Below are positions 1-64,000 of a stretch of 64,000 nucleotides of DNA, piece by piece. Source of the stretch: Bombiscardovia nodaiensis (GTDB lineage: Bacteria > Actinomycetota > Actinomycetes > Actinomycetales > Bifidobacteriaceae); assembly GCA_033127725.1 (NCBI GenBank), contig AP026798.1:682001-746000 (forward strand), in the 5' to 3' direction. The notes under the pieces are model-generated. The model saw only the letters and a program-made list of their open reading frames with translations, did not search any database and had not been told where the DNA came from. The translations under genes were made by a program, and so were the position numbers. Positions within the stretch are counted from its first letter, which is position 1. Each line of letters begins with the position of its first letter.

Positions 1-4
1 TCTG

Positions 5-394
5 ATGCAAGACCCCAAGCCTACAAAGAAGTCCAAGGTTGTGGAGGGGGCTGAAGCTATCAACGAGCACGTGATTAAGCCGGTCACTGAGCACATTCCC
101 CGCTCGGCTAAGGGCTCTACTCAGCGAGTCGTAGTGCCGGGGGAGGAAGAGTCCCAGCCCAAGGACCGGCGGCATATACCGACATCGGACGCGCTGGATA
201 GCTCAGAGACGATGGCCATCCCCAAGCATCTGGTTCAGGCTCACGAGGGTAAGCCCAACCTCGAAGGAGCGCAAGAGGACGCCGATAACGCAGATGGGGC
301 AGCCGAGGATACCGCCAGCCGGAAAGCCAAGAACCAGGGCTCAGCGGGCAAAGGCCAAGAGCACAAGCGCAATCCGCGCAAGGAGTGGCGTTAA
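5..394 (+). CDS. Hypothetical charged protein (start uncertain, may be 5'-truncated)
   Basis: The reading frame gives 129 residues from an ATG at 5, but it is still open at the first base of the window, so the true start may lie upstream. The product is very hydrophilic, rich in Lys, Glu, Asp, Pro and Ala, and has no membrane segment or motif that I recognise. It looks like a disordered tail or linker and ends in a basic stretch (HKRNPRKEWR). Its stop codon TAA shares its last base with the ATG of the next gene, so the two are probably translationally coupled, and the protein may work with the membrane glycosyltransferase. No function can be assigned. That it is coding is supported mainly by the coupling and the uninterrupted frame. 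Confidence 0.55.
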   Translation: MQDPKPTKKSKVVEGAEAINEHVIKPVTEHIPRSAKGSTQRVVVPGEEESQPKDRRHIPTSDALDSSETMAIPKHLVQAHEGKPNLEGAQEDADNADGAAEDTASRKAKNQGSAGKGQEHKRNPRKEWR

Positions 395-1641
395 TGGCCT
401 TCCTTAACCTCCTGGATGTTTTGACCCTCATACTGAGCGCCGTGGGCATAATTTACCAAGCAGTCTGTATTGTGACTTCGTTCGTGGCTAAGCCGGTGGT
501 CTTTGCCCAGGTGCCCTTCGACAAGCACTTTGCGGTCCTTATCTCGGCCCGCAATGAGGAAGCGGTCGTGGGCGGGCTGATTGACTCTATTCAGTCTCAG
601 ACCTATCCCCATGAGTTGGTCGACATCTGGCTCGTGGCCGACAACTGCGATGACGATACGGCTGGCGTGGCGCGTTCGAAGGGCTGCCATGTGGTTGAGC
701 GTACGAATAAAGACTTGGTGGGTAAGGGCTATGCCCTGACCTACTTGCTCGATCAAATTATTTCCTCCGGTGCTGCACAGGCTTACGATGCCTTTTTCGT
801 CTTCGACGCCGATAACCGGCTCGACAAGCATTACATTGAGGAGATGAATAAGGCCTTCCAGTCCGGCTTTAAAGTCTTGACCTCCTACCGCAATTCGGTC
901 AATTTTTCTGACAACTGGGTCTCCTCAGGCTCGGCCCTCTGGTTCATCCGCGAATCGCGCTTTTTGAATTCTTCGCGCATGGTGTTTGGCTCCTCCTGCC
1001 ATGTGGGCGGCACGGGATTCATGTTCTCCCGGGAGATTATGGAGCGCAACAACGGCTGGAAGTTCCATCTGCTGACTGAGGACATGGAGTTCACTATGGA
1101 CTGCATCCTGCACGGCGACCGTATTGGCTACTGTGGTACGGCCATCCTCTACGACGAGCAGCCCGTTTCCTTCCAACAGTCTTGGCGGCAGCGCCTGCGC
1201 TGGTCAAAGGGCTTCCTCCAAGTCTTTCGCTATTACGGGCCGGCTCTCATCCGCAGGGCCATCCAGGAGCGAGACTTCTCTGCTGTCGATTTGACTATTC
1301 TCATCTGTCCACTAGCGGTTCTGGGTGGTATCCGTTTCATCTTTGGGATGCTCTTTGCGGCGCTAGGTTTCGTCACCTGGTCTAGCCAGATAGGTGCGCT
1401 GAGCAATATGCTCGTGCTGGGTCTTGAAGCTATATTGGCACTCATGGGCTTGGCTGCTATGACGGTGGTGGCGGAGCGCAATAAAATCGGCGCTTCCAAC
1501 AAGGAACTTTTCGCTTACTGCCTGAGTTTCCCTATTTTCATGCTCTCCTACGTGCCTATCTCCTTCCAAGCTATTTTCTCGAACCCGGGTTGGAAGCCGA
1601 TTGTGCACAATGCCAGCGATCGCAAGAAGGGCGCTGAGTAA
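394..1641 (+). CDS. Membrane glycosyltransferase, family 2
   Basis: This is a 415-residue processive-type family 2 glycosyltransferase that probably transfers sugar from a nucleotide-sugar donor at the inner face of the membrane. One N-terminal membrane segment (about residues 7-30) is followed by the GT-A domain, with a DNCDDD stretch near residue 85, the metal-binding FDADN motif near 145, TEDMEFT near 230 and QRLRWSKG (the QxxRW motif) near 270. Several membrane segments form the C-terminal third. The start is ATG 394: AAGGAG at 380-385 sits 8 bases upstream, whereas the GTG at 385 overlaps that ribosome site. The layout resembles cellulose, hyaluronan or N-acetylglucosamine synthases, but the acceptor and product cannot be read from the sequence. 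A role in a surface polysaccharide or glycolipid is inference. Confidence 0.85.
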   Translation: MAFLNLLDVLTLILSAVGIIYQAVCIVTSFVAKPVVFAQVPFDKHFAVLISARNEEAVVGGLIDSIQSQTYPHELVDIWLVADNCDDDTAGVARSKGCHVVERTNKDLVGKGYALTYLLDQIISSGAAQAYDAFFVFDADNRLDKHYIEEMNKAFQSGFKVLTSYRNSVNFSDNWVSSGSALWFIRESRFLNSSRMVFGSSCHVGGTGFMFSREIMERNNGWKFHLLTEDMEFTMDCILHGDRIGYCGTAILYDEQPVSFQQSWRQRLRWSKGFLQVFRYYGPALIRRAIQERDFSAVDLTILICPLAVLGGIRFIFGMLFAALGFVTWSSQIGALSNMLVLGLEAILALMGLAAMTVVAERNKIGASNKELFAYCLSFPIFMLSYVPISFQAIFSNPGWKPIVHNASDRKKGAE

Positions 1642-1714
1642 ACCTCGCCCCGCCAGCCACAGCAGGGCGTGTGCCGCCTACTGGGTAAGATTGTAGGTTG
1701 CAGAAGTGGTCAAT

Positions 1715-1745
1715 TTGCGCTGACCCCCCCCCTATGGGTTATGCT
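1715..1745 (+). promoter_or_regulatory. Candidate promoter with a C9 tract in the spacer, for the ABC exporter operon
   Basis: A -35-like TTGCGC (1715-1720) and a -10-like TATGCT (1740-1745) are separated by 19 bases that contain nine consecutive C residues (1724-1732). The -10 box ends 6 bases before the ATG at 1752 and no ribosome-binding site is visible, as expected for a leaderless transcript. Slippage of the C tract would change the spacer, and seven C residues would give the usual 17 bases. The promoter is inferred from pattern only. Confidence 0.4.
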
Positions 1746-1751
1746 CATAGC

Positions 1752-2702
1752 ATGAGTACTTATCAGAATGTGCCCACCGGCACTGAGCCGGCAACAATCG
1801 CCGTTGCTCCAAATGCTGCTGCGGCTGTCTCTATTCGTGGTCTCTACAAGCGTTTTGACGCTAAAGTGGCTGTCAATGGTCTCTCGCTCGACATTCCGGT
1901 CGGTTCCTTCTATGGTCTGGTCGGTCCCAACGGAGCGGGCAAGACTACGACTTTAAATATGGCGACTGGCCTGTTGGTGCCCGATGCCGGCAGTGTGATG
2001 ATTCTGGGCCACGACGTGTGGTCTGATGTCAACCTGGCCAAGCGGACTATCGGTGTCATGCCACAGGCCAACCAGATTTTTGACCGTTTAACCGGCCTTC
2101 AACTCCTGGTGTACTCGGGGATGCTGCGTGGCATGAAGCGGGCGGAGGCTATGGGAAGAGCCAAGGACCTGCTCTCGGCCTTTGACCTGATGGATGCGGC
2201 CGACCGCATGGTGAGCGACTACTCAGCGGGTATGAACAAAAAGATTTGCCTGGCATCTGCCATGATTCACTCACCCCGCCTGCTGGTGCTCGACGAACCG
2301 TTTGAGTCGGTAGACCCTGTTTCTTCGGCCAATTTGAAGGATATTCTGGCCGAGTATGTCTCCACGGGCGGCACGGTGATTGTCTCCTCGCATGTGATGG
2401 CTCTGGTAGAGAAGATGTGTACGCATGTGGCTGTTATCAACGCTGGACAAGTTCGTGCAGACGGCACTATAGCTCAGGTGGCCAATGGCGAGGATCTTGA
2501 GGACCGCTTCTTGGATTTGGTTGGAGGTCGGCACGCTGCTGCCCAAATCAGCTGGCTCAACGGCGGCGGACAAGAGCAAGAGCAAGCGCCAGAGAGCCAG
2601 ATGCCTGCGGCTTCCTCAACCCCGTCGGCTCAAGCCTATCCGCAGCCCACTGCACCTGACTTCCCAGTCTCGGGTCAAAGCCCAGAATCGGGTGCGCGAT
2701 GA
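1752..2702 (+). CDS. ABC transporter ATP-binding protein (ABC-2 type exporter)
   Basis: This 316-residue cytoplasmic ATPase powers the permease encoded immediately downstream. Visible motifs are Walker A (GPNGAGKTTT, about residue 60), a modified signature around SAGMNKK where the usual LSGGQ would be, Walker B with LLVLDEPFESVDP, and the switch His in IVSSHVM. The last 50 residues or so form a Gln/Pro/Ala-rich tail without a known domain. I start it at ATG 1752 rather than the in-frame start at 1698: the earlier start would add 18 residues with no family resemblance, and a -10-like box sits 6 bases before 1752. The stop overlaps the permease start (ATGA). It belongs to the DrrA/CcmA-like exporter class; the substrate (drug, lipid or bacteriocin) is unknown. 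Confidence 0.85.
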   Translation: MSTYQNVPTGTEPATIAVAPNAAAAVSIRGLYKRFDAKVAVNGLSLDIPVGSFYGLVGPNGAGKTTTLNMATGLLVPDAGSVMILGHDVWSDVNLAKRTIGVMPQANQIFDRLTGLQLLVYSGMLRGMKRAEAMGRAKDLLSAFDLMDAADRMVSDYSAGMNKKICLASAMIHSPRLLVLDEPFESVDPVSSANLKDILAEYVSTGGTVIVSSHVMALVEKMCTHVAVINAGQVRADGTIAQVANGEDLEDRFLDLVGGRHAAAQISWLNGGGQEQEQAPESQMPAASSTPSAQAYPQPTAPDFPVSGQSPESGAR

Positions 2703-4321
2703 GCGAAGTACTGACTATCGTCCGCCTGCGGTGGGCGCTGACCTGGGCCACGATGAAAAAGTCATCCTGGCAGACTGTTGGCTTTATTATCAGCCTGATT
2801 CTGGTTCTAGGGGCTGTGGTGAGCGCTTGGAGCGCGTCTTGGAACTTGGGGCCGCAGCTTGCTGCCGATGGTGCAACGCTCGAAGTGGCTCGTGCCATCT
2901 TGCTGGATGCCATGAGTGCTTTGACGGTATTTATTGTGATCATCCAACTCATGGTGATTGGTGAAGGTTCGACGCTCAATCCGCAGCGCTTCGCCCTCTT
3001 CGGCATTCCCGACCGCAAACTCCAGGCTGGCCTTTTGTGCGCCGGTCTAGTGGGGCTGCCCGCCATCTGCGGATTCCTGTGCTTTGCCTCTCTAGCTGCC
3101 CTCTACAGGGGCTTAGGGCCGGTGATGGTGCTGACGGCTGTCATTTCGGCCCTGATTGCCGTGGTGACCATGATGAGCATATCGAAAATGGTGCTCTCGC
3201 TGGCCACAACCTTGGCGAATTCCCAGCGGGCACAGAACGTTCTCTACCTGGTGGTGTTCTTGCTCTTTCTTTCGATGTGCTACGCGCCCCAGATCATTGC
3301 GCCCTCCGGTCCCAGCGGTCACCTTGAGTTCGCGCAGATTGAACCCCTGGCAGAAATCCTCTCCTTCACTCCGCTGGCGGCGGCCTTCCAGCTGCCCTTT
3401 GACTTGGCCACCGGCGCTTGGCTGTTCGCCCTGCTCCGGCTGGTGATCCTGGGACTTACCTGCTGGTTGTGCTTCGCGGTGTCTACCTGGTGCTTGCGCC
3501 ATGCCCGCCTGAGTGTTGGCCACACGGCTGCGCAGGTCAAGGCGCACGGCCTGGGCATCTTTACCCGGATGCCGGACTCACCCTCAGGGGCTGTGTCAGC
3601 GCGCATGGCTATTTACCTGCGCCGGGACCCCCGCCAGCTGCTCTACTTCCTCCTGCCGATCATTTTCCTGATTGTCTTTAGCTTCCAGGCGGGTCAAATG
3701 CCTGAAATGGTCTGGGTGGCAGTCTATATGGGCGCTGTGATGCTGAGCATGTTTTTCGCCAACGATTTGGCGTACGACGGCCCTGGCATCCACATGCAAG
3801 TCATGGCAGGTCTGCCCGGTAAGGAAGACAGGCGGGGGCGCGTCCGGCTCTACTTGCTGGTCACGTCCGTGTACTTCATCCTTGAGTGCATCATTGCTAC
3901 CTTCATCTCCGGATACTGGCACGATGCGAATCACTTGATTGACGCTCTGGTCATTACCTGCACGGTCGGGGGCGTGCTCATGGCGGGCATTGGGCTGGCT
4001 CAGGTGCTCTCCTGCCTGCTGATTTATCCGGTGGCCTCTATCGACAAGCCCTTCTCCTCGCCCCAGGGCCGACCGGTAACACAAGGTCTCTTCCCCTTCG
4101 TGCAGATGTTGGGCAACATTTTCGCTATGCTCCCAACGCTGATTGCCTGGTTCATCCTGGTCATCAACGTTCCCGACAGTCCGCTCATGTGGCTGCTAGC
4201 GCCCATAGCCCTCGTCAATGGCGCTCTGGTGCTGCTAGGAGGCCTCAACTGGGGCGGCAAGCTCCTTGACCAGCGTCAGTTAAAGATTGTCAGTACCCTC
4301 GACCGGTACGCTTCCTTGTGA
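2699..4321 (+). CDS. ABC-2 type transporter permease
   Basis: This 540-residue integral membrane protein has about twelve hydrophobic segments in two halves. The halves are separated by a more polar stretch around residues 265-300, which suggests two fused six-helix ABC-2 permease units. It starts with ATG 2699, overlapping the stop of the ATPase gene by 4 bases, so the pair is one operon. With the ATPase it should form an exporter. Nothing in the sequence indicates the substrate. The C-terminal end is short and charged. Confidence is high for a permease partner and low for any specific role. Confidence 0.8.
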   Translation: MSEVLTIVRLRWALTWATMKKSSWQTVGFIISLILVLGAVVSAWSASWNLGPQLAADGATLEVARAILLDAMSALTVFIVIIQLMVIGEGSTLNPQRFALFGIPDRKLQAGLLCAGLVGLPAICGFLCFASLAALYRGLGPVMVLTAVISALIAVVTMMSISKMVLSLATTLANSQRAQNVLYLVVFLLFLSMCYAPQIIAPSGPSGHLEFAQIEPLAEILSFTPLAAAFQLPFDLATGAWLFALLRLVILGLTCWLCFAVSTWCLRHARLSVGHTAAQVKAHGLGIFTRMPDSPSGAVSARMAIYLRRDPRQLLYFLLPIIFLIVFSFQAGQMPEMVWVAVYMGAVMLSMFFANDLAYDGPGIHMQVMAGLPGKEDRRGRVRLYLLVTSVYFILECIIATFISGYWHDANHLIDALVITCTVGGVLMAGIGLAQVLSCLLIYPVASIDKPFSSPQGRPVTQGLFPFVQMLGNIFAMLPTLIAWFILVINVPDSPLMWLLAPIALVNGALVLLGGLNWGGKLLDQRQLKIVSTLDRYASL

Positions 4322-4482
4322 GTATGTTGCTGGAGCTATTCTCTGGCTCCGGCAGCTTGATCGCTAAGCTGACAGAGCCGGGGGGAGCCGGGGGGACGGC
4401 AGACTTTGCACTCGCCCAAGGCTCCATTTATGCTAGGAGTAGATGCTAGCAGATGACCAGCAGGTAGAAGGTGGGAGAAGAC

Positions 4483-5928
4483 GTGGCGGAGCACGCAGAT
4501 GAGTCGACATGGCGGACGTGGCGTATTCTCATATCCGCCTTGCTGGTCCTGATACTGTTCGCGGCCTATGCGTGTGCAGATTACAAGGATTGGTTGCCTG
4601 GTCCGCTGACGGCCACTAGGCAAGCACCTGCTACTGCAAGCCGGACGAGCCTGCAAGCTCTTGCTCCGGCAGCTGTCACTCGCCAGGTTGAGCCTGGCAA
4701 GCCTATTGACCCTGCTGCCGCTCAAGCTGTAGTTGATGCCTTTGCCGGCACTGCGGGCTTAGGCACCGACTTTTCTCTCATGATTGCCAACGCGAACGGT
4801 ACTGTCGCTGCCCAGCGCAATCAAGATCAGGCCCGAGAACCCGCTTCAACGCTCAAAACACTGACCGCCGCCGCTGCAGCGTCGAGCTTAGACATGGCTT
4901 CGCGGCTGAATACTGATGTGGTCCTAGAGGAGAGCAGCACGGCGAGTCCGCTGCTGACCCTGAGAGGTCACGGCGACATGCTCCTGGGAACCGGTAGCAA
5001 TGACCTGGAGCATGTGAACGGCCGCGCTGGTTTGCAAAGTTTGGCCCAGCGCACGGCCCAGGAGCTCAAGAGAAAAGGCCTGTCGGGCGTGCGCCTTGAG
5101 TACGATGCGAGTCTGTTTGGTTCGGAGCGCTCGCCTGCCGCCATAGCTAGCAACAATCCTGACGGCGTGTATTTTACGCCCACATCAGCTATGGCGATAG
5201 ACGAGGGCCGAGTGCGCTCCGCTGAGGACCGTGCGGCGAGCCCTGATGCGCGCGGCGTATACCTACCTCATAGTGATGACCCCGAAGCGCAGGTGGCGCA
5301 GACGTTTGCGCAAGCCCTGACCCAGGAGGGGATTAAGGTCGAAGGCCAACCTACTTCCAGCAAAGAAAGCGTTTCAGGCAAGCCTCTGGCTCAGGTGTCA
5401 TCGGCGCCTTTGAATGAAATTATGACTTACATGCTGCGCACATCGGACAACACTCTAGCTGAGCTTTTCGGCCGTCTCACGGCGCTCAAAATCAGTCAGC
5501 CCAATACTCCCCAGGGAGCCACCGAGGCTGTGGCAAAAGCCCTTCAAGGGCTGGGCATCAAGACAAATGGGATGCATATGGCGGATTGCTCGGGGCTTTC
5601 GCCGGGTTCCCAGGTGAGCGTAGCCACCTTAACGGCTATTCAGACCCTAGCTTGCGACGGTCAGCACAGTCAGCTGGCCCCACTTATCGAAGGACTGTCA
5701 GTCGTCGGGCTGGTTGGCACCGCCGAAAACCGAGGCCAGGGGGATGAATCTGACGGCTTGGTGAGGGTAAAAACCGGTAGCTTGGACCAAGTGACATCTC
5801 TGGCGGGCAATGTTTCCAGGCGCTCAGGCGGTGTGCTCACCTTCGCTGTTATCGTCAACAATCCTCAAGATATGGGCGCTGCGGTCAAGGCTGTGAACAC
5901 GCTGATGTCAGCGCTGCCTGGGCTCTAA
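4483..5928 (+). CDS. dacB: D-alanyl-D-alanine carboxypeptidase/endopeptidase (PBP4 type, peptidase S13)
   Basis: This 481-residue penicillin-binding protein trims or cleaves peptidoglycan stem peptides outside the membrane. An N-terminal membrane segment (about residues 12-30) acts as anchor or signal. The three active-site motifs of the serine acyltransferases are present: STLK (PASTLKTL, near residue 125), SDN (TSDNTLAEL, near 320) and KTG (VKTGSLD, near 430). I prefer GTG 4483, with GGGAG at 4473-4477, over the GTG at 4471, which lacks a spaced ribosome site. It heads the actinobacterial cluster dacB-tilS-hpt-ftsH: tilS begins 21 bases after its stop. The family assignment is firm; whether it acts mainly as carboxypeptidase or endopeptidase is not visible. 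Confidence 0.88.
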   Translation: MAEHADESTWRTWRILISALLVLILFAAYACADYKDWLPGPLTATRQAPATASRTSLQALAPAAVTRQVEPGKPIDPAAAQAVVDAFAGTAGLGTDFSLMIANANGTVAAQRNQDQAREPASTLKTLTAAAAASSLDMASRLNTDVVLEESSTASPLLTLRGHGDMLLGTGSNDLEHVNGRAGLQSLAQRTAQELKRKGLSGVRLEYDASLFGSERSPAAIASNNPDGVYFTPTSAMAIDEGRVRSAEDRAASPDARGVYLPHSDDPEAQVAQTFAQALTQEGIKVEGQPTSSKESVSGKPLAQVSSAPLNEIMTYMLRTSDNTLAELFGRLTALKISQPNTPQGATEAVAKALQGLGIKTNGMHMADCSGLSPGSQVSVATLTAIQTLACDGQHSQLAPLIEGLSVVGLVGTAENRGQGDESDGLVRVKTGSLDQVTSLAGNVSRRSGGVLTFAVIVNNPQDMGAAVKAVNTLMSALPGL

Positions 5929-5949
5929 GAGAGGGGAAAAGAGAAAGCG

Positions 5950-7053
5950 ATGGTGTACACGGCTGAGCTCAAGGCTGGGATTGGTGCGGTGCGCAAGAGC
6001 TTGCAAGAAGCGGGCTTGGGCCAGCAGGATCCGCGTTTTCGCGCCCACGGCCAACACGAGCCTGCAGCTCATGCGCCGCTTGTTCTGGTCGCCTGTTCGG
6101 GTGGGCGCGACTCCATGGCTCTGGCGGCTCTGGCTGTAAAAGTCTGCCCAACCCTCGGCCTCAAATGTGGGGCAGTCATTGTGGACCACGGTCTACAGGC
6201 TGATTCGGCGCAGGTGAGCGCGCAGGCGGTTGGACGTTGCCAAGACTTGGGATTGGACCCGGTTGTGAATCGGAGGGTCCAGGTTGTGCAGGCGGCAGAA
6301 GGGTTAGAAGCTGCTGCCCGCCAGGCCCGCTATGGGGCTTTGACTGCTGTGGCGCAGGAGTTGGGTGCCGACGCTATTTTGCTCGCCCACACTGCTGATG
6401 ACCAGGCTGAGGGCCTGCTCATTGGTCTGATACGCTCGGCTGGCCTTAAAGCCCTGGCGGGCATGAGCGCCCAGAGTCGCCGGGATGGTCTGCTACTACT
6501 GCGGCCGCTCTTGGGCCTGCGGCGCTCCCAAACTACTGCTATCTGCCAGCAGCTGGGTATTCGCTGGTGGGATGATCCCACCAATGGTGACAGACTCGAC
6601 CCACAGACCCCCTTGCCTGCCAGCTTTCCGCTGCGCTCCCGGGTTCGCCACGACCTCCTACCGGCTTTGAGTGCGTTCGCTGGCAAAGATATGGGTGCGC
6701 AACTGGCCCGTAGTGCCCGCCTAGCGAAAGACGACCAGGACTATATTGACCAGGAAGCTCTACGGCTCTTGTCTAGCGCCCGCTGTCAGCAGGAGCCCGA
6801 ACCTATCGGCGTGTTGGCTGCGCTTCGGGTTTCGGTCTTGAAGCAGGCGCATCCAGCAGTGCGGGCGCACGCCTGGGCCTGCCTCTTTCAGAGCCTCAAT
6901 CTGGCGGTTTCCAGCCAGCAGATTGGCCAAGTTGACGCACTGGTGACCCACTGGCATGGGCAGGGCAGGGTCACTCTTCCCAGCTTTTATTCAGCTACTC
7001 GTAAGGGTCACGTCATTCTCATATGCAAAGATAGGGAACATGCGAATCGCTGA
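5950..7053 (+). CDS. tilS: tRNA(Ile)-lysidine synthase
   Basis: TilS converts cytidine 34 of the CAU-anticodon tRNA-Ile to lysidine with ATP and lysine, so that the tRNA reads AUA as Ile. The 367-residue protein shows the PP-loop motif ACSGGRDSMAL near residue 40, followed by a VDHGLQ segment and AHTADDQAE near 140, all typical of the N-type ATP pyrophosphatase fold. It is slightly longer than the common mycobacterial form. The start ATG 5950 follows a purine-rich ribosome site (GAGAGGGG). Its 3' end overlaps hpt by 14 bases, which indicates co-translation. Gene order dacB-tilS-hpt-ftsH matches other actinobacteria. Confidence 0.92.
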   Translation: MVYTAELKAGIGAVRKSLQEAGLGQQDPRFRAHGQHEPAAHAPLVLVACSGGRDSMALAALAVKVCPTLGLKCGAVIVDHGLQADSAQVSAQAVGRCQDLGLDPVVNRRVQVVQAAEGLEAAARQARYGALTAVAQELGADAILLAHTADDQAEGLLIGLIRSAGLKALAGMSAQSRRDGLLLLRPLLGLRRSQTTAICQQLGIRWWDDPTNGDRLDPQTPLPASFPLRSRVRHDLLPALSAFAGKDMGAQLARSARLAKDDQDYIDQEALRLLSSARCQQEPEPIGVLAALRVSVLKQAHPAVRAHAWACLFQSLNLAVSSQQIGQVDALVTHWHGQGRVTLPSFYSATRKGHVILICKDREHANR

Positions 7054-7609
7054 TATTCAATCTCACATTGACCACGAATTAGTATCTAAACCACAGATAG
7101 AGGAGCTCATCCGTAGGGTCGCGGCTCAAGTCAGCCAAGACTATGCGGGCAAGGATTTACTGCTGGTAGCGGTGTTGAAGGGGGCAGTGAACACCATGAC
7201 TGCGCTGTCGCAGGCGCTCACTATTCCAGTCCAGCTTGAGTTCATGAGCTTGTCGAGCTATGGGGCGGGTACTCAGTCTTCGGGCACGATTACCGTGCGT
7301 AAAGATTTGGATTGCAGCGTTCGCGGGCGGCACATTTTAATCGTGGAAGATATTATTGACTCAGGCCGAACCCTGCGGTGGTTGGTCGATGAGTTGAACA
7401 GTCGGGGGGCGGCTTCTGTAGAGGTTTTCGCCCTACTCGACAAAGTATCTAGGCATGAGGTTCAGGTGGACGTAAAATACCCTGGTTATGTCATACCAGA
7501 CGAATTCGTGGTGGGCTTCGGCCTTGACTACGATGAACGGTATCGCAATCTCGACTCCATCGCTGTACTGAAGCCGCAGGAATATCAGGATCAAGGAGAG
7601 CAGTCATGA
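7040..7609 (+). CDS. hpt: Hypoxanthine (guanine) phosphoribosyltransferase
   Basis: Hpt salvages hypoxanthine and guanine with PRPP to make IMP and GMP. This copy has 189 residues, the usual length. The PRPP-binding signature [13 protein letters not shown] lies near residue 100, preceded by the flexible-loop region SSYGAG, and the C-terminal [11 protein letters not shown] purine-contact segment is present. I choose ATG 7040 with AGGGA a few bases upstream; the longer frame from 6956 would add 28 residues with no family match. It overlaps tilS by 14 bases and its stop overlaps the ftsH ATG (ATGA), so translation of all three is coupled. With guaB further on, the window carries two purine-nucleotide steps. 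Confidence 0.92.
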
Positions 7610-9723
7610 CCTATCCGCAAGGACCAGGACGACCCCCAACGGGCGACGGCGGCCCAGGCAAGGGCGGGAAGGGCGGCAACAACCCCTTCAATTTTAATAT
7701 GAATGGGGACGGTAAGGGCCCTGGGGGCGGCAAGTTCTGGCAGTCACCCTGGCTCTGGGGTGTGTTAGTGGTGCTCATAGCCCTGAGTCTCTTTGGCTTC
7801 TTCAATGCGCAGACCGGCGTGCAGACGATTGACACGCGCGACGGCTTGGAGCTGCTGGCCAAGTTTGACGCGAAAGATAGCTCAGCTTCCAACACCATGG
7901 TTAAGTCCGCTGAAATCACAGAGGGCAAGCAGGTTGTAGAGCTCAAGCTCAAGCAAGACTTTGTTAAGAAGAACAACGGCGTCAATGGTAAACGCAGCCA
8001 GAAGAACTACGGCCAAGACGTGCAGTTCTTCTATGTGAAGGACCAGGGTCCGCAGGTGATTCGAGCTGTGGAGCGTGCTCACTTGGATGAGGGCTTCAAC
8101 TCGGTTGTGCCCCAGACCAGTATGCTCAGTTACCTCATCTCCTCCTTCCTACCCATCATTTTGCTGGTTGTTGTGTTCTGGTACTTCTTCTCCCGCATTG
8201 GCGGCAACGGCATGTTGGGCATGGGCAAGAAGAACAACGGCAAACTGCTGGAGGGGAAGACCCCCAAGACTAAGTTCTCGGATGTGGCCGGCGAGGAGGC
8301 TGCAGTCCAAGAGGTGGAGGAGATTAAGGAGTTCCTGCAAGATCCTTCCAAATACAAGGCTCTGGGCGCTCGCATTCCGCGCGGTGTCCTGCTCTACGGT
8401 CCTCCCGGAACGGGTAAGACCCTGCTGGCGCGCGCTATCGCTGGCGAGGCTTCGGTGCCCTTCTACTCCATGGCTGGCTCTGACTTCGTTGAGATGTTCG
8501 TCGGTTTGGGCGCCTCCCGCGTGCGCGAGCTCTTTGACGAGGCCAAGAAGAACGCTCCCGCCATCATCTTCATCGACGAGATTGACGCCGTTGGCGGCAA
8601 GCGTGGCGCTGGCAGCATGGGCGGCCACGACGAGCGTGAGCAGACCCTGAACCAGCTCCTCGTGGAGATGGATGGCTTCGACAACGACACGAACCTGATT
8701 ATTATTGCCGCCACCAACCGTCCTGACATTCTGGACCCGGCCCTGCTGCGCCCAGGTCGTTTTGACCGGCAGGTAGCGGTTGAGGCTCCTGATTTGGAGG
8801 GCCGCGAGGCCATTTTGAAGGTGCACGCCAAGGGTAAGCCCTTTGTGCCAGATGTGGATTTGCGCACGGTTGCTGTACGCACTCCTGGTTTTACAGGTGC
8901 CGACCTGGCCAACGTCTTGAACGAGGCGGCGCTTTTGACTGCGCGTTCTAACGCACAGTTGATCGACAACCGGGCCATCGACGAAGCTATCGACCGTGTA
9001 CTCTCTGGCCCCCGTCGCCGTACGCGCGGCATGGCCTTGGACGAACTGCGCAACACCGCTTACCACGAGGGTGGTCACGCCCTGGTGGCCGCAGCCATGC
9101 ACCACACAGATCCGGTTACGAAGGTCACGATTCTTCCGCGCGGTCGGGCCCTGGGCTATACCGCTGTAATGCCTACCGAGGATCGGTACTCGCAGTCGCG
9201 TAATGAGCTACTCGATCAGATGGCTTACGCTATGGGTGGTCGTGCAGCTGAAGAAGTCGTTTTCCACGACCCAACGACTGGCGCTTCCAACGACATTGAA
9301 AAAGCCACCCAGATTGCCCGCCAGATGGTGGTCGAGTTCGGCTTCTCCGACAAGCTGGGCGCTATCAAGTGGGACTCCGAGAACGATCAGGATCAGGGTA
9401 TGGACGCTTTGAAGCCCAACAAGTACTCTGAGGAGACTTCGCGCATTATCGATGCTGAAGTGCACTCTCTGGTGGAGAACGCCCACCAGGAAGCCTGGAA
9501 GGTCATCTCTGAAAACCGCGATGTGCTTGACGAACTCGTTCGTCAGCTGCTGGTCAAAGAGACTCTGGACAAGGACGAGCTGGCGCAGATTTTTGCCAAC
9601 GTGCGCATGTCTCCAGAGCGGACCCTGTGGCTCTCCAACCCGACTAGGCCAGACTCGGATCTGCCGCCGGTAGAGATACCCGAGTCCTTGAAGCGCAGCG
9701 TGGGTGGTCCCGAGAACCAGTAA
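7606..9723 (+). CDS. ftsH: ATP-dependent zinc metalloprotease FtsH
   Basis: FtsH is a membrane-anchored hexameric AAA protease that removes misassembled membrane proteins and some regulators. The 705-residue protein begins with a Gly/Pro/Asn-rich cytoplasmic stretch, a membrane segment at about residues 48-66, an extracytoplasmic region, and a second membrane segment near 175-195. The AAA domain has Walker A GPPGTGKT (near 265), Walker [10 protein letters not shown] (near 320) and the second-region motif RPGRFDRQ. The zinc site is HEGGH (near 490). The ATG overlaps the stop of hpt. Length and order are normal for actinobacteria; folE and folP, which usually follow in this group, are absent here. 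Confidence 0.95.
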
Positions 9724-9799
9724 CGAGAGGCCGGATATTGAGTCTGACCGACCAGAGAAGGACTGGGCGGTCAGGCCTGAAACAGCGAGGAGGTTGTGC

Positions 9800-10867
9800 A
9801 TGGATTCGATAGACCTGCATGGTATTCGCGCAACCGTCCTCGCTGGGCCCCGAGAGGAGGCGTTCACCTATCAGGTGGATGCCACGCTCTACCTGAATGT
9901 GGCTGGAGCAGCCAGTCAGGATGATCTGACGCAGACTGTTGATTATGTGCAAGTGGCTCGGCGGATAGTCTCGTGCATTGAACGCTCAGACGCTGCCTTG
10001 ATTGAGACAGTAGCCAGCCAGGTTGCGCAGTCTATTTTGCTCTCCCACCAGGTGCGGCGGGTACGGGTGAGTGTCTCTCGCTTAGACGCTGGTAGGGGCA
10101 CGGGGCTCAACCTGGAGCAGGTGGCCGTCACCATAGAGCGCGAAGCTCCCTCAAGTTCTGAGACCGCCTCGACCGCAGCTTCTGTGGCGGCCGGGCTGGC
10201 GAGTGAACACGACAAGTGTGAGCAGTCTCACCGCCATCATCCCGCGGGCGGCAACGAATCTGTGGAGGATTCAGCGAGCGAGCACAGCGTTGACGATGAC
10301 AACTACCGACACAAGGCCGTTATTGCTTTGAGTGGCAATATTGGCAATGTGCAAGAGGCTATGCGGACGGCCATTGTCTCCTTGGATGGTGTCCCCGGCG
10401 GCCAGATTCTTGGTATTTCCCCCCTCTACCGGCGTCAGAGCCAGGGGCTGCCAGACTTTCTATGTGCTGTAGCGATTGTGGAGAGCTCGCTCGGGCCTCT
10501 CGACCTCGCGTCAGCCTTGCGCATGATTGAGTCAGCTCACGGCAGGTCGCACACGCTTGCGGTGCCATCGTACCCGCTGGGTATTGAGCTGGTTGATGTG
10601 GACGGGAAAGTCTGGTCCATTCAAGACATGCTTGAAGCTCAGCCACAGGCCTTGCAGTGGGTGGATTGGACAGGTGACGATTTGGCCCTGCCTCTTCCAC
10701 AGGCCTGGCAGCGGGCCGATATCCTCAAACCGTGGAGCGATTTGGAGCCGCTAGCCCAGCTGGCAGGCGATCACCCGGGCACGATTATAGATTTAGCTCA
10801 GCAAGCCCCCCATGAAGGCGATGTGAACGTAGTCTCTGATACTTGGATCTTAGGAGGTTCGGTGTGA
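9800..10867 (+). CDS. FolB-FolK fusion (dihydroneopterin aldolase / HPPK), degenerate at catalytic residues
   Basis: This 355-residue protein has a FolB-like half (about residues 1-115), an acidic linker (about 116-170) and a FolK-like half (170-355). A strong ribosome site GAGGAGG (9787-9793) supports ATG 9800. The folate-enzyme signatures are damaged. In the FolB half the usual ExxxGQ catalytic segment reads PREEAF and the catalytic Lys is Arg (VSRLDAG), while the second Glu (LIETVA) is kept. In the FolK half the GSN motif reads SGN, and the metal-binding DLD reads ELV (GIELVDV). The conserved His of the PH motif is Gln (LPLPQAW). The overall fold pattern (SPLYRR, LDLASALRMIE) is still clear. 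folE and folP, which normally sit between ftsH and folB, are missing. It is probably a relic or has a changed role. DUF3180 overlaps its stop. Confidence 0.75.
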   Translation: MDSIDLHGIRATVLAGPREEAFTYQVDATLYLNVAGAASQDDLTQTVDYVQVARRIVSCIERSDAALIETVASQVAQSILLSHQVRRVRVSVSRLDAGRGTGLNLEQVAVTIEREAPSSSETASTAASVAAGLASEHDKCEQSHRHHPAGGNESVEDSASEHSVDDDNYRHKAVIALSGNIGNVQEAMRTAIVSLDGVPGGQILGISPLYRRQSQGLPDFLCAVAIVESSLGPLDLASALRMIESAHGRSHTLAVPSYPLGIELVDVDGKVWSIQDMLEAQPQALQWVDWTGDDLALPLPQAWQRADILKPWSDLEPLAQLAGDHPGTIIDLAQQAPHEGDVNVVSDTWILGGSV

Positions 10868-11421
10868 ACATGCGGCGTACGCCGGCCATCTACTATCTAC
10901 TGGCTGTAGGTTTAGGCCTGATTGGCGGTGTCTGTTTTACCCAGGCCAACGAGCGCTGGCGGCTGAACATGCTGGGCGCTCCCTGGTTGGTTTCAGCGCT
11001 TTTGCTGATCCTTGGTTTGATTATTTTGGCTATGACCTACCAGGTGCACCGCTACGCCAAGGGTGAGCGCAAGGAGATGGACTCGCAGTTCGCCGTGAAC
11101 GCCCTCCTGCTGGCCAAGGCTCTGGGAATAGCTTGCTCGGCCCTCCTGGGCTGGTATGGCGGACAGGCGCTCATGAGCCTGACCCACAAGGAAGCGCCTT
11201 ACTACGAGCGCGTCATTGTGGAATGTGCTATCGCTGCTGTGGTTTGCCTGGTGGACATCGCTATTGGCGTCGTAGGGGAGTGGCTCTGCCAGCTGCCACC
11301 AAAGGACGGGCCAGAGAGCCCGCAGCAGCGTCAGCAAGCCCAGCAGCGCCGTCTAGCTGGTGCTGCTGAGAAACAAATGCCTAAGCTCTCCGAAAAGGAC
11401 CCGCGGAAAAAACGGGGGTAA
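10864..11421 (+). CDS. DUF3180 membrane protein
   Basis: This is a 185-residue membrane protein with four predicted helices in two pairs (about residues 5-25, 35-60, 80-105 and 125-145). A charged, Gln/Lys-rich cytoplasmic tail follows. It matches in size and position the DUF3180 protein that ends the actinobacterial ftsH-folE-folP-folB-folK cluster. The GTG start at 10864 overlaps the previous stop (GTGA), and AGGAGG at 10852-10857 is 6 bases upstream; the ATG at 10870 is less well spaced. The function is unknown. Its retention although the folate genes around it are lost or degenerate argues against a role confined to folate synthesis. Confidence 0.8.
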   Translation: MNMRRTPAIYYLLAVGLGLIGGVCFTQANERWRLNMLGAPWLVSALLLILGLIILAMTYQVHRYAKGERKEMDSQFAVNALLLAKALGIACSALLGWYGGQALMSLTHKEAPYYERVIVECAIAAVVCLVDIAIGVVGEWLCQLPPKDGPESPQQRQQAQQRRLAGAAEKQMPKLSEKDPRKKRG

Positions 11422-11458
11422 GGCTAGGGCTGTCCCCAGCCTGGGCCAACGTTTGATG

Positions 11459-12355
11459 TCAGGCTTGGGGAACGCGAATCATGGCTTCCTGGCTCATAGC
11501 GGCCAGGAGGGCACCTTCGGTGGAATAGACTTTGGCTGAGCACAGGGCACGACCGTGGGCTGCAACGGTAGTATTTTGCTCGAAGAGGACCCAAGAGCTC
11601 ATATCAATATCCTGATACCACCACATGGCATGGTCGATGGAGGCATACGAAATACCGGGAGTGGTGACCGATAGGCCGGTGCGCCTCAGGGCTGGCTCCA
11701 TCATTAATTGGTCGCAAGCGAGGGCCAGGAGGGCCCGCTGGAGGGTTTGACTGGCACCCTGTGTAGGGCCGTCAGCCCTGACCCAGACGAGCTGCCTGCC
11801 GCTGTCCTTCGCCTGCGCTTCCTTGTCTGGCCCGAGCATAATCGTGGGCGTTATGTGGCGGATGTCAAAGGGAGACTGGCGGGCATAATAAGCGGCGAAC
11901 GCGGACTTGTCAGCAAAGGGAGCCATCAGGTCCTTGGCTGATTTCAAGCTCTGCGGCTCCGGTAGGGCGCCCGGCATGGAGTCGGCATATTCCACGCCCT
12001 CTTGTCCTGCTTCTTGGAAGGAGACGAGTGCCTTGAGAATGGCTCGCTCAGGCTGCCAGACGTCTACCATGCGGGTGGAGTAGGAGCGGCCGTCGCGCAG
12101 GTTCGCCACGTCGAAGTGCACCTGCTCGTCGAGCAGACCGGTACGCAGGTAGTAGCCGTGTACTGAGTTCGGCGTGCGCCCCTTGGGCACGGACGCTGCA
12201 GCAGCCATCACAGCCTGGGCCATAATTTGACCACCGTATATCCGCCCGGTGGGGAAGGGAAGGTTTTGGCCCACCAGGGCCAGTTTGCTCTCGTCTTGGG
12301 CGCTTACAGCCAGGGCTCGCATAGCCTGGTCTAAGGGTGTTTCATTGTCTGTCAT
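11459..12355 (-). CDS. tesB: Acyl-CoA thioesterase II (TesB family)
   Basis: TesB hydrolyses acyl-CoA to free fatty acid and CoA and consists of two hot-dog domains. This 298-residue protein has the expected length. It shows the N-terminal hot-dog pattern with FPTGRIYGGQIMAQA near residue 30 and VHGYYLRTG near 65. The C-terminal half has SIDHAMWWYQ near 230 and WVLFEQNT. The ATG is at 12353-12355 on the minus strand, with GGGAG just upstream. It converges with DUF3180, from which it is separated by under 40 bases, and follows ettA in the same direction with a gap of about 150 bases. The physiological substrate is unknown. Confidence 0.85.
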   Translation of the reverse strand: MTDNETPLDQAMRALAVSAQDESKLALVGQNLPFPTGRIYGGQIMAQAVMAAAASVPKGRTPNSVHGYYLRTGLLDEQVHFDVANLRDGRSYSTRMVDVWQPERAILKALVSFQEAGQEGVEYADSMPGALPEPQSLKSAKDLMAPFADKSAFAAYYARQSPFDIRHITPTIMLGPDKEAQAKDSGRQLVWVRADGPTQGASQTLQRALLALACDQLMMEPALRRTGLSVTTPGISYASIDHAMWWYQDIDMSSWVLFEQNTTVAAHGRALCSAKVYSTEGALLAAMSQEAMIRVPQA

Positions 12356-12505
12356 GAGTATTCTCCCAACCGTTGTCCAGCTGCTTCATACCCAAGCAGC
12401 GGCATCTTTGTGAGTTTATAGGGTGGAGTCAACAAAACCCACAGACCCTCTCTACCAAGGGCCCGTGGGCTTCGTCGTATGATGTTCCAGCGGCAGTAGC
12501 TGCTG

Positions 12506-14182
12506 CTAGCGGGTGAGCTTCTTGTGGATGCGGTGGGGGCGAGATGCCTCCTCGCCCAGGCGGGCCACCTTGTTCTCCTGGTAGGCCTGGAAGTTGCCTT
12601 CAAACCAATACCAGTTGGCTGGGTTCTCGTCCGTGCCCTCCCAAGCCAGGATATGGGTGGCAATACGGTCCAGGAACCAGCGGTCGTGGGAGATGACCAC
12701 AGCGCAGCCAGGGAAGGCAATCAGCGCGTTCTCCAAAGATTCCAAGGTCTCCACATCCAGGTCGTTGGTGGGCTCGTCGAGCAAGAGGAGGTTGCCGCCC
12801 TGTTTCAAGGTGAGTGCCAAATTCAGACGGTTGCGCTCACCACCGGAGAGCACGCCAGCCATCTTCTGCTGGTCAGCGCCCTTGAAACCGAAGGAGGCTA
12901 CATAGGCGCGGGTAGGAACTTCGATGCCACCGACTTCGATGAAATCGTTGCCGTCTGACACTACTTCCCATAGGTTCTTGTTGGGGTCAATGCCGGCGCG
13001 GTTCTGGTCCACGTAGGAAATTTTGACCGTGTCACCGACTTCGAGTTGTCCGGAGGTGAGCGGCTCCAGGCCAACGATGGTCTTAAAGAGTGTAGACTTA
13101 CCCACGCCGTTGGGACCGATGACACCCACGATGCCGTTACGAGGCAGGGTGAACGTGAGATCGTCGATTAAGACGCGCTCGCCAAAAGCCTTGTGGAGGT
13201 GCTCGGCTTCCAACACCTTGGAACCCAAACGTGGCCCCGGTGGGATCTGAATTTCCGAGAAGTCCAGCTTCTGATTGCGCCGAGCCTCGTCTTCCATCTG
13301 CTCGTATCGCTCAAGACGGGCCTTGTTCTTGGCCTGACGGGCCTTGGGGGAGGAGCGCACCCAGTCCAGCTCGGAGTTCAGCCGCTTGGCCAGCTTAGCG
13401 TCCTTCTGCCCCTGCACTTCCAGGCGCTTGGCCTTGGTCTCCAGGTAAGTGGTGTAGTTGCCCTGGTAGGGGTAGAGCTGGCCGCGGTCCACCTCGCAAA
13501 TCCACTCGGCCACGTTGTCCAAGAAGTAGCGATCGTGGGTGACGGCCAGGACGGCGCCCTTGTAAGTGTGCAAGTACTGCTCCAACCAGAGGATAGACTC
13601 GGCATCCAAGTGGTTGGTAGGCTCGTCGAGCAGGAGGAGGTCGGGTGCTTCCAGCAGGAGCTTGCACAGGGCCACGCGACGGCGCTCGCCGCCTGAAATG
13701 ACCGAAACTGGGGTGTCGGGGTCGGGGCACTGGAGGGCATCCATAGCCTGCTCAAGCTGCGAGTCCAGATCCCAGCCGTTAGCCGCGTCAATCTCCTCTT
13801 GGAGCTTGCCCATCTCAGCCATTAAGGCATCGTAGTCGGCATCAGGGTTGGCCATCTCTTCGCCAATCTGGTTAAAACGATTGACCTTGTCCATAATGTC
13901 GCCGAAGGCCTGTTTGATGTTTTCGCCCACGGTTTTGTCTTCGTCCAGCGGAGGTTCCTGCTGGAGGATACCGACTGAAAAACCTGGGGTGAGCTGGGCC
14001 TCGCCGTTCGACACGGTGTCTAAGCCAGCCATAATGCGCAGGAGCGTGGACTTGCCCATACCGTTGGGGCCAACCACGCCGATTTTGGCGCCGGGCAGGA
14101 AGCTCAGCGTTACATCGTCTAGGATCACGCGATCGCCAAAAGCCTTGCGCGCCTTAATCATTTGATAGATAAACTCAGCCAA
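12506..14182 (-). CDS. ettA: Energy-dependent translational throttle protein EttA (ABC-F)
   Basis: EttA binds the ribosomal E site and gates the first steps of elongation according to the ATP/ADP state. The 558-residue protein carries two ABC domains without membrane parts: Walker A GPNGMGKST (near residue 38) and GPNGVGKST (near 355). The two signatures are SGGERRRVA and SGGERNRLN, and the two Walker B segments are LLLLDEPTNHLD and LLLLDEPTNDLD. The length and the arm and linker region between the domains fit EttA rather than Uup or resistance ABC-F proteins. The start is TTG (14180-14182 on the minus strand): it gives MAEFIYQM, which aligns with the EttA N-terminus, and GTGAGG lies 7 bases upstream. 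The next ATG would lose seven conserved residues. Confidence 0.92.
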   Translation of the reverse strand: MAEFIYQMIKARKAFGDRVILDDVTLSFLPGAKIGVVGPNGMGKSTLLRIMAGLDTVSNGEAQLTPGFSVGILQQEPPLDEDKTVGENIKQAFGDIMDKVNRFNQIGEEMANPDADYDALMAEMGKLQEEIDAANGWDLDSQLEQAMDALQCPDPDTPVSVISGGERRRVALCKLLLEAPDLLLLDEPTNHLDAESILWLEQYLHTYKGAVLAVTHDRYFLDNVAEWICEVDRGQLYPYQGNYTTYLETKAKRLEVQGQKDAKLAKRLNSELDWVRSSPKARQAKNKARLERYEQMEDEARRNQKLDFSEIQIPPGPRLGSKVLEAEHLHKAFGERVLIDDLTFTLPRNGIVGVIGPNGVGKSTLFKTIVGLEPLTSGQLEVGDTVKISYVDQNRAGIDPNKNLWEVVSDGNDFIEVGGIEVPTRAYVASFGFKGADQQKMAGVLSGGERNRLNLALTLKQGGNLLLLDEPTNDLDVETLESLENALIAFPGCAVVISHDRWFLDRIATHILAWEGTDENPANWYWFEGNFQAYQENKVARLGEEASRPHRIHKKLTR

Positions 14183-14595
14183 GTAGAAACCTCACTGAAA
14201 CTGTTGAAATTTGGGCATGTTCTCTTCAGTCCCATGCTAGAGGAGACTTGCGACGACCTAGCTGCTCTTGTACCCGTTGGAAAAGAGGGGGCCGTGGCAG
14301 ATTGCTCCTGCGAAACTCGCCGTCCTGGGGAGCGCCAAAGCCTTGAAATAGTAAGGATCAGGTAGGCCTTATCAGCTATGCCTATAGCCCAGCCCTGTTC
14401 TTCTGCCCTGTGAGCGGCTAGAGTGGCCCCAGGTGCCTCCGCCCGGCGTGCGCAGGTCAAGGGGCACCAAGCTGCAAGCTAGAGCGTCAAACCTTGGAGG
14501 TAAGCCATCGCCACGCTACCTGCTGGCAGTCTGAGTATACCTACTGTGCGCACGAATCCGCCTGTGCAGGCGGGAATGTTCCAAGGAGCATGCAA
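14183..14595. other. 413-base intergenic region between ettA and the ECF gene
   Basis: This stretch separates the divergent ettA and ECF-type genes and should hold both promoters. I see no convincing gene. One hairpin pairs GGTGCCTC (14432-14439) with GGGGCACC (14461-14468) around a 21-base loop. It could be part of a structured leader for the downstream vitamin-transporter-like gene. I did not find the conserved CUGAGA or CUGAU boxes of a TPP riboswitch. Confidence 0.3.
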
Positions 14596-15315
14596 ATGTC
14601 TACCAATCTGCAACCCTCATCGCTTGAGCACCCTGATGAGCACCAGAGTGAGCAAGCGGCCCAGCCGTATCCGCAATCAGAAACTCGTCGAGTACCATCA
14701 GCGTCCACCCCGGCTGCGGCACCTAGTCTGCGCTGGCGGCCGGTCGATATAGCTGTCGGCGCCGCTTTAGGTGTGGTCTCGGGCCTCATTTACTGGGCTT
14801 CATCAGCTCTCTCTTCTTGGATTTTTCCCCTGATGACGGCCCTGCTGCCTGGCCTGGCGGGCCTCCTACATGGCCTTTTCTATTTCCCCGTGACCTTGAA
14901 CCTGTTGATCATACGTAAGCCGGGGGCGGCGGTCTATACCAATCTGGTAGCGGTCCTCGTTGAACTCCTCTTTGGCAACGCTTACGGGTCGGGCATGATA
15001 GTACTAGAGGCGCTGATGCAGGGTCTGTGCGCGGAACTCGTTTTTGGCCTCTTCCGCTACCGCCGGTGGACGTTGGGGCTGACCTGCGCGGCGGGGCTCC
15101 TGGTCGCTCTGGTCTACAACGGCTTTCTTCTAGCCTTTTTCTATCAAGGGGTTTCCTTCTTCAGTCCTCGCGGCATCATAGGCACCATTTGCGAAGCTAT
15201 CAGCGGAATCGTTTTGGCCGGCGGACTGAGCTGGTTACTGTTTAAAGCAATTGCACAAACAGGCGCCTTAGACCGCTTCGCTTCCGGCAGGGCGGTGCGT
15301 GCCAGCACAGAGTGA
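14596..15315 (+). CDS. ECF transporter S component, YkoE/thiamine-type
   Basis: This 239-residue membrane protein has a polar N-terminal stretch of about 45 residues followed by about six hydrophobic segments. The pattern RWRPVDIAVGAALGVVSG at the start of the first helix, and the later GNAYGSG and LCAELVFGLFRYRR segments, resemble the YkoE family. That family provides substrate specificity in energy-coupling-factor importers for thiamine or hydroxymethylpyrimidine. AAGGAG at 14583-14588 favours ATG 14596 over ATG 14590. No ECF ATPase or T component is next to it, so it would have to use shared ECF modules encoded elsewhere. The substrate is inferred from family resemblance only. Confidence 0.7.
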   Translation: MSTNLQPSSLEHPDEHQSEQAAQPYPQSETRRVPSASTPAAAPSLRWRPVDIAVGAALGVVSGLIYWASSALSSWIFPLMTALLPGLAGLLHGLFYFPVTLNLLIIRKPGAAVYTNLVAVLVELLFGNAYGSGMIVLEALMQGLCAELVFGLFRYRRWTLGLTCAAGLLVALVYNGFLLAFFYQGVSFFSPRGIIGTICEAISGIVLAGGLSWLLFKAIAQTGALDRFASGRAVRASTE

Positions 15316-15323
15316 GGTAAATC

Positions 15324-16964
15324 ATGCGAAACCAGTTCGTCGGTCTATTGAGCGTAGTGCTAGCTCTGGGGCTGGCGGGCTGTGGCGCTTCGCCTGCCTC
15401 ATCCGGTTCGCATGCTGCCGCAGCAGACCCCAAAGCTGTCATTTCGGTCAACAATGTTGAACCTGTCTCCTACCTGCTGCCCAGCAATACGGACGACACG
15501 GCCGGATGGAAGGTAGTTACCCAGCTCTTTGAGGGGCTGGTCACCTTTAGCCCCAAGGGCGACCTGATCTACGCCAATGCGAGCTCGATTACGCCCAATC
15601 AAGATGCCAGCGTTTTTACCGTGAAGCTCAAGCCAGGCTGGAAATTTACTAATGGCGAGGCCATCACAGCGCAGACTTACGCGCGGGCTTGGTCTTTTGC
15701 GGCGAACGCGGCTAACGGGCAACTGGGCGCCGCCATTTTCTCCACCATAGCTGGGTACGACCGCCTTCAGGACCCGCACGGCCCCAAGGACGCGCTCTTG
15801 GACGGGCTCAAGGTACTTGACGATCAAACGCTCCAGGTGCAACTTTCGGCCCCCGACTCTTCCTTCCCCTACAAGGTGGGCGATGTGGCATTTTTGCCGC
15901 TGCCGAGCGTGGCCTACCGAGATGTTCAAGCCTTCGGGCGGCACCCGATTGGGGATGGTCCCTACCGGTTTGTCTCATGGACACCCAACCAGAGTATTCG
16001 CCTACAAGCCAACCCCCAGTATCAGGGTCCACGAAAGGCTCGCAATGGAGGGCTCGTTTTCCGGGACTACCAGAGCTTAGATACCGCGTATGCTGACGTG
16101 GAAGCTAGCAACCTGGATGTGCTCGATTCAGTGCCAGTCTCATCGCTGGCCACCTACCGCAAAGATCAGCTGGTGCAGGCTTTCTCGCGCCCCGGGCCAG
16201 GTTTTAAGTCCTTGACTATCCCCGAAAATCTGCCCCACTTCCAGGGGGAGGAGGGACGCCTGCGCAGGGCAGCTCTTTCGCAGGCTTTGGACAGGAGCGA
16301 AATGGTGCAAAAGGTCTTCCGAGGATCCGCTCGGGTTGCCACTGATTTTACGGCGCCTACCATAGCTGGCCACAGTACTCGGCTCAAGGGGGCAGAAGTG
16401 CTTGAGCACCGTCAGGCGCGCGCTCGCCAGCTCTGGCGGCAGGCGAATGCGATAGCGCCTTGGTCAGGTTCCTTCGATATTGCCTATGCAGCGGACGGCA
16501 GCGATAAGGACTGGGTAGACGCCGCCACTCACGCGGTTCAGGGCACGCTGGCAATCAAGTCTCAAAGCACGATTTTCCCCACTGCCAAAGAATTTCGCAC
16601 GGCGATTAACCAGCGCCAGATTCGCGCGGCTTTTAGCTCCGGCATCCAATCTGACTACCCGCACCCGGAGGGCTACTTAGTGCAGGGCTATGCCTCCTGG
16701 TTCGCGGATGGCAAGGGCCTCAACCATGGCGATTACAAGAGTGAGGCATTTGACGGGCTGATTCGGCAGGCGGCCCGGCAGACGCAGCTTCAAGACACGC
16801 TGAGTTACTACCAGCAAGCCGAGGAGCAGCTGTTGCAGGACTTGCCAGCCCTGCCTTTGTGGTACACGAATGTGAGTGCTGCGGCTAGCCAGCGTATGAG
16901 CCATGTGCCTTTTAGCTATATGGGACTTCCCAGCTACTATGAGCTGACCAAGCGGCGGGCATAG
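15324..16964 (+). CDS. Peptide-type ABC transporter substrate-binding lipoprotein
   Basis: This 546-residue protein belongs to the SBP family 5 (OppA/DppA) and should capture oligopeptides or related solutes outside the cell. The N-terminus is a lipoprotein signal with the lipobox LAGC, the lipidated Cys lying near residue 20. The mature part shows family 5 features: QLFEGLVTF, GWKFTNGEAITAQTYARAW and HPIGDGPYRFVSW. The ATG 15324 follows a GTGAGG ribosome site 8 bases after the stop of the ECF gene, so the two may be co-transcribed. No permease or ATPase genes are adjacent, so it is an orphan binding protein here. Confidence 0.85.
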   Translation: MRNQFVGLLSVVLALGLAGCGASPASSGSHAAAADPKAVISVNNVEPVSYLLPSNTDDTAGWKVVTQLFEGLVTFSPKGDLIYANASSITPNQDASVFTVKLKPGWKFTNGEAITAQTYARAWSFAANAANGQLGAAIFSTIAGYDRLQDPHGPKDALLDGLKVLDDQTLQVQLSAPDSSFPYKVGDVAFLPLPSVAYRDVQAFGRHPIGDGPYRFVSWTPNQSIRLQANPQYQGPRKARNGGLVFRDYQSLDTAYADVEASNLDVLDSVPVSSLATYRKDQLVQAFSRPGPGFKSLTIPENLPHFQGEEGRLRRAALSQALDRSEMVQKVFRGSARVATDFTAPTIAGHSTRLKGAEVLEHRQARARQLWRQANAIAPWSGSFDIAYAADGSDKDWVDAATHAVQGTLAIKSQSTIFPTAKEFRTAINQRQIRAAFSSGIQSDYPHPEGYLVQGYASWFADGKGLNHGDYKSEAFDGLIRQAARQTQLQDTLSYYQQAEEQLLQDLPALPLWYTNVSAAASQRMSHVPFSYMGLPSYYELTKRRA

Positions 16965-17218
16965 CTGGGCACAGCTGCTTCTGCACTAAGGGGTGTTGAG
17001 GGAATTGACTGGGCTGGTGAGGCTGGTCGAGTTTGTTGGGTTGGTCGACTGAGTAAAGCTGGGGGAGTCCTTGTGCGCACGAATGGCCGTGAGTGCTTTC
17101 CGCGGTCGGTCGGGCAGACTCAGAGCGGTCAAGGGCGGGTGAGGGTTGACTCCGGCGGTTAACTCTTGCCTTGGCAGGTGCTTTTGCTAGAGTAGTGATG
17201 TTGGCTTTGCGCCAGCGT

Positions 17219-17295
17219 GGGGCCCTAGCTCAGTCGGTTAGAGCAAACGACTCATAATCGTTCGGTCCAGGGTTCAAGCCCCTGGGGCCCCACCA
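17219..17295 (+). tRNA. tRNA-Met (anticodon CAT), elongator type
   Basis: A complete cloverleaf of 77 bases including an encoded CCA. The acceptor stem pairs GGGGCCC (17219-17225) with GGGCCCC (17285-17291). The D arm is GCTC/GAGC, the anticodon stem AACGA/TCGTT, the anticodon CAT is at 17253-17255, and the T stem is CAGGG/CCCTG. The anticodon arm looks like elongator tRNA-Met. A lysidine-modified tRNA-Ile2 also has CAT in its gene and is a less likely alternative. Confidence 0.95.
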
Positions 17296-17436
17296 ATCCA
17301 AACTTATGTAGCGCCGCCACTCGCAGCGGTTCGAGCTATCTCTTGGCGTTTGTCGGATTCAATGACCTGCCTACAAGAATCCATCAGAAGCCAGCGAGTT
17401 CGGCAGTCTTGGTAGTTTGGAGAGCGGGGTTATAGA

Positions 17437-17472
17437 AAAAGTGGGTTTCAGCTTGTGCTGAAACCCACTTTT
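17437..17472. terminator. Strong hairpin, probable bidirectional terminator after tRNA-Met
   Basis: A perfect 16-base inverted repeat: AAAAGTGGGTTTCAGC (17437-17452) pairs with GCTGAAACCCACTTTT (17457-17472) around a TTGT loop. The A-rich 5' side and T-rich 3' side allow it to end transcription from either direction. Confidence 0.7.
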
Positions 17473-18051
17473 CTCGCAGTCTAACTCTCGCTTCCACAAG
17501 TGGGAACCACCTGCTTCAGCCGGGGGAATAGAGCCAGATCGCGTCTGTCTTTCCCTTCGGATCGAACGCTCACATCCTGTGAACGGCCAGGCAAAATGAT
17601 AAGCCCCAACCATCGAGCTCTCATCCGGACGCCTCGCTATACCGCTGGTACACCGACCCGGGTCCTGATTCTTTCGAATCCCCTTAACTGTAGTTCAATT
17701 ATCGGCTAGTGTATCCGCCAAAGATAAACCCCAACCCATTGACCCTGCAGGAGCACATCCCCACAAACCTACACTGCCAATGCTTACAGTATTAACTGTT
17801 TATCTTCAGCGACTAGATAAAAAGAAGAGAGGTTATCAGCCCATCCCCTTGTAGCTAACCGTTCATGCATCCCCCAACGCATGCGAGATTTCTCTCTATA
17901 AAGAAGAGTAGCGTATCAAAATGTTTCCTGTCAAACGATTGCGGCTACGAAATCTGTTGAGTGCTCGGTTATAAAACAGTTTCCTGGCTGATTTTCCCCA
18001 GAATTTCAAGCAATTTTTCGGTAGTCCAAAAAAACGAAACGATGGAGGAAA

Positions 18052-18093
18052 ATGAAGCTCCGGGTGTGTCGCAAGGTGTTCGGGAATAAGTGA
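18052..18093 (+). CDS. Possible 13-residue leader peptide upstream of rpmE
   Basis: ATG 18052 is preceded by GGAGG (18044-18048, a short 3-base spacing) and opens a frame of 13 codons ending in TGA at 18091-18093. The peptide MKLRVCRKVFGNK is strongly basic. A 7-base hairpin (GCTCTCA at 18095-18101 with TGAGAGC at 18108-18114) begins one base after the stop. The arrangement resembles a leader peptide with a following stem, but a chance occurrence is possible because the frame is so short. No function is claimed. Confidence 0.2.
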   Translation: MKLRVCRKVFGNK

Positions 18094-18184
18094 CGCTCTC
18101 ATATAGTTGAGAGCCTATGAGCACAGCGTACGAAACCTGCTGCAGCAGGCCGAGCTAAGAGCCTTAAATTTCTTGGGCTTACGC

Positions 18185-18190
18185 TATACT
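18185..18190 (+). promoter_or_regulatory. Probable -10 box of rpmE
   Basis: TATACT lies about 75 bases before the rpmE ATG; no clear -35 hexamer is visible. The resulting leader contains a GC-rich segment (about 18207-18245) able to form a stem around CGGGGTT and GACCCGG. Structured L31 leaders are known in actinobacteria, but I could not confirm a match. Confidence 0.4.
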
Positions 18191-18262
18191 CAGAGTTTGG
18201 TTCCGGTTCACGCCCGCCATCGGGGTTGGCGACCCGGGTCCCTTCTAACCCTAGGAGAAACT

Positions 18263-18481
18263 ATGAAGCAGGGTATTCATCCTGATTATCACGCAGTGCA
18301 GGTTACCTGCTCTTGCGGCAATACTTTCGTTACTCGTTCGACCGCTCCCGTCGACCACATGACTGTGGACGTCTGCTCGAACTGCCACCCCTTCTACACC
18401 GGCAAGCAGAAGATACTCGACACCGGTGGCCGCGTGGCTCGCTTCGAAGCCCGCTACGGCAAGAGGAACGCCAACAAGTAG
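18263..18481 (+). CDS. rpmE: 50S ribosomal protein L31 (zinc-binding form)
   Basis: L31 bridges the large and small ribosomal subunits. The 72-residue protein begins [10 protein letters not shown], as expected for bacterial L31. It carries four zinc-ligand cysteines, in CSC near residue 16 and CSNC near residue 38, so this is the zinc-containing form rather than the zinc-free paralogue induced under zinc starvation. ATG 18263 follows CTAGGAGAAACT. A longer frame begins at 18107, but its extra residues cover the promoter and leader. prfA and prmC follow, as in the usual actinobacterial order. Confidence 0.95.
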
Positions 18482-18488
18482 CAAACTT

Positions 18489-18545
18489 AACGCCAGCTTT
18501 TGCGCCGGGTCGCTCTGCTATGCCCGGTTCGCGACAGCTGGCGTT
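18489..18545 (+). terminator. Rho-independent terminator after rpmE
   Basis: AACGCCAGCT (18489-18498) pairs with AGCTGGCGTT (18536-18545) and a T run follows directly. An inner CCGGG/CCCGG stem closes the long loop. It probably ends most rpmE transcripts before prfA. Confidence 0.75.
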
Positions 18546-18665
18546 TTTCTATGTCTGGCGAGGAAGTCCTGCGTTCTTATGTGCGCATGGAGGGCTCGCC
18601 TGAAAATTTTGAATATGTAGCCCTTATCTTGCAACTCTTGCAGGGGGTAGAGGAAGGCGAACAGT

Positions 18666-19754
18666 ATGGAGAGCGAACAATTTCCGGCGGCTCAAACCGC
18701 GCTTGAGGAGTACCGGAAGCTGGAAGAGCAGATGAGCCAGCCCGAGATTGCTTCCGATCCTGCTCAGATTCGCAAGCTGGGGCGCAGGCACGCTGAACTC
18801 GGCTCCATAGTGGGGGCCTACCAGGAGTGGCAGACGCTCAATGAGAACTATGAAGCTGCCCAGAGCATGGCTGCAGAAGACCCTGATTTTGCGTCTGAAG
18901 CCAAGAGCTTGGAAGAGCAGCTGCCGGCGGCCGAGGAGAAGCTGAGGGCAGCGTTGATTCCGCGCGATCCGGACGATTCGCGCGACACAATTATGGAGAT
19001 TAAGGCTGGCACAGGCGGCGAGGAGGCGGCTCTCTTTGCTGGCGATTTGATGCGCATGTACACCCGGTATGCGGAGAAGCGCGGCTGGTCTGTCGAAATT
19101 ATGAGCGAGAACGCTACGGAGCTCGGCGGTGTGAAGGACGCTCAAATTGCTATCCGTTCCAAGGGTACCGTCGCTCCGGCCGACGGCGTGTGGGCTTCGC
19201 TCAAGTACGAGGGCGGCGTGCACCGGGTACAGCGCATTCCCGTGACCGAGTCCCAGGGCCGTATCCAGACTTCGGCGGCGGGCGTGATTGTCTTTCCCGA
19301 GGCCGACGAGGACGACGACGAGATTGAGATTGATTCCAAAGACCTGAAAATCGACATTTTCATGAGCTCCGGGCCTGGCGGCCAGTCAGTCAACACTACG
19401 TATTCCGCGGTGCGAATGACCCACATTCCCACCGGTATCGTGGTCTCCATGCAGGACGAAAAGTCGCAGATTCAGAACCGCGCCGCAGCCTTGCGGGTAT
19501 TGAAATCCCGACTGCTGGCCATGAAACATGAGCAAGAAGCTGCCGAGGCCGCCGATATGCGCCACTCCCAAGTGCGCTCCCTGGACCGCTCCGAGCGCAT
19601 CCGCACATACAACTTCCCCGAGAACCGGATTGTGGACCACCGCACGAATTACAAGGCCTACAACCTAGACCAGGTGCTCGACGGCGACATTCAGGCAGTG
19701 ATCGACTCCGACGTGCAGGCCGACGAGGCCACGCGCCTGGCTGAGCGCAAGTGA
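18666..19754 (+). CDS. prfA: Peptide chain release factor 1
   Basis: RF1 recognises UAA and UAG in the ribosomal A site and triggers peptide release. The 362-residue protein has an N-terminal helical domain and the tripeptide discriminator region PVT ([14 protein letters not shown], near residue 195). This is the RF1 type, in contrast to the SPF motif of RF2. The catalytic GGQ ([10 protein letters not shown]) is near residue 238. ATG 18666 follows GAGGAAGG. prmC, whose product methylates the Gln of GGQ, lies downstream after an unusual spacer of about 570 bases. Confidence 0.96.
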
Positions 19755-20323
19755 GGGTTGTGGCCATGTCCGTAGCCGCGAATGTGCCTGCCTAGGGATT
19801 GTTGTCTGGCAATTAGTTTCCTGCTTTTCTGCTCGCTTTTTCTTTAGGGCGCGGAAGTTGGAAGTTGTGCGTTTCCTGTTTCCTGGAAGCTGTGAGCTGC
19901 CGGGAATTACCTGTTTCCAGTCCTGCTCTGCCTTGTTTCGGTCTGTTCCATTCCGTTCGTTGACATGTTGAGCAACGGAAGCTGATGGCCTGGTATAGAT
20001 TCGTTTGTTTAGTTGGCACTGGCGGTTGTGTGTTTCTTATTTCTTGGGAGCGCGGGAGTGGCGGGAAGTTCCTATTTCCGGGCTTGTCTTGTTTTGTTTG
20101 GCTTGTCGGCGGTAGAAGTTGATGACCTGGTATAGCTTTGCCTTCTTGGAAGTTGGGGCGGACAGAATACGCTCGTCAGCGTGATTACGTTTATGTGTGT
20201 TGCGGGGGAGGGTAGACATATTGCAAGGGCTCGGGAGCTGTGTATTTGGCATCCTTCTTATAGTATTAGACGGTGAAAGTCCTCGGATTGAAGAGGTAGC
20301 TGCAGATAGAGCGGGAGATGAGC
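19755..20323. other. Unusual intergenic region between prfA and prmC
   Basis: About 570 bases with a strong strand bias: the plus strand is rich in T and G and poor in A. It contains an imperfect tandem duplication described separately. The two minus-strand frames here owe their length to the low A content and look non-coding. The region splits two genes that are usually adjacent. Confidence 0.4.
19853..20156 (+). repeat. Imperfect direct repeat, two copies of about 140-165 bases
   Basis: Copy 1 covers about 19853-20016 and copy 2 about 20021-20156. Shared landmarks in the same order are a GTTGTGYGTTTC start, a CGGGAA(T/G)T segment, a CTTGTTT segment, GAAG(C/T)TGATG followed by CCTGGTATAG, and an AGTTGG end. 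Divergence is considerable, so the duplication is old or the copies have been reshaped. No coding role is visible. Confidence 0.45.
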
Positions 20324-21364
20324 ATGGTGGAGTCGGCGGAGTCGGCGGAAGATAGTCGGCGCTCGCAAGCGACTGATATGCCGGTGCAGACCGTGCTCGC
20401 TCAAGCGTCTCAGCTCTTAGCTGCTGCGGGAATTGACACGCCAGACAATGACGCGCGCTTGCTGCTGGCTGAGGCTTGCCAGACCAACCTCCACGAGCTC
20501 GACAAGGCCCTGCTCATGCGGCAGACGCTGGGGGAGCTGGCGGCGGGGAGTATGCCCGCGGGCGAGAGCTTGGTTGAGACTGAGTTGGCAGGTCACCTGG
20601 CGGCTGCGAGTTTTGAAGGCTTCATCGAGCGCAGAGTTCAGCGGGAACCTCTGCAATATATCGTGGGCCACACGCCCTTCCGCTTTCTCGATTTGGCAGT
20701 AGGACCGGGTGTTTTCATTCCCCGGCCTGAGACGGAAAGTGTGGTGCAGGCCGGGCTGGATTGGCTGGCAGGGGAGCAGACAACGAGGGAACGGTTGACA
20801 GGGAAGAGGCATACAGCGGGGAGGCTGGAAGAGCCTCTCGTAGTTGACTTGTGCGCCGGGTCGGGGGCTATTGGCTTAGCGGTGGCAACGGAAGTGTCCA
20901 GAGCCCAGGTGTGGGCCGTTGAAGCCTCTGAGGAGGCGGCAGTTTGGACTCGTCGCAACTACGAACGCTATCGGCCGGATATTGAGGCGCATGGTTCCAA
21001 GTACCACTTAATTTTGGGCGATGCCGCTTCCGCCGCGACTCTTACGGACTTGGACGGACAGGTTGACTTGCTTATCTCGAACCCGCCCTACGTTCCCGAA
21101 TCGCAGGTGCCCACCCAGCCCGAAGTGGCCCAGTGGGACCCGCCTCAGGCCCTCTACGGTGCCTCAGCCGACGGTACAGCCCTCCCGCGTCGCATCATCT
21201 CCCGCGCAGCTTCGCTCTTGCGCCCAGGCGGATGCTTCGTCATGGAGCACGACCCCTCGCAGTCCCAGACCCTACGCGAGTGCGCCCAAGCCGTTGGATT
21301 CAGCCAGTCTTCGACCGGCCAAGATATGACCGGTCGAGACCGCTACCTGTTTGCTATTCGCTAA
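20324..21364 (+). CDS. prmC: Release factor N5-glutamine methyltransferase PrmC
   Basis: PrmC methylates the Gln of the GGQ motif in RF1 and RF2 using S-adenosylmethionine. The 346-residue protein is longer than E. coli PrmC because of an N-terminal extension and an insert near residue 70. It shows the SAM-binding DLCAGSGAIGLA segment near residue 175 and the catalytic NPPY motif (LLISNPPYVPES) near 255. GGGAG at 20313-20317 is well spaced for ATG 20324, whereas ATG 20318 directly abuts it. Normally sua5 and wecA follow; here they lie 22 kb downstream. Confidence 0.92.
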   Translation: MVESAESAEDSRRSQATDMPVQTVLAQASQLLAAAGIDTPDNDARLLLAEACQTNLHELDKALLMRQTLGELAAGSMPAGESLVETELAGHLAAASFEGFIERRVQREPLQYIVGHTPFRFLDLAVGPGVFIPRPETESVVQAGLDWLAGEQTTRERLTGKRHTAGRLEEPLVVDLCAGSGAIGLAVATEVSRAQVWAVEASEEAAVWTRRNYERYRPDIEAHGSKYHLILGDAASAATLTDLDGQVDLLISNPPYVPESQVPTQPEVAQWDPPQALYGASADGTALPRRIISRAASLLRPGGCFVMEHDPSQSQTLRECAQAVGFSQSSTGQDMTGRDRYLFAIR

Positions 21365-22142
21365 TAAGGTCGTCATGGCGTAAGTTCTCCCTGGCAAAGT
21401 AGATTCATCGCTCGCCAAGTTGAGTGGTTATTGACTTCTAGGGCATGACTCTGTGCGCAGGCGAGGCTTTGCTGCAGAGTGTTAAGCTTGCTGTCTTGCA
21501 CATTTAGCTTGTTGGCTTGAGCAGTTCAGTTGCCGACTTCTCGATTTGAATAAGTGTTTGTTGCTGGCACCCTACACGGCGTGTATGTGCAAGAGGCATA
21601 GGCGAAGGAGGATAGTATGCTGCGACGACCATTTCACCTGGATGAGCTATTTCTCTGCTTTCATGAACATTCATAAAAATGCAGAATAAAAATCATATAA
21701 CAATTATGTATACTGCATTTTTTTGCTCAGGATACGCTATAACCAGTGTATTTATGTTGAATAGCTGCTGCATAAATTCAGTATAGATGCAGGTTCAAGC
21801 TTTATGTAGAATACTTATGCGCTAAACGGTTGTTGTTATGCTGTATAAAACGGTATACTATTCAAAAAAATGGATATACTCCGTGTAAACCGCATAAAAA
21901 CAGTGTAAATATAAGCTTAATTCATAAATATATACTGTGCATTTACTGCAATAGAGATATGTGTCATATAAATTGTATAAAAATGGTATAAAGATAATCA
22001 AAATATGTATATATACGGCATATATGTTGGACAAAGGCAGCATACATGCAGTAGGTATGCAGTATATATGCTGAATATATACAGTAGATATACAGCAAGA
22101 TACTCCATGCAGTATAGCTATTCAGATTGACTGCCCTTGTGC
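21365..22142. other. AT-rich intergenic region with a cluster of degenerate GTATA-type repeats
   Basis: The first 240 bases are ordinary spacer. From about 21610 to 22125 the sequence becomes very AT-rich. It contains many short, imperfect copies of a unit like GCAGTATA or its complement TATACTGC, often next to GCATA or TATAAA steps. Examples are TATACTGCAT (about 21710), CTGTATAAAACGGTATAC (about 21841), TATACTGTGCATTTACTGCA (about 21931) and GCAGTATATATGCTGAATAT (about 22060). No gene is visible. It may be a regulator-binding array, a partition or recombination region, or low-complexity drift; see the findings. Confidence 0.5.
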
Positions 22143-22490
22143 TTAGTGCAATTCACGGTATTTGTGGTTATTGCCCTTCGAGGTCTCTACCGGGTACTTC
22201 TGCCGCGTCTTCTCAAGCTTGTTGAGCACGATGGTGTCCATGTTCAGCCCAAGCAGCTGCGCCATCTCAATGCAGTAGGTCAGCACGTCCGCCAGCTCGT
22301 CCGCCACGTGCTCCATGTCCCCATCCCGGGCTTCATCCTCCCACTGAAAGCACTCCAGCAACTCCGCCGCCTCAATAGCAATCGACTTAGCCAAAGTCCC
22401 CGGCGTATGAAACTTCTCCCACTCCCTCTCCCGTGCAAATTTCATTACCGTCTCAACAGTTTTATCGCTTAGCATGTCTTCAGTGTACAT
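22143..22490 (-). CDS. MazG-like nucleotide pyrophosphohydrolase
   Basis: This protein of about 115 residues resembles the short all-alpha NTP pyrophosphohydrolases, which hydrolyse nucleoside triphosphates to monophosphate and pyrophosphate. The metal-binding pattern is clear: ExxE in EAAELLECFQW (near residue 47) and ExxD in ADELADVLTY (near 70). FAREREWEKFHTP near residue 20 also fits this family. I start it at ATG 22490 (MYTEDML); ATG 22475 is an alternative, and neither has a good ribosome site. It is divergent from the GIY-YIG/DUF2075 gene with only about 43 bases between starts, which suggests shared control. Possible roles are housekeeping of modified nucleotides or nucleotide depletion during phage attack. 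Confidence 0.8.
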   Translation of the reverse strand: MYTEDMLSDKTVETVMKFAREREWEKFHTPGTLAKSIAIEAAELLECFQWEDEARDGDMEHVADELADVLTYCIEMAQLLGLNMDTIVLNKLEKTRQKYPVETSKGNNHKYRELH

Positions 22491-22533
22491 GGCAGTTTTA
22501 TGTGACAGATGCAAATAGGTGCATAATGAGTGT

Positions 22534-24771
22534 ATGAGTAAAAGCACAAATCTTTCTTCTGTAATCATTGATCTTCCCTACGCAAGGCACAATCCCAAAG
22601 ACTTTGAAGAAGCAATTGAGAGCGAAGCTAGGAGCATGTCAAGAGACAACGAGAATGTGCTCATGAGCGTCAGTTCAGATAGCACATTTGAACAGCAGCT
22701 TGCACGAAATATTCGTTATATTTTGCACTATCCAACTGTTTATATAGTGCATTACAAGTATCCAGCGAATAAATATAGTAAGAAAAGTCAATATACGGTA
22801 TATGTCGGTGAGACAAACAGTATAACGGACCGTACCCAGCAGCATATTGACAGCGTGCCAGAGAAAAGCGCAGGTTGGCAGAAACTTATCGATTTGGTGC
22901 ATCAAGATTCAATGGATGTTAAACAATATGTAATAGGTCATGAGCATTTTAATAAATCACTCACGCTTGATATAGAAAACAAACTCATGAGTTATTTGCC
23001 AAGTGTGCCGTCCGTAAGTTTGGCGCTGAACAAGCGGAACAATCCACAAGACGACTACTATACGGCTGATGAACTCGACAAGGTCTTTTCGCAAATATGG
23101 GCAGGGCTCCATAAGGAAGATCCTGAACTCTTTCCATCAGAAAGTCTCATACGAGATTCAGCCTTATTCAAAGCCTCTCCTTTTACAAAACTGAATGATG
23201 AGCAAAAGCAGGCAGAGAGCAAGATTATTGAAACAGTCAAAAAAATTATTGGTATCGAAGATGATGAAGACGATCGCGGCAATAGCTTAATTCAGACAAA
23301 TGCGTCATACGTCAAGCAGCCAACGCATAAAAACAACAACAAAGCGGCCAATGATGGTGATCCCACATACGTCATCATTGTCCAAGGTATGGCTGGTACT
23401 GGGAAAACGGTTTTGCTCAGTCATCTCTTCGACTTACTATGCACACAGTTGCATATAGCTGGACCTATAGATTCGACCTCGGACAAGCAACCATATAAGA
23501 ATAGTTCTACAGAAGAGCGTATGAGATCGTACATGATTGTTAATCACGCCGAACAGGAAAATGTATATAACCAAATAGCACTTAAGCTAGGTCTTCAGAA
23601 AAAACAGGGACAGGTAGTTGTAAACGCAACACGTTTTATCAATCGCTTTAGCAATCAAAAGTTAAACAACAAAACAGGAAAGTATAGTGGCCGAGCTTTA
23701 CCTGACGAGCCCAATGGTCGGGCCGATATTGTACTTATAGACGAAGCCCATTTGCTTCGGACCCAGGGTAATCAAGGATATTCTGGCACCAATCAGCTAA
23801 AAGATATTCTGAAAAGAACAAAAATTGCTATTGTAGTTTTCGATCCCGAACAAGTGCTTCATAGCTCACAATACTGGACCCGAGAAGAGCTCGATTTCCT
23901 GCAGCCTTCGCTTACAGACCAGTCAGAAGACAGTGTAGAAAACACGCCCTTTAGAACAGACAGTTTTCATGGGGAAAGTTATCAAGTTGCAAGAATACGT
24001 CTTCATGAACAAATGCGCGTACAAGCAGATGATAAAACTTGCGCTTGGCTGGATGAATTTACCAGTAATGGTACGGTCGCACAACTCGATCTGAAACCTT
24101 CCGCGGATAAGTCGGGAGATTTTGAAGATAGTAAAGGGTTTCACCTTCACGTATTTGAATCACCAAACGAGTTGTATCAAGAGATATTAGAGAAGTCACA
24201 AGAGCGAGGCTCTGGAGCAGAAGGCAAGGGGCTTTCTAGACTCCTCGCTACATATGACTGGGAATATTCTTCAAAGACAAAAAACACCAACGATGCTCAC
24301 GGACGGTGGAATGTTGAACTATGCAAAGATTCGGATGGCAAATGGCACACAGGTTTGGGAAATAGGGCAAAGGGTGCAGTCAATCAAACATTCTCTATGC
24401 CTTGGAACTACGAGCTTTACCCGGAGTATGGGGGAAAGAAAACTGATGCTGAGCGGGGTGCCTGGGCTGAGAGAGACTTTACTATTCATGAAATTGGTTC
24501 GACTTATACAATCCAAGGCTTTGATTTGAACTATGCAGGTGTCATTATCGGCCCGTCAGTTATATACCGTAATGGTAACGTCCAGTTTGACCCCAAAAAC
24601 AGTAAGGACAAGTATGCAGTTCAAGGTCGGCATGATGCAACAGTTGACCCCTGTGAAAATCTCAAACACCAGCTCAACGTCCTTCTCAAGCGAGGAGTTC
24701 ACGGACTTTATCTATTTGCTGTGGACGAGCAATTGCAGCAGAAACTGCTCGAAGTAATAAACGCCTGTTAA
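22534..24771 (+). CDS. GIY-YIG nuclease / DUF2075 ATPase fusion
   Basis: This 745-residue protein has two recognisable modules. Residues about 70-160 carry a GIY-YIG-like nuclease signature: VYIVHYK, then YTVYVGETN near residue 90, an Arg and a His in TDRTQQH, and a Glu in LDIENKLM near 153. From about residue 275 a DUF2075 superfamily 1-type ATPase follows. Its motifs are Walker A GMAGTGKT (near 285), Walker B LIDEAH (near 400), VVFDPEQV, LHEQMR, TIQGFDLNYAG (near 655) and LLKRGVHGLYLFAVD near the end. The gene is clearly more AT-rich and richer in Lys, Asn and Ser than its neighbours, which suggests transfer. ATG 22534 has only a weak ribosome site. It probably acts on nucleic acid; a defence role is inference from architecture and context. 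Confidence 0.75.
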   Translation: MSKSTNLSSVIIDLPYARHNPKDFEEAIESEARSMSRDNENVLMSVSSDSTFEQQLARNIRYILHYPTVYIVHYKYPANKYSKKSQYTVYVGETNSITDRTQQHIDSVPEKSAGWQKLIDLVHQDSMDVKQYVIGHEHFNKSLTLDIENKLMSYLPSVPSVSLALNKRNNPQDDYYTADELDKVFSQIWAGLHKEDPELFPSESLIRDSALFKASPFTKLNDEQKQAESKIIETVKKIIGIEDDEDDRGNSLIQTNASYVKQPTHKNNNKAANDGDPTYVIIVQGMAGTGKTVLLSHLFDLLCTQLHIAGPIDSTSDKQPYKNSSTEERMRSYMIVNHAEQENVYNQIALKLGLQKKQGQVVVNATRFINRFSNQKLNNKTGKYSGRALPDEPNGRADIVLIDEAHLLRTQGNQGYSGTNQLKDILKRTKIAIVVFDPEQVLHSSQYWTREELDFLQPSLTDQSEDSVENTPFRTDSFHGESYQVARIRLHEQMRVQADDKTCAWLDEFTSNGTVAQLDLKPSADKSGDFEDSKGFHLHVFESPNELYQEILEKSQERGSGAEGKGLSRLLATYDWEYSSKTKNTNDAHGRWNVELCKDSDGKWHTGLGNRAKGAVNQTFSMPWNYELYPEYGGKKTDAERGAWAERDFTIHEIGSTYTIQGFDLNYAGVIIGPSVIYRNGNVQFDPKNSKDKYAVQGRHDATVDPCENLKHQLNVLLKRGVHGLYLFAVDEQLQQKLLEVINAC

Positions 24772-25056
24772 TGCTTCTAGAAAATAACAGATAATTTTTG
24801 AACAAGAGGTCTCTTTTATATTAGCTAAGGTTATTTGCCTATTTACCAAAGTTTTCTCATGAGAGCTGGTTTCCGTTATATAGCAGAAACTACTTTTAAT
24901 CATAATAGTGCTTGACAGACGGGCAGAGTGGAATCTTGAACTATGTATGTTTTTGGCACAGTGAAAATGCCATAGAACATGCTCACTGTGACAAAAACAA
25001 GCGGAACTCAATCGGCAGCATAAACGTTGTGACCTGGCGCTAAATCCTCAACCTAG

Positions 25057-25263
25057 TTACATGTTGCTACAAACTGTTCGCAATGTTTCCAATAGGGGTG
25101 GATGTTCAAAGTGTTTATTAGGCTTCCACGTCCGATTCTGCTTGTCCTCTAATCTGCCGAGTCTGGAATCCACAAATCGAGTATGAGTCATGATTAAGTC
25201 GTCGTCATCTGCAGTCCGGTTAGTGACTGTAAGATTTGTTTCAGCGTTTTTATCAATCTTCAA
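25057..25263 (-). pseudogene. Short protein-like remnant, unknown family
   Basis: A minus-strand frame of about 68 residues has good amino-acid composition (KIDKNAETNLTVTNRTADDD, then HTRFVDSRLGRLEDKQNRTW). The same frame continues open upstream into the end of the neighbouring remnant. It could be the C-terminal part of that broken gene in another frame, or the remains of a separate small gene. I do not recognise the family. Confidence 0.3.
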
Positions 25264-25274
25264 CTTTATAGATT

Positions 25275-25805
25275 TTACGACGGTTTGACGGGTTTGCGAT
25301 TGAGGAGGTATGTGGTCTGTTTTTCCTGTATTCTTCCCAAAACTGAAATCTGACTATACCTAGTTGGGTTAAACTCTAGCTGTTTGTTGATCCACAGACG
25401 ACGAGGAACAAGAATTAGTGCTTCACCGGCTGCGTACGGAAGTTGAACGGATTGAGTTCCTCAATCGTGAGAAGAGGCATCCCAAGTTCTAATTGAGGCA
25501 GCTCCAAGTTTGTGGCCGTTTGTTTTGAACTCAGGATATAACTTGACCATATCTTGTGTGAAAGTAATAAGGCTCTCCAGCATTAGCAATAGTGTCATGT
25601 CAGATATGCGGTCATTGCCTATTCCAGGAACGAGAGCTCCCAGTTCTTCAACTTTGCCCAGGTTGCCAGAAATAAGAAGCCGTAAGACTTGACTGCTGAG
25701 CACATTTTAAATCAACTCACCAATGCCAGATGAGAACCCATGACCTCTATAAGAGCTTTTAGTGTATCCTAAACCGTCTTCACTGACTTCAGAAAGCGTT
25801 ATGAG
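25275..25805 (-). pseudogene. Decayed gene, unrecognised family, broken by a stop and two frameshifts
   Basis: Reading the minus strand, one frame gives SEDGLGYTKSSYRGHGFSSG, then GELI, an internal TAA at 25707-25709, and then VLRLLISGNLGKVEELG and LVPGIGNDRISDMT. It continues to a VKLYPEFKTNGHK segment. The sense then shifts to a second frame (LELGMPLLTIEELNPFNFRT) near 25510 and to a third (ALILVPRRLWINKQLEFNP) near 25420, ending at TAA 25275-25277. The three pieces connect smoothly, as expected of one ancestral protein. I associate the GIGxDRISDMT and ILVPRRL patterns with uncharacterised proteins, but cannot name the family. It is likely a lost neighbour of the DUF2075 gene. Confidence 0.5.
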
Positions 25806-26528
25806 GAAACATCAAGAATACTTTTTGGCTATAGACTTTCAAAATTGTCGAAGTCTTGCACGGCGGTTGTGCATTTTCTCAAATAATTACTGTATTTTAA
25901 TACCATTGGTTGATTGGCTTGAGTGGATGGGCGGCCTGTTGACTGTTATAAATTTGTAGTAGACAGCGTAAAAGATTGTGTAAATTTCTGGATGTCTGGG
26001 TACGGACATCTTAGGGCAGATCTCGACTATTGCTACGGTGCAGGTGATTCCTATGAAGTGTTGGACTCTGGTATTTAACCAACATGTTTGGATAACGTTA
26101 AGCACCTGGAGTCACTGGCTCAGGTGATGTGGACTGGAGCTCTTACTCGGCACAAGGATTGTTTGTAAGAGGCTCGACCTCTTCTGTGAAGTATAGATAT
26201 GCCCTGCTCTCCAACAAGAGTAGCAACGTTCCTGAGCTTGTTTTGAGACAGCTTCGTTGTGCGGTTGTGAAAGGAGCCGGCGGCAAGCAAAGCAGAAATA
26301 AAGAAGCGCTAAGGGGTATCAGCGGCTGCTGCTGCTCAAATGGAGTTTTGGGGAGTAGGTGGGCGCGACACGGAGGGACTTATTATTGGGGAAGTGAGTA
26401 TAGTGGATGGTGGTGATTAAAGGTTTTACCATATAGCTCCAAATTTGTAGCTATGAAGCCTGCCGGGGCGCAGAATGCCGAGCCTTTGGCGGACTTGAGA
26501 AATGTAGTACTAAGGAGAGTGAGCCGGA

Positions 26529-27470
26529 ATGGCTAGGAAGATAATACTGGATTCGGACCCGGGGCATGATGACGCTGTTGCCATCCTGTTAGCGGTGGGC
26601 AATCCCAACATTGAATTGCTGGGTGTCACTACTGTGGGCGGCAATCAGAGTCTGGAGAAAGTGACCTATAATGCGCGCGCGGTGCTTCAAGAGGCACATG
26701 CCACTGATATTCCGGTGCACGCGGGCTGCGATCGGCCTCTGGTGCGCAAGCAGGAGGTGGCGGCTGCGATCCATGGTGAGACCGGACTGGACGGCGTGGA
26801 GCTGCCCGAGCCAACCCGTCCGCTCGACCAGGGGCACGCGGTCAACTGGCTGATTGACACGATTATGGCTGCTGAGCCCAAGTCCATCACGCTCGTGCCG
26901 ACCGGCCCCCTGACTAACATCGCCATGGCCGTGCGCATGGAGCCACGCATTGTGGAGCGCGTGAAGGAAGTCGTGCTCATGGGTGGCGGCTACCATGTGG
27001 GCAACTGGTCCGCCGTGGCCGAGTTCAACATCAAGGTGGACCCCGAGGCTGCTCATATCGTCTTCAACGAGCCTTGGCCCGTCACCATGGTGGGCTTGGA
27101 CCTGACCCATCAGGCCCTGTGCACGCCTCAGGTGCAGGCCCGCATCGACGGCCTGGGCACGGACCTGGCCCACTTCGTCTCCGGGCTCATGGACTTCTTC
27201 CGCAAGTCCTACCAGAACAACCAGGACTTCGTGGATCCGCCGGTGCACGACCCCTGCACGGTGGCCTACCTGATTGACCCCAGCGTGGTGCAGACCCGCC
27301 GCTGCCCGGTGGACGTGGAGCTTTCGGGCGACTTGACGCTCGGCATGACCGTCGCCGATTTGCGCGGTCCGGAGCCTTCCGCAGAGGAGTGCCATACCCA
27401 GGTGGCTACCAAGCTGGACTTTGACAAGTTCTGGGATTTAGTGACTGACGCGATTCAAAGGATTGGCTGA
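26529..27470 (+). CDS. Inosine-uridine preferring nucleoside hydrolase
   Basis: This enzyme cleaves the N-glycosidic bond of ribonucleosides to ribose and free base. The 313-residue protein has the calcium-binding N-terminus DSDPGHDDAVA (near residue 7), the active-site region VLMGGGY near 150, and the His in PPVHDPCTV near 240. ATG 26529 is preceded by AAGGAGAGTGAGCCGGA. Composition is GC-rich again, unlike the region before it. The MFS transporter gene starts 3 bases after its stop, so the pair probably imports and degrades nucleosides. The freed hypoxanthine or guanine could feed Hpt. Confidence 0.92.
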   Translation: MARKIILDSDPGHDDAVAILLAVGNPNIELLGVTTVGGNQSLEKVTYNARAVLQEAHATDIPVHAGCDRPLVRKQEVAAAIHGETGLDGVELPEPTRPLDQGHAVNWLIDTIMAAEPKSITLVPTGPLTNIAMAVRMEPRIVERVKEVVLMGGGYHVGNWSAVAEFNIKVDPEAAHIVFNEPWPVTMVGLDLTHQALCTPQVQARIDGLGTDLAHFVSGLMDFFRKSYQNNQDFVDPPVHDPCTVAYLIDPSVVQTRRCPVDVELSGDLTLGMTVADLRGPEPSAEECHTQVATKLDFDKFWDLVTDAIQRIG

Positions 27471-27473
27471 GCA

Positions 27474-28886
27474 ATGTCTGAAACTGCACAAAAACCGATG
27501 CTCGACAAGGGCGGTAAATCGATTGCCGCTCTGATGACGGCACTCATGGCGGCCGTCTTCGCCTTCCAACTCAATGCTTCCATGCTCTCGCCAGCCCTGA
27601 CAACCATGCAGAAGGAGCTGCGCACTGACTCGGCCCAAATTGGCCTGACACAGACCATCTTCTTCACGGCCTGCGCCGTTTTCTCTCTCTTCCTGCCCCG
27701 CCTGGGCGACCTGGCTGGCCGTAAGAAGGTCCTGCTGGGCATGCTTTCGCTCACGGCGGTTGGCTGCGTCATCTCCGCGCTCGCGGTCAACGTGCCCATG
27801 CTGATGGTGGGCCGCGTGATCCAGGGCGTGGCAGGCCCCGTAGTCCCCATGACCCTCATCATGCTCCACAATCGCGTGACCGATGAAGCCCGCTATGCCA
27901 AGCTCATGTCGCTCCTGACCGCTGTCAACGGTGGCATCGGCGGTGTGGACGCTATCCTCGGCGGTTGGCTGGCCGGCACCTTCGGTTTCCGCGCCGTCTT
28001 CTGGTTCATGGTTGCCATCGCTGTCATCGCCGTCATTTTGGTGGCTGTCTATGCCGACGAGAGTCACGCCGATGAAACACCGCGCATGGACTGGGCCGGC
28101 GTGCTCACCCTGTGCATCGCCTTCCTCCTGGCCTACCTGGCTATCAACGAGGTCGAGAAGCTGGCCCAAGCCAACTGGATCATGGTGATCGTTGAAATCG
28201 TTGTGGCAGCAGCCTTCTTCGTGGCTTTCTGGCAGATCGAGACCCGCTCTAAGGCTCCTATGGTCACTACCCACTACCTGAAGCAGCGCCGCACCTGGGG
28301 CCTGCTCCTGACGACCTTGCTCACCATGACCGGCGTCTTCGCCATCATGAACGGCATTGTGCCAGACATCGCCCAGAACGCCAAGTACGGTGCCGGTCTC
28401 TCGGCCAGTGTCGTCTCCTTTGCCACCCTGACGCCCTACGCCTTGGTGGGCCTCGCTTTCGGCCCGGTGGCAGGCATGCTAGCCTCCAAGTTCGGCTATC
28501 GGACGGTCCTGCGCGCTGGCCTGATCGTGACAGTTATTGGCCTCCTCTTCGGCATTTACGTCAGCAAAGCGCCCAGCGTTTGGGCCCTGGTGGTGCTCTC
28601 CATCATCCTCGGCATGTCCTACGCCGGCACGGCCAACATCATGCTTAACGGCCTGGGCATCGTCCTGTCGCCAGCGGACAACACTGGCTACCTGCCTGGC
28701 TTGAACGCGGGTGCCTTCAACCTGGGTTCCGGCCTGTCCTACGCCGTGCTCTACGCCTTTATGAACGCCTTCACCGGCTCTGGCAACGCCACCTCCGGCT
28801 ATGTGGCGAGCATGGTTGGCGCTGTAGTGCTGCTGGCCCTGGCCTACCTGTCCTCCCTGCTGATTCCCAAGCACGGCGACGACTGA
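27474..28886 (+). CDS. MFS transporter, probably linked to nucleoside uptake
   Basis: This 470-residue membrane protein has about fourteen hydrophobic segments. The major-facilitator signature between helices 2 and 3 (RLGDLAGRKKVLLGM) is near residue 85, and the motif after helix 5 (NGGIGGVDAILGGWLAG) near 160. The number of helices and the sequence style fit the DHA2 drug:proton antiporter family. The tight coupling to the nucleoside hydrolase (3-base gap) instead suggests a nucleoside or base as substrate. A strong hairpin follows the gene. The direction of transport cannot be read from sequence. Confidence 0.8.
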   Translation: MSETAQKPMLDKGGKSIAALMTALMAAVFAFQLNASMLSPALTTMQKELRTDSAQIGLTQTIFFTACAVFSLFLPRLGDLAGRKKVLLGMLSLTAVGCVISALAVNVPMLMVGRVIQGVAGPVVPMTLIMLHNRVTDEARYAKLMSLLTAVNGGIGGVDAILGGWLAGTFGFRAVFWFMVAIAVIAVILVAVYADESHADETPRMDWAGVLTLCIAFLLAYLAINEVEKLAQANWIMVIVEIVVAAAFFVAFWQIETRSKAPMVTTHYLKQRRTWGLLLTTLLTMTGVFAIMNGIVPDIAQNAKYGAGLSASVVSFATLTPYALVGLAFGPVAGMLASKFGYRTVLRAGLIVTVIGLLFGIYVSKAPSVWALVVLSIILGMSYAGTANIMLNGLGIVLSPADNTGYLPGLNAGAFNLGSGLSYAVLYAFMNAFTGSGNATSGYVASMVGAVVLLALAYLSSLLIPKHGDD

Positions 28887-28935
28887 GCGCTTGGGCTCGC
28901 TCACACGAATATGAGTTGAGTTGCACATGCGCCGG

Positions 28936-28979
28936 TAGAGCCTCTCAAACATCGTATAGCTAGTGTTTGAGAGGCTCTA
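28936..28979. terminator. Hairpin terminator after the nucleoside hydrolase/MFS operon
   Basis: TAGAGCCTCTCAAACA (28936-28951) pairs perfectly with TGTTTGAGAGGCTCTA (28964-28979) over 16 bases. There is only a short T-containing tail (TCCTT). Confidence 0.65.
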
Positions 28980-29171
28980 TCCTTATGCTCCCAAGCCATT
29001 TGCCAGCCCACCGGAGTTATCAGAAGCGCTCGTCAAGATATCCTCGAAGGCCAGCAGCAGTAGGTAGGTCTGCGCAATCGTGTACTTTGTTAAAATTTTC
29101 TGTCGCTCCTGGCGGGGCGAATGCGCCGCGCAGCGTAAACTTATGGTGGAAATATCAGCTGGGAGGCGAGT

Positions 29172-30350
29172 ATGCGGCGTTGGGCATTGGGCTTGCTCAA
29201 GAATGAAACCGTACTCGTCGTAGCCGCAGTCATAGCGCTCATATCCTGCTTATTCGTGCTGCCAGACAAGCAGTATGCCGGCTATATTCATTACAACACC
29301 CTGGCTCAGCTGGGCTCGCTGATGGTGGTGGTCTGCGGTTTCCAGCGTATCGGCGTCTTTCATCTGATTGGCTCGAACCTGCTGGCCCGGGTGCATACGG
29401 TGCGCGGCCTGGTGCTTGTGCTCACGGCTCTGCCCTTCTTCTCCAGCATGTTGATTACCAACGATGTGGCGCTGGTCACCTTCATTCCCTTTGCCATCGC
29501 TGTGCTCATTATGGCCGGCATGCAAGAGCGCACGTTCTTAGTGGCTACACTGATGACCCTGGGCGCCAATCTCGGTTCCATGTTCACGCCCATCGGCAAC
29601 GCCCACAATCTGTACTTAAAGGCCCGCTCGGATATTCCTACGACCGAATTTCTGGCAATTATGGCTCCTTACACCCTGCTTGCCGCCCTCATGCTCTGCT
29701 TGGTTATTTGGTGCACGTTTGGCAAGGAGCAGGCCTCTATTTTGCAAGATTTGGAGGCTCGCCGCATCCAGGAGTCGGTGCTGGCCCCTGAGCAAGATAG
29801 CATTCAACCCCAGGTGCAAGTGGCTCCCTGTGAAGGCTGGCGGCTGGCGGTCTACGGTGCCCTCTTTATGGTCTGCCTGCTGGGTGTGGGTGGCATCCTG
29901 CCTCAGTGGGTCATGGTGCTGATTGTGGCGGCCGGCTTCTTCCTGTGCGATTGGCGGGTTTTCTTGCAGGTCGACTGGGGCCTCCTGCTCACGTTCGTGG
30001 CCTTCTTTATTTTCATTGGCAACGCCCGCCGTATTCCTGAGTTCTACAATCTCGTCTCCGGCCTGGTCGGGCATTACCCCCTGCTGACCTCCGTCATTTC
30101 CAGCCAGGTCATCAGCAACGTGCCCACCTCCCTGCTGGTTTCCGGCTTTTCCACGGCCTGGCGGCAGATTATTGTCGGCACTAACTTGGGCGGCTTGGGC
30201 ACGCTGATTGCATCTATGGCTTCGCTGATTTCCTACAAGGCCGTGGTCAAAAAGTATCCGGGGAGCAAGGGCCGTTATCTGAAGGTCTACACCTTGTGGA
30301 ACGTGATTTTCTTGCTGGTCTTGCTGGCGCTCGCCCTGCTCATCGAGTGA
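29172..30350 (+). CDS. SLC13/ArsB-type anion or citrate permease
   Basis: This 392-residue membrane protein has ten to twelve hydrophobic helices. Its pattern (a QRIGVFHLIG stretch, then MLITNDVALVTFIPFAI near residue 100 and NLGSMFTPIGNAHNLYL near 135) fits the ion-transporter superfamily that includes ArsB, NhaD and SLC13 dicarboxylate/citrate carriers. The repeated NxP/TPxGN pore-loop elements are present twice, the second as ISNVPTSLLVSGF. ATG 29172 follows GGGAGGCGAGT. It stands alone with its own promoter region. The substrate is not determined by the sequence. Confidence 0.8.
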   Translation: MRRWALGLLKNETVLVVAAVIALISCLFVLPDKQYAGYIHYNTLAQLGSLMVVVCGFQRIGVFHLIGSNLLARVHTVRGLVLVLTALPFFSSMLITNDVALVTFIPFAIAVLIMAGMQERTFLVATLMTLGANLGSMFTPIGNAHNLYLKARSDIPTTEFLAIMAPYTLLAALMLCLVIWCTFGKEQASILQDLEARRIQESVLAPEQDSIQPQVQVAPCEGWRLAVYGALFMVCLLGVGGILPQWVMVLIVAAGFFLCDWRVFLQVDWGLLLTFVAFFIFIGNARRIPEFYNLVSGLVGHYPLLTSVISSQVISNVPTSLLVSGFSTAWRQIIVGTNLGGLGTLIASMASLISYKAVVKKYPGSKGRYLKVYTLWNVIFLLVLLALALLIE

Positions 30351-30537
30351 CTTGGAGCGCAGGCGCGAGCGAAGGCATTAGAAGGCAAAAAAGGCAAGCG
30401 CGAGCAAGTGTGGCATTGGCCACCTTTTCGTAACTTTTTGCCCGCGCCTCTGTATTTTTCACCGTCGATTCCCTATACTGCCCAGAAGAGTCCGGCGCGT
30501 GGGTTGCTGGCTCAGGGCAGGAGAATAGAGGCTTCTT

Positions 30538-31791
30538 ATGGCGACTTCGATTTTTACCCGGCGTAACGCTGGCATTCTCGCAGGCATTTTCACCCTGGCC
30601 ATGCTCTCTCGCTTCGATTCGATTATCTCCCCATCAGTCGCGTCCATTCAAGCGTCATTCCCGCAGGTCAACCCTGCCACGGTGGAGTCGGTGGCTACGG
30701 TGGGTGCAACGGCGGCAGTGGTGTCGGCGCTCATTTTCGGCAAGCTTATGGAGTGGCTGACTTTCAAGGTCGTGGGCATCATCTCCTGCTGCTTCATTGC
30801 TTTCGGCGGTCTCATGCCGCTGGCTTTTCACTCAAGTGTGACTGAGCTGCTCATTTTCGCGGTCATCACAGGATTCGGCGCGGGAATATTGACGACCATG
30901 CTGCCCTCGTTCTCGGCGCGCTTCTTCCGGGGCCCGCAGCTCTCTGGTCTGATGGGCAAAGTGCTGGCCATGCAGGACGGCTCATCTATGGTCATCCTGG
31001 CCCTGGGCGGCCTGCTGGCTACTGGCGGTTGGGTGCGCAACTACTGGCTCTATGGGCTGGCCCTGCTCGGTCTCGTACTCGTGATTTGCTTTGTGCCTGC
31101 TGTCAAGGCGGCTCAACCGGACGAGGTGTTTGAAGATCAACCGGCTAAGGAGCTGGAAGCGCTTCCAGCGAGCACTGGCTCGACTCAAGAGACTGGTCGG
31201 ACGAAGCAGAGTACGGGCGCTATAGCTGTCTGCATTCTGATTGGCTTTTTCAGCATTTTCCTGGTGGCAGTGCTCTACAACAAGCTGGCGGTCTACATCG
31301 ATGAATACCACTTGGGCGGCACGGATGCAGCCGGTTTTGCACTCATGTTCAACACGGGCTCGTCAGTCGTAATAGGGCTGTCTATCAACCGCATACGCGC
31401 CTTGCTCCGCCATTTCACCATACCGATGGCCTTTGTGCTGATGGCCCTGGGATCGCTCGTGTTTATTGCGACGCGCGCATTTGCGCTGGTCTGCCTGGCG
31501 GCCTTCCTGGTGGGCTCGGGCTCGGCCATCATTATGGCCACCTGCCCCTTCTTGCTCTCGAATCTGGCTGAACGCCAGCACTATCCGCTGGTTATGGGCA
31601 TCTTCTCCGCCATGACGAGCCTGGGATTTACCGCCTCTACTTGGGTATTCCAACTGGCGGCTGGCGTGCTCAAGGTCAGCCCCCTGCAGCTGAGTTTCTG
31701 GGGGATGGGAGGGATTGCCCTACTCGCTGCCGCCCTGCTGACCATCGGTCGCTTCCAGGCGCGTGTGGAGGAGCGCTATATTGCCGCGTAG
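30538..31791 (+). CDS. MFS transporter, 12-helix type
   Basis: This 417-residue membrane protein has twelve hydrophobic segments and a central cytoplasmic loop (about residues 185-225) rich in Glu, Gln and Thr. The first-half motif between helices 2 and 3 is weak, but the general pattern (GFGAGILTTMLPSFSARFF near residue 115, LVGSGSAIIMATCPFLLSN near 320) is major-facilitator-like, of the family that includes CynX-like and oxalate/formate-like carriers. AGGAGAATAGAGG precedes ATG 30538, and a TATACT -10-like box lies near 30474. The substrate is unknown. Confidence 0.75.
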   Translation: MATSIFTRRNAGILAGIFTLAMLSRFDSIISPSVASIQASFPQVNPATVESVATVGATAAVVSALIFGKLMEWLTFKVVGIISCCFIAFGGLMPLAFHSSVTELLIFAVITGFGAGILTTMLPSFSARFFRGPQLSGLMGKVLAMQDGSSMVILALGGLLATGGWVRNYWLYGLALLGLVLVICFVPAVKAAQPDEVFEDQPAKELEALPASTGSTQETGRTKQSTGAIAVCILIGFFSIFLVAVLYNKLAVYIDEYHLGGTDAAGFALMFNTGSSVVIGLSINRIRALLRHFTIPMAFVLMALGSLVFIATRAFALVCLAAFLVGSGSAIIMATCPFLLSNLAERQHYPLVMGIFSAMTSLGFTASTWVFQLAAGVLKVSPLQLSFWGMGGIALLAAALLTIGRFQARVEERYIAA

Positions 31792-31891
31792 GTAAGAGAT
31801 GATAGCAATGATCTCGACGCTGGTAGCTCGAGCTTAACCCTAAGAATGTCTCTGAGACTTCGCCATTCCCAGATAGGAGTAGGGCTTGGGC

Positions 31892-31968
31892 TGGTGACCC
31901 CGGCGAGACTCGAACTCGCGACCTACAGATTAGAAGTCAGTTGCTCTATCCAGCTGAGCTACGGGGCC
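31892..31968 (-). tRNA. tRNA-Arg (anticodon TCT)
   Basis: A complete cloverleaf on the minus strand, including an encoded CCA (complement at 31892-31894). The acceptor is GGCCCCG with CGGGGTC, and the anticodon TCT is complementary to 31932-31934 in a CTTCTAA loop. The D arm is GCTC/GAGC and the T stem GCGAG/CTCGC. The anticodon stem ACTGA/TCTGT contains a central U-U mismatch. AGA is a rare codon in GC-rich genomes. Confidence 0.93.
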
Positions 31969-32196
31969 AAACATTCCTATTCTAACCATGCTCGCGGTTC
32001 TACGCCTAGGGCGGCGCGTCAGCCAGCAAGAAGTGCTCTGAAAAGGAGCAACCTGGCATACGGGCTTTGCGCAGACAGGGGAAATTGCCAGGCAGCTCTA
32101 GCGGGGTGACGGGCTCCTGCGCTAAAGTGTCAGCTGAGGACCTACAGCACAGGAGCGTGGGAGTTTACGCTCCCGCACAGTTTGGGGGAGGAGACC

Positions 32197-32613
32197 ATGG
32201 TGGAGCGAAACTCACGGCAGACGAGGCAGAAGGAAGCGGTACGCCGCATTCTGCGGGGCCAGCGTGAGTTCATCTCTGCCCAGGAGCTGCACGAGCTGCT
32301 GGCTCAAGCGGGCGAGCATGTGGGCTTGGCAACGGTCTACCGTCAGCTGGCTTCGCTGGCTCAGAGCGGATCGGTAGACACGATTGAACACAAGGGTTCT
32401 CAGCTCTACCGCCTCTGTGCCGCTCAGCGACGCCACCACCATCATCTGGTCTGTGAATCGTGTGGTAAAACGGTAGAAATAGCGCCACCGAACGAGGACT
32501 GGCTGCGCTCGGTGGCGGCTGCTCAGGGCTTCACGGTCTCCTCTCACACACTGGAGGTGTACGGCCTGTGCGCCCAGTGCCAGAAAGCTACTTCGACTCC
32601 GCGTCTCCTGTAG
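32197..32613 (+). CDS. Fur-family metalloregulator (Fur or Zur)
   Basis: This 138-residue repressor has an N-terminal winged helix (about residues 1-80, with TRQKEAVRRIL and VGLATVYRQLASLA) and a C-terminal dimerisation and metal domain. A His-rich stretch (RRHHHHLVCESCG) supplies metal ligands. Two CxxC pairs (CESC near residue 86 and CAQC near 126) form the structural zinc site. ATG 32197 has GGGGGAGGAG just upstream. Fur-like proteins bind AT-rich palindromes when metal is loaded. A palindrome of this type lies before the metal-binding lipoprotein gene at 37155, so a zinc-sensing (Zur) role is plausible but not proved. Its 3' end overlaps the convergent gene by 26 bases. Confidence 0.85.
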   Translation: MVERNSRQTRQKEAVRRILRGQREFISAQELHELLAQAGEHVGLATVYRQLASLAQSGSVDTIEHKGSQLYRLCAAQRRHHHHLVCESCGKTVEIAPPNEDWLRSVAAAQGFTVSSHTLEVYGLCAQCQKATSTPRLL

Positions 32614-35515
32614 CTGCTTGCGTCTGTGGTCCGGCTTCAGCTGGCCGGGCTTGACCTGGCTCTGCTGGGCTTGGATTCCTGTCTGCCCCTACTTGCTCCC
32701 TGGCAGCGGGCTGAGAATCAGGGTTTTCACTCTGACGCTCTGCGGGCGCCTGGGCCTGCTCTTGAGACGCAGCCTGGGCTTGAGCAACCGGCCCGACCTG
32801 CCCCTCCCTAGGAGCTTGAGCAGGGCTCTCAGCTGGCTGCTTGGGAGCCGCGGTCGCTACCTGCGGTTGGTGGCCGTGCCCGCTGTCGTCCTTGCCTGCT
32901 TTTTCCGCTTTATCTGGCTTTTCGCTCTTGGCTGGTCGCAGGGATTTGAGCGCTTCCAGGGCCTGCGAGGCCTTCAAATCAGGCAGGTAGGCCTCGACTA
33001 CAGCCAGGCCAATCTGCGCCAGTTGCGCCGGATCGGGATAGCAGATATAGACCGGGTGCTCTTCGGGCTGGAACTTCTTTTTGAAGAAGAAGAGGGACTT
33101 GAATCCGTAAGCGGGTTCCATCAAATCCGCCACCAGCTGGAGGGCGTGCTGGAGGATTTGCGGGGTGTTTTCGCCCTGGTTGTCGCGCTCGGGGTTCATG
33201 CCCGCCAGGGGAGCGGCCGACAGGCTCATAAACTCCACTTGCTCTTCGTCCCGCAGGCGCTCAGCCATGCGAGCAATGAGGAATTCCATAATGCCGTTCG
33301 GGGAGTCAGTCCGGTGGCGCATGAAGTCAAGCGTCCAGCCGATGACCTTGCCGTCGCGGTAGGTGGGCATCCAGGATGTGACAGCGAGCACGGTGTTTTG
33401 GGCATCAATCGCGTAGAGCAGGGCTACGCGCGGGTCGCGTAATTCGTCCAGACCACCCAGGGTGAACTTCATCTCTGGCAGAGCTTTGAGCTCGGCCCAC
33501 TGCTCTGAGATGGCCACAATTTGCGACTGGACATCCCAGGGCGCGTCGTTGAAGGTGGAGAGCTCATCGTGATAATTGCTCTTCTTGGCCTTGTTGATGG
33601 CGGTGCGGATATCCTGCCACTTCTTGCCGCGGGTCTCCCACTTGGATGGGGTCACGACCATCTCTGAGCCCACTTCCAGTGAGGCCCATCCGTTGGCCAC
33701 GAGCTCGTCGCGTTGGGGTTTGTGAACTGAATAGAAGACGGGTGACCAGGAGTGGTCGGCGCAGTAGTGCCAGAATTCGTGCAGGTCGGCGATATATTCG
33801 TCGGGGTCGCCGAAGGGGCCGGTAGTCGTTAGGGCAATGCCGTGCAAGACCCGGTAGGCAATGGCTGAGCGGCCGGTGGAAGAGAACCAGTAGTTATTGC
33901 CCTCCCAGGTGGTCATGAAGGTCATGGACTCGCCGCCGGACTGAACCAGCTCGTTGGCCTGCAAGCGTTCATTTTCGTTTTGCAGGACCGAACTGCGCAT
34001 CCAGCTCAGGAGCACAATGAGCACGATGAGCCAGAAGATGAATCCAATGGAGTTGTTGACAATGAGACCAGTGAGTGTGCGGGGGGAGAAGCGGGGCTTA
34101 AACCTGCTGGCTACGCCGTTGGTCAGGTAGCGGGTGGGCAATTCGGCCAGCGCCATGCTCAGGGTCGGCTGTGGTTTGAAAGACCCGGGGGAGAAGGTGA
34201 CGCACAGCAGGTAGAAAGCAGCCGTTCCTAGCCATCCAAGACCGATGACCAGGGAGCCGATGCGCAGTCTGCTGGGCTTGGTCCGCACTGGGAAGTAGCG
34301 CATGTAGGTGCAGATGAAGTAGGCGAAAATAAGAGGAGGCAGGGCAATGGCGAGTAGGGAGGGGATGGCTCCGTGGCGCACAGCCTTGGCCAATCCTTCA
34401 CCCAAAGTGAGCGGGACGACTAGGTAGTAGACCAGGGCTAGTACGACGGTCAGACCGTTGAGCACCAGGCTGGTCATGGCCGCCACGCGCCGACCGTGGT
34501 AAATACCCCAGGAGACCACGAGCATCACGGCAGTGGGAATCAGCAAGCTGATGAAGGTGGCGGCAGTCACTGGGCGGGTTAGGCCATATTGCGCATAGCA
34601 GGAGGCAGCTGAATTCGTTTTGAGGCAGGCGGACAGTTGCGCGGCGCTATGGGGACCGGAGCCCATGAACATGCCTAGAGGAGTGAAGACACCGGCTTTC
34701 ACCTTGGACGAGGCGGTAACAATGGGGCCCAGTGCCAAAACAGTGGAGATAGCGCCCAAGAGATGGCGGGTTTCGTAGGCTGAGCGGCGACCAGCCAGTG
34801 CTCTGTCGGTGATGGGACCGTGCCAAATGCGGCCGACCAAGTGTCCGATCAGGGCGGCGGCCAGCGCGCAGTAGTTGCCGGGATTGCCAGTGTAGAGCAC
34901 GAGCAGAATCAGCGAGGTGTAGCCAATGAGGTTGATCCGCCGCCGCCACAGGAGGTTGCTAAAACACCCGGCTGCCATGAGCGCGCCGATGACCAGAATG
35001 ACAGGGTTGAGCGTCATCGGTATGCGCACGAACCAAGTCCAATGCGACTGTAATTCGTTGATACCGTAGCAGATGAGCAGGCCGGCAGCAGCGCCACCGA
35101 TGGCGGAGATTAACGATGTTAAAATCACCCGCCTGCGGCCCAGCCGTGGTTCTGCGATGCACAGAATGAGGAGGACCAGAGCAGAATCGACAATCAGCTG
35201 GAGAGGACCAGAGGTGATGAATAGGGAGATGAGCAGCTTGGCGAACTGTTCAGCCAGGCCCGGTTGGCGGGGTACTACTCCCTGAAGCGCGGGAGTGGGC
35301 CTGGTAAAGAAGTCGGAGAGCGGCAAACCGATCCGCTGTCCTCTGGGCACGCGCAGAATGGCGAATATGAGCCAGACCAATAGGTTGACCACAATCATGC
35401 CTATGGTGAAACTCACGGCAAGCATGTGTACCCGGAGCCAGTGCTTGAAATCATCCAATAGCACCGATATGGCTGATTTCTCCATGGTGCTCGGGCCTTC
35501 GTGTGCTGCGCTCAT
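32588..35515 (-). CDS. MprF-like membrane protein with a DUF2156 aminoacyltransferase domain
   Basis: This 975-residue protein has an N-terminal membrane region of about twelve or more helices, the first part rhomboid-like in layout. From about residue 540 to 850 it carries a soluble DUF2156 (GNAT-fold) domain, with TTWEGNNYWFSSTGRSAIAY and PVFYSVH segments. This is the catalytic module of enzymes that transfer Lys or Ala from aminoacyl-tRNA to phosphatidylglycerol. The last 110 residues or so are a low-complexity Lys/Glu/Gln/Ala/Pro tail. The start codon is at 35513-35515, with AGAGGAAAG upstream. The esterase gene ends 20 bases upstream in the same direction, so the two form an operon. The product probably changes the surface charge of membrane lipids; the amino acid is unknown. 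Confidence 0.75.
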   Translation of the reverse strand: MSAAHEGPSTMEKSAISVLLDDFKHWLRVHMLAVSFTIGMIVVNLLVWLIFAILRVPRGQRIGLPLSDFFTRPTPALQGVVPRQPGLAEQFAKLLISLFITSGPLQLIVDSALVLLILCIAEPRLGRRRVILTSLISAIGGAAAGLLICYGINELQSHWTWFVRIPMTLNPVILVIGALMAAGCFSNLLWRRRINLIGYTSLILLVLYTGNPGNYCALAAALIGHLVGRIWHGPITDRALAGRRSAYETRHLLGAISTVLALGPIVTASSKVKAGVFTPLGMFMGSGPHSAAQLSACLKTNSAASCYAQYGLTRPVTAATFISLLIPTAVMLVVSWGIYHGRRVAAMTSLVLNGLTVVLALVYYLVVPLTLGEGLAKAVRHGAIPSLLAIALPPLIFAYFICTYMRYFPVRTKPSRLRIGSLVIGLGWLGTAAFYLLCVTFSPGSFKPQPTLSMALAELPTRYLTNGVASRFKPRFSPRTLTGLIVNNSIGFIFWLIVLIVLLSWMRSSVLQNENERLQANELVQSGGESMTFMTTWEGNNYWFSSTGRSAIAYRVLHGIALTTTGPFGDPDEYIADLHEFWHYCADHSWSPVFYSVHKPQRDELVANGWASLEVGSEMVVTPSKWETRGKKWQDIRTAINKAKKSNYHDELSTFNDAPWDVQSQIVAISEQWAELKALPEMKFTLGGLDELRDPRVALLYAIDAQNTVLAVTSWMPTYRDGKVIGWTLDFMRHRTDSPNGIMEFLIARMAERLRDEEQVEFMSLSAAPLAGMNPERDNQGENTPQILQHALQLVADLMEPAYGFKSLFFFKKKFQPEEHPVYICYPDPAQLAQIGLAVVEAYLPDLKASQALEALKSLRPAKSEKPDKAEKAGKDDSGHGHQPQVATAAPKQPAESPAQAPREGQVGPVAQAQAASQEQAQAPAERQSENPDSQPAAREQVGADRNPSPAEPGQARPAEAGPQTQAATGDAESK

Positions 35516-35535
35516 ACTCTGCTTTCCTCTACTGT

Positions 35536-36909
35536 CTACTTTTGGGAGCCAACAGTGATTTGCTTGATATTGGCATAACTATCTAATGACTTGCTCATGG
35601 GCCCTAGTCCCATCCGTTCTCCTAACCAGTTTAAGGCCGGTTCCCAAGACGCGCGTACCGCATGCCAATCATGACCAGTGCCTTGGGCTACGACGAGCAC
35701 CACATCCATGCCTGCGCTGTGTGCAGCGTTGCCAATGGCAGTCATGCTGCCGATTGAAGCGGGGTCGCTGCCGCCCGCGCCAGCGAAGAAGCTCTGACTA
35801 GAAGGCGCGTGCTGGGCTATGGCTTTGGTGGGTACCTGCGCTTCGTAAGCCTGTTCGCTGCCGTGGAAATAGTTGGCAATCATGGATTCTTTGGACCCTT
35901 GGGTAGGGCCGAGCTCGCTGTCGGCGGGCATCATATTGCCAAAAATATTGGGATGCCGGGCACCGAGCTGAACGGAGCAGGTACCGCCCTGGGAAAAGCC
36001 TCCGACGGCCCACATTTCGGGCGAGGTTGCCGCTGGCAGGTGGTGGGTAATCCAGCGGGGCACATCTTTGGTCAGGTAGGTTTCAGCATTACCATAGACC
36101 GGAGAGTCCACGCACAGGCTGTTGTGGGTGGAAGCGCCGTTCTGATCGGGGGAGACCACAATCGGTGCTAAACCGTTGTGGTGACTGGCGTAGGTGTTCA
36201 TCATGCTCTCAATGCCGCCAGCAGTAAAGAGGCGATCAGGGGAGCCTGGCTGACCAGCTAAGAGTACGAAAACAGGTAGAGCCGGTGGCCGCGAGCTCAA
36301 GGCCGCTGGCGGCAGATAGACGTCTGCTGTTCGTGCGTTGAAGTGGGAAGCTGGGTTGTCGATATCTACTGAGAACGCTGCTCCACGTTCAGGGTGGGCA
36401 GGCAGATTGTGCTTGCGAGCCAGGTGCTGCCAACGCTCCACACTCATGCCTGCCTTGCTGACCTTGCTCAACTCTAAACGCGGGTAGGTGGGTACAGCGA
36501 AAATTGATCCAATGGTAGTGTATTCGCCGTAAATCATGTCGATTCTCAAGGCTGTGGCCACGATGGTCATCACAATCATGAATGCCGCAACTACGCGCTT
36601 CCAGCCGTGGTTGAGCACAAGCGTGGTAATGCTAAAGCCCATAGCGGCGAAGCCCGCAGCCACGGCAAAAATCACCATCCACCCCAAGCTCACCTCGAAG
36701 AGGACGAAGACGTCGGAAATCAGCCAGGTGGCTACAAAACCTACGATAGCGGCGAGAAGGGCAATGACGAGTTCTCGACTCAGCTTTTTCCACTGGCGCT
36801 TCCAGCACTGGGCGATGACGAGGGCGGCAAGGCCTATGGCTGCTAGGCCAAAAATCGTCAGTGGCACCCAACCGATGAGCAGATGAATGTGAGCAAAGCG
36901 TTTGAGCAT
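35536..36909 (-). CDS. Membrane-anchored esterase of the alpha/beta-hydrolase fold
   Basis: This 457-residue protein has four N-terminal membrane helices (about residues 10-125) and an extracytoplasmic esterase domain. The catalytic Ser sits in GGFSQGGTC near residue 310 and a His in GTGHDWHA near 425; the domain resembles esterase D and mycolyltransferase-like folds. It lies directly upstream of the DUF2156 gene in one operon. In corynebacteria and pseudomonads, membrane esterases paired with aminoacyl-lipid synthases remove the amino acid again. This gene is a candidate for the same job, which is inference from context. It is divergent from the metal-binding lipoprotein gene. Confidence 0.75.
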   Translation of the reverse strand: MLKRFAHIHLLIGWVPLTIFGLAAIGLAALVIAQCWKRQWKKLSRELVIALLAAIVGFVATWLISDVFVLFEVSLGWMVIFAVAAGFAAMGFSITTLVLNHGWKRVVAAFMIVMTIVATALRIDMIYGEYTTIGSIFAVPTYPRLELSKVSKAGMSVERWQHLARKHNLPAHPERGAAFSVDIDNPASHFNARTADVYLPPAALSSRPPALPVFVLLAGQPGSPDRLFTAGGIESMMNTYASHHNGLAPIVVSPDQNGASTHNSLCVDSPVYGNAETYLTKDVPRWITHHLPAATSPEMWAVGGFSQGGTCSVQLGARHPNIFGNMMPADSELGPTQGSKESMIANYFHGSEQAYEAQVPTKAIAQHAPSSQSFFAGAGGSDPASIGSMTAIGNAAHSAGMDVVLVVAQGTGHDWHAVRASWEPALNWLGERMGLGPMSKSLDSYANIKQITVGSQK

Positions 36910-37063
36910 GGAACCCTTTCTTCGTCTATCAGTGTATATCTAGCTCTAGCTCTTCGCGTAAGAGAGAGCACGAAGCTAGTGAAATGACCAGCGTGGCTGT
37001 TGTGTACAAGTAGAGCAGGAGCATAGCACGGGCAAGTACAAAGCGGGTAGTCCATGCTATAGT

Positions 37064-37084
37064 TAATGATAATAAATCTCATTA
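37064..37084 (+). promoter_or_regulatory. Fur/Zur-like operator before the metal-binding lipoprotein gene
   Basis: A dyad TAATGA (37064-37069) and TCATTA (37079-37084) with a 9-base AT-rich centre resembles Fur/Zur boxes. It overlaps or adjoins a TATAGT -10-like box (37058-37063) about 90 bases before the start at 37155. A Fur-family gene lies 5 kb away. Binding is inferred. Confidence 0.5.
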
Positions 37085-37154
37085 GTGACGTAAGGTCCTG
37101 AGCATACGGCGATGTCAACCCGATATACGGAACCAGAAGAGGAGCACAAGAACG

Positions 37155-38114
37155 GTGACTCAGTTGAGTAAGAGAACCAGGGAGAAGTCGCTTGTTTCCA
37201 AGGTTTCGCGGGTGCCTGCGCTGCTGGTGCTAACGGTCCTCGTTCTCCTGTTCTCGCTCAGCGGATGCGGGCAGGCAGCTTCAGCCAACAACCCCTCTAC
37301 CGGCGGCCAATTCCAGGTGGTCAGCAGCATCGGGCAGTGGTCAGCTCTCGCGCAAGAGCTTGGTGGCAAAACAGTCAATACTCAGGCCGTCATCAACAAC
37401 CCCAACGTCGATGCTCACGATTACGAGCCTACGAGTTCGGACATTGGCTTAATTGCCCGGGCTGACCTGGTGATTGTCAATGGTGCTGATTATGACACTT
37501 GGGCCAGCAAAGCTGCGGCTGACAACGGCAAACAGGTGGTCAATATAGCTCAGCGCTCGGGCCACCGCTCAGGCGATAACCCCCACCTATGGTTCTCTGC
37601 ACAGGCCCGCCTCCAAGCTGGCAAAGCCATCAGCCACTCATATCAAAAAGCGCGCCCGGAGCACAAGGATGACTTTGTGCGTATGTATGACCTCTGGCAG
37701 GCTAAGGAGAAGCAGCTAGGAGATCAACTGCAACAGGGTAGCCAGCAGATGCAGGGCATGACCTTTGCCGCAACTGAGTCTGCTGCCGACTATTTAGCTG
37801 CGGATCTGCATCTGAAGAATGTGACCCCGCGAGCTTTTGCACAGGCCGTGGCAAATGAAGGCGAGCCCTCGCCAGCGGATGTGCACGAATTTGAGCAGGC
37901 CCTGGCTACGCACCGGGCGCAAGTGCTGGTCTTCAATGAGCAAGAGGAGAGCGCTGTCAGCCGGCAGCTTTTGGCAGCCGCCAAGCGAGCCGGTGTCCCG
38001 GTGGTCGAGGTCAGCGAGCAGATGCCGACCAAGTATACGAACTTGACGGATTGGATCGCCGCCCTGTATCAGTCGTTCGCCCAGGCGGCACATGTAGCTC
38101 AGGCAGCCCAGTAG
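37155..38114 (+). CDS. Metal ABC transporter substrate-binding lipoprotein (ZnuA/TroA-like)
   Basis: This 319-residue cluster A-I binding protein probably captures zinc or manganese. The lipoprotein signal ends in the lipobox LSGC near residue 36. Metal-ligand regions are visible: AHDYEPTSSD near residue 82, GDNPHLWFS near 140, and a Glu/Asp-rich C-terminal part. It lacks the His-rich loop of many ZnuA proteins. The start is GTG 37155 after AGAGGAG. A Fur/Zur-like palindrome covers the promoter. No metal ABC ATPase or permease is next to it, so partners must be elsewhere. Zinc versus manganese cannot be settled from sequence. Confidence 0.82.
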   Translation: MTQLSKRTREKSLVSKVSRVPALLVLTVLVLLFSLSGCGQAASANNPSTGGQFQVVSSIGQWSALAQELGGKTVNTQAVINNPNVDAHDYEPTSSDIGLIARADLVIVNGADYDTWASKAAADNGKQVVNIAQRSGHRSGDNPHLWFSAQARLQAGKAISHSYQKARPEHKDDFVRMYDLWQAKEKQLGDQLQQGSQQMQGMTFAATESAADYLAADLHLKNVTPRAFAQAVANEGEPSPADVHEFEQALATHRAQVLVFNEQEESAVSRQLLAAAKRAGVPVVEVSEQMPTKYTNLTDWIAALYQSFAQAAHVAQAAQ

Positions 38115-38219
38115 GGCGCTCCACTCGCTCTGGGCGCACTTTGTCTGACACGATGGGAAGAATGAACCAATATGTGTAACACGCAAGGACCGGTAGAGTC
38201 ACCAGGCACAGGAGGTAGT

Positions 38220-40517
38220 GTGAGCGAGCCAGACGAAGAGCTGAGCCAGGATTCCCGCATGGACCACATGGACCGCATGGAAAACACGGACCGTACGGAC
38301 CAGAACCGGCAGGACGCACCGGCGGCAGATGCGCCTACTGCGTCCAGCAAGCGCTCGCAGGATGTGTCTGATCGCTCTGGCAAGTACACTACTCCCAGCT
38401 GGGCTTACGTCATCCTCTTTGCGGTTTTCGACCTGGTTGCGGTGGCGATTTTGCAGTGGGGCGTGACCCTGAGCTCCTCGCGCGTCACCCTATCTAATCC
38501 GCTCATCGGCTTCTGGGGCTTCGTTTCGGCCATGTGGACCAGCCACCGTTTTGTGCTGGTGCTCAACATGCTGGCCATAGGACTGGTCTATGCCATCCTG
38601 CTGTTTGTGTTTAACCGCTTTTGGGTGGCAACGCCGATTTTGCTGGCCGCAGCGGGGATTATAGCCGTAATTGAGCACTTCAAGGTTGTGTCTCGCTACG
38701 AGACTATTTTGCCGTCTGACCTCAACTTTTTGCACGCCGACGCTGGCAATATCATGTCCTTCCTGCCCACCGGCTCCTTCTGGCTCATCGTGATGGCGGC
38801 CATCGCTATCGTCGTGTGCGTAGGTCTCAGCATCCTCCTATCCCGCCTGGACCGCTGGCATGGGCAGGTGGTGCGTACTGGCAACAAGAGGCTAGGTGCG
38901 TCTATTCGCCTGGCTGGCGTGGTCGTTCCCACGCTGGTGCTCGCCCTCTTCATGTCGGCAGTGGGCACCTACGGCACTTGGGCCAACTCCTTCTCCCGCT
39001 GGATGGGCGACCTGCCTTCCATGTGGGATTCGGTCTACGATTCCCAGCGCAATGGCACCTTCATCTCCTTCTCCCGCCAGCTCAATCCTAAAGTGATGGA
39101 CAAGCCCAGCGATTACAACCAGGCCACTATGCAAAGTCTGGTCAAGCGCTATCAAAAGCAGGCTGACAAGGTCAACGCTGGCCGCTCGGCATATTTGAAT
39201 GACAGCACAGTGGTCTACATCCTCTCGGAGTCGTTCTCAGACCCCACGCGCGTGCCAGGCGTGCAGCTCAATATGGATCCCATGCCCAATATTCGCTCCA
39301 TTAAGCGCAATACCACCAGCGGGCTCATGCTCTCCTCGGGCTACGGCGGCGGCACGGCCAACATGGAGTTCCAGGCGCTCTCCGGCCTGTCGATGGCGAA
39401 TTTCGACCCCTCGCTCACCAGCCCCTACCAGCAGGTCATTCCCGACCTCAAGTGGATGCCCATGGTCAACCAGAATTGGGGGGATCCCAAGAATTCTCAG
39501 GCCTTCCACCCCTACGAGCCGTCCATGTACTCCAGGGCGCAGAACTATAAGACCTTCGGCTTCTCCCACTTCTACACGCTCGCGGGTAAGGACATTATCA
39601 ACCATCAAAATCGGATTGATAACTCGCCCTACGTCTCCGACCACGCGGCCTACCAGTCGGCCCTGGAGGAGATGCGGTCCAACAAAGACAACCAGTTTGT
39701 GGAAGTGATTACCATGCAAAATCACATGCCCTACAACGACTGGTACCGGGACAATCCCTACGAAGTGTCCGCTGCTGAAGGCGCAGAGCTCTTGGGAGAC
39801 GATGAGCTGACCTCAATCCAGACCTATGCCCAGGGTGTGAACTATACCGACCAAGCCACCCGCGGCTTCTTAGACTCCATCGACCAGCTCGACAAGCCTG
39901 TTACGGTAGTGTTCTACGGCGACCACCTACCCGGCATCTACACCACGGCATCGGACGATAAGAACAACTCCCTAGCCCTGCACTTGACCGACTACTTTAT
40001 CTGGTCCAACCGCGCTTCGACTTCCCGCGACGCGAACCTGAAAGACTCGGCCTATACCTCGCCCAACTTCTTCACCACGCAAGCTGCCGCGCACATGAAT
40101 GCCAAGGTCTCGCCCTACCAGGCTTTCCTAACCCAGCTCAGGGGCAAAATTGCCGCGATTGAGCCGCCGGTGGTAAACCAGATTCAGGGCTGGGAGCGCA
40201 TTCCAGACGGGCAGACCATCTACCTAGACCCCCAGGGCAAGCCCATGGACGCGCGCAACTTTGACCAGGAGACCAAGCGCCTCCTGCATGACTACAAGCT
40301 GATTCAGTACGACATCATGGCAGGCAATCAGTATTTGCGCAACACGTCCTTTATGAAGTCGCCCACCCGCGCCTCCGATGAGGCCAAGGCTCGCAAGGCT
40401 GCTGCCGCTCAGGCACCGCAGGTCCAGCAGGCACCGCAGGCGGGCGGGCAGAATACCAATAAGGAGCCAGGGGCGCAGCCGAGCGCAGCTCCCAGCGGTC
40501 AGTCTTCTGGTCAGTAA
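38220..40517 (+). CDS. LTA synthase family protein (sulfatase-fold polyglycerolphosphate transferase)
   Basis: This 765-residue protein has a charged N-terminus, five membrane helices (about residues 60-270) and a large extracytoplasmic sulfatase-fold domain. That domain shows YILSESFSDPTRVPG near residue 340, GYGGGTANMEFQALSG near 385 (holding the probable catalytic Thr) and VVFYGDHLPGIY near 570. LtaS-type enzymes transfer glycerol phosphate from phosphatidylglycerol to build lipoteichoic acid or related polymers. AGGAGG at 38210-38215 favours GTG 38220; the ATG at 38172 would add 16 residues. The C-terminal 60 residues form an Ala/Gln/Pro-rich tail. The exact glycerol-phosphate polymer is unknown. 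Confidence 0.82.
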   Translation: MSEPDEELSQDSRMDHMDRMENTDRTDQNRQDAPAADAPTASSKRSQDVSDRSGKYTTPSWAYVILFAVFDLVAVAILQWGVTLSSSRVTLSNPLIGFWGFVSAMWTSHRFVLVLNMLAIGLVYAILLFVFNRFWVATPILLAAAGIIAVIEHFKVVSRYETILPSDLNFLHADAGNIMSFLPTGSFWLIVMAAIAIVVCVGLSILLSRLDRWHGQVVRTGNKRLGASIRLAGVVVPTLVLALFMSAVGTYGTWANSFSRWMGDLPSMWDSVYDSQRNGTFISFSRQLNPKVMDKPSDYNQATMQSLVKRYQKQADKVNAGRSAYLNDSTVVYILSESFSDPTRVPGVQLNMDPMPNIRSIKRNTTSGLMLSSGYGGGTANMEFQALSGLSMANFDPSLTSPYQQVIPDLKWMPMVNQNWGDPKNSQAFHPYEPSMYSRAQNYKTFGFSHFYTLAGKDIINHQNRIDNSPYVSDHAAYQSALEEMRSNKDNQFVEVITMQNHMPYNDWYRDNPYEVSAAEGAELLGDDELTSIQTYAQGVNYTDQATRGFLDSIDQLDKPVTVVFYGDHLPGIYTTASDDKNNSLALHLTDYFIWSNRASTSRDANLKDSAYTSPNFFTTQAAAHMNAKVSPYQAFLTQLRGKIAAIEPPVVNQIQGWERIPDGQTIYLDPQGKPMDARNFDQETKRLLHDYKLIQYDIMAGNQYLRNTSFMKSPTRASDEAKARKAAAAQAPQVQQAPQAGGQNTNKEPGAQPSAAPSGQSSGQ

Positions 40518-40538
40518 CAAGAGCTTATCCAGCGGTAC

Positions 40539-40575
40539 GTCCACATATTGAACGGTTAATGTCCAATATGTGGAC
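40539..40575. terminator. Hairpin after the LTA-synthase-like gene
   Basis: GTCCACATATTG (40539-40550) pairs with CAATATGTGGAC (40564-40575) over 12 bases around a 13-base loop, with ATATTCTTG following. It is probably a terminator between this gene and metNIQ. Confidence 0.6.
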
Positions 40576-40744
40576 ATATTCTTGTCAAGATATGGAATTG
40601 CTGCCCTTTGCGCTCCGACCAGCGATAGGCCGGCATAGATTTCTCCTATATCGCAGAGCTTGCCAGGCGGTACTTTCGCGCCCTAAGCTGACAGCCAGTA
40701 AGCACCAGAAGACCAATGGCCATGCAAGCCACTAAGGAGGACGC

Positions 40745-41815
40745 GTGCCCGAACTATTGCGCCCGCAGGGCCCAGCGGCCATATCCATGTCGCATGTGAG
40801 CAAAATTTACCACTCCGATGAAGAAGGCGACCGCACAGCCCTGGCCGACATCAACCTGGACATAGCTGTCGGCGACATTTTTGGCATCATCGGTCTGAGC
40901 GGAGCGGGCAAATCCACGCTCGTGCGCTGTATCAACGGCCTGGAGACCTACCAGGGGGGTTCCTTGCGGGTGCGGGGGCAGGAAGTGTCCACTCTCGATG
41001 CCAAGGGCCTACGCCAATTGCGGCAGCGCACTGGCATGATTTTTCAACACTTCAACCTCATGCCCTCGCGCACCCTTTTGGGCAATGTGGAACTGCCCCT
41101 GGCCAATACGGGCATGACCCGGCGGCAGCGGACCGAGCGGGCGCAGGAGCTCTTAGACTTGGTTGGGCTCTCCCAGCTGGCGCAGTCCTACCCGGGTGAG
41201 CTCTCCGGCGGCCAGCAGCAGCGGGTGGCCATTGCCCGTGCGCTCGCTAACAGGCCCGACATTCTGTTGAGCGATGAAGCTACTTCGGCCCTGGACCCCA
41301 ACACCACGAAGTCCATCCTCGCGCTTTTGCGGGATTTGCACGACCGCCTAGGCATTACGGTGGTGCTCATTACCCATGAGATGGCTGTGGTCCGCCAGAT
41401 TTGTAACCGGCTAGCCGTCATTGACCAGGGGCGCATCGTTGAGGAGGGGCGGGTCTTCGACGTCTTCGCCAAGCCCCAGGCTGCGCTGACTCGCTCGTTC
41501 GTGGCTACCACCTCAAATCTTGACAAAGTCAACGATTTGGTGGAGCAGGATTCGCCAATCGTGCACCTGGAGCCGGGGCAAGTGCTCCTGAAAATGAGCT
41601 ACTTATCCAAGGCCGTCAATCAGGCCGTGGTCTCGACGATTTCCCGCGAGTTTGATGTCGATGTCAACATTATTTTTGGTGACGTGGATGTGGTTGAGGG
41701 CTCGCAGTTGGGCGGCTTGGTGGTGCGCTTGGAGGGGTCGGCTGACCATGTTTCGGCGGCCTTAGACTACATGCGCAACCAGCAGATTGGAATTGAGGTG
41801 TTGAACCGTGGCTAA
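40745..41815 (+). CDS. metN: Methionine ABC transporter ATP-binding protein
   Basis: MetN hydrolyses ATP to drive methionine import. The 356-residue protein has Walker A GLSGAGKST (near residue 55), the ABC signature LSGGQQQR near 155, Walker B ILLSDEATSALDP near 178, and a C-terminal regulatory NIL domain (about residues 275-350) that binds methionine. Note the Ser in LLSDEA, common in MetN. GTG 40745 follows AAGGAGG. The gene overlaps metI by 8 bases. I found no SAM riboswitch or other methionine-responsive leader in the 170 bases upstream. Confidence 0.95.
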   Translation: MPELLRPQGPAAISMSHVSKIYHSDEEGDRTALADINLDIAVGDIFGIIGLSGAGKSTLVRCINGLETYQGGSLRVRGQEVSTLDAKGLRQLRQRTGMIFQHFNLMPSRTLLGNVELPLANTGMTRRQRTERAQELLDLVGLSQLAQSYPGELSGGQQQRVAIARALANRPDILLSDEATSALDPNTTKSILALLRDLHDRLGITVVLITHEMAVVRQICNRLAVIDQGRIVEEGRVFDVFAKPQAALTRSFVATTSNLDKVNDLVEQDSPIVHLEPGQVLLKMSYLSKAVNQAVVSTISREFDVDVNIIFGDVDVVEGSQLGGLVVRLEGSADHVSAALDYMRNQQIGIEVLNRG

Positions 41816-42488
41816 TCTTTTGAGCTCTTGGTTTCCCAACGTGGCTTCCCGCCTGCCCGAGTTTTTTGACTCCTTTGTGCAGACGCTGATTATGGTGGCT
41901 GTTTCGGGCGCCATCTCCTTCGTGCTCTCGCTCGTCATCGGTGTGGGGCTGGTCATCACGCGCCGGGGCGGCATCCGTCGCAACGGTTTCTTCTTCAATA
42001 TACTTGACAAACTCATCGATTTGTTCCGATCCATCCCCTTCATCATCCTCGCTGCGGCCCTGGTGCCGGTCACGCGAGCGCTGATGGGCACGGCTATCGG
42101 GCCTCGCGGCGCAATTTTTCCGCTGGTGGTGGGCATCACGCCCTTCTTCTCCCGGCAGATTGAATCGGCGTTGACCTCTGTGGACGCAGGTCTGATTGAG
42201 GCGGCCGCGTCAATGGGCATGTCTACCTGGCAGATTGTCTGGCACGTCTACCTGCGCGAGGGCATTCCAGCCATCATCCGCGTGAGTACTATCACGATTA
42301 TTTCCTTGATTGGCGAGACGGCAACGGTTGGCATTGTGGGCGGCGGAGGCCTGGGCGACTTCGCTATCCGCCTGGGCTACCAGCGCTACATGTACGACGT
42401 GACCTGGGCCACCATCATTGTGTTGGTTGTGCTCATTGCCGTGATTGAGCTCTTCGGCCGGCTCCTGGCGGAAGTGGTGGAGCATTGA
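41808..42488 (+). CDS. metI: Methionine ABC transporter permease
   Basis: MetI forms the dimeric membrane channel of the methionine importer. The 226-residue protein has five or six helices. The cytoplasmic coupling loop EAAASMGMSTWQIVWHVYL near residue 130 contacts MetN. The start GTG 41808 lies within the 3' end of metN, so translation is coupled. metQ follows after 135 bases that contain a hairpin. Confidence 0.93.
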   Translation: MANLLSSWFPNVASRLPEFFDSFVQTLIMVAVSGAISFVLSLVIGVGLVITRRGGIRRNGFFFNILDKLIDLFRSIPFIILAAALVPVTRALMGTAIGPRGAIFPLVVGITPFFSRQIESALTSVDAGLIEAAASMGMSTWQIVWHVYLREGIPAIIRVSTITIISLIGETATVGIVGGGGLGDFAIRLGYQRYMYDVTWATIIVLVVLIAVIELFGRLLAEVVEH

Positions 42489-42509
42489 GCGGGTGCGCCT
42501 AGTACATTC

Positions 42510-42566
42510 GGCCCGAGAGCGTTGCCTTTGCTGCACGTTTCCAGGGATTGGCGGGGCTTTCGGGCC
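42510..42566 (+). other. Hairpin between metI and metQ
   Basis: GGCCCGAGAGC (42510-42520) pairs with GCTTTCGGGCC (42556-42566), with one G-U pair, around a 35-base loop. Such a stem could protect the metQ message end or partly stop transcription, giving different levels of MetQ and the membrane complex. Confidence 0.35.
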
Positions 42567-42623
42567 AATAAGTAAGTAACAAGCGCCAGTAAAGCAATGG
42601 CGAGTCAGTAGGAAGGAAGTGCC

Positions 42624-43502
42624 ATGGCGGGAGTAGGCAGGTCTGGCAGGAAGCGCCGGGCTAAGATTGAGCTGGCCGCGCTGTCGGTGGCGATTATTGT
42701 GGCTCTGATCGCCATTTGTGGTATTTCCTACCACTTACACGGCAGTCAGCAGGGCAAGCAAGAGGTGAAAATCGCCGTCATCGGTTCTTCGGACGACCAA
42801 ATTTGGAAGGCCGTTCAGGCTGAGCTTGACCGGCGGGGCAGCAATATCCAGGTTTCCCTGAAGCCCTTCCAAGACGCCATTTACCTGGACCAGGTGCTCA
42901 GCAACCGCGAAGTGGACCTGAGCGCCGGAGAGCACTACGCTTTTTTGGAGAACGATTCCAAGACGAACGGCTACCATCTGGCACCCATCGGTGACACCTA
43001 CATTTCGCCCATGAACCTGTATTCCAAGCGCTACAAGCGGGCCAGCGACTTCCCCGAGGGAGCTAAAGTGGCCATCCCGAACAACGCCACGAATATGGGT
43101 CGGGCGCTTAAAGTTCTGGAGCGGGCCGGGCTCATCACCTTGCGCGACCCGAAAACGACCACGCCTGTTCCCGAAGATGTGGTGGGCAACCCCAAGCATC
43201 TGACCATTGAACAGACCGACCCGGCTGGCATTATCAACCTCCTTCCCGACTACGCTGGGGGAGTGGTGAATGCGAACTTCGTGATTGACGCGGGAATGAA
43301 GGTGACCGACGCGATTTTCCAGGTGCCCTACGACCTGAAAGACCCAGCCAACCATCCTTATGTCAATATCATTGTGGCCAACGAAGATCAGAAGAACAAT
43401 CCCACCTACCGGCAGATTGTCGATGCCTACCACAGTAAGTCCGTGGCGACTACCATTAACCGCATCTACAAGGGCGCGTCGGTGCCTGCTTTTACCTACT
43501 GA
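42624..43502 (+). CDS. metQ: Methionine-binding protein MetQ (NlpA family)
   Basis: MetQ delivers methionine to MetNI outside the membrane. The 292-residue protein shows the NlpA-family core: IAVIGSSDDQIW near residue 48, YLDQVLSNREVDL near 90, and NYGR-like contacts replaced by PNNATNMGRAL near 155. The N-terminus has a hydrophobic segment (about residues 15-37) but the single Cys there (LIAICG) lacks a standard lipobox, so it may be anchored by an uncleaved helix rather than lipid. ATG 42624 has AAGGAAG upstream. Close linkage to metNI makes the substrate assignment secure. Confidence 0.9.
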   Translation: MAGVGRSGRKRRAKIELAALSVAIIVALIAICGISYHLHGSQQGKQEVKIAVIGSSDDQIWKAVQAELDRRGSNIQVSLKPFQDAIYLDQVLSNREVDLSAGEHYAFLENDSKTNGYHLAPIGDTYISPMNLYSKRYKRASDFPEGAKVAIPNNATNMGRALKVLERAGLITLRDPKTTTPVPEDVVGNPKHLTIEQTDPAGIINLLPDYAGGVVNANFVIDAGMKVTDAIFQVPYDLKDPANHPYVNIIVANEDQKNNPTYRQIVDAYHSKSVATTINRIYKGASVPAFTY

Positions 43503-43644
43503 GCCAACGCTCGCGGCTGGCTCGCTAGCATTTCGCCCAGGGGCTGCGGCACAATAGGATGATGACATGAGTTCGTAGAGGCTTGTGGAGTGCAGGCAGC
43601 ATCAGTTGGCAGTAGCTAGAACGATATAGACGGGTGAGCGAGGT

Positions 43645-44304
43645 ATGGGACGCATTCTTGCCGTGAGTGACGAGGCCTTGGGACAGCTGGCTCAAGTGAT
43701 TGAATCCGGCGGGCTGGCAGTCATTCCAACGGATACGGTCTACGGCATCGTCTGCGACCCCTTCTCAGACGCGGCTATCGATGCCCTCTTTGAGGCCAAG
43801 CACCGCCCGCGGTCCAAATCCCTCCAGGTCCTGCTACCCTCTGTCGCCGCGATTGACCACTTGGGGCTAGTCTTGCCTCAGCCCTTGGATCGCTTGGCTT
43901 TAGCCTTCCTCCCCGGAGCCTTTTCGCCCATCTGCCAGGCGCACTCAGACTGCCGCCTGCGCACCTTGCGGCAGGAGCAGACTGGCAGAACGCAGGCCGT
44001 GCGCGTGCCGGATTCTCCGGTCTGCCGGCGGGCGCTGGCGGCTACAGGCCCACTGGCGGCGTCCTCGGCCAACCGTTCCGGTCAGCCCAGCGTCCAAACA
44101 GCCCATGAGGCCTACGCGCAGCTGGGAGACGCGGTGGACCTCTACTTGGATGGAGGGCCCACGCCTGGCCCCACGCCTTCCACCGTGGTAGCTGCCGAGC
44201 CAGGGCAGCGCTCGGGCATCCGCATCCTGCGCCAGGGCGCTATCGACGCTGCCAGCATCTACAAGCAGCTTGAGGGCCAGAGCGGGCAGGGATGCGCTGA
44301 ATGA
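43645..44304 (+). CDS. L-threonylcarbamoyladenylate synthase (Sua5/YwlC/YrdC)
   Basis: This enzyme makes threonylcarbamoyl-AMP from threonine, bicarbonate and ATP, the first step of the t6A37 modification of ANN-decoding tRNAs. The 219-residue protein has the YrdC core: VIPTDTVYGI near residue 27, KHRPRSKSLQVLLPS near 53, and SSANRSGQPS near 143. There is no extra C-terminal Sua5 domain. It overlaps wecA by 4 bases. In actinobacteria this gene usually follows prmC directly, but here the two are 22 kb apart. Confidence 0.92.
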   Translation: MGRILAVSDEALGQLAQVIESGGLAVIPTDTVYGIVCDPFSDAAIDALFEAKHRPRSKSLQVLLPSVAAIDHLGLVLPQPLDRLALAFLPGAFSPICQAHSDCRLRTLRQEQTGRTQAVRVPDSPVCRRALAATGPLAASSANRSGQPSVQTAHEAYAQLGDAVDLYLDGGPTPGPTPSTVVAAEPGQRSGIRILRQGAIDAASIYKQLEGQSGQGCAE

Positions 44305-45503
44305 GGGTCTATCTACTGATTGCAGCCATAGCTGGGGGAGCGACCTGGTTGGTCACCCCCTTGGTCAGGCACTTGGCTATCCGCATCGGGGCTGTGGGCA
44401 AGGTGCGCGCCCGCGATGTGCACACGGTCCCCACCCCGCGCATGGGCGGGCTAGCTATGCTCGTAGGTTTTGCGGTGGCCATGCTCTTCGCCTCGCGCAT
44501 TCCTTTTATTTCCGGGCTTTTTCAGAGCAGCCACCAGGCTTGGGTGATTCTGGCAGGCGCTGTGGCCATCTGCCTGCTGGGCATCGCAGACGACTTGTGG
44601 GACTTGGATTGGATGCTTAAGCTCGCCGGCCAGCTCTTGATTTCCGTGTTTGTCTCCTGGGGCGGTATCCAAATTATTTCCCTACCGCTGGGCTCCTTGG
44701 TCACGGCCTCGCCTTCGCTGTCGATGGCCATTACGGCGTTTTTGATTGTGGCATCGATTAACGCCGTGAACTTTGTGGACGGTTTGGACGGCCTAGCTGC
44801 CGGAATCGTGGCCATTGGCGGCATCGCTTTTGCGGCCTACTCGTATATCATCGCCCGTATTTCGCCCTCCTACGCCTCCCTGGCCACCCTGCTGGACGTG
44901 GCGCTCGTGGGCATCTGCGTGGGCTTTTTGCTTCACAACTGGCATCCGGCCAAGCTCTTTATGGGCGATTCGGGCTCCATGCTCTTGGGCTATTTAATCA
45001 CCTGCGCCTCGATTGTGGTCACCGGTCGCCTGGACCCGGCCACCATCCACACCAGCCTCTACCTGCCCGCGTTCATGCCCATTTTGCTGCCGATTTTGGT
45101 GCTCTTCCTGCCTGTGCTCGACATGTGCCTGGCGATTGTGCGCCGCCTGAGCCATGGCCAGTCGCCCATGCATCCCGACCGCATGCACCTGCACCACCGG
45201 ATGCTTAAAATCGGCCATTCGGTGCCCTCTGCGGTACTGATTCTATGGGGCTGGGCCGCCCTCTTCTCCCTGGGTTCGCTCAGCATCCTGTTCGTGCCGG
45301 CCAGTTATGCCTTTATTGGTTTTGTTCTAGCCGCAGGCCTGCTCACTATTGCCACGCTCTACCCGTACTACCGGCGCAGAATTCCGGAGATCCGCCGGGA
45401 GAATGCGGCATTGGCTCAGGCTCGACAGCTGTCTGGGAAGCCCGCCGCGCATGAGGCTGCACCTGGGCACGCTCGCATTGATTCGGACGAAAGTGACCAG
45501 TGA
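44301..45503 (+). CDS. wecA: WecA-type undecaprenyl-phosphate N-acetylglucosaminyl 1-phosphate transferase
   Basis: The enzyme attaches a sugar 1-phosphate to undecaprenyl phosphate, starting synthesis of a wall polymer or surface glycan. The 400-residue protein has about eleven helices. Family motifs are the substrate loop PTPRMGG near residue 42, DDLWDLDW near 95, NAVNFVDGLDG near 155, and HxxH-type loops in HRM and MHLHHRM near 300. It is coupled to the sua5 gene through ATGA. In mycobacteria the homologue starts arabinogalactan linker synthesis. The polymer made here is not known. Confidence 0.9.
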   Translation: MRVYLLIAAIAGGATWLVTPLVRHLAIRIGAVGKVRARDVHTVPTPRMGGLAMLVGFAVAMLFASRIPFISGLFQSSHQAWVILAGAVAICLLGIADDLWDLDWMLKLAGQLLISVFVSWGGIQIISLPLGSLVTASPSLSMAITAFLIVASINAVNFVDGLDGLAAGIVAIGGIAFAAYSYIIARISPSYASLATLLDVALVGICVGFLLHNWHPAKLFMGDSGSMLLGYLITCASIVVTGRLDPATIHTSLYLPAFMPILLPILVLFLPVLDMCLAIVRRLSHGQSPMHPDRMHLHHRMLKIGHSVPSAVLILWGWAALFSLGSLSILFVPASYAFIGFVLAAGLLTIATLYPYYRRRIPEIRRENAALAQARQLSGKPAAHEAAPGHARIDSDESDQ

Positions 45504-47096
<1,593 letters not shown>

Positions 47097-47116
47097 TAAG
47101 AAGTTCGCGGTTACGC

Positions 47117-47182
47117 GTCTTAGACTTGTGGCCCCGCACTACCGTTCTATCGCGGTAAAATGCGAGGCCACGAGTCTAAGAC
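47117..47182. terminator. Hairpin between guaB and the convergent RCC1-repeat gene
   Basis: GTCTTAGACTTGTGGCC (47117-47133) pairs with GGCCACGAGTCTAAGAC (47166-47182) over 17 bases with one weak pair. It lies between two converging genes and can serve both. No T run follows on the plus strand. Confidence 0.6.
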
Positions 47183-47201
47183 AGCGACGATACGGGGGAT
47201 T

Positions 47202-50200
47202 TTACCGGCTCATCGTGTAACGCTTGCGTCTTCTGCGAATTATCGAGCGACCGGTCTGTCGGCCGCATACCGCTATACCGGCCAATGAACTGATGGCAAT
47301 AAGCCCAAATCCGGTGGTGCGCACCAATGGGCGTGCACCAGCTTGGGGTAGTGCAAAAATAGTCAAATATGTGTATCCCTTTTTTAACGTTGTAGTATGC
47401 GTTACGCCGCTCTGTACCCACTCGATAGTGACATCCGTGGGACCACTTGGGCCTGGGGAGTAGTGAAAACCCAGTCTCCGTGACTATTTGGCCCACTAGC
47501 TGGACGCCAATTGGCACCGCTGTCCATAGAAACTTGAGTAACGGTAATGGCAGCAACTCCTACCAGAGCAGGCTGGTTCCGGTTTATGGTGGAATCGTCT
47601 CCCAACTGACCCGTGCTATTCCATCCCCAGCCCCAAGCGTGATTATTGGAATCTACGGCGAGAGAGTGATTCCACTGCGAAGAAACTTGGGTAAACTTTA
47701 CTCCGACAGGTAGCGAACTTTTCACCTGCGTTGGAGTGGGTCTATCAATATTGGTCTTATCTCCTAGTTGGCCAACTGAGTTACTGCCCCAGCCCCATAT
47801 ATTGCCGTCACTGTCCAGAGCCATCGAGTTCCAATAACCTGCCGCAATTTGGACAAATCGGGTGTTGATTGGAAGGTTAGATTGGGATGCTACCGGTGTG
47901 ATGTTTGGGCTTGAAGAAGCAGCTGCCGGATTGCCGATTTGGTTAGTGCTGTTGTCTCCTACACCGTAAACTTTGCCATCTGAGCCCAAGAGCAGAGTGT
48001 GCTGGTATCCTGCGCTTATGTCCGTATATCGGAATGATGCAGGAACTCCGACAGGCCTCGACATTTGCGCTGGCGTAGTGATATTACTTGCCACATTAGA
48101 GTTTCCGAGTTGGCCGTGATTGTTTAAACCCCAACCCCATGCTCGTCCTAGGCTGTCTATCGCTGTAGACCAATACGAGGCGTTTGATGCTGAGGCCTTC
48201 GTAATATGTACCCCACTGGGCATTGATACTGCCAATGGTGTGGTTTGACTGAGAGCTGCAGCAGGATTGCCTAAATCTCCATTCGAACTGGCTCCCCATG
48301 CCCAAAGAGTACCATCGGAATCCACTGCTAGTGAGTGGAAGGCGCCAGCAGAAATTTGAGTAAAAGTCACACCGACTGGCAGGCTGTCGTGTACCAGAGT
48401 TGGAGTGGCATTAGGGTTCGTGGAACTAGTTGTGCCGTTGCCGAGCTGTCCATTGTAGTTGTAACCCCAAGCGTACACTTTTCCGTCAGATCCCAGTGCC
48501 AGGGAGTGCAATTCTCCTGCTGAGACCTGGGTAAAGCGGAAGTCAGCTCCTACGCCCGCTGGTTTTGTAACTTTCACGGGCAACTGGCTATCGGTGGTGG
48601 ATCCGTTGCCTAATTGTCCGTAAGTGTTCCAACCCCAGCTGTAAGCGTTGCCGTCCGAGCCGATGGCAAGCGAATACTGGTAGCCTGTCGAAACTTGAGT
48701 GAAGGTGGGCGCTCCTGCGGTTGGCGGGGTCACGCTTACTTGAGTTCCGCCCTCGCTTGGTCCACTGACTGGTTTGATGGAAAAACCTGACCATTGTGCG
48801 TACAAGGTTATATCGCCAGTAACTGGTGTGGTGAAATTATAGAGATGGTCGGGGTCGTTTTTGCTGAGCGACCATCCTATGAAAGAGCAGTGATTCTGGG
48901 TTGAGTCGATACTGGGATCAGGATTAGGTCGGGTGATGGTTTGACCGTCCAATACGATTTGTGCGCTCGGATCTCCGACTCCAGGCCCGGAGCTGTCCAA
49001 TTGGAATTTGACTGTGTGTGGGGCTAAATACGTGTATTGCAAAGTCTGCGTCGGCTGTACTACACCATTGAGCATCCAATTTATTTGTACATACACTGTG
49101 CCACTAGTGTGGGCAGGTGTAATTACTTCCCATACGCCTCTGGAGGCATTGTAGGTAAGATTACGTCCTGCAACTCCAGCAAATGTCACACTTGTGGTGA
49201 CTATTTCTCCACCAATGCGTACCGGTTTCGCGCGGGCAATGGTGGTCCCATCACCCAATTGGTTGAACTGATTGCTGCCCCATGAGTAAGCGTTACCGTC
49301 CGATCCTACTGCGAGAGAGTGAAAATGTCCGGTACTAATTCCTGTAAAGGTCACGCTTGTTGGCATGATAACTGGAACTGGGCTGGTGCGGGCTACGGAG
49401 CTGCCGTCGCCGAGTTGCCCTGAATCGTTGGCTCCCCATGCAAAAGCATTACCGCGCTCATCCAAGGCAAGCGTATGCAAGTATCCTACAGCAATTGATG
49501 ATATGGGTATGTTACCGGGGAAAGTGACCTGTCTCGAGAGGCGATTACCGCTGCCCCATTCGTAAACAGCTCCGGCGCTGCTCAGTGCCACGGAATGATT
49601 TTGTCCTGCACCGAGAGATGTTATCTGTGCCGCGGATGGAAGATTAACTGACACTGGTGAGCTTTGATTTACAGCGCTAGTGTCGCCCAAGCGACCGTCT
49701 GCGTTACTACCCCAGGCGTAAGCCCGTTTATTGCTACCAACCGCAAGCGTGTAATCAACTCCTGCGCTCACTGCCGTCAGGGTAACGCCTGCCGGTATTT
49801 GTCCGCGTACAACTTGACCAGGGGTGGCACGGGCAGCAGTATTACCGCTAGCGAGCTCACCCCAACTGTTGGGGCCCCAAGACCACGCCTGCCCATTGAC
49901 ATCGATGACGACTGAATGCCAACCGCCTGCGCTCACTGAGCGTACCTTAACTCCGCCTGGTAGATTAATTCGGACTGGTACTGAGCGATTAACGAAAGTG
50001 CCGTCTCCGAGTTGTCCGTACCGGTTGTCGCCCCAGGCGTAAAGGTTTCCATCGCTGTCCACTGCTAGGGAATGATATTGGCCAGCGCTCACGCTGACCA
50101 TTGTGGCATTGACAGGGGTAAGTACGCGAACTGGCCGTGAGCGGCTTATAGTCGTACCGTCGCCCAACTCTCCTTCTGGGTTGCGCCCCCAAGCATAAAT

Positions 50201-50440
50201 ATGTCCATCCTCACCAAGGGCAAACGAGTGGGTCTCTCCCACACTTAAGCTAGTAAATTTTGTCTCCGCTGGGCTTGGTGGCCGTAATGATACTGTGGTC
50301 CCACCAGCTATAGAGCCAGAAGTTGGAAACAATAAATACGAAGTGGCATCAGCATGAGCTGGTTGCAGATAGACCTCCCCGCCCAGGATAAGGACGGCTG
50401 CCGCAATTGCAACAGCTACCATTGAGCGTATTTTACGCAT
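47202..50440 (-). pseudogene. Secreted double RCC1-propeller surface protein, wall anchor separated by a one-base frameshift
   Basis: The intact frame runs to 47402 and gives about 1012 residues from ATG 50438-50440 (signal peptide ending AHA). It has an IPT-like segment and seven RCC1 repeats, each with a YAWGxNxxGQLGDG-type core. A TIG-like tail and an InlB/Flg_new repeat ([10 protein letters not shown]) follow, then a second IPT-like segment and seven more RCC1 repeats, so two complete seven-bladed propellers. At 47449-47453 the C run (GGCCC on the coding strand) is one base short. In the next frame the protein continues with a tail homologous to the first one ([17 protein letters not shown]), LPQAG, a membrane helix and RRRRKR, ending at 47202. 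These are sortase-type anchor features. Composition is less GC-rich than the neighbours. A real mutation, phase variation and a sequencing error are all possible. Confidence 0.8.
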
Positions 50441-50681
50441 AATTCCCCAAACTAAACTGCTTTCAGTGCGTTCCCCAACGCGACTGATATACTCTCGAGT
50501 GTCCGCTTCAGGCTGTGTGCACACTTAACCATTTGTGCTGCATACAGCGCGGATAAAGTTATCGGCTTATAATTCTTTTAATATAGCCTAAGGTCAAGTC
50601 TGAATATATCTTGGTGTTTTGGCTGGTTTGGTCGTGCAGCGGGGATAAACTGAGTTGTTCGGCGAAATAGGTGGAAAGGCG

Positions 50682-51395
50682 ATGGCTATGGCTGACCATA
50701 AGGATGAGGAAGTGTTCACTCCCGAAGAGTCGCGGATGATTTGGATTGACTGCGAGATGACGGGCTTGGATATTTTCCACGACGAACTGTGCGAAGTCTC
50801 CGTGGTGCCCACCGACTTTAACCTGAAAGTGCTCGACAAGGGCATCGACCTGGTGATTAAGCCCTCTGACGAAGCCGTGGCGCAAATGAATGACTTTGTG
50901 CGGCACATGCACACCTCTTCCGGGCTGATTGACGAGTGGAATGAGTCCGGCCTGTCTCTGGAGGACGCGCAGGAGCAAGTAGTGGACTATGTTAAGCAAT
51001 TCCTGCCTGAGCGCGGCAAGGCGCACCTGGCTGGTAATTCGGTCGGTTCGGACAAGAAGTTCCTCGACCGCTACATGCCCGACCTGATGGACCTCCTTCA
51101 CTACCGGGTGATTGACGTCTCCACCTTGAAGGAGCTGGCCCGCCGCTGGTACCCGGCAGTGTATCAGAATAAGCCCGCCAAGCACGGCGGTCACAGGGCT
51201 TTGGCTGACATCATCGAGTCGGCCGACGAGCTACGCTACTACCGGAATATGTTCTTCGCCCCGGCCCCTGGCCCGGACGCTGCAGCTGCCCAGGTGGGCG
51301 CTCAGGAAGTGGAGCGCACGTCGCTCTTGCGCTCATACGAGGAGGACGGCAACCCCGTGGAGGATGCTTCCACGCCAGAGAAGAAAGATTACTAA
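50682..51395 (+). CDS. orn: Oligoribonuclease
   Basis: Orn degrades 2-5 nt RNAs, including the pGpG product of cyclic di-GMP breakdown, and is essential in many bacteria. The 237-residue DEDDh exonuclease shows IDCEMTGLD near residue 28 (first two acidic residues), [14 protein letters not shown] near 125, and HRALADI near 177 (His and last Asp). Bifidobacterial-type C-terminal additions (about 40 Ala/Glu-rich residues) follow the core. GGAAAGG upstream supports ATG 50682; the frame can be extended to a TTG at 50655. A terminator follows. Confidence 0.94.
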
Positions 51396-51428
51396 ATCAA
51401 GTAAGTAATTATTGCTCAGTTTGATTTG

Positions 51429-51466
51429 AAGGAGGCCATGCCTGGTGACGGGCGTGGCCTCCTTTT
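51429..51466 (+). terminator. Rho-independent terminator after orn
   Basis: AAGGAGGCCA (51429-51438) pairs with TGGCCTCCTT (51455-51464), followed by a short T run. Confidence 0.75.
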
Positions 51467-51634
51467 GCTTATATGGTTGCGTGAAGCGGTCTGTAGTCGG
51501 ACGGTAGCGGGGGAGTGTCAAGAAGGGGTGGGCAAGATGCGCGCGATGCCCTCTTGCTCGCTTTGCGCTCTGCTTTCTTCAAGCCTTCGGGTGAGCAAAC
51601 GGCGCATGTACCTCGCGCGTGGCAGCATAAGAGT

Positions 51635-53041
51635 ATGCAGCAATCAGAAGCTCTGACAATTTTGAACGCCGGCGCGAATGTCTTCCTCACCGGTGCTCCC
51701 GGCGCGGGCAAAACCTACGTGCTCAACGAGTTCATCGCCGGCGCTCGCCAGCGAGGTGCTAAGGTTGCCGTCACAGCTTCCACGGGCATTGCCGCCACAC
51801 ATATTAACGGGCAGACCATTCACTCCTGGTCGGGCGTGGGCATTTCCACGGTGATGACTGACAATCTCATCAAGCGCATCAAAACCCGGCGCAGACGGCA
51901 GATTTCCGCCGCAGATATCCTCGTGATCGACGAGGTTTCGATGATGCACGCCTGGCTTTTCGACATGGTGGACCAGGCCTGCCGGGCGGTCCGCCACAGC
52001 CCTGAGCCCTTCGGCGGCATTCAGGTTGTGCTCTCGGGTGACTTCTTCCAGCTGCCGCCGGTCTCGCGCTCGGGCCGCAACAATGACCTGATCGCGGCCA
52101 GCCCGGAGTTTCAGGAGTCTCGCGCCCGCTATGCTGAGGCTGGCAAGGACCCAGAGGGTTTCATCACAGAATCGCTGGTTTGGGAGGAGCTGGATCCTGT
52201 GGTCTGCTACCTGACCGAGCAGCACCGCCAGGACGACGGCCAGCTCCTGACCGTCTTGACCGACATCCGCGAGGGTGCCGTCACCCAGGAAGACCACGAC
52301 GTGCTCGCCGGGCGCATTGGCAGCCAGCCCCAGCCCGGGCAAATTGCGGTCCACCTCTTCCCGGTCAACAAGCAGGCTGATACCTTAAATGACCTCCGCC
52401 TCTCGCAGATAGGGGAGGAGGCCCACGAATATGTGGCCACGCAGGCGGGCGACCCCCAGCTGGTGGACCGCCTGAAGAAGAACATGCTGGCACCGGAGAA
52501 ACTAGAACTGAAGACCGGGGCCGCAGTGATGGCCCTGCGCAACGACCAAGACCACCAGTATGTGAACGGCTCCATCGGCACCGTCCAGGGCTTTGTGCCC
52601 CAGACCAAGGGCGGCTGGCCGATTGTGGCCTTTGAGAACGGCAACATCGTCACCATGAAGCCCGCCGCCTGGGAGATGATGGACGGCGAGGCGGTGCTGG
52701 CTGCGGTCAACCAGGTGCCCCTGCGCTGCGCCTGGGCCATTACGATCCACAAGTCTCAGGGCATGACTCTGGACCGGGCCGTGATGGACCTGCGCCGCAC
52801 CTTCGCCCCCGGCATGGGCTACGTGGCTCTCTCCCGCGTCGAGGCCCTAGATGGGTTGTATTTAGACGGCATCAACGAGCACGCCTTCCTAGTCTCGCCC
52901 GACGCAGTCATCCTCGACTCCCAGCTTCGAGCCAACTCCCAAGCCGCCTGCTCCCGCCTGTCCGACGAGGGTCCCGACTCCTTCACCAAGCAGTCAGTAG
53001 GCCAAACAGAAGACGAGTTCGACCAAGACGTGCTCTTCTAA
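51635..53041 (+). CDS. PIF1/RecD-like DNA helicase
   Basis: This 468-residue superfamily 1B helicase has the AAA_30/PIF1 layout. Walker A GAPGAGKT is near residue 24, and [19 protein letters not shown] (motif Ia) follows. DEVSMM (Walker B) is near 98, GDFFQLPPV (motif III) near 137, LTEQHRQ near 195, and the C-terminal [11 protein letters not shown] and [13 protein letters not shown] motifs (V and VI) are present. It is probably a 5'-3' helicase acting in replication, recombination or resolving structured DNA. ATG 51635 lacks a ribosome site, so a leaderless message is possible; the frame extends to 51515 without family resemblance. proS follows in the same direction. Confidence 0.88.
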
Positions 53042-53105
53042 AACTTCGATCTGCTTCGAGGCTCAGTACGCGCTCTTGTCGGTCAAAGCGCATATTCTGG
53101 GGGGT

Positions 53106-54923
53106 ATGAAATCCACTGCATTACGTATGTCAACACTCTTTTTGCGCACCTTGCGCGAGGACCCAGCCGATGCTGATGTCGACTCGGCTCGGCTCTTGCA
53201 GCGCGCGGGCTACATCCGCAAGGCCGCGCCCGGCATTTGGACTTGGCTGCCGCTCGGCCTTCGCGTCCTCAACAAGGTAGAGGCCGTTGTTCGCCAGGAG
53301 ATCAACGGCATTGGCGCTCAGGAAGTGCACTTCCCGGCCCTGCTGCCGCGCGAGCCCTACGAGGCCACCCACCGCTGGGAGGAGTATGGCGACAACATCT
53401 TCCGCCTGAAGGACCGCCACGGGGCTGACTACCTGCTGGCACCTACGCATGAGGAAATGTTTACCCTCCTGGTCAAAGACATGTATTCGTCATACAAAGA
53501 CCTGCCAGTGACCTTGTACCAGATTCAGACCAAGTACCGCGACGAATTCCGCCCGCGGGCAGGCCTGGTGCGCGGCCGCGAGTTCATTATGAAGGATGCG
53601 TATTCCTTTACCATCGACGAGGAGGGGCTCCAGCAGGCTTACCAGGACGAGCGGGCAGCCTACGAGCGGATTTTCCAGCGTCTGGGCGTCCACTATGTGA
53701 TCGTCCACGCGGTTTCCGGTCCTATGGGCGGCTCTGAATCCGAGGAGTTCCTAGCTCCCCTGGCCATTGGCGAAGACACTTTTGCGCTGGCACCTTCGGG
53801 CAAGGCTTGGAATGTGGAAGCGCTGACGACTCCTGCTGTCGAGCGCATTGACTGCTCAAGCACTCCAGCTATGCAGGCTTTGGATACGCCAGATTCCAAG
53901 ACTATTGAGTCTCTAGTGGCTCAGGCCAATGCCCTCCACCCCCGCGAGGACGGGCAAGAGTGGACTGCGGCCGACACCTTGAAGAACTTGATTATTGCCG
54001 TCAAGCATGCTGAAGATGACAAGCACGACAAGCCCTGGCGCGAAATTGTGGCCATCGGTCTGCCGGGCGATCGCCAAGTTGATATGAAGCGCTTGGAAGC
54101 CCACTTCGCGCCTGCCGAGATTGAAGAGGCCACCGAAGAAGATTTGAAGGCTCACCCCGAGTTCGTGAAGGGCTATATTGGACCGATGGTGTTGGGCCCT
54201 CAGGCTCAGGACGCAGACGGCATCGAAGAGCCCGTGCGCTACTTAGTGGATGCTCACGTGGCCGAAGGCTCTGAGTGGATTACCGGTGCCGACCAAGAGG
54301 GTATGCACGTATTCCATGCGGTCTACGGGCGCGATTTCAAGGCCGACGGCATGGTTGAGGCGGTGGAAGTGCGTCAGGGCGATATGAGCCCCGATGGCTC
54401 TGGCCCCCTGAGCTTCGAGCGCGGCGTGGAAATCGGTCAGGTCTTCCAGCTGGGCCTCAAGTATTCTAAGGCCTTGGACTTGAAGGTCCTCGACCAAAAC
54501 GGTAAGGCCGTGCCCGTGTGGATGGGCTGCTATGGTATCGGTGTCTCCCGCGTGCTGGCTTGCATAGCCGAGTCTCACCACGACGACAAGGGCTTGGCCT
54601 GGCCCGCAGTTGTGGCCCCGGCTCAGGTTCACGTCTTGGCCACCGGCAAGCAGGCTGAGGTCTTCGAGAAAGCCGAGCAGCTGGTTGCTGCTTTGGAAGA
54701 GCGCGGCATAGAGGTCATCTACGACGACCGCCCCAAGGTTTCTCCAGGAGTCAAGTTCAAGGACTCCGAGCTCATCGGCGTGCCCCTGGTAGCTATTGTG
54801 GGCCGCGACACCATGTCCGACGGCACCATCGAAATTCGGGGCCGCGACGGCTCCGACTCGGTCTCAGTACCCGAGGCTCAAGCAGCCCAGGCCATCGCCG
54901 ACAGGGTTGCTGCTCTAGTCTAA
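53106..54923 (+). CDS. proS: Prolyl-tRNA synthetase (bacterial type with editing domain)
   Basis: ProS charges tRNA-Pro. The 605-residue class II enzyme shows motif 1 around [17 protein letters not shown], motif 2 [18 protein letters not shown] near residue 148, and motif 3 GCYGIGVSR near 475. The insertion domain that clears misacylated alanine (about residues 230-400) is present, followed by the C-terminal anticodon-binding domain. ATG 53106 gives [19 protein letters not shown], which matches bifidobacterial ProS. GGGGGG lies just upstream and TATTCT 9 bases before the start. The terminator after it is very strong. Confidence 0.95.
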
Positions 54924-54942
54924 ACAGGTTGAGCTCCAGACA

Positions 54943-54993
54943 AAACGGTGTGGGCTCCCAGACGTGAATTTCATCTGGGAGCCCACACCGTTT
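54943..54993. terminator. Strong terminator after proS
   Basis: A perfect 20-base stem: the 5' arm at 54943-54962 (starts AAACGGTGTG) pairs with the 3' arm at 54974-54993 (ends CACCGTTT) around an 11-base loop. Confidence 0.8.
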
Positions 54994-55093
54994 CGTCTAG
55001 TGGCCAGCAGATACGTGTAGACACGAAGGTTAGGCATGATCCGGCTGATAGACTGAGCTCAACGCTGGTGCTTCACGAGGAAAGTAGGCCCGC

Positions 55094-56401
55094 ATGGAGA
55101 CGAAGGGTGAGGGCCTGACCTATTGGGGTCTGCTGACGGACCGGAGCATTGGGCCTATGCTGCTGGCGGCCAACATCAGCCGGGCAGCTTCGGGTCTGAT
55201 TCCCTTTGGCTTGGTGGCCTTCTACACGTCGCGCTTGCAGTTTATGGAGGCGGGCGTGGTTTCGACAGTCACTATGCTGGCGGGAGCGATTACGGCTCCG
55301 CTCAAGGCACGGCTGCTGGCGCGGATGAGCCCGGCCCGGCTCCTGCTGCCCCTGGCGCTGGTTGGCGGTCTATTGATTATTGCTGCGCAGACCATGGCCC
55401 TGGGCAGCATACCCTTTTGGGCCAGTGCGCTCTTTCTGGCACTCGGGTTTGCCTTTTTGCCGCCTACCCCGGCGGTGATTCGGGAGCTGTGGACCCAGCT
55501 GGCTCCCAGCGAAGCCTCCAGCCGAACCCTCCATGCGCTCGACTCGGTTTTGGAAGAGCTGACCTTCGCGCTCACCCCTCTGCTGACTTCCCTGATTTGG
55601 GCTATGAGCGACCCGTATTGGGCTATTGTGCTCGGCGTGGTCCTGGCTGCGGTGGGCAATGCGCTGATTATCGCCGTGGGTTCCCGGCGGGGGACGGCCA
55701 CCAGGAGCCTACTGCGCACACCGATTCAGGCTCAGGAACAGGCGGAGGAGGGGACTGAAGGCCGGTCTAGGCGGCGTCGTTTCGGTCTTGGGTTGGCGCC
55801 TGGCGTGCTTGCGAATGCCCTGGCGCTCCTGCTGCCGGTTGCTTGCTTGGGACTGACGATGAGCGCTTTGACTATCATTCTGCCAGCCTGGTCGCAGAAG
55901 GTGACTGGCAGCCAGCCCCTGTCTGGCGTCCTGCTCAGCCTCATCAGCTGGTCGGGAACCTTGGCTGGGTTCATTTTTGGCCGCCTGCGCCTGCGGATTC
56001 GAGATTCGCGTCAGTATCAGTTTGAATCCCTGCTCATGCTCGCGGCCGTGGGGCTCTTCGCGCTCTCGGCTTTCCTGCCGTCCACGCCCGCTTTGCTCGT
56101 TGCCGTGTGTGCTGCGGTCATGTTTGGCGCCGCGATGACACCGATGTTCGTGAGTTCGTATGTGCTAGTGGGGCCCGCGTTCGCCAGCAATATTCAGGCC
56201 TCCATGAATGCGGCTCTCGGGTCGGTCTACAACCTGGCAGACGGCCTAGCCAGTCTCGCCTTCGCTGCCCTCCTGCAGGCCAGGGGCACCGGCCTAACCC
56301 TAGTAGTGTTGACCTTGTTCGTGGCCGCTGCCGTATGTTTCGGACTCTTCAGACCCGTTCGCCCGGCAGCCAAAGCTCCTGCAAGCCCAGGGCAGGACTG
56401 A
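55094..56401 (+). CDS. MFS transporter
   Basis: This 435-residue membrane protein has twelve predicted helices split by a charged loop (about residues 200-232, rich in Gln, Glu and Arg). The overall arrangement (AANISRAASGLIPFGLVAFY near residue 25, LFLALGFAFLPPTPAVIRELW near 120) fits major-facilitator efflux proteins. GAGGAAAG precedes ATG 55094. It converges with the AP endonuclease gene after about 40 bases. The substrate is unknown. Confidence 0.75.
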   Translation: METKGEGLTYWGLLTDRSIGPMLLAANISRAASGLIPFGLVAFYTSRLQFMEAGVVSTVTMLAGAITAPLKARLLARMSPARLLLPLALVGGLLIIAAQTMALGSIPFWASALFLALGFAFLPPTPAVIRELWTQLAPSEASSRTLHALDSVLEELTFALTPLLTSLIWAMSDPYWAIVLGVVLAAVGNALIIAVGSRRGTATRSLLRTPIQAQEQAEEGTEGRSRRRRFGLGLAPGVLANALALLLPVACLGLTMSALTIILPAWSQKVTGSQPLSGVLLSLISWSGTLAGFIFGRLRLRIRDSRQYQFESLLMLAAVGLFALSAFLPSTPALLVAVCAAVMFGAAMTPMFVSSYVLVGPAFASNIQASMNAALGSVYNLADGLASLAFAALLQARGTGLTLVVLTLFVAAAVCFGLFRPVRPAAKAPASPGQD

Positions 56402-56443
56402 TCCGCAGGCCCGCAAGCTCCACCGCCCGAACGAGCTGCGAGC

Positions 56444-57316
56444 CTATAAGCTGAACTGGAGCTCTAGGGGGAGGTGGTCTTGGCGCTCGCCGGTGTCTAG
56501 GGGGCGGCAGGCGGTGATGGAAGAGGCTACGCGGTTGGAGGCCAGCCAGTAGTCGATTCTCCAGCCGGAGTTGTGGGCCTTGGCGGTGGGGACGCGCTGG
56601 GCGAACCAGGTGTAAATACTGCGCTCGCTGCCGTCGTCGGTAAAGTTGGGCGATACGTCGCCGTGCAGGAGACGGAAGGAGTCGGTGAAGCCGGCGTCTA
56701 GGAGCTTGGTAAAGTGCTCGCGCTCCTCGTCGGTAAAGCCCGCCGAATGGTGGTTGGATTGGGGGTTGGCTAGGTCGATTTCCTCGTGGGCCACATTGAA
56801 GTCGCCGCCCACAAAAACCGGCAAACGCTTGTCGAGCTGGTGCAGGTACTCGCGGAAGCAGTCGTCCCAGACCTCGCGGGCCTTGAGGCGGACCAGACCA
56901 TTGCCGGAGTTGGGCGTGTAGACCGTGACCACATAGAAATCAGGGAACTCCAGAGTGAGCACGCGGCCCTCGCTGTCCATGGTGTCGGGGGCGCCAATCT
57001 GGGGGCGCTGCACATCGGGGGAGGGCAGGGACTTTTTGTAGAGCATCATGGTGCCCGCGTAGCCCTTGCGCGCCGGGGGCTCAGAAGTGTTGTAGACAAT
57101 CTCGTAGTCGGGGAAGCGCTCGGCCAGCAATCCTAAAAGCATGGCTGTCTTTTTCTGGGTGGACGAGTTAAGCTTGGTTTCCTGGATGGCGAACACGTCG
57201 GGCGAGGCTTGAACGATGGACTCAATCACGGCCAAGGAGAGGGCGCTGCGGTCGCTGGAGCCGGCCAGGGCTGCGTTCAGGGAGTCGATGTTCCAAGAAA
57301 TAAACGTGTACGCCAT
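56444..57316 (-). CDS. Exodeoxyribonuclease III / AP endonuclease (Xth family)
   Basis: Such enzymes incise DNA at abasic sites and remove 3' blocks in base-excision repair. The 290-residue protein has the family motifs SWNIDSLNAAL near residue 7, QETKL near 45, VYTPNSG near 110, GGDFNVAHEEIDL near 147 and the C-terminal DHLPLEL (catalytic Asp-His). I use the ATG at 57314-57316 with AGAGGA 6 bases upstream; the frame can be extended to 57346. It is divergent from the SSB-like gene. The exact substrate range (ExoA versus Xth type) is not visible. Confidence 0.9.
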   Translation of the reverse strand: MAYTFISWNIDSLNAALAGSSDRSALSLAVIESIVQASPDVFAIQETKLNSSTQKKTAMLLGLLAERFPDYEIVYNTSEPPARKGYAGTMMLYKKSLPSPDVQRPQIGAPDTMDSEGRVLTLEFPDFYVVTVYTPNSGNGLVRLKAREVWDDCFREYLHQLDKRLPVFVGGDFNVAHEEIDLANPQSNHHSAGFTDEEREHFTKLLDAGFTDSFRLLHGDVSPNFTDDGSERSIYTWFAQRVPTAKAHNSGWRIDYWLASNRVASSITACRPLDTGERQDHLPLELQFSL

Positions 57317-57641
57317 GCTCGTCCTCTCGTGAGAATGCTTCTGCAAACCAGTCTATGCGGCCCAGGTGACTGGCGGAAGGGGCAAGGGTGTGGACTTATC
57401 CACATTTTGCGAGCAGGGGGCACATTCGACCACATTGTCTGTTCAGCTTTCGCTCGCCTCCCACATGAGCGCATGATAGGAACTACCGCAAGGCTTAGAG
57501 CTGCATGAGACTGGTAGCGTTATGTTTCTTCCTTCTTGCTGACGCCGCCCGTCGACCAGCTCAAAGCCTTGCAGTCCACGCTTGCAAAGCGAAGCGCGGT
57601 TATGGGATGAAACGCACTTGAACAGAATAGGCGGTAATGCG

Positions 57642-58271
57642 ATGGCAATGCATCAAGCGAGAATGACGGTTGCAGGATTTGTGGGAAAAGATCCAGTGAA
57701 CATAGGCCAGGAGGGTTCGACGCCGGTCTGTACCTTCCGGCTGGGTTCTACGGACGGCTATTACGATACGAAAACGGGGGCCTGGCGCGATTTTCCGACA
57801 ACTTGGATGACGGTACGGGCCTTCAAAAACTTGGCGACGAACGTCTTGCAGTCGGTCCACAAAGGCGATCCCGTGCTCGTGACGGGCTCCGTATCGACCC
57901 AGGAGTGGACGAAGGACGGTGCCCAGCGCTCTTCTCTCCTGTTGACAGCAGAGAGCATTGGCCACGATATGACCATGGGAGTTTCGCACTTTCAGCGGGT
58001 AAAAACAGGCGCGAGCCCCAGCGGCTCTGGGGCTGGGTACGCAAGCGAGCCGGGATACGCTGCTTCACCGGGTAACGGGCCGGAACCTTGGGACAAGGGT
58101 GAGGGTACGCAGTCGGGTGCGCAGGTGCTCAGCAGCGATACTCCGCCCGATCCGTTCGTTCCAGTGGATCAGGCAGATGATGCGGCCAGCAATGGCTCGG
58201 TTGAAGGAGGCGCAAAGCAAGGTTCGTTGAATAAGCAGAAGGCACCTGAGATGGTCTCAGATGCCTTCTAA
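57642..58271 (+). CDS. Single-stranded DNA-binding protein-like (second SSB)
   Basis: This 209-residue protein has an N-terminal OB-fold of the SSB type (about residues 5-115: TVAGFVGKDPV, WMTVRAFKNLATNV, KGDPVLVTGSV) and a long Gly/Pro/Ser/Ala-rich tail. It lacks the acidic DDDIPF-like tip of the main replicative SSB, ending EMVSDAF instead. The separate copy and divergent tail fit a paralogous SSB (SsbB type) rather than the replication protein. ATG 57642 has only a weak ribosome site, and ATG 57648 is an alternative. Its 3' end is part of a hairpin. Confidence 0.8.
   Translation: MAMHQARMTVAGFVGKDPVNIGQEGSTPVCTFRLGSTDGYYDTKTGAWRDFPTTWMTVRAFKNLATNVLQSVHKGDPVLVTGSVSTQEWTKDGAQRSSLLLTAESIGHDMTMGVSHFQRVKTGASPSGSGAGYASEPGYAASPGNGPEPWDKGEGTQSGAQVLSSDTPPDPFVPVDQADDAASNGSVEGGAKQGSLNKQKAPEMVSDAF
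58237..58269. terminator. Hairpin overlapping the 3' end of the SSB-like gene
   Basis: AGAAGGCACCTGAGA (58237-58251) pairs with TCTCAGATGCCTTCT (58255-58269) with one mismatch around a 3-base loop. The stem runs into the stop codon (58269-58271). It lies between converging genes and may end transcripts from both. Confidence 0.55.
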
Positions 58272-58295
58272 GGACTGCCTGCTAGCGGTTCACGA

Positions 58296-60380
58296 CTACC
58301 AGATGCTCACGCGCTCTTCAGGTGCCCGCCACATGCGGTTCTGGTCGCTCACCTGGAAAGCTTCGTAGAACTTGTCGACATTGGAGACGATGCCGTTGGT
58401 GCGGAACTCTGCAGGTGCATGTGGATCAATCTGCAGGTACTGCTCGGCCAGCTCGTTGCGCTGCTTGGTACGCCAGATAGAGGCGTAGGCTAGGAAGAAG
58501 CGCTGCAAGCCGGTGAAACCGTCCATTTGCGGAGCTGAGGCCAGAGCCTTCGAAATGCCTTCCGGGGTGGCATCTTGCGGCTGCCCAGCCTGCTCTTGCA
58601 GGGCGAATGCATAGGCTTTCAAGGCAATATTGACGCCTCCCAAATCACCAATGTTCTCACCAATGGTCAATGCACCGTTAACGTGGGGAGCCTTGCCGGG
58701 CGTGTCAGCATACTTGTCGGCCAGCTGCTGGGGAACGAAGCTGTTGTACTGGGCGATGAGCTTGCCGGTGCGCTCTTCGAAGTTCTTGCGATCTTGTTCG
58801 GTCCACCAGTCGTTCAGGCGGCCGTCACCGTCGTACTTGCTGCCCTGGTCGTCGAACCCATGGCCGATTTCGTGGCCGATAACCGCGCCAATTCCGCCGT
58901 AGTTGGCAGCGTCGTCGGCCTGGGCATTGAAGAAGGGAGGCTGCAAAATTGCGGCGGGGAAGACGATGACGTTCAGCGATGGCTCATAGTAGGCATTGAC
59001 CGTCTGCGGGTTCATCAGCCACTCGTCCTTGTCCACTTGCTTACCCACCTTGGCGAACTGATAGCCGGTTTCGTAGAGGGCGGCGGCTCGCATGTTCTCC
59101 ACCAGGCTGGCCTGCTCCGACACCTGCAGAGCGGCGTAATCGCGCCATTTGCTGGTGTATCCAATCTTGGGTTCGAACTTGGCTAGCTTGTCCAGAGCCT
59201 TGCGCTTGGTAGCCTCACCCAGCCAGTCAGAGGAGGAGATTGAGGCGTGGTAAGCCTTGATCAAGTTGGTGACCAGCTCCTCCATGCGGGTCTTGGAGGA
59301 CTCGGGGAAGTGACGCTTGACGTACTCCATGCCCACTTCTTCGCCGCACACGCCATTGACCAGGGAGACGGCGCGCTTCCAACGGTCGCGCATCTGCGTG
59401 GTGCCAGAAAGGACCTTGCCGTAAAAGTCAAAGCTTGCTTGGTCGAAGTTGTGGCTCAGGTAAGAGGCCTGGCCCACGATGGTGTGAACTCGGGCCCAGA
59501 GCTTGAGGTCTTCAAGGTCGCTGGCCTGCCAGAGCGCGTCTAGACCTTCCAAAAAACTGGGCTCGTGGACGATCGTGTGTTCGAGCGCCTGCCGCAGATC
59601 AACTGGCTGGGCTTGGGCCGATGGGGTGGACTCGTAAGCTTGCTGCCAGGCGGTAATCCAGGCCTCAATGTCGAAGTGGGTAAGCGAGGCCTTGAGGGCT
59701 TCGAAGGAGGTGGGGTTGTAGGTCTTGTCTTCATCACGGGTGGCGACATTGTCCCAGTGCTGGGCGGCTAGCTTTGTTTCGAAGGTCATGAACCGCTCGG
59801 CCTGCTCGCGCGCCTCTTCTTCATTGTGGGCGTACCCGCCCAGTTGGAGCATCTGCGCGACCATAGCGACATAGGCTTGGCGGATGGGCTCATAGTGATC
59901 CTCGCGGTAGTAGGCCTCATCGGGCAGTCCGATGCCGCCTTGCGCGATGTGAATCACGTTGAACTCAGGGTTGCCTGGATCGCCGTAGACACCCATCTCG
60001 AAGAGGTCAGGAGAGCCAGAGGGACTTAAGGCCCCGAGGGTTTCAGTGAGCTGTGCCTTACTCTCAACCTGGTCAATGCGCTCCAGCTGGGGGCGGATAG
60101 GGCTTATGCCCGCTTTTTCGATGGCTTCGGTGTTCAGGAAGCTGCGGTAGATGGCGGCTGACTTGCGGGCGGGGGAGTCCTGGTCCTCTAAGATGTCACG
60201 AATCTGCCCCTCGGCATCTTCGGCCAGCTGGTCGAAGGATCCGAAGCGGGAGCGGTCGGCGGGCAGGGTGTAGGTGTCAATCCAGGGACCGTTCACATAG
60301 CGGAAGAGGTCGTCCTGCGGTTGAATGACGGAAGAAAACGATGCCGGGTCAAGGCCGGACTTGAGTTGTGTGGTATCCAT
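58296..60380 (-). CDS. pepO: M13-family metallopeptidase (PepO-like endopeptidase)
   Basis: PepO-type neprilysin-like zinc endopeptidases cut peptides of moderate length. The 694-residue protein has the zinc site HEIGH (VIGHEIGHGFDDQG, near residue 495), the third ligand in the GENIGDLGG motif near 555, NAYYEPSLNVIVFPA near 450 (substrate-binding NAY), and a C-terminal MWR...VSIW end that lacks the CxVW of mammalian forms. There is no signal peptide, so it should be cytoplasmic. I start it at the ATG at 60378-60380; the frame extends to a TTG at 60389. It may use peptides brought in by oligopeptide transporters. Confidence 0.92.
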   Translation of the reverse strand: MDTTQLKSGLDPASFSSVIQPQDDLFRYVNGPWIDTYTLPADRSRFGSFDQLAEDAEGQIRDILEDQDSPARKSAAIYRSFLNTEAIEKAGISPIRPQLERIDQVESKAQLTETLGALSPSGSPDLFEMGVYGDPGNPEFNVIHIAQGGIGLPDEAYYREDHYEPIRQAYVAMVAQMLQLGGYAHNEEEAREQAERFMTFETKLAAQHWDNVATRDEDKTYNPTSFEALKASLTHFDIEAWITAWQQAYESTPSAQAQPVDLRQALEHTIVHEPSFLEGLDALWQASDLEDLKLWARVHTIVGQASYLSHNFDQASFDFYGKVLSGTTQMRDRWKRAVSLVNGVCGEEVGMEYVKRHFPESSKTRMEELVTNLIKAYHASISSSDWLGEATKRKALDKLAKFEPKIGYTSKWRDYAALQVSEQASLVENMRAAALYETGYQFAKVGKQVDKDEWLMNPQTVNAYYEPSLNVIVFPAAILQPPFFNAQADDAANYGGIGAVIGHEIGHGFDDQGSKYDGDGRLNDWWTEQDRKNFEERTGKLIAQYNSFVPQQLADKYADTPGKAPHVNGALTIGENIGDLGGVNIALKAYAFALQEQAGQPQDATPEGISKALASAPQMDGFTGLQRFFLAYASIWRTKQRNELAEQYLQIDPHAPAEFRTNGIVSNVDKFYEAFQVSDQNRMWRAPEERVSIW

Positions 60381-60579
60381 ACTGTTCAAGCCTAACCCTG
60401 GGTCCAGTCGCCCGCAAGATAAAGGACAGACATAGGCAGATAGACCGGGCCGTTTGGACGAGTATGAGCGTGGCAGATGTGTGTTTGCTTACAGTCCTTG
60501 CGCGTAATTGCGAGCGAAGAGCTTCAATAAGGCATAGACTGAGCACCAAGTAGTGCTGTTGAACAGAAGGGTAGAGGTT

Positions 60580-61320
60580 ATGAGTGATCCAAACAATCAG
60601 CAATATGGGGCTTCCGACCAGGGCAACCAGGGGCAGAACCAATATCAGGGCGGCTACAATAACCAATATCAATATCAGGGCGGTCAGAATACTCCCAACA
60701 ATCAGTACCAGCCCAATAATGGCTACCAGCAAGGGCAACCGGGGCCAGGGCCTGTGCGTGACCCTTTCCGCTTAATCGTCGAAGATTTGTCGACTAAGTC
60801 GGTAAATCTCGTGCGCGCCGTGTTCGGTATTGTGGGCGCGGCTGCACTCATTATTGGTGCAGCGCTTCTCATCGTGCCCGGTAAAACGCTCATTGTGTTC
60901 ACGATTGCCCTGGGCATATATTTCATTATTTCGGGCTTGGTTCGTCTCATCACCTCAATCGTGGCGCAGGGAATGCCGGGCGGCTGGCGCGCCCTGGGCA
61001 TTCTCGTGGGTATTCTGCTGGCTGTCGGTGGTGTGGTGATTGTTAAGAATACTGCGCTGTCCGCTTCCACTCTGCTGGTCCTCGTGACCCTGATTGTGGG
61101 CTTGGGCTGGATTATGGAAGGCGTGATGACGCTGGCTGAATCTTGGGCCGTGCCCAACAGTGGTTGGGCCATTTTTAGTGCAGTTATTTCGATTATTGCT
61201 GGTATTTTCATACTCATCAGCCCCTTGAGCTCTACGGTGATTCTTGTCATCTTCGGCGGCTGTGCGCTCGTAGTGCTTGGTATTACTTCGCTGATCCGCG
61301 CTTTCACCTTTGGCAAGTAG
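60580..61320 (+). CDS. DUF308/HdeD-family membrane protein with an Asn/Gln/Tyr-rich N-terminus
   Basis: This 246-residue protein has a cytoplasmic-looking N-terminal 65 residues made almost only of Asn, Gln, Tyr, Gly and Pro, with several NQYQ-type repeats. Six short hydrophobic helices follow, ending ITSLIRAFTFGK. The helical part fits the DUF308 (HdeD) family, whose E. coli member contributes to acid resistance at high cell density. AGGGTAGAGG precedes ATG 60580. Acid tolerance would suit a fermentative organism, but that is inference. The repetitive N-terminus may have arisen by slippage. Confidence 0.75.
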   Translation: MSDPNNQQYGASDQGNQGQNQYQGGYNNQYQYQGGQNTPNNQYQPNNGYQQGQPGPGPVRDPFRLIVEDLSTKSVNLVRAVFGIVGAAALIIGAALLIVPGKTLIVFTIALGIYFIISGLVRLITSIVAQGMPGGWRALGILVGILLAVGGVVIVKNTALSASTLLVLVTLIVGLGWIMEGVMTLAESWAVPNSGWAIFSAVISIIAGIFILISPLSSTVILVIFGGCALVVLGITSLIRAFTFGK

Positions 61321-61396
61321 CTTTCAGGTGGGTCCAAGCGGTCAGGACAAAGCCATAGAGTGAGTACATAGTGTGGCGTGAAAGGAATAGGCAGCA

Positions 61397-62176
61397 GTGA
61401 TAGAGATTAAAACCAAGCAAGAAGTAGAGCAGATGAAGCCTGCCGGTAAGTTCGTTGGCTCAATTTTGAAGAGCCTGCGCACCATGGCTAAGCCGGGCGT
61501 CAACCTGCTGGAGTTGGACGATTTTGTTAAGCGCCAAATTGAGTCGCGCAAGGGAGCAACATCCTGTTACGTGGACTATGCGCCCGACTTTGGTACGGGG
61601 CCCTTCCGCCATTACATTTGCCTGTCGGTCAACGACGCGGTTTTGCACGGTGTGCCCTTTGACTATGCCTTGAAGGAGGGTGACCTGCTCTCCATGGACT
61701 TGGCTATTAATGTTGATGGGTGGGTCGGCGATTCAGCCATTAGCTTGGTAGTTGGCGATCACGCTGATCCTGAGGATTTGCGCCTGATTAAGACTACTGA
61801 GGAAGCGCTCAAGGCCGGCATTGCGCAGGCCAGGTCGGGCAATCGTTTGGGCGATATTTCGGCAGCTGTCGGCGATGTGGCTCACGAGCAGGGGTACAGC
61901 GTCAATGTAGAGTTTGGCGGTCACGGCGTGGGTCATGTGATGCACGGCGATCCACTCGTTCCCAACGACGGCGCGGCCCACCACGGCTTTAAGCTGCGTC
62001 CAGGTCTGGTCATTGCTATCGAGCCTTGGTTTATGGCCGGTACTGACGAAATTTACCAGGATCCCAAGGATGGTTGGACCCTGCGCTCTGCTGACGGTTC
62101 GAGGGGTGCCCATTCCGAGCACACCATAGCCATCACTGAAGGCGATCCGATTATTCTCACCGCGCGCGACGAATAA
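61397..62176 (+). CDS. map: Methionine aminopeptidase, type I
   Basis: MetAP removes the starter Met from nascent proteins with small second residues. The 259-residue protein contains the five metal ligands of the family: two Asp (MDLAINVDGWVGDSA, near residue 98), His (GHGVGHVMHG, near 178), and two Glu (IEPWF near 212 and HSEHTIAITEG near 240). The start is GTG 61397 after AAAGGA. There is no N-terminal zinc-finger extension, so it is the short form. It is followed by a terminator and then prfB. Confidence 0.94.
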   Translation: MIEIKTKQEVEQMKPAGKFVGSILKSLRTMAKPGVNLLELDDFVKRQIESRKGATSCYVDYAPDFGTGPFRHYICLSVNDAVLHGVPFDYALKEGDLLSMDLAINVDGWVGDSAISLVVGDHADPEDLRLIKTTEEALKAGIAQARSGNRLGDISAAVGDVAHEQGYSVNVEFGGHGVGHVMHGDPLVPNDGAAHHGFKLRPGLVIAIEPWFMAGTDEIYQDPKDGWTLRSADGSRGAHSEHTIAITEGDPIILTARDE

Positions 62177-62200
62177 GCCTCCGTAGGGGAGAGACGCGCA

Positions 62201-62231
62201 AGAGCCGGTTCCGAGCTTTGGGGCCGGCTCT
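62201..62231. terminator. Terminator after map
   Basis: AGAGCCGG (62201-62208) pairs with CCGGCTCT (62224-62231) in the space between map and prfB. The T run is weak. Confidence 0.55.
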
Positions 62232-62368
62232 CGCTATGCTAGAAGGACTATGAGCATCTACATTCAGAACGGTACTACAGCCAGCAATCACGACCTTTGA
62301 CCTAGGGGATAAGGCCCTGCGCGGGCACAGGAGACAATCCCAATACAGAGTAGGCAGAGGACAGCATA

Positions 62369-63502
62369 ATGGCAGAATTTGATTTTTCCCAAGCCTTGAG
62401 CGCGGCTCAGGCCAAGTACACGATGATTGAAAAAGCGCTGGATGTAGATGCTATGCGCTCGCGCGTGGCCGAGCTTGAGCAGGAAGCTAGCGCCCCCGGA
62501 CTTTGGGACGACCAGGAGCATGCCCAGCAGGTGACGAGCCGGCTCTCCGCCCTGCAGTCCCAGTTGCGCAAACTGGAATCGGCCAAGAGTCGATTGGATG
62601 ACGTGCAGACCTTGGAGGAGATGGGGCGCGAGGAAAACGACCACGACACGCTGGTGGAAGCGCAGCAGGAAGTTGAATCGATCGGCAAAGATTTGGCTGA
62701 TATGGAGATTCAGACCCTCCTGGATGGCGAGTACGATGAGCGACCGGCCGTGGTGACTATACGTTCGGGTGCTGGCGGCGTGGATGCGGCTGACTGGGCG
62801 CAAATGCTGATGCGCATGTACCTGCGCTGGGCCGAGCGCCACGGTTACCAGACCAAGGTGATGGATACTTCATACGCCGAAGAGGCTGGCATTAAGTCAG
62901 CCACCTTCCAGGTCAACGCTCCCTACGCCTACGGCCGCTTATCGGTGGAAGGCGGCACCCATCGCCTGGTGCGTATCTCGCCCTTCGACAACCAGGGTCG
63001 CAGGCAGACCTCCTTCGCGGCCGTCGAGGTGATTCCGCTAGTAGAGCCTACCGACCACATCGACATTCCCGACTCGGACATTCGAGTGGATACCTACTGC
63101 TCTTCCGGTCCTGGCGGCCAGGGAGTGAATACAACGTATTCGGCCGTGCGCATTACCCATTTGCCCACGAACATCGTGGTGACCATGCAGGATGAGCGCA
63201 GCCAGATTCAGAACCGTGCCGCGGCCATGGCCGTCCTTCAGTCCCGCCTCTTGGTCATGCGCCACGAGGAAGAGGCGAAGAAGAAGAAGGAGCTTGCGGG
63301 AGACATCAAGGCTTCCTGGGGCGACCAGATGCGCTCGTATGTGCTCCACCCCTACCAGATGGTCAAGGATTTGCGCACCGGCTACGAGACTTCTCAGACG
63401 CAGTCCGTGTTCGACGGTGATATCGACGCCTTTATCGAGGCTGGTATTCGCTGGCGGCACCAGCAGCGTCGGCAGGAGCAGGCCGAGCAAGAGGGAAAGT
63501 AA
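62369..63502 (+). CDS. prfB: Peptide chain release factor 2
   Basis: RF2 reads UAA and UGA. The 377-residue protein shows the discriminator motif SPF ([14 protein letters not shown], near residue 210) and the catalytic GGQ ([10 protein letters not shown], near 248). The frame is uninterrupted: there is no in-frame UGA or frameshift window near codon 25, so this copy does not use the programmed +1 frameshift known from E. coli. AGAGGAC precedes ATG 62369. ftsE lies downstream, a common actinobacterial arrangement (prfB-ftsE-ftsX-smpB). Confidence 0.96.
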
Positions 63503-63658
63503 AAAGCTGGACGGCACGCTGTAGGCTACAATAGCGGCATATAGCGAGCTTGAAGGGGTAAGCGTGACGCTTCTGGGTGAAAGCGAGTAAAAGCTCCCTA
63601 GCTTTTCAGAGAACTCAGGTATCGTAGGGCTTTGAATCTGGCAAGGAATGGAGAGGGT

Positions 63659-64000
63659 ATGGCGCTGATTTCACTTGAAGACGTGACCAAGGTGTATCCC
63701 AAGGGAACGCGTCCTGCTCTGGACCGCATCAATCTTGAGGTAGAGCGTGGCGAGTTTGTCTTCCTCGTGGGAGCCTCGGGGTCCGGCAAAACGACCTTGC
63801 TGCGTCTCCTACTGCGCGAAGAGGAGGCCACGGAGGGCGAGATACGTGTGGCTGGCAACGATCTGAGGCGTCTGAAGAGCCGGCAGATTCCCCTCTACCG
63901 CCGTTCTATTGGCTTTGTTTTCCAGGATTACAAGCTGCTGACCAATAAAACGGTCTGGCAGAACGTGGCTTTTACCCTTGAGGTGATTGGCGCCCGCCGG
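63659..64000 (+). CDS. ftsE: Cell division ATP-binding protein FtsE (5' part)
   Basis: FtsE works with the membrane protein FtsX to activate peptidoglycan hydrolases at division. The first 114 codons are present: Walker A GASGSGKTTL (near residue 38) and the Q-loop region IGFVFQDYKLL near 85. The signature and Walker B lie beyond the window. ATG 63659 follows GGAGAGGG. A TACAAT -10-like box lies near 63527, so the gene may have its own promoter. Confidence 0.92.
   Translation, partial: MALISLEDVTKVYPKGTRPALDRINLEVERGEFVFLVGASGSGKTTLLRLLLREEEATEGEIRVAGNDLRRLKSRQIPLYRRSIGFVFQDYKLLTNKTVWQNVAFTLEVIGARR

Follow-up and report, generated by a model that had tools for sequence, protein, structure and literature searches.

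Nucleotide-depleting defence is carried out by enzymes such as dCTP deaminase and dGTPase, which starve the phage of dNTP. Conversely, phage T4 uses a pair formed by a dCTPase and the GIY-YIG nuclease EndoII against host DNA, and the Schlafen-type helicase motor is known from human antiviral proteins. In Staphylococcus, Nhi combines a nuclease and a helicase in a single chain, nicks and unwinds DNA, and depends for its activity on the phage SSB, as described in the available passages of a review in which neither GIY-YIG nor MazG occurs (PMC12904381). Moreover, the passages available from the DefensePredictor study list MazG among predicted, unvalidated defence domains and do not specify which MazG proteins are meant (PMC13092281). 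The terms MazG and GIY-YIG were not found in PMC12839542, PMC3710099, and PMC7159879. Searches of the open-licence full-text literature, taken without preprints, found no description of a pair formed by MazG and a GIY-YIG-helicase, although a description elsewhere is possible, and no match in PADLOC-DB corresponds to it either, in agreement with the earlier note on this DNA, which knew of no characterised system with exactly this pair. The same searches found no title that places DUF2075 in defence, no paper that combines DUF2075 with GIY-YIG or with MazG, and none that joins GIY-YIG to a Schlafen helicase in defence. MazG does occur with defence, and with GIY-YIG and defence, in a few papers; those found for nucleotide pyrophosphohydrolases with GIY-YIG, and for dCTP pyrophosphatase with phage defence, are on phages.

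The Gene Pair and Its Local Context

The window, that is, the whole stretch of 64,000 nucleotides of Bombiscardovia nodaiensis DNA that was analysed, belongs to a genome of 2.29 Mb and contains two intact, divergent genes at 22143-24771 (Table 1). The distance of about 43 bases between two opposite genes given in the earlier note proved to be exactly 43 between the two ATG codons, and it would be 58 bases if the smaller gene started at 22475, the position where its relatives begin. Both genes lie in an AT-rich block of about 5 kb, also described before and located here at approximately 21.0-26.0 kb, with 42-47% GC versus about 58% in the neighbourhood. They are flanked by prmC (20318-21364) on one side and by a nucleoside hydrolase gene (26529-27470) on the other, both names being read from the ORFs. 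The reported break in conserved gene order is real when the intervals at the prmC site of relatives are compared. In contrast, the decayed gene that had been placed in the flank was not recovered, since the ORF at 25461-25703 has no Pfam match, and a comparison of 24772-26528 with the ORFs of a first set of loci revealed no recognisable gene or relative. Scans for promoters and terminators gave no more than in shuffles.

Table 1. Features of the gene pair and adjacent elements, in window positions
Feature	Position	Strand	Remarks
MazG-like NTP pyrophosphohydrolase, DCTPP1-like	22143..22490	-	Start ATG 22490, possibly 22475; mechanical ORF 22143-22568 on -
Divergent intergenic region between both start codons	22491..22533	.	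43 bases, from sequence
GIY-YIG nuclease fused to Schlafen-group-3 SF1 helicase	22534..24771	+	ATG 22534 = 745 aa; GTG 22519 = 750 aa; mechanical ORF 22519-24771 on +
GIY-YIG domain	22711..23043	+	VYI (69-71), YVG (90-92), R100, H104, E148, N166
SLFN-g3 helicase domain	23368..24726	+	
Walker A GMAGTGKT	23386..23409	+	G285, G288, G290, K291 in 81/81 aligned proteins
Walker B / motif II DEAH	23740..23751	+	D403, E404, H406 in 81/81 aligned proteins
AT-rich array, 11-bp period, degenerate GCAGTATATAT units	21660..22135	.	3' of MazG gene

The unusual repeat array is also genuine, its 11-bp period scoring a match of 0.419, whereas the highest value among 500 shuffles was 0.371. It is non-coding, has about 30% GC and a period of about one helical turn, and occurs at a single place in the window genome; when 22 other loci were examined with a rough score, which responds to coding DNA too, it was absent from their two top-scoring periodic stretches. 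The array could be a protein-binding or curved-DNA element. It is part of the AT-rich block and is treated here as a neighbour of the module.

The Nuclease-Helicase

The larger protein, in which the earlier note had seen a GIY-YIG-like nuclease signature joined to superfamily 1-type ATPase motifs, bears out both readings. The helicase part matches PF09848 (Pfam, 4.6e-81), and this profile match over the cut-off, together with the SF1 motifs, places it in the Schlafen-group-3 SF1 helicases. The protein shares 41-61% identity with 119 others (best 120 of 1740 matches); the key SF1 residues are conserved in all 81 aligned proteins and the Gln of motif V in 80 of them. The GIY-YIG residues Y70, Y90, G92, R100, H104, E148, and N166 are likewise present in 80/81, the one exception being a truncated row of the alignment that has a gap there. 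Although Pfam does not call PF01541 in the window protein itself, it does so in 55 of 61 aligned N-terminal domains, and the predicted fold of the N-terminus is closest to the GIY-YIG nucleases I-TevI, T4 EndoII, and UvrC, so that the catalytic residues in the alignment and the predicted fold agree in assigning it to this superfamily.

Both UvrC and UvrD are found among the structural matches of the nuclease-helicase, and a sequence search of the PDB with this protein returned only KaiC P-loop matches (E 0.016-0.096). In PADLOC-DB 2.0.0, it matches Nhi, AbiO, PDC-S14, and PDC-M16A weakly, the Nhi match (8.9e-7, 25.9 bits) being partial, with a best stretch of 59 residues. The window genome also encodes a second PF09848 protein with a different N-terminus (L002:820-2913, at about 1787000 of G000:C1), which is weakly Nhi/AbiO-like (8.5e-10 and 2.7e-9) and alongside which no MazG was found.

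The MazG-Like Pyrophosphohydrolase

The smaller protein, of about 115 residues, matches PF12643 (4.7e-19; 68.9 bits versus a cut-off of 27) and PF03819 (5.1e-6), and it belongs to the all-alpha NTP pyrophosphohydrolases by a profile match over the cut-off and by its ExxE and ExxD ligands. These are the metal motifs of short NTP pyrophosphohydrolases that had been recognised earlier, and the four ligands E40, E43, E65, and D68 (numbered from 22490) are invariant in 63/63 partner proteins, as are W24, W50, Y72, and K91. The closest solved sequence is dCTP pyrophosphatase 1 (2e-16), with an alignment that spans ERxWxxFHxP, ExxE, FQW, ELxDVL, and a C-terminal KYxxL. Some of these eight invariant residues presumably form the dCTP pocket, and the substrate is predicted from sequence to be most likely dCTP or a 5-modified dCTP. 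PADLOC-DB 2.0.0 gave no match for this protein. In one other locus, a MazG-like domain stands at the head of a longer open frame of 382 aa (L057:1342-2490), a possible fusion.

Recurrent Linkage of the Two Families

Recurrent linkage of both families, which had been set beforehand as the test of the proposal, was found, and strongly so. The nuclease-helicase is present in 40 of 151 Bifidobacteriaceae genomes, in 30 of which MazG lies less than 1 kb away, with a divergent orientation in 29 of the 30. On the PF12643 side, this count uses 40 of 47 genomes, seven weak or partial matches (four of them over the cut-off) being left out, and it also leaves out a second, unlinked copy in G138. Across Actinomycetota and Bacillota, where 80 loci were kept out of 268 relatives and MazG was sought with a profile of our own in ORFs of at least 60 aa, the gene was found alongside in 62. 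These linked loci display four arrangements: divergent in 21 (including L101 and L103, which the script had sorted as downstream and which were counted by their coordinates), downstream on the same strand in 30, many of them with an overlap of a few bases, upstream on the same strand in 8, and downstream convergent in 3. Several of the 80 loci come from close species, such as those of the B. asteroides group, and thus represent fewer independent events.

Among 296 Actinomycetota genomes, PF12643 is found over its cut-off in 25 and PF09848 at 1e-15 in 27, and in 13 of these 27 the distance between the two matches is below 1 kb, while four further genomes contain both genes apart from each other. 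The co-occurrence has a P of 3.8e-15 if the relatedness of the genomes is ignored, and a Mantel test (Pearson 0.72, Spearman 0.32, 0/2000 permutations), also uncorrected for species relatedness, carries little weight. Chance adjacency was rejected as an explanation, the MazG-like protein having one match in the window genome and yet being adjacent in these proportions (30/40, 62/80, and 13/27). A conserved third gene was also sought and rejected, the largest other neighbour family (ORFs of at least 80 aa within 4 kb, BLASTP 1e-8) reaching only 9/80 loci, six of them of the B. asteroides group.

Sorted by the N-terminal type of the helicase, MazG adjacency in the 27 genomes is 7/7 with GIY-YIG, 6/13 with a putative PD-(D/E)XK domain, a label given by eye to the ELKQW motif, and 0/7 among the others, two of which are cut off and five unmatched by our own profile, with N-termini not read. 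G201 and G322, missed by the script pattern, were placed by eye in the PD-(D/E)XK class. ELKQW-type PF09848 helicases with an adjacent MazG-like gene occur in L235, L236, L240, L241, L242, and L244. Since two N-terminal types stand beside MazG, what stays constant seems to be the pairing of helicase with MazG, whereas the nuclease half appears to be swappable, being either GIY-YIG or an apparent PD-(D/E)XK.

One Gene Without the Other

MazG is missing beside the nuclease-helicase in 18/80 loci and in 10/40 Bifidobacteriaceae genomes; of the 18 genomes, 11 have a PF12643 match elsewhere (three with internal stops) and 7 have none. Reciprocally, 10 of the 40 counted PF12643 genomes have no linked nuclease-helicase, two of them (G067 and G071) containing one elsewhere. 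In the genus of the window, MazG is intact and the nuclease-helicase absent in G092, at the same prmC site, and in G082, whereas in G072 and G078 the nuclease-helicase is gone and MazG is truncated or frame-broken. The nuclease-helicase itself seems to be disrupted in two genomes, by split frames in G062 and by one stop in G084. Thus, the larger gene tends to go first in this genus. The earlier note had considered that MazG might be a core gene kept at this place in relatives lacking its partner; this possibility fits the intact gene standing alone at the prmC site in G092 and, in truncated form, in G072, but the search of this site in G102 and G015 found no MazG, which rules it out as a core gene at this place. 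Elsewhere, a lone MazG lies between AlbA_2/Schlafen-like and HsdR-like proteins, both labelled by eye (L043:3-1469 and 2278-3225).

Insertion Site, Plasmids, and Prophage

Thirteen stretches were fetched from the genus, and the interval at the prmC site was read in seven relatives, four of which carry known or candidate defence genes. Downstream of prmC and MazG, G092 contains an LmuB-like gene (2.8e-85) and a type ISP RM; G072, PDC-S06 (9e-205) and a MkoA-like helicase (2.6e-46) between prmC and the nucleoside hydrolase gene; G102, a type I RM between the same two genes; and in G070, a type II methylase and a REase adjoin the nucleoside hydrolase gene. LmuB belongs to Lamassu and MkoA to Mokosh. 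The interval is nearly empty in G015 and holds metabolic genes in G082 and G078. On this evidence, the stretch between prmC and the nucleoside hydrolase gene is a hotspot that harbours different defence systems across the genus (L204, L205, L206, and L215). The module keeps its gene order next to the nucleoside hydrolase gene in G039, where prmC is 60 kb away, and thus looks old in the genus.

In the wider flanks, the signal is weaker outside the genus. Among the PADLOC matches listed at 1e-30 (25 of 28 families) for 16 module loci (121 ORFs), there are a type IV REase (two ORFs), PbeA (two), PDC-S06 (one), and type I-C cas genes. Sixteen control regions (125 ORFs), hand-picked and mostly on module-bearing contigs, not drawn at random, gave RTasHel, mad3, GajB, SspA/DndA, PDC-M37B, a GlgB model, and DolB, with one ORF per model; these control matches are probably, in the main, housekeeping look-alikes. 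Many module loci lie among metabolic genes, as read by eye. The expected clustering with defence genes is seen in four of seven relatives at the site of the window, whereas the wider flanks show a modest enrichment.

Relatives of the nuclease-helicase occur on eight plasmid records, all of Lactobacillaceae. In the five plasmid copies that were read, MazG was found adjacent in two and not found beside three, one of the latter having Cas6/Cas10 as neighbours; of the other four, one copy has a nucleotide pyrophosphohydrolase together with a DEAD/DEAH helicase nearby, another has type I RM genes plus an integrase, a third has DUF262 with a restriction endonuclease, and the last has genes for HNH and DNA adenine methylase. 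Moreover, one viral contig contains both genes, with an endolysin gene on one side and an integrase gene on the other, which is a usual cargo place of a prophage; a Fic/DOC-family gene directly follows the module there (L233:8031-8687, PF02661 5.6e-9). Phage records gave two weak matches.

Proposed Function and Rival Explanations

The pair is best read as an undescribed module in which a nuclease-helicase immune protein has a nucleotide-destroying partner, and we lean, with restraint, towards an accessory two-gene anti-phage or anti-plasmid function, with a helicase-nuclease effector and a dCTP-hydrolysing partner. The nuclease-helicase would be the effector, whose Schlafen-group-3 SF1 motor would engage foreign DNA, probably replication intermediates, and whose GIY-YIG head would nick or cut it. 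The DCTPP1-like enzyme would split a deoxynucleotide into its monophosphate and pyrophosphate, dCTP or a 5-modified dCTP being the most likely substrate, and the loss of this dNTP could leave the invader unable to replicate or repair, or deprive it of a shielding modified base. We infer DNA as the target, dCTP as the substrate, the cooperation of both proteins, and protection against phages or plasmids. The defence reading, already put forward in the earlier note, draws on the defence-rich insertion site, the presence of copies on plasmids and in a prophage, and the modest excess of defence genes in the flanks. The recurrent linkage agrees with it, as do the invariant catalytic residues and the lack of another neighbour family that recurs as often. 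Against it stand the limited enrichment of the wider flanks, the many loci amid metabolic genes, the loci, genomes, and plasmid copies where one gene lacks the other, and the disrupted nuclease-helicases of G062 and G084.

The order of gene loss bears on a rather unlikely alternative, namely that MazG is an antitoxin-like safety or control element that hydrolyses a trigger nucleotide of the nuclease-helicase or offsets its damage. The loss of the nuclease-helicase before MazG, kept intact in two genomes and truncated or frame-broken in two others, would suit a dispensable toxin and its leftover protector. Nevertheless, the solo nuclease-helicases, including those of the seven genomes without any PF12643, indicate that this protein is not obligately restrained by MazG. 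The same 18 solo copies, some of them beside CRISPR- or other defence-looking genes (by eye), together with the plasmid copy next to Cas6/Cas10 and the weak Nhi match, are compatible with a Nhi-like single-gene defence in which MazG would be an independent passenger. However, hitch-hiking is hard to reconcile with pairings in 62/80 and 13/27 that span four arrangements and two N-terminal types, and we consider this explanation improbable.

A role outside immunity, which we judge unlikely, would be that of an accessory DNA repair and nucleotide-sanitation pair, where MazG would clear damaged dCTP and the GIY-YIG helicase would process lesions. DCTPP1 is a house-cleaning enzyme, UvrC (for the nuclease) and UvrD (for the motor) appear among the structural matches, and many loci lie amid ordinary metabolic genes, as read by eye; against this stand the patchy presence (40/151 Bifidobacteriaceae), the copies borne by plasmids and by a prophage, and an insertion site common to known defence systems. 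To a more specific form of immunity, directed against cytosine-modified phage DNA, we give little credence: MazG would destroy the modified dCTP pool, and the exchangeable nuclease on its Schlafen-type motor would attack the DNA. This proposal comes from three weak hints, which are the DCTPP1 similarity, the fold matches to T4 EndoII and PD-T4-3, and the T4 precedent.

If the defence module is real, bifidobacteria, lactobacilli, enterococci, Lachnospiraceae, coriobacteria, and other Actinomycetota would share an immune module that joins a nucleotide-destroying enzyme to a nuclease-helicase as one working unit with an exchangeable nuclease. Because the two genes adjoin each other in numerous unrelated bacteria of the gut and of dairy, the pair is a good candidate for an antiviral system not yet described, and it links the Schlafen-type helicase motor to bacterial nucleases. 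Moreover, the pairing provides MazG, a predicted defence domain in the available passages of PMC13092281, with a concrete partner, and the question of its role becomes testable.

Comparison with Known Systems

The nuclease-helicase resembles Nhi in having a nuclease and a helicase in one chain; however, Nhi is described as a single gene, and its profile matches the window protein weakly and partially. PD-T4-3, a GIY-YIG protein from E. coli O157:H7 titled as a 5hmC-specific restriction endonuclease, ranks in the fold comparison below I-TevI, T4 EndoII, and UvrC, and its matched chain has 248 residues and, therefore, no helicase of the size of that of the nuclease-helicase. The helicase domains of human Schlafen 11 and 14 are among the closest known counterparts of the motor. 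Similarly, DCTPP1/RS21-C6 is the closest solved sequence to the MazG-like protein, in an alignment that includes Trp, Glu, and Asp residues as well as KYxxL at the C-terminus, whereas the window enzyme is bacterial, is paired with a nuclease-helicase, and has a predicted dCTP activity. As with dCTP deaminase and dGTPase defence, the module would starve the phage of dNTP, but through a different enzyme coupled to a nuclease-helicase, and it would mirror, on the host side, the dCTPase and GIY-YIG EndoII pair of phage T4.
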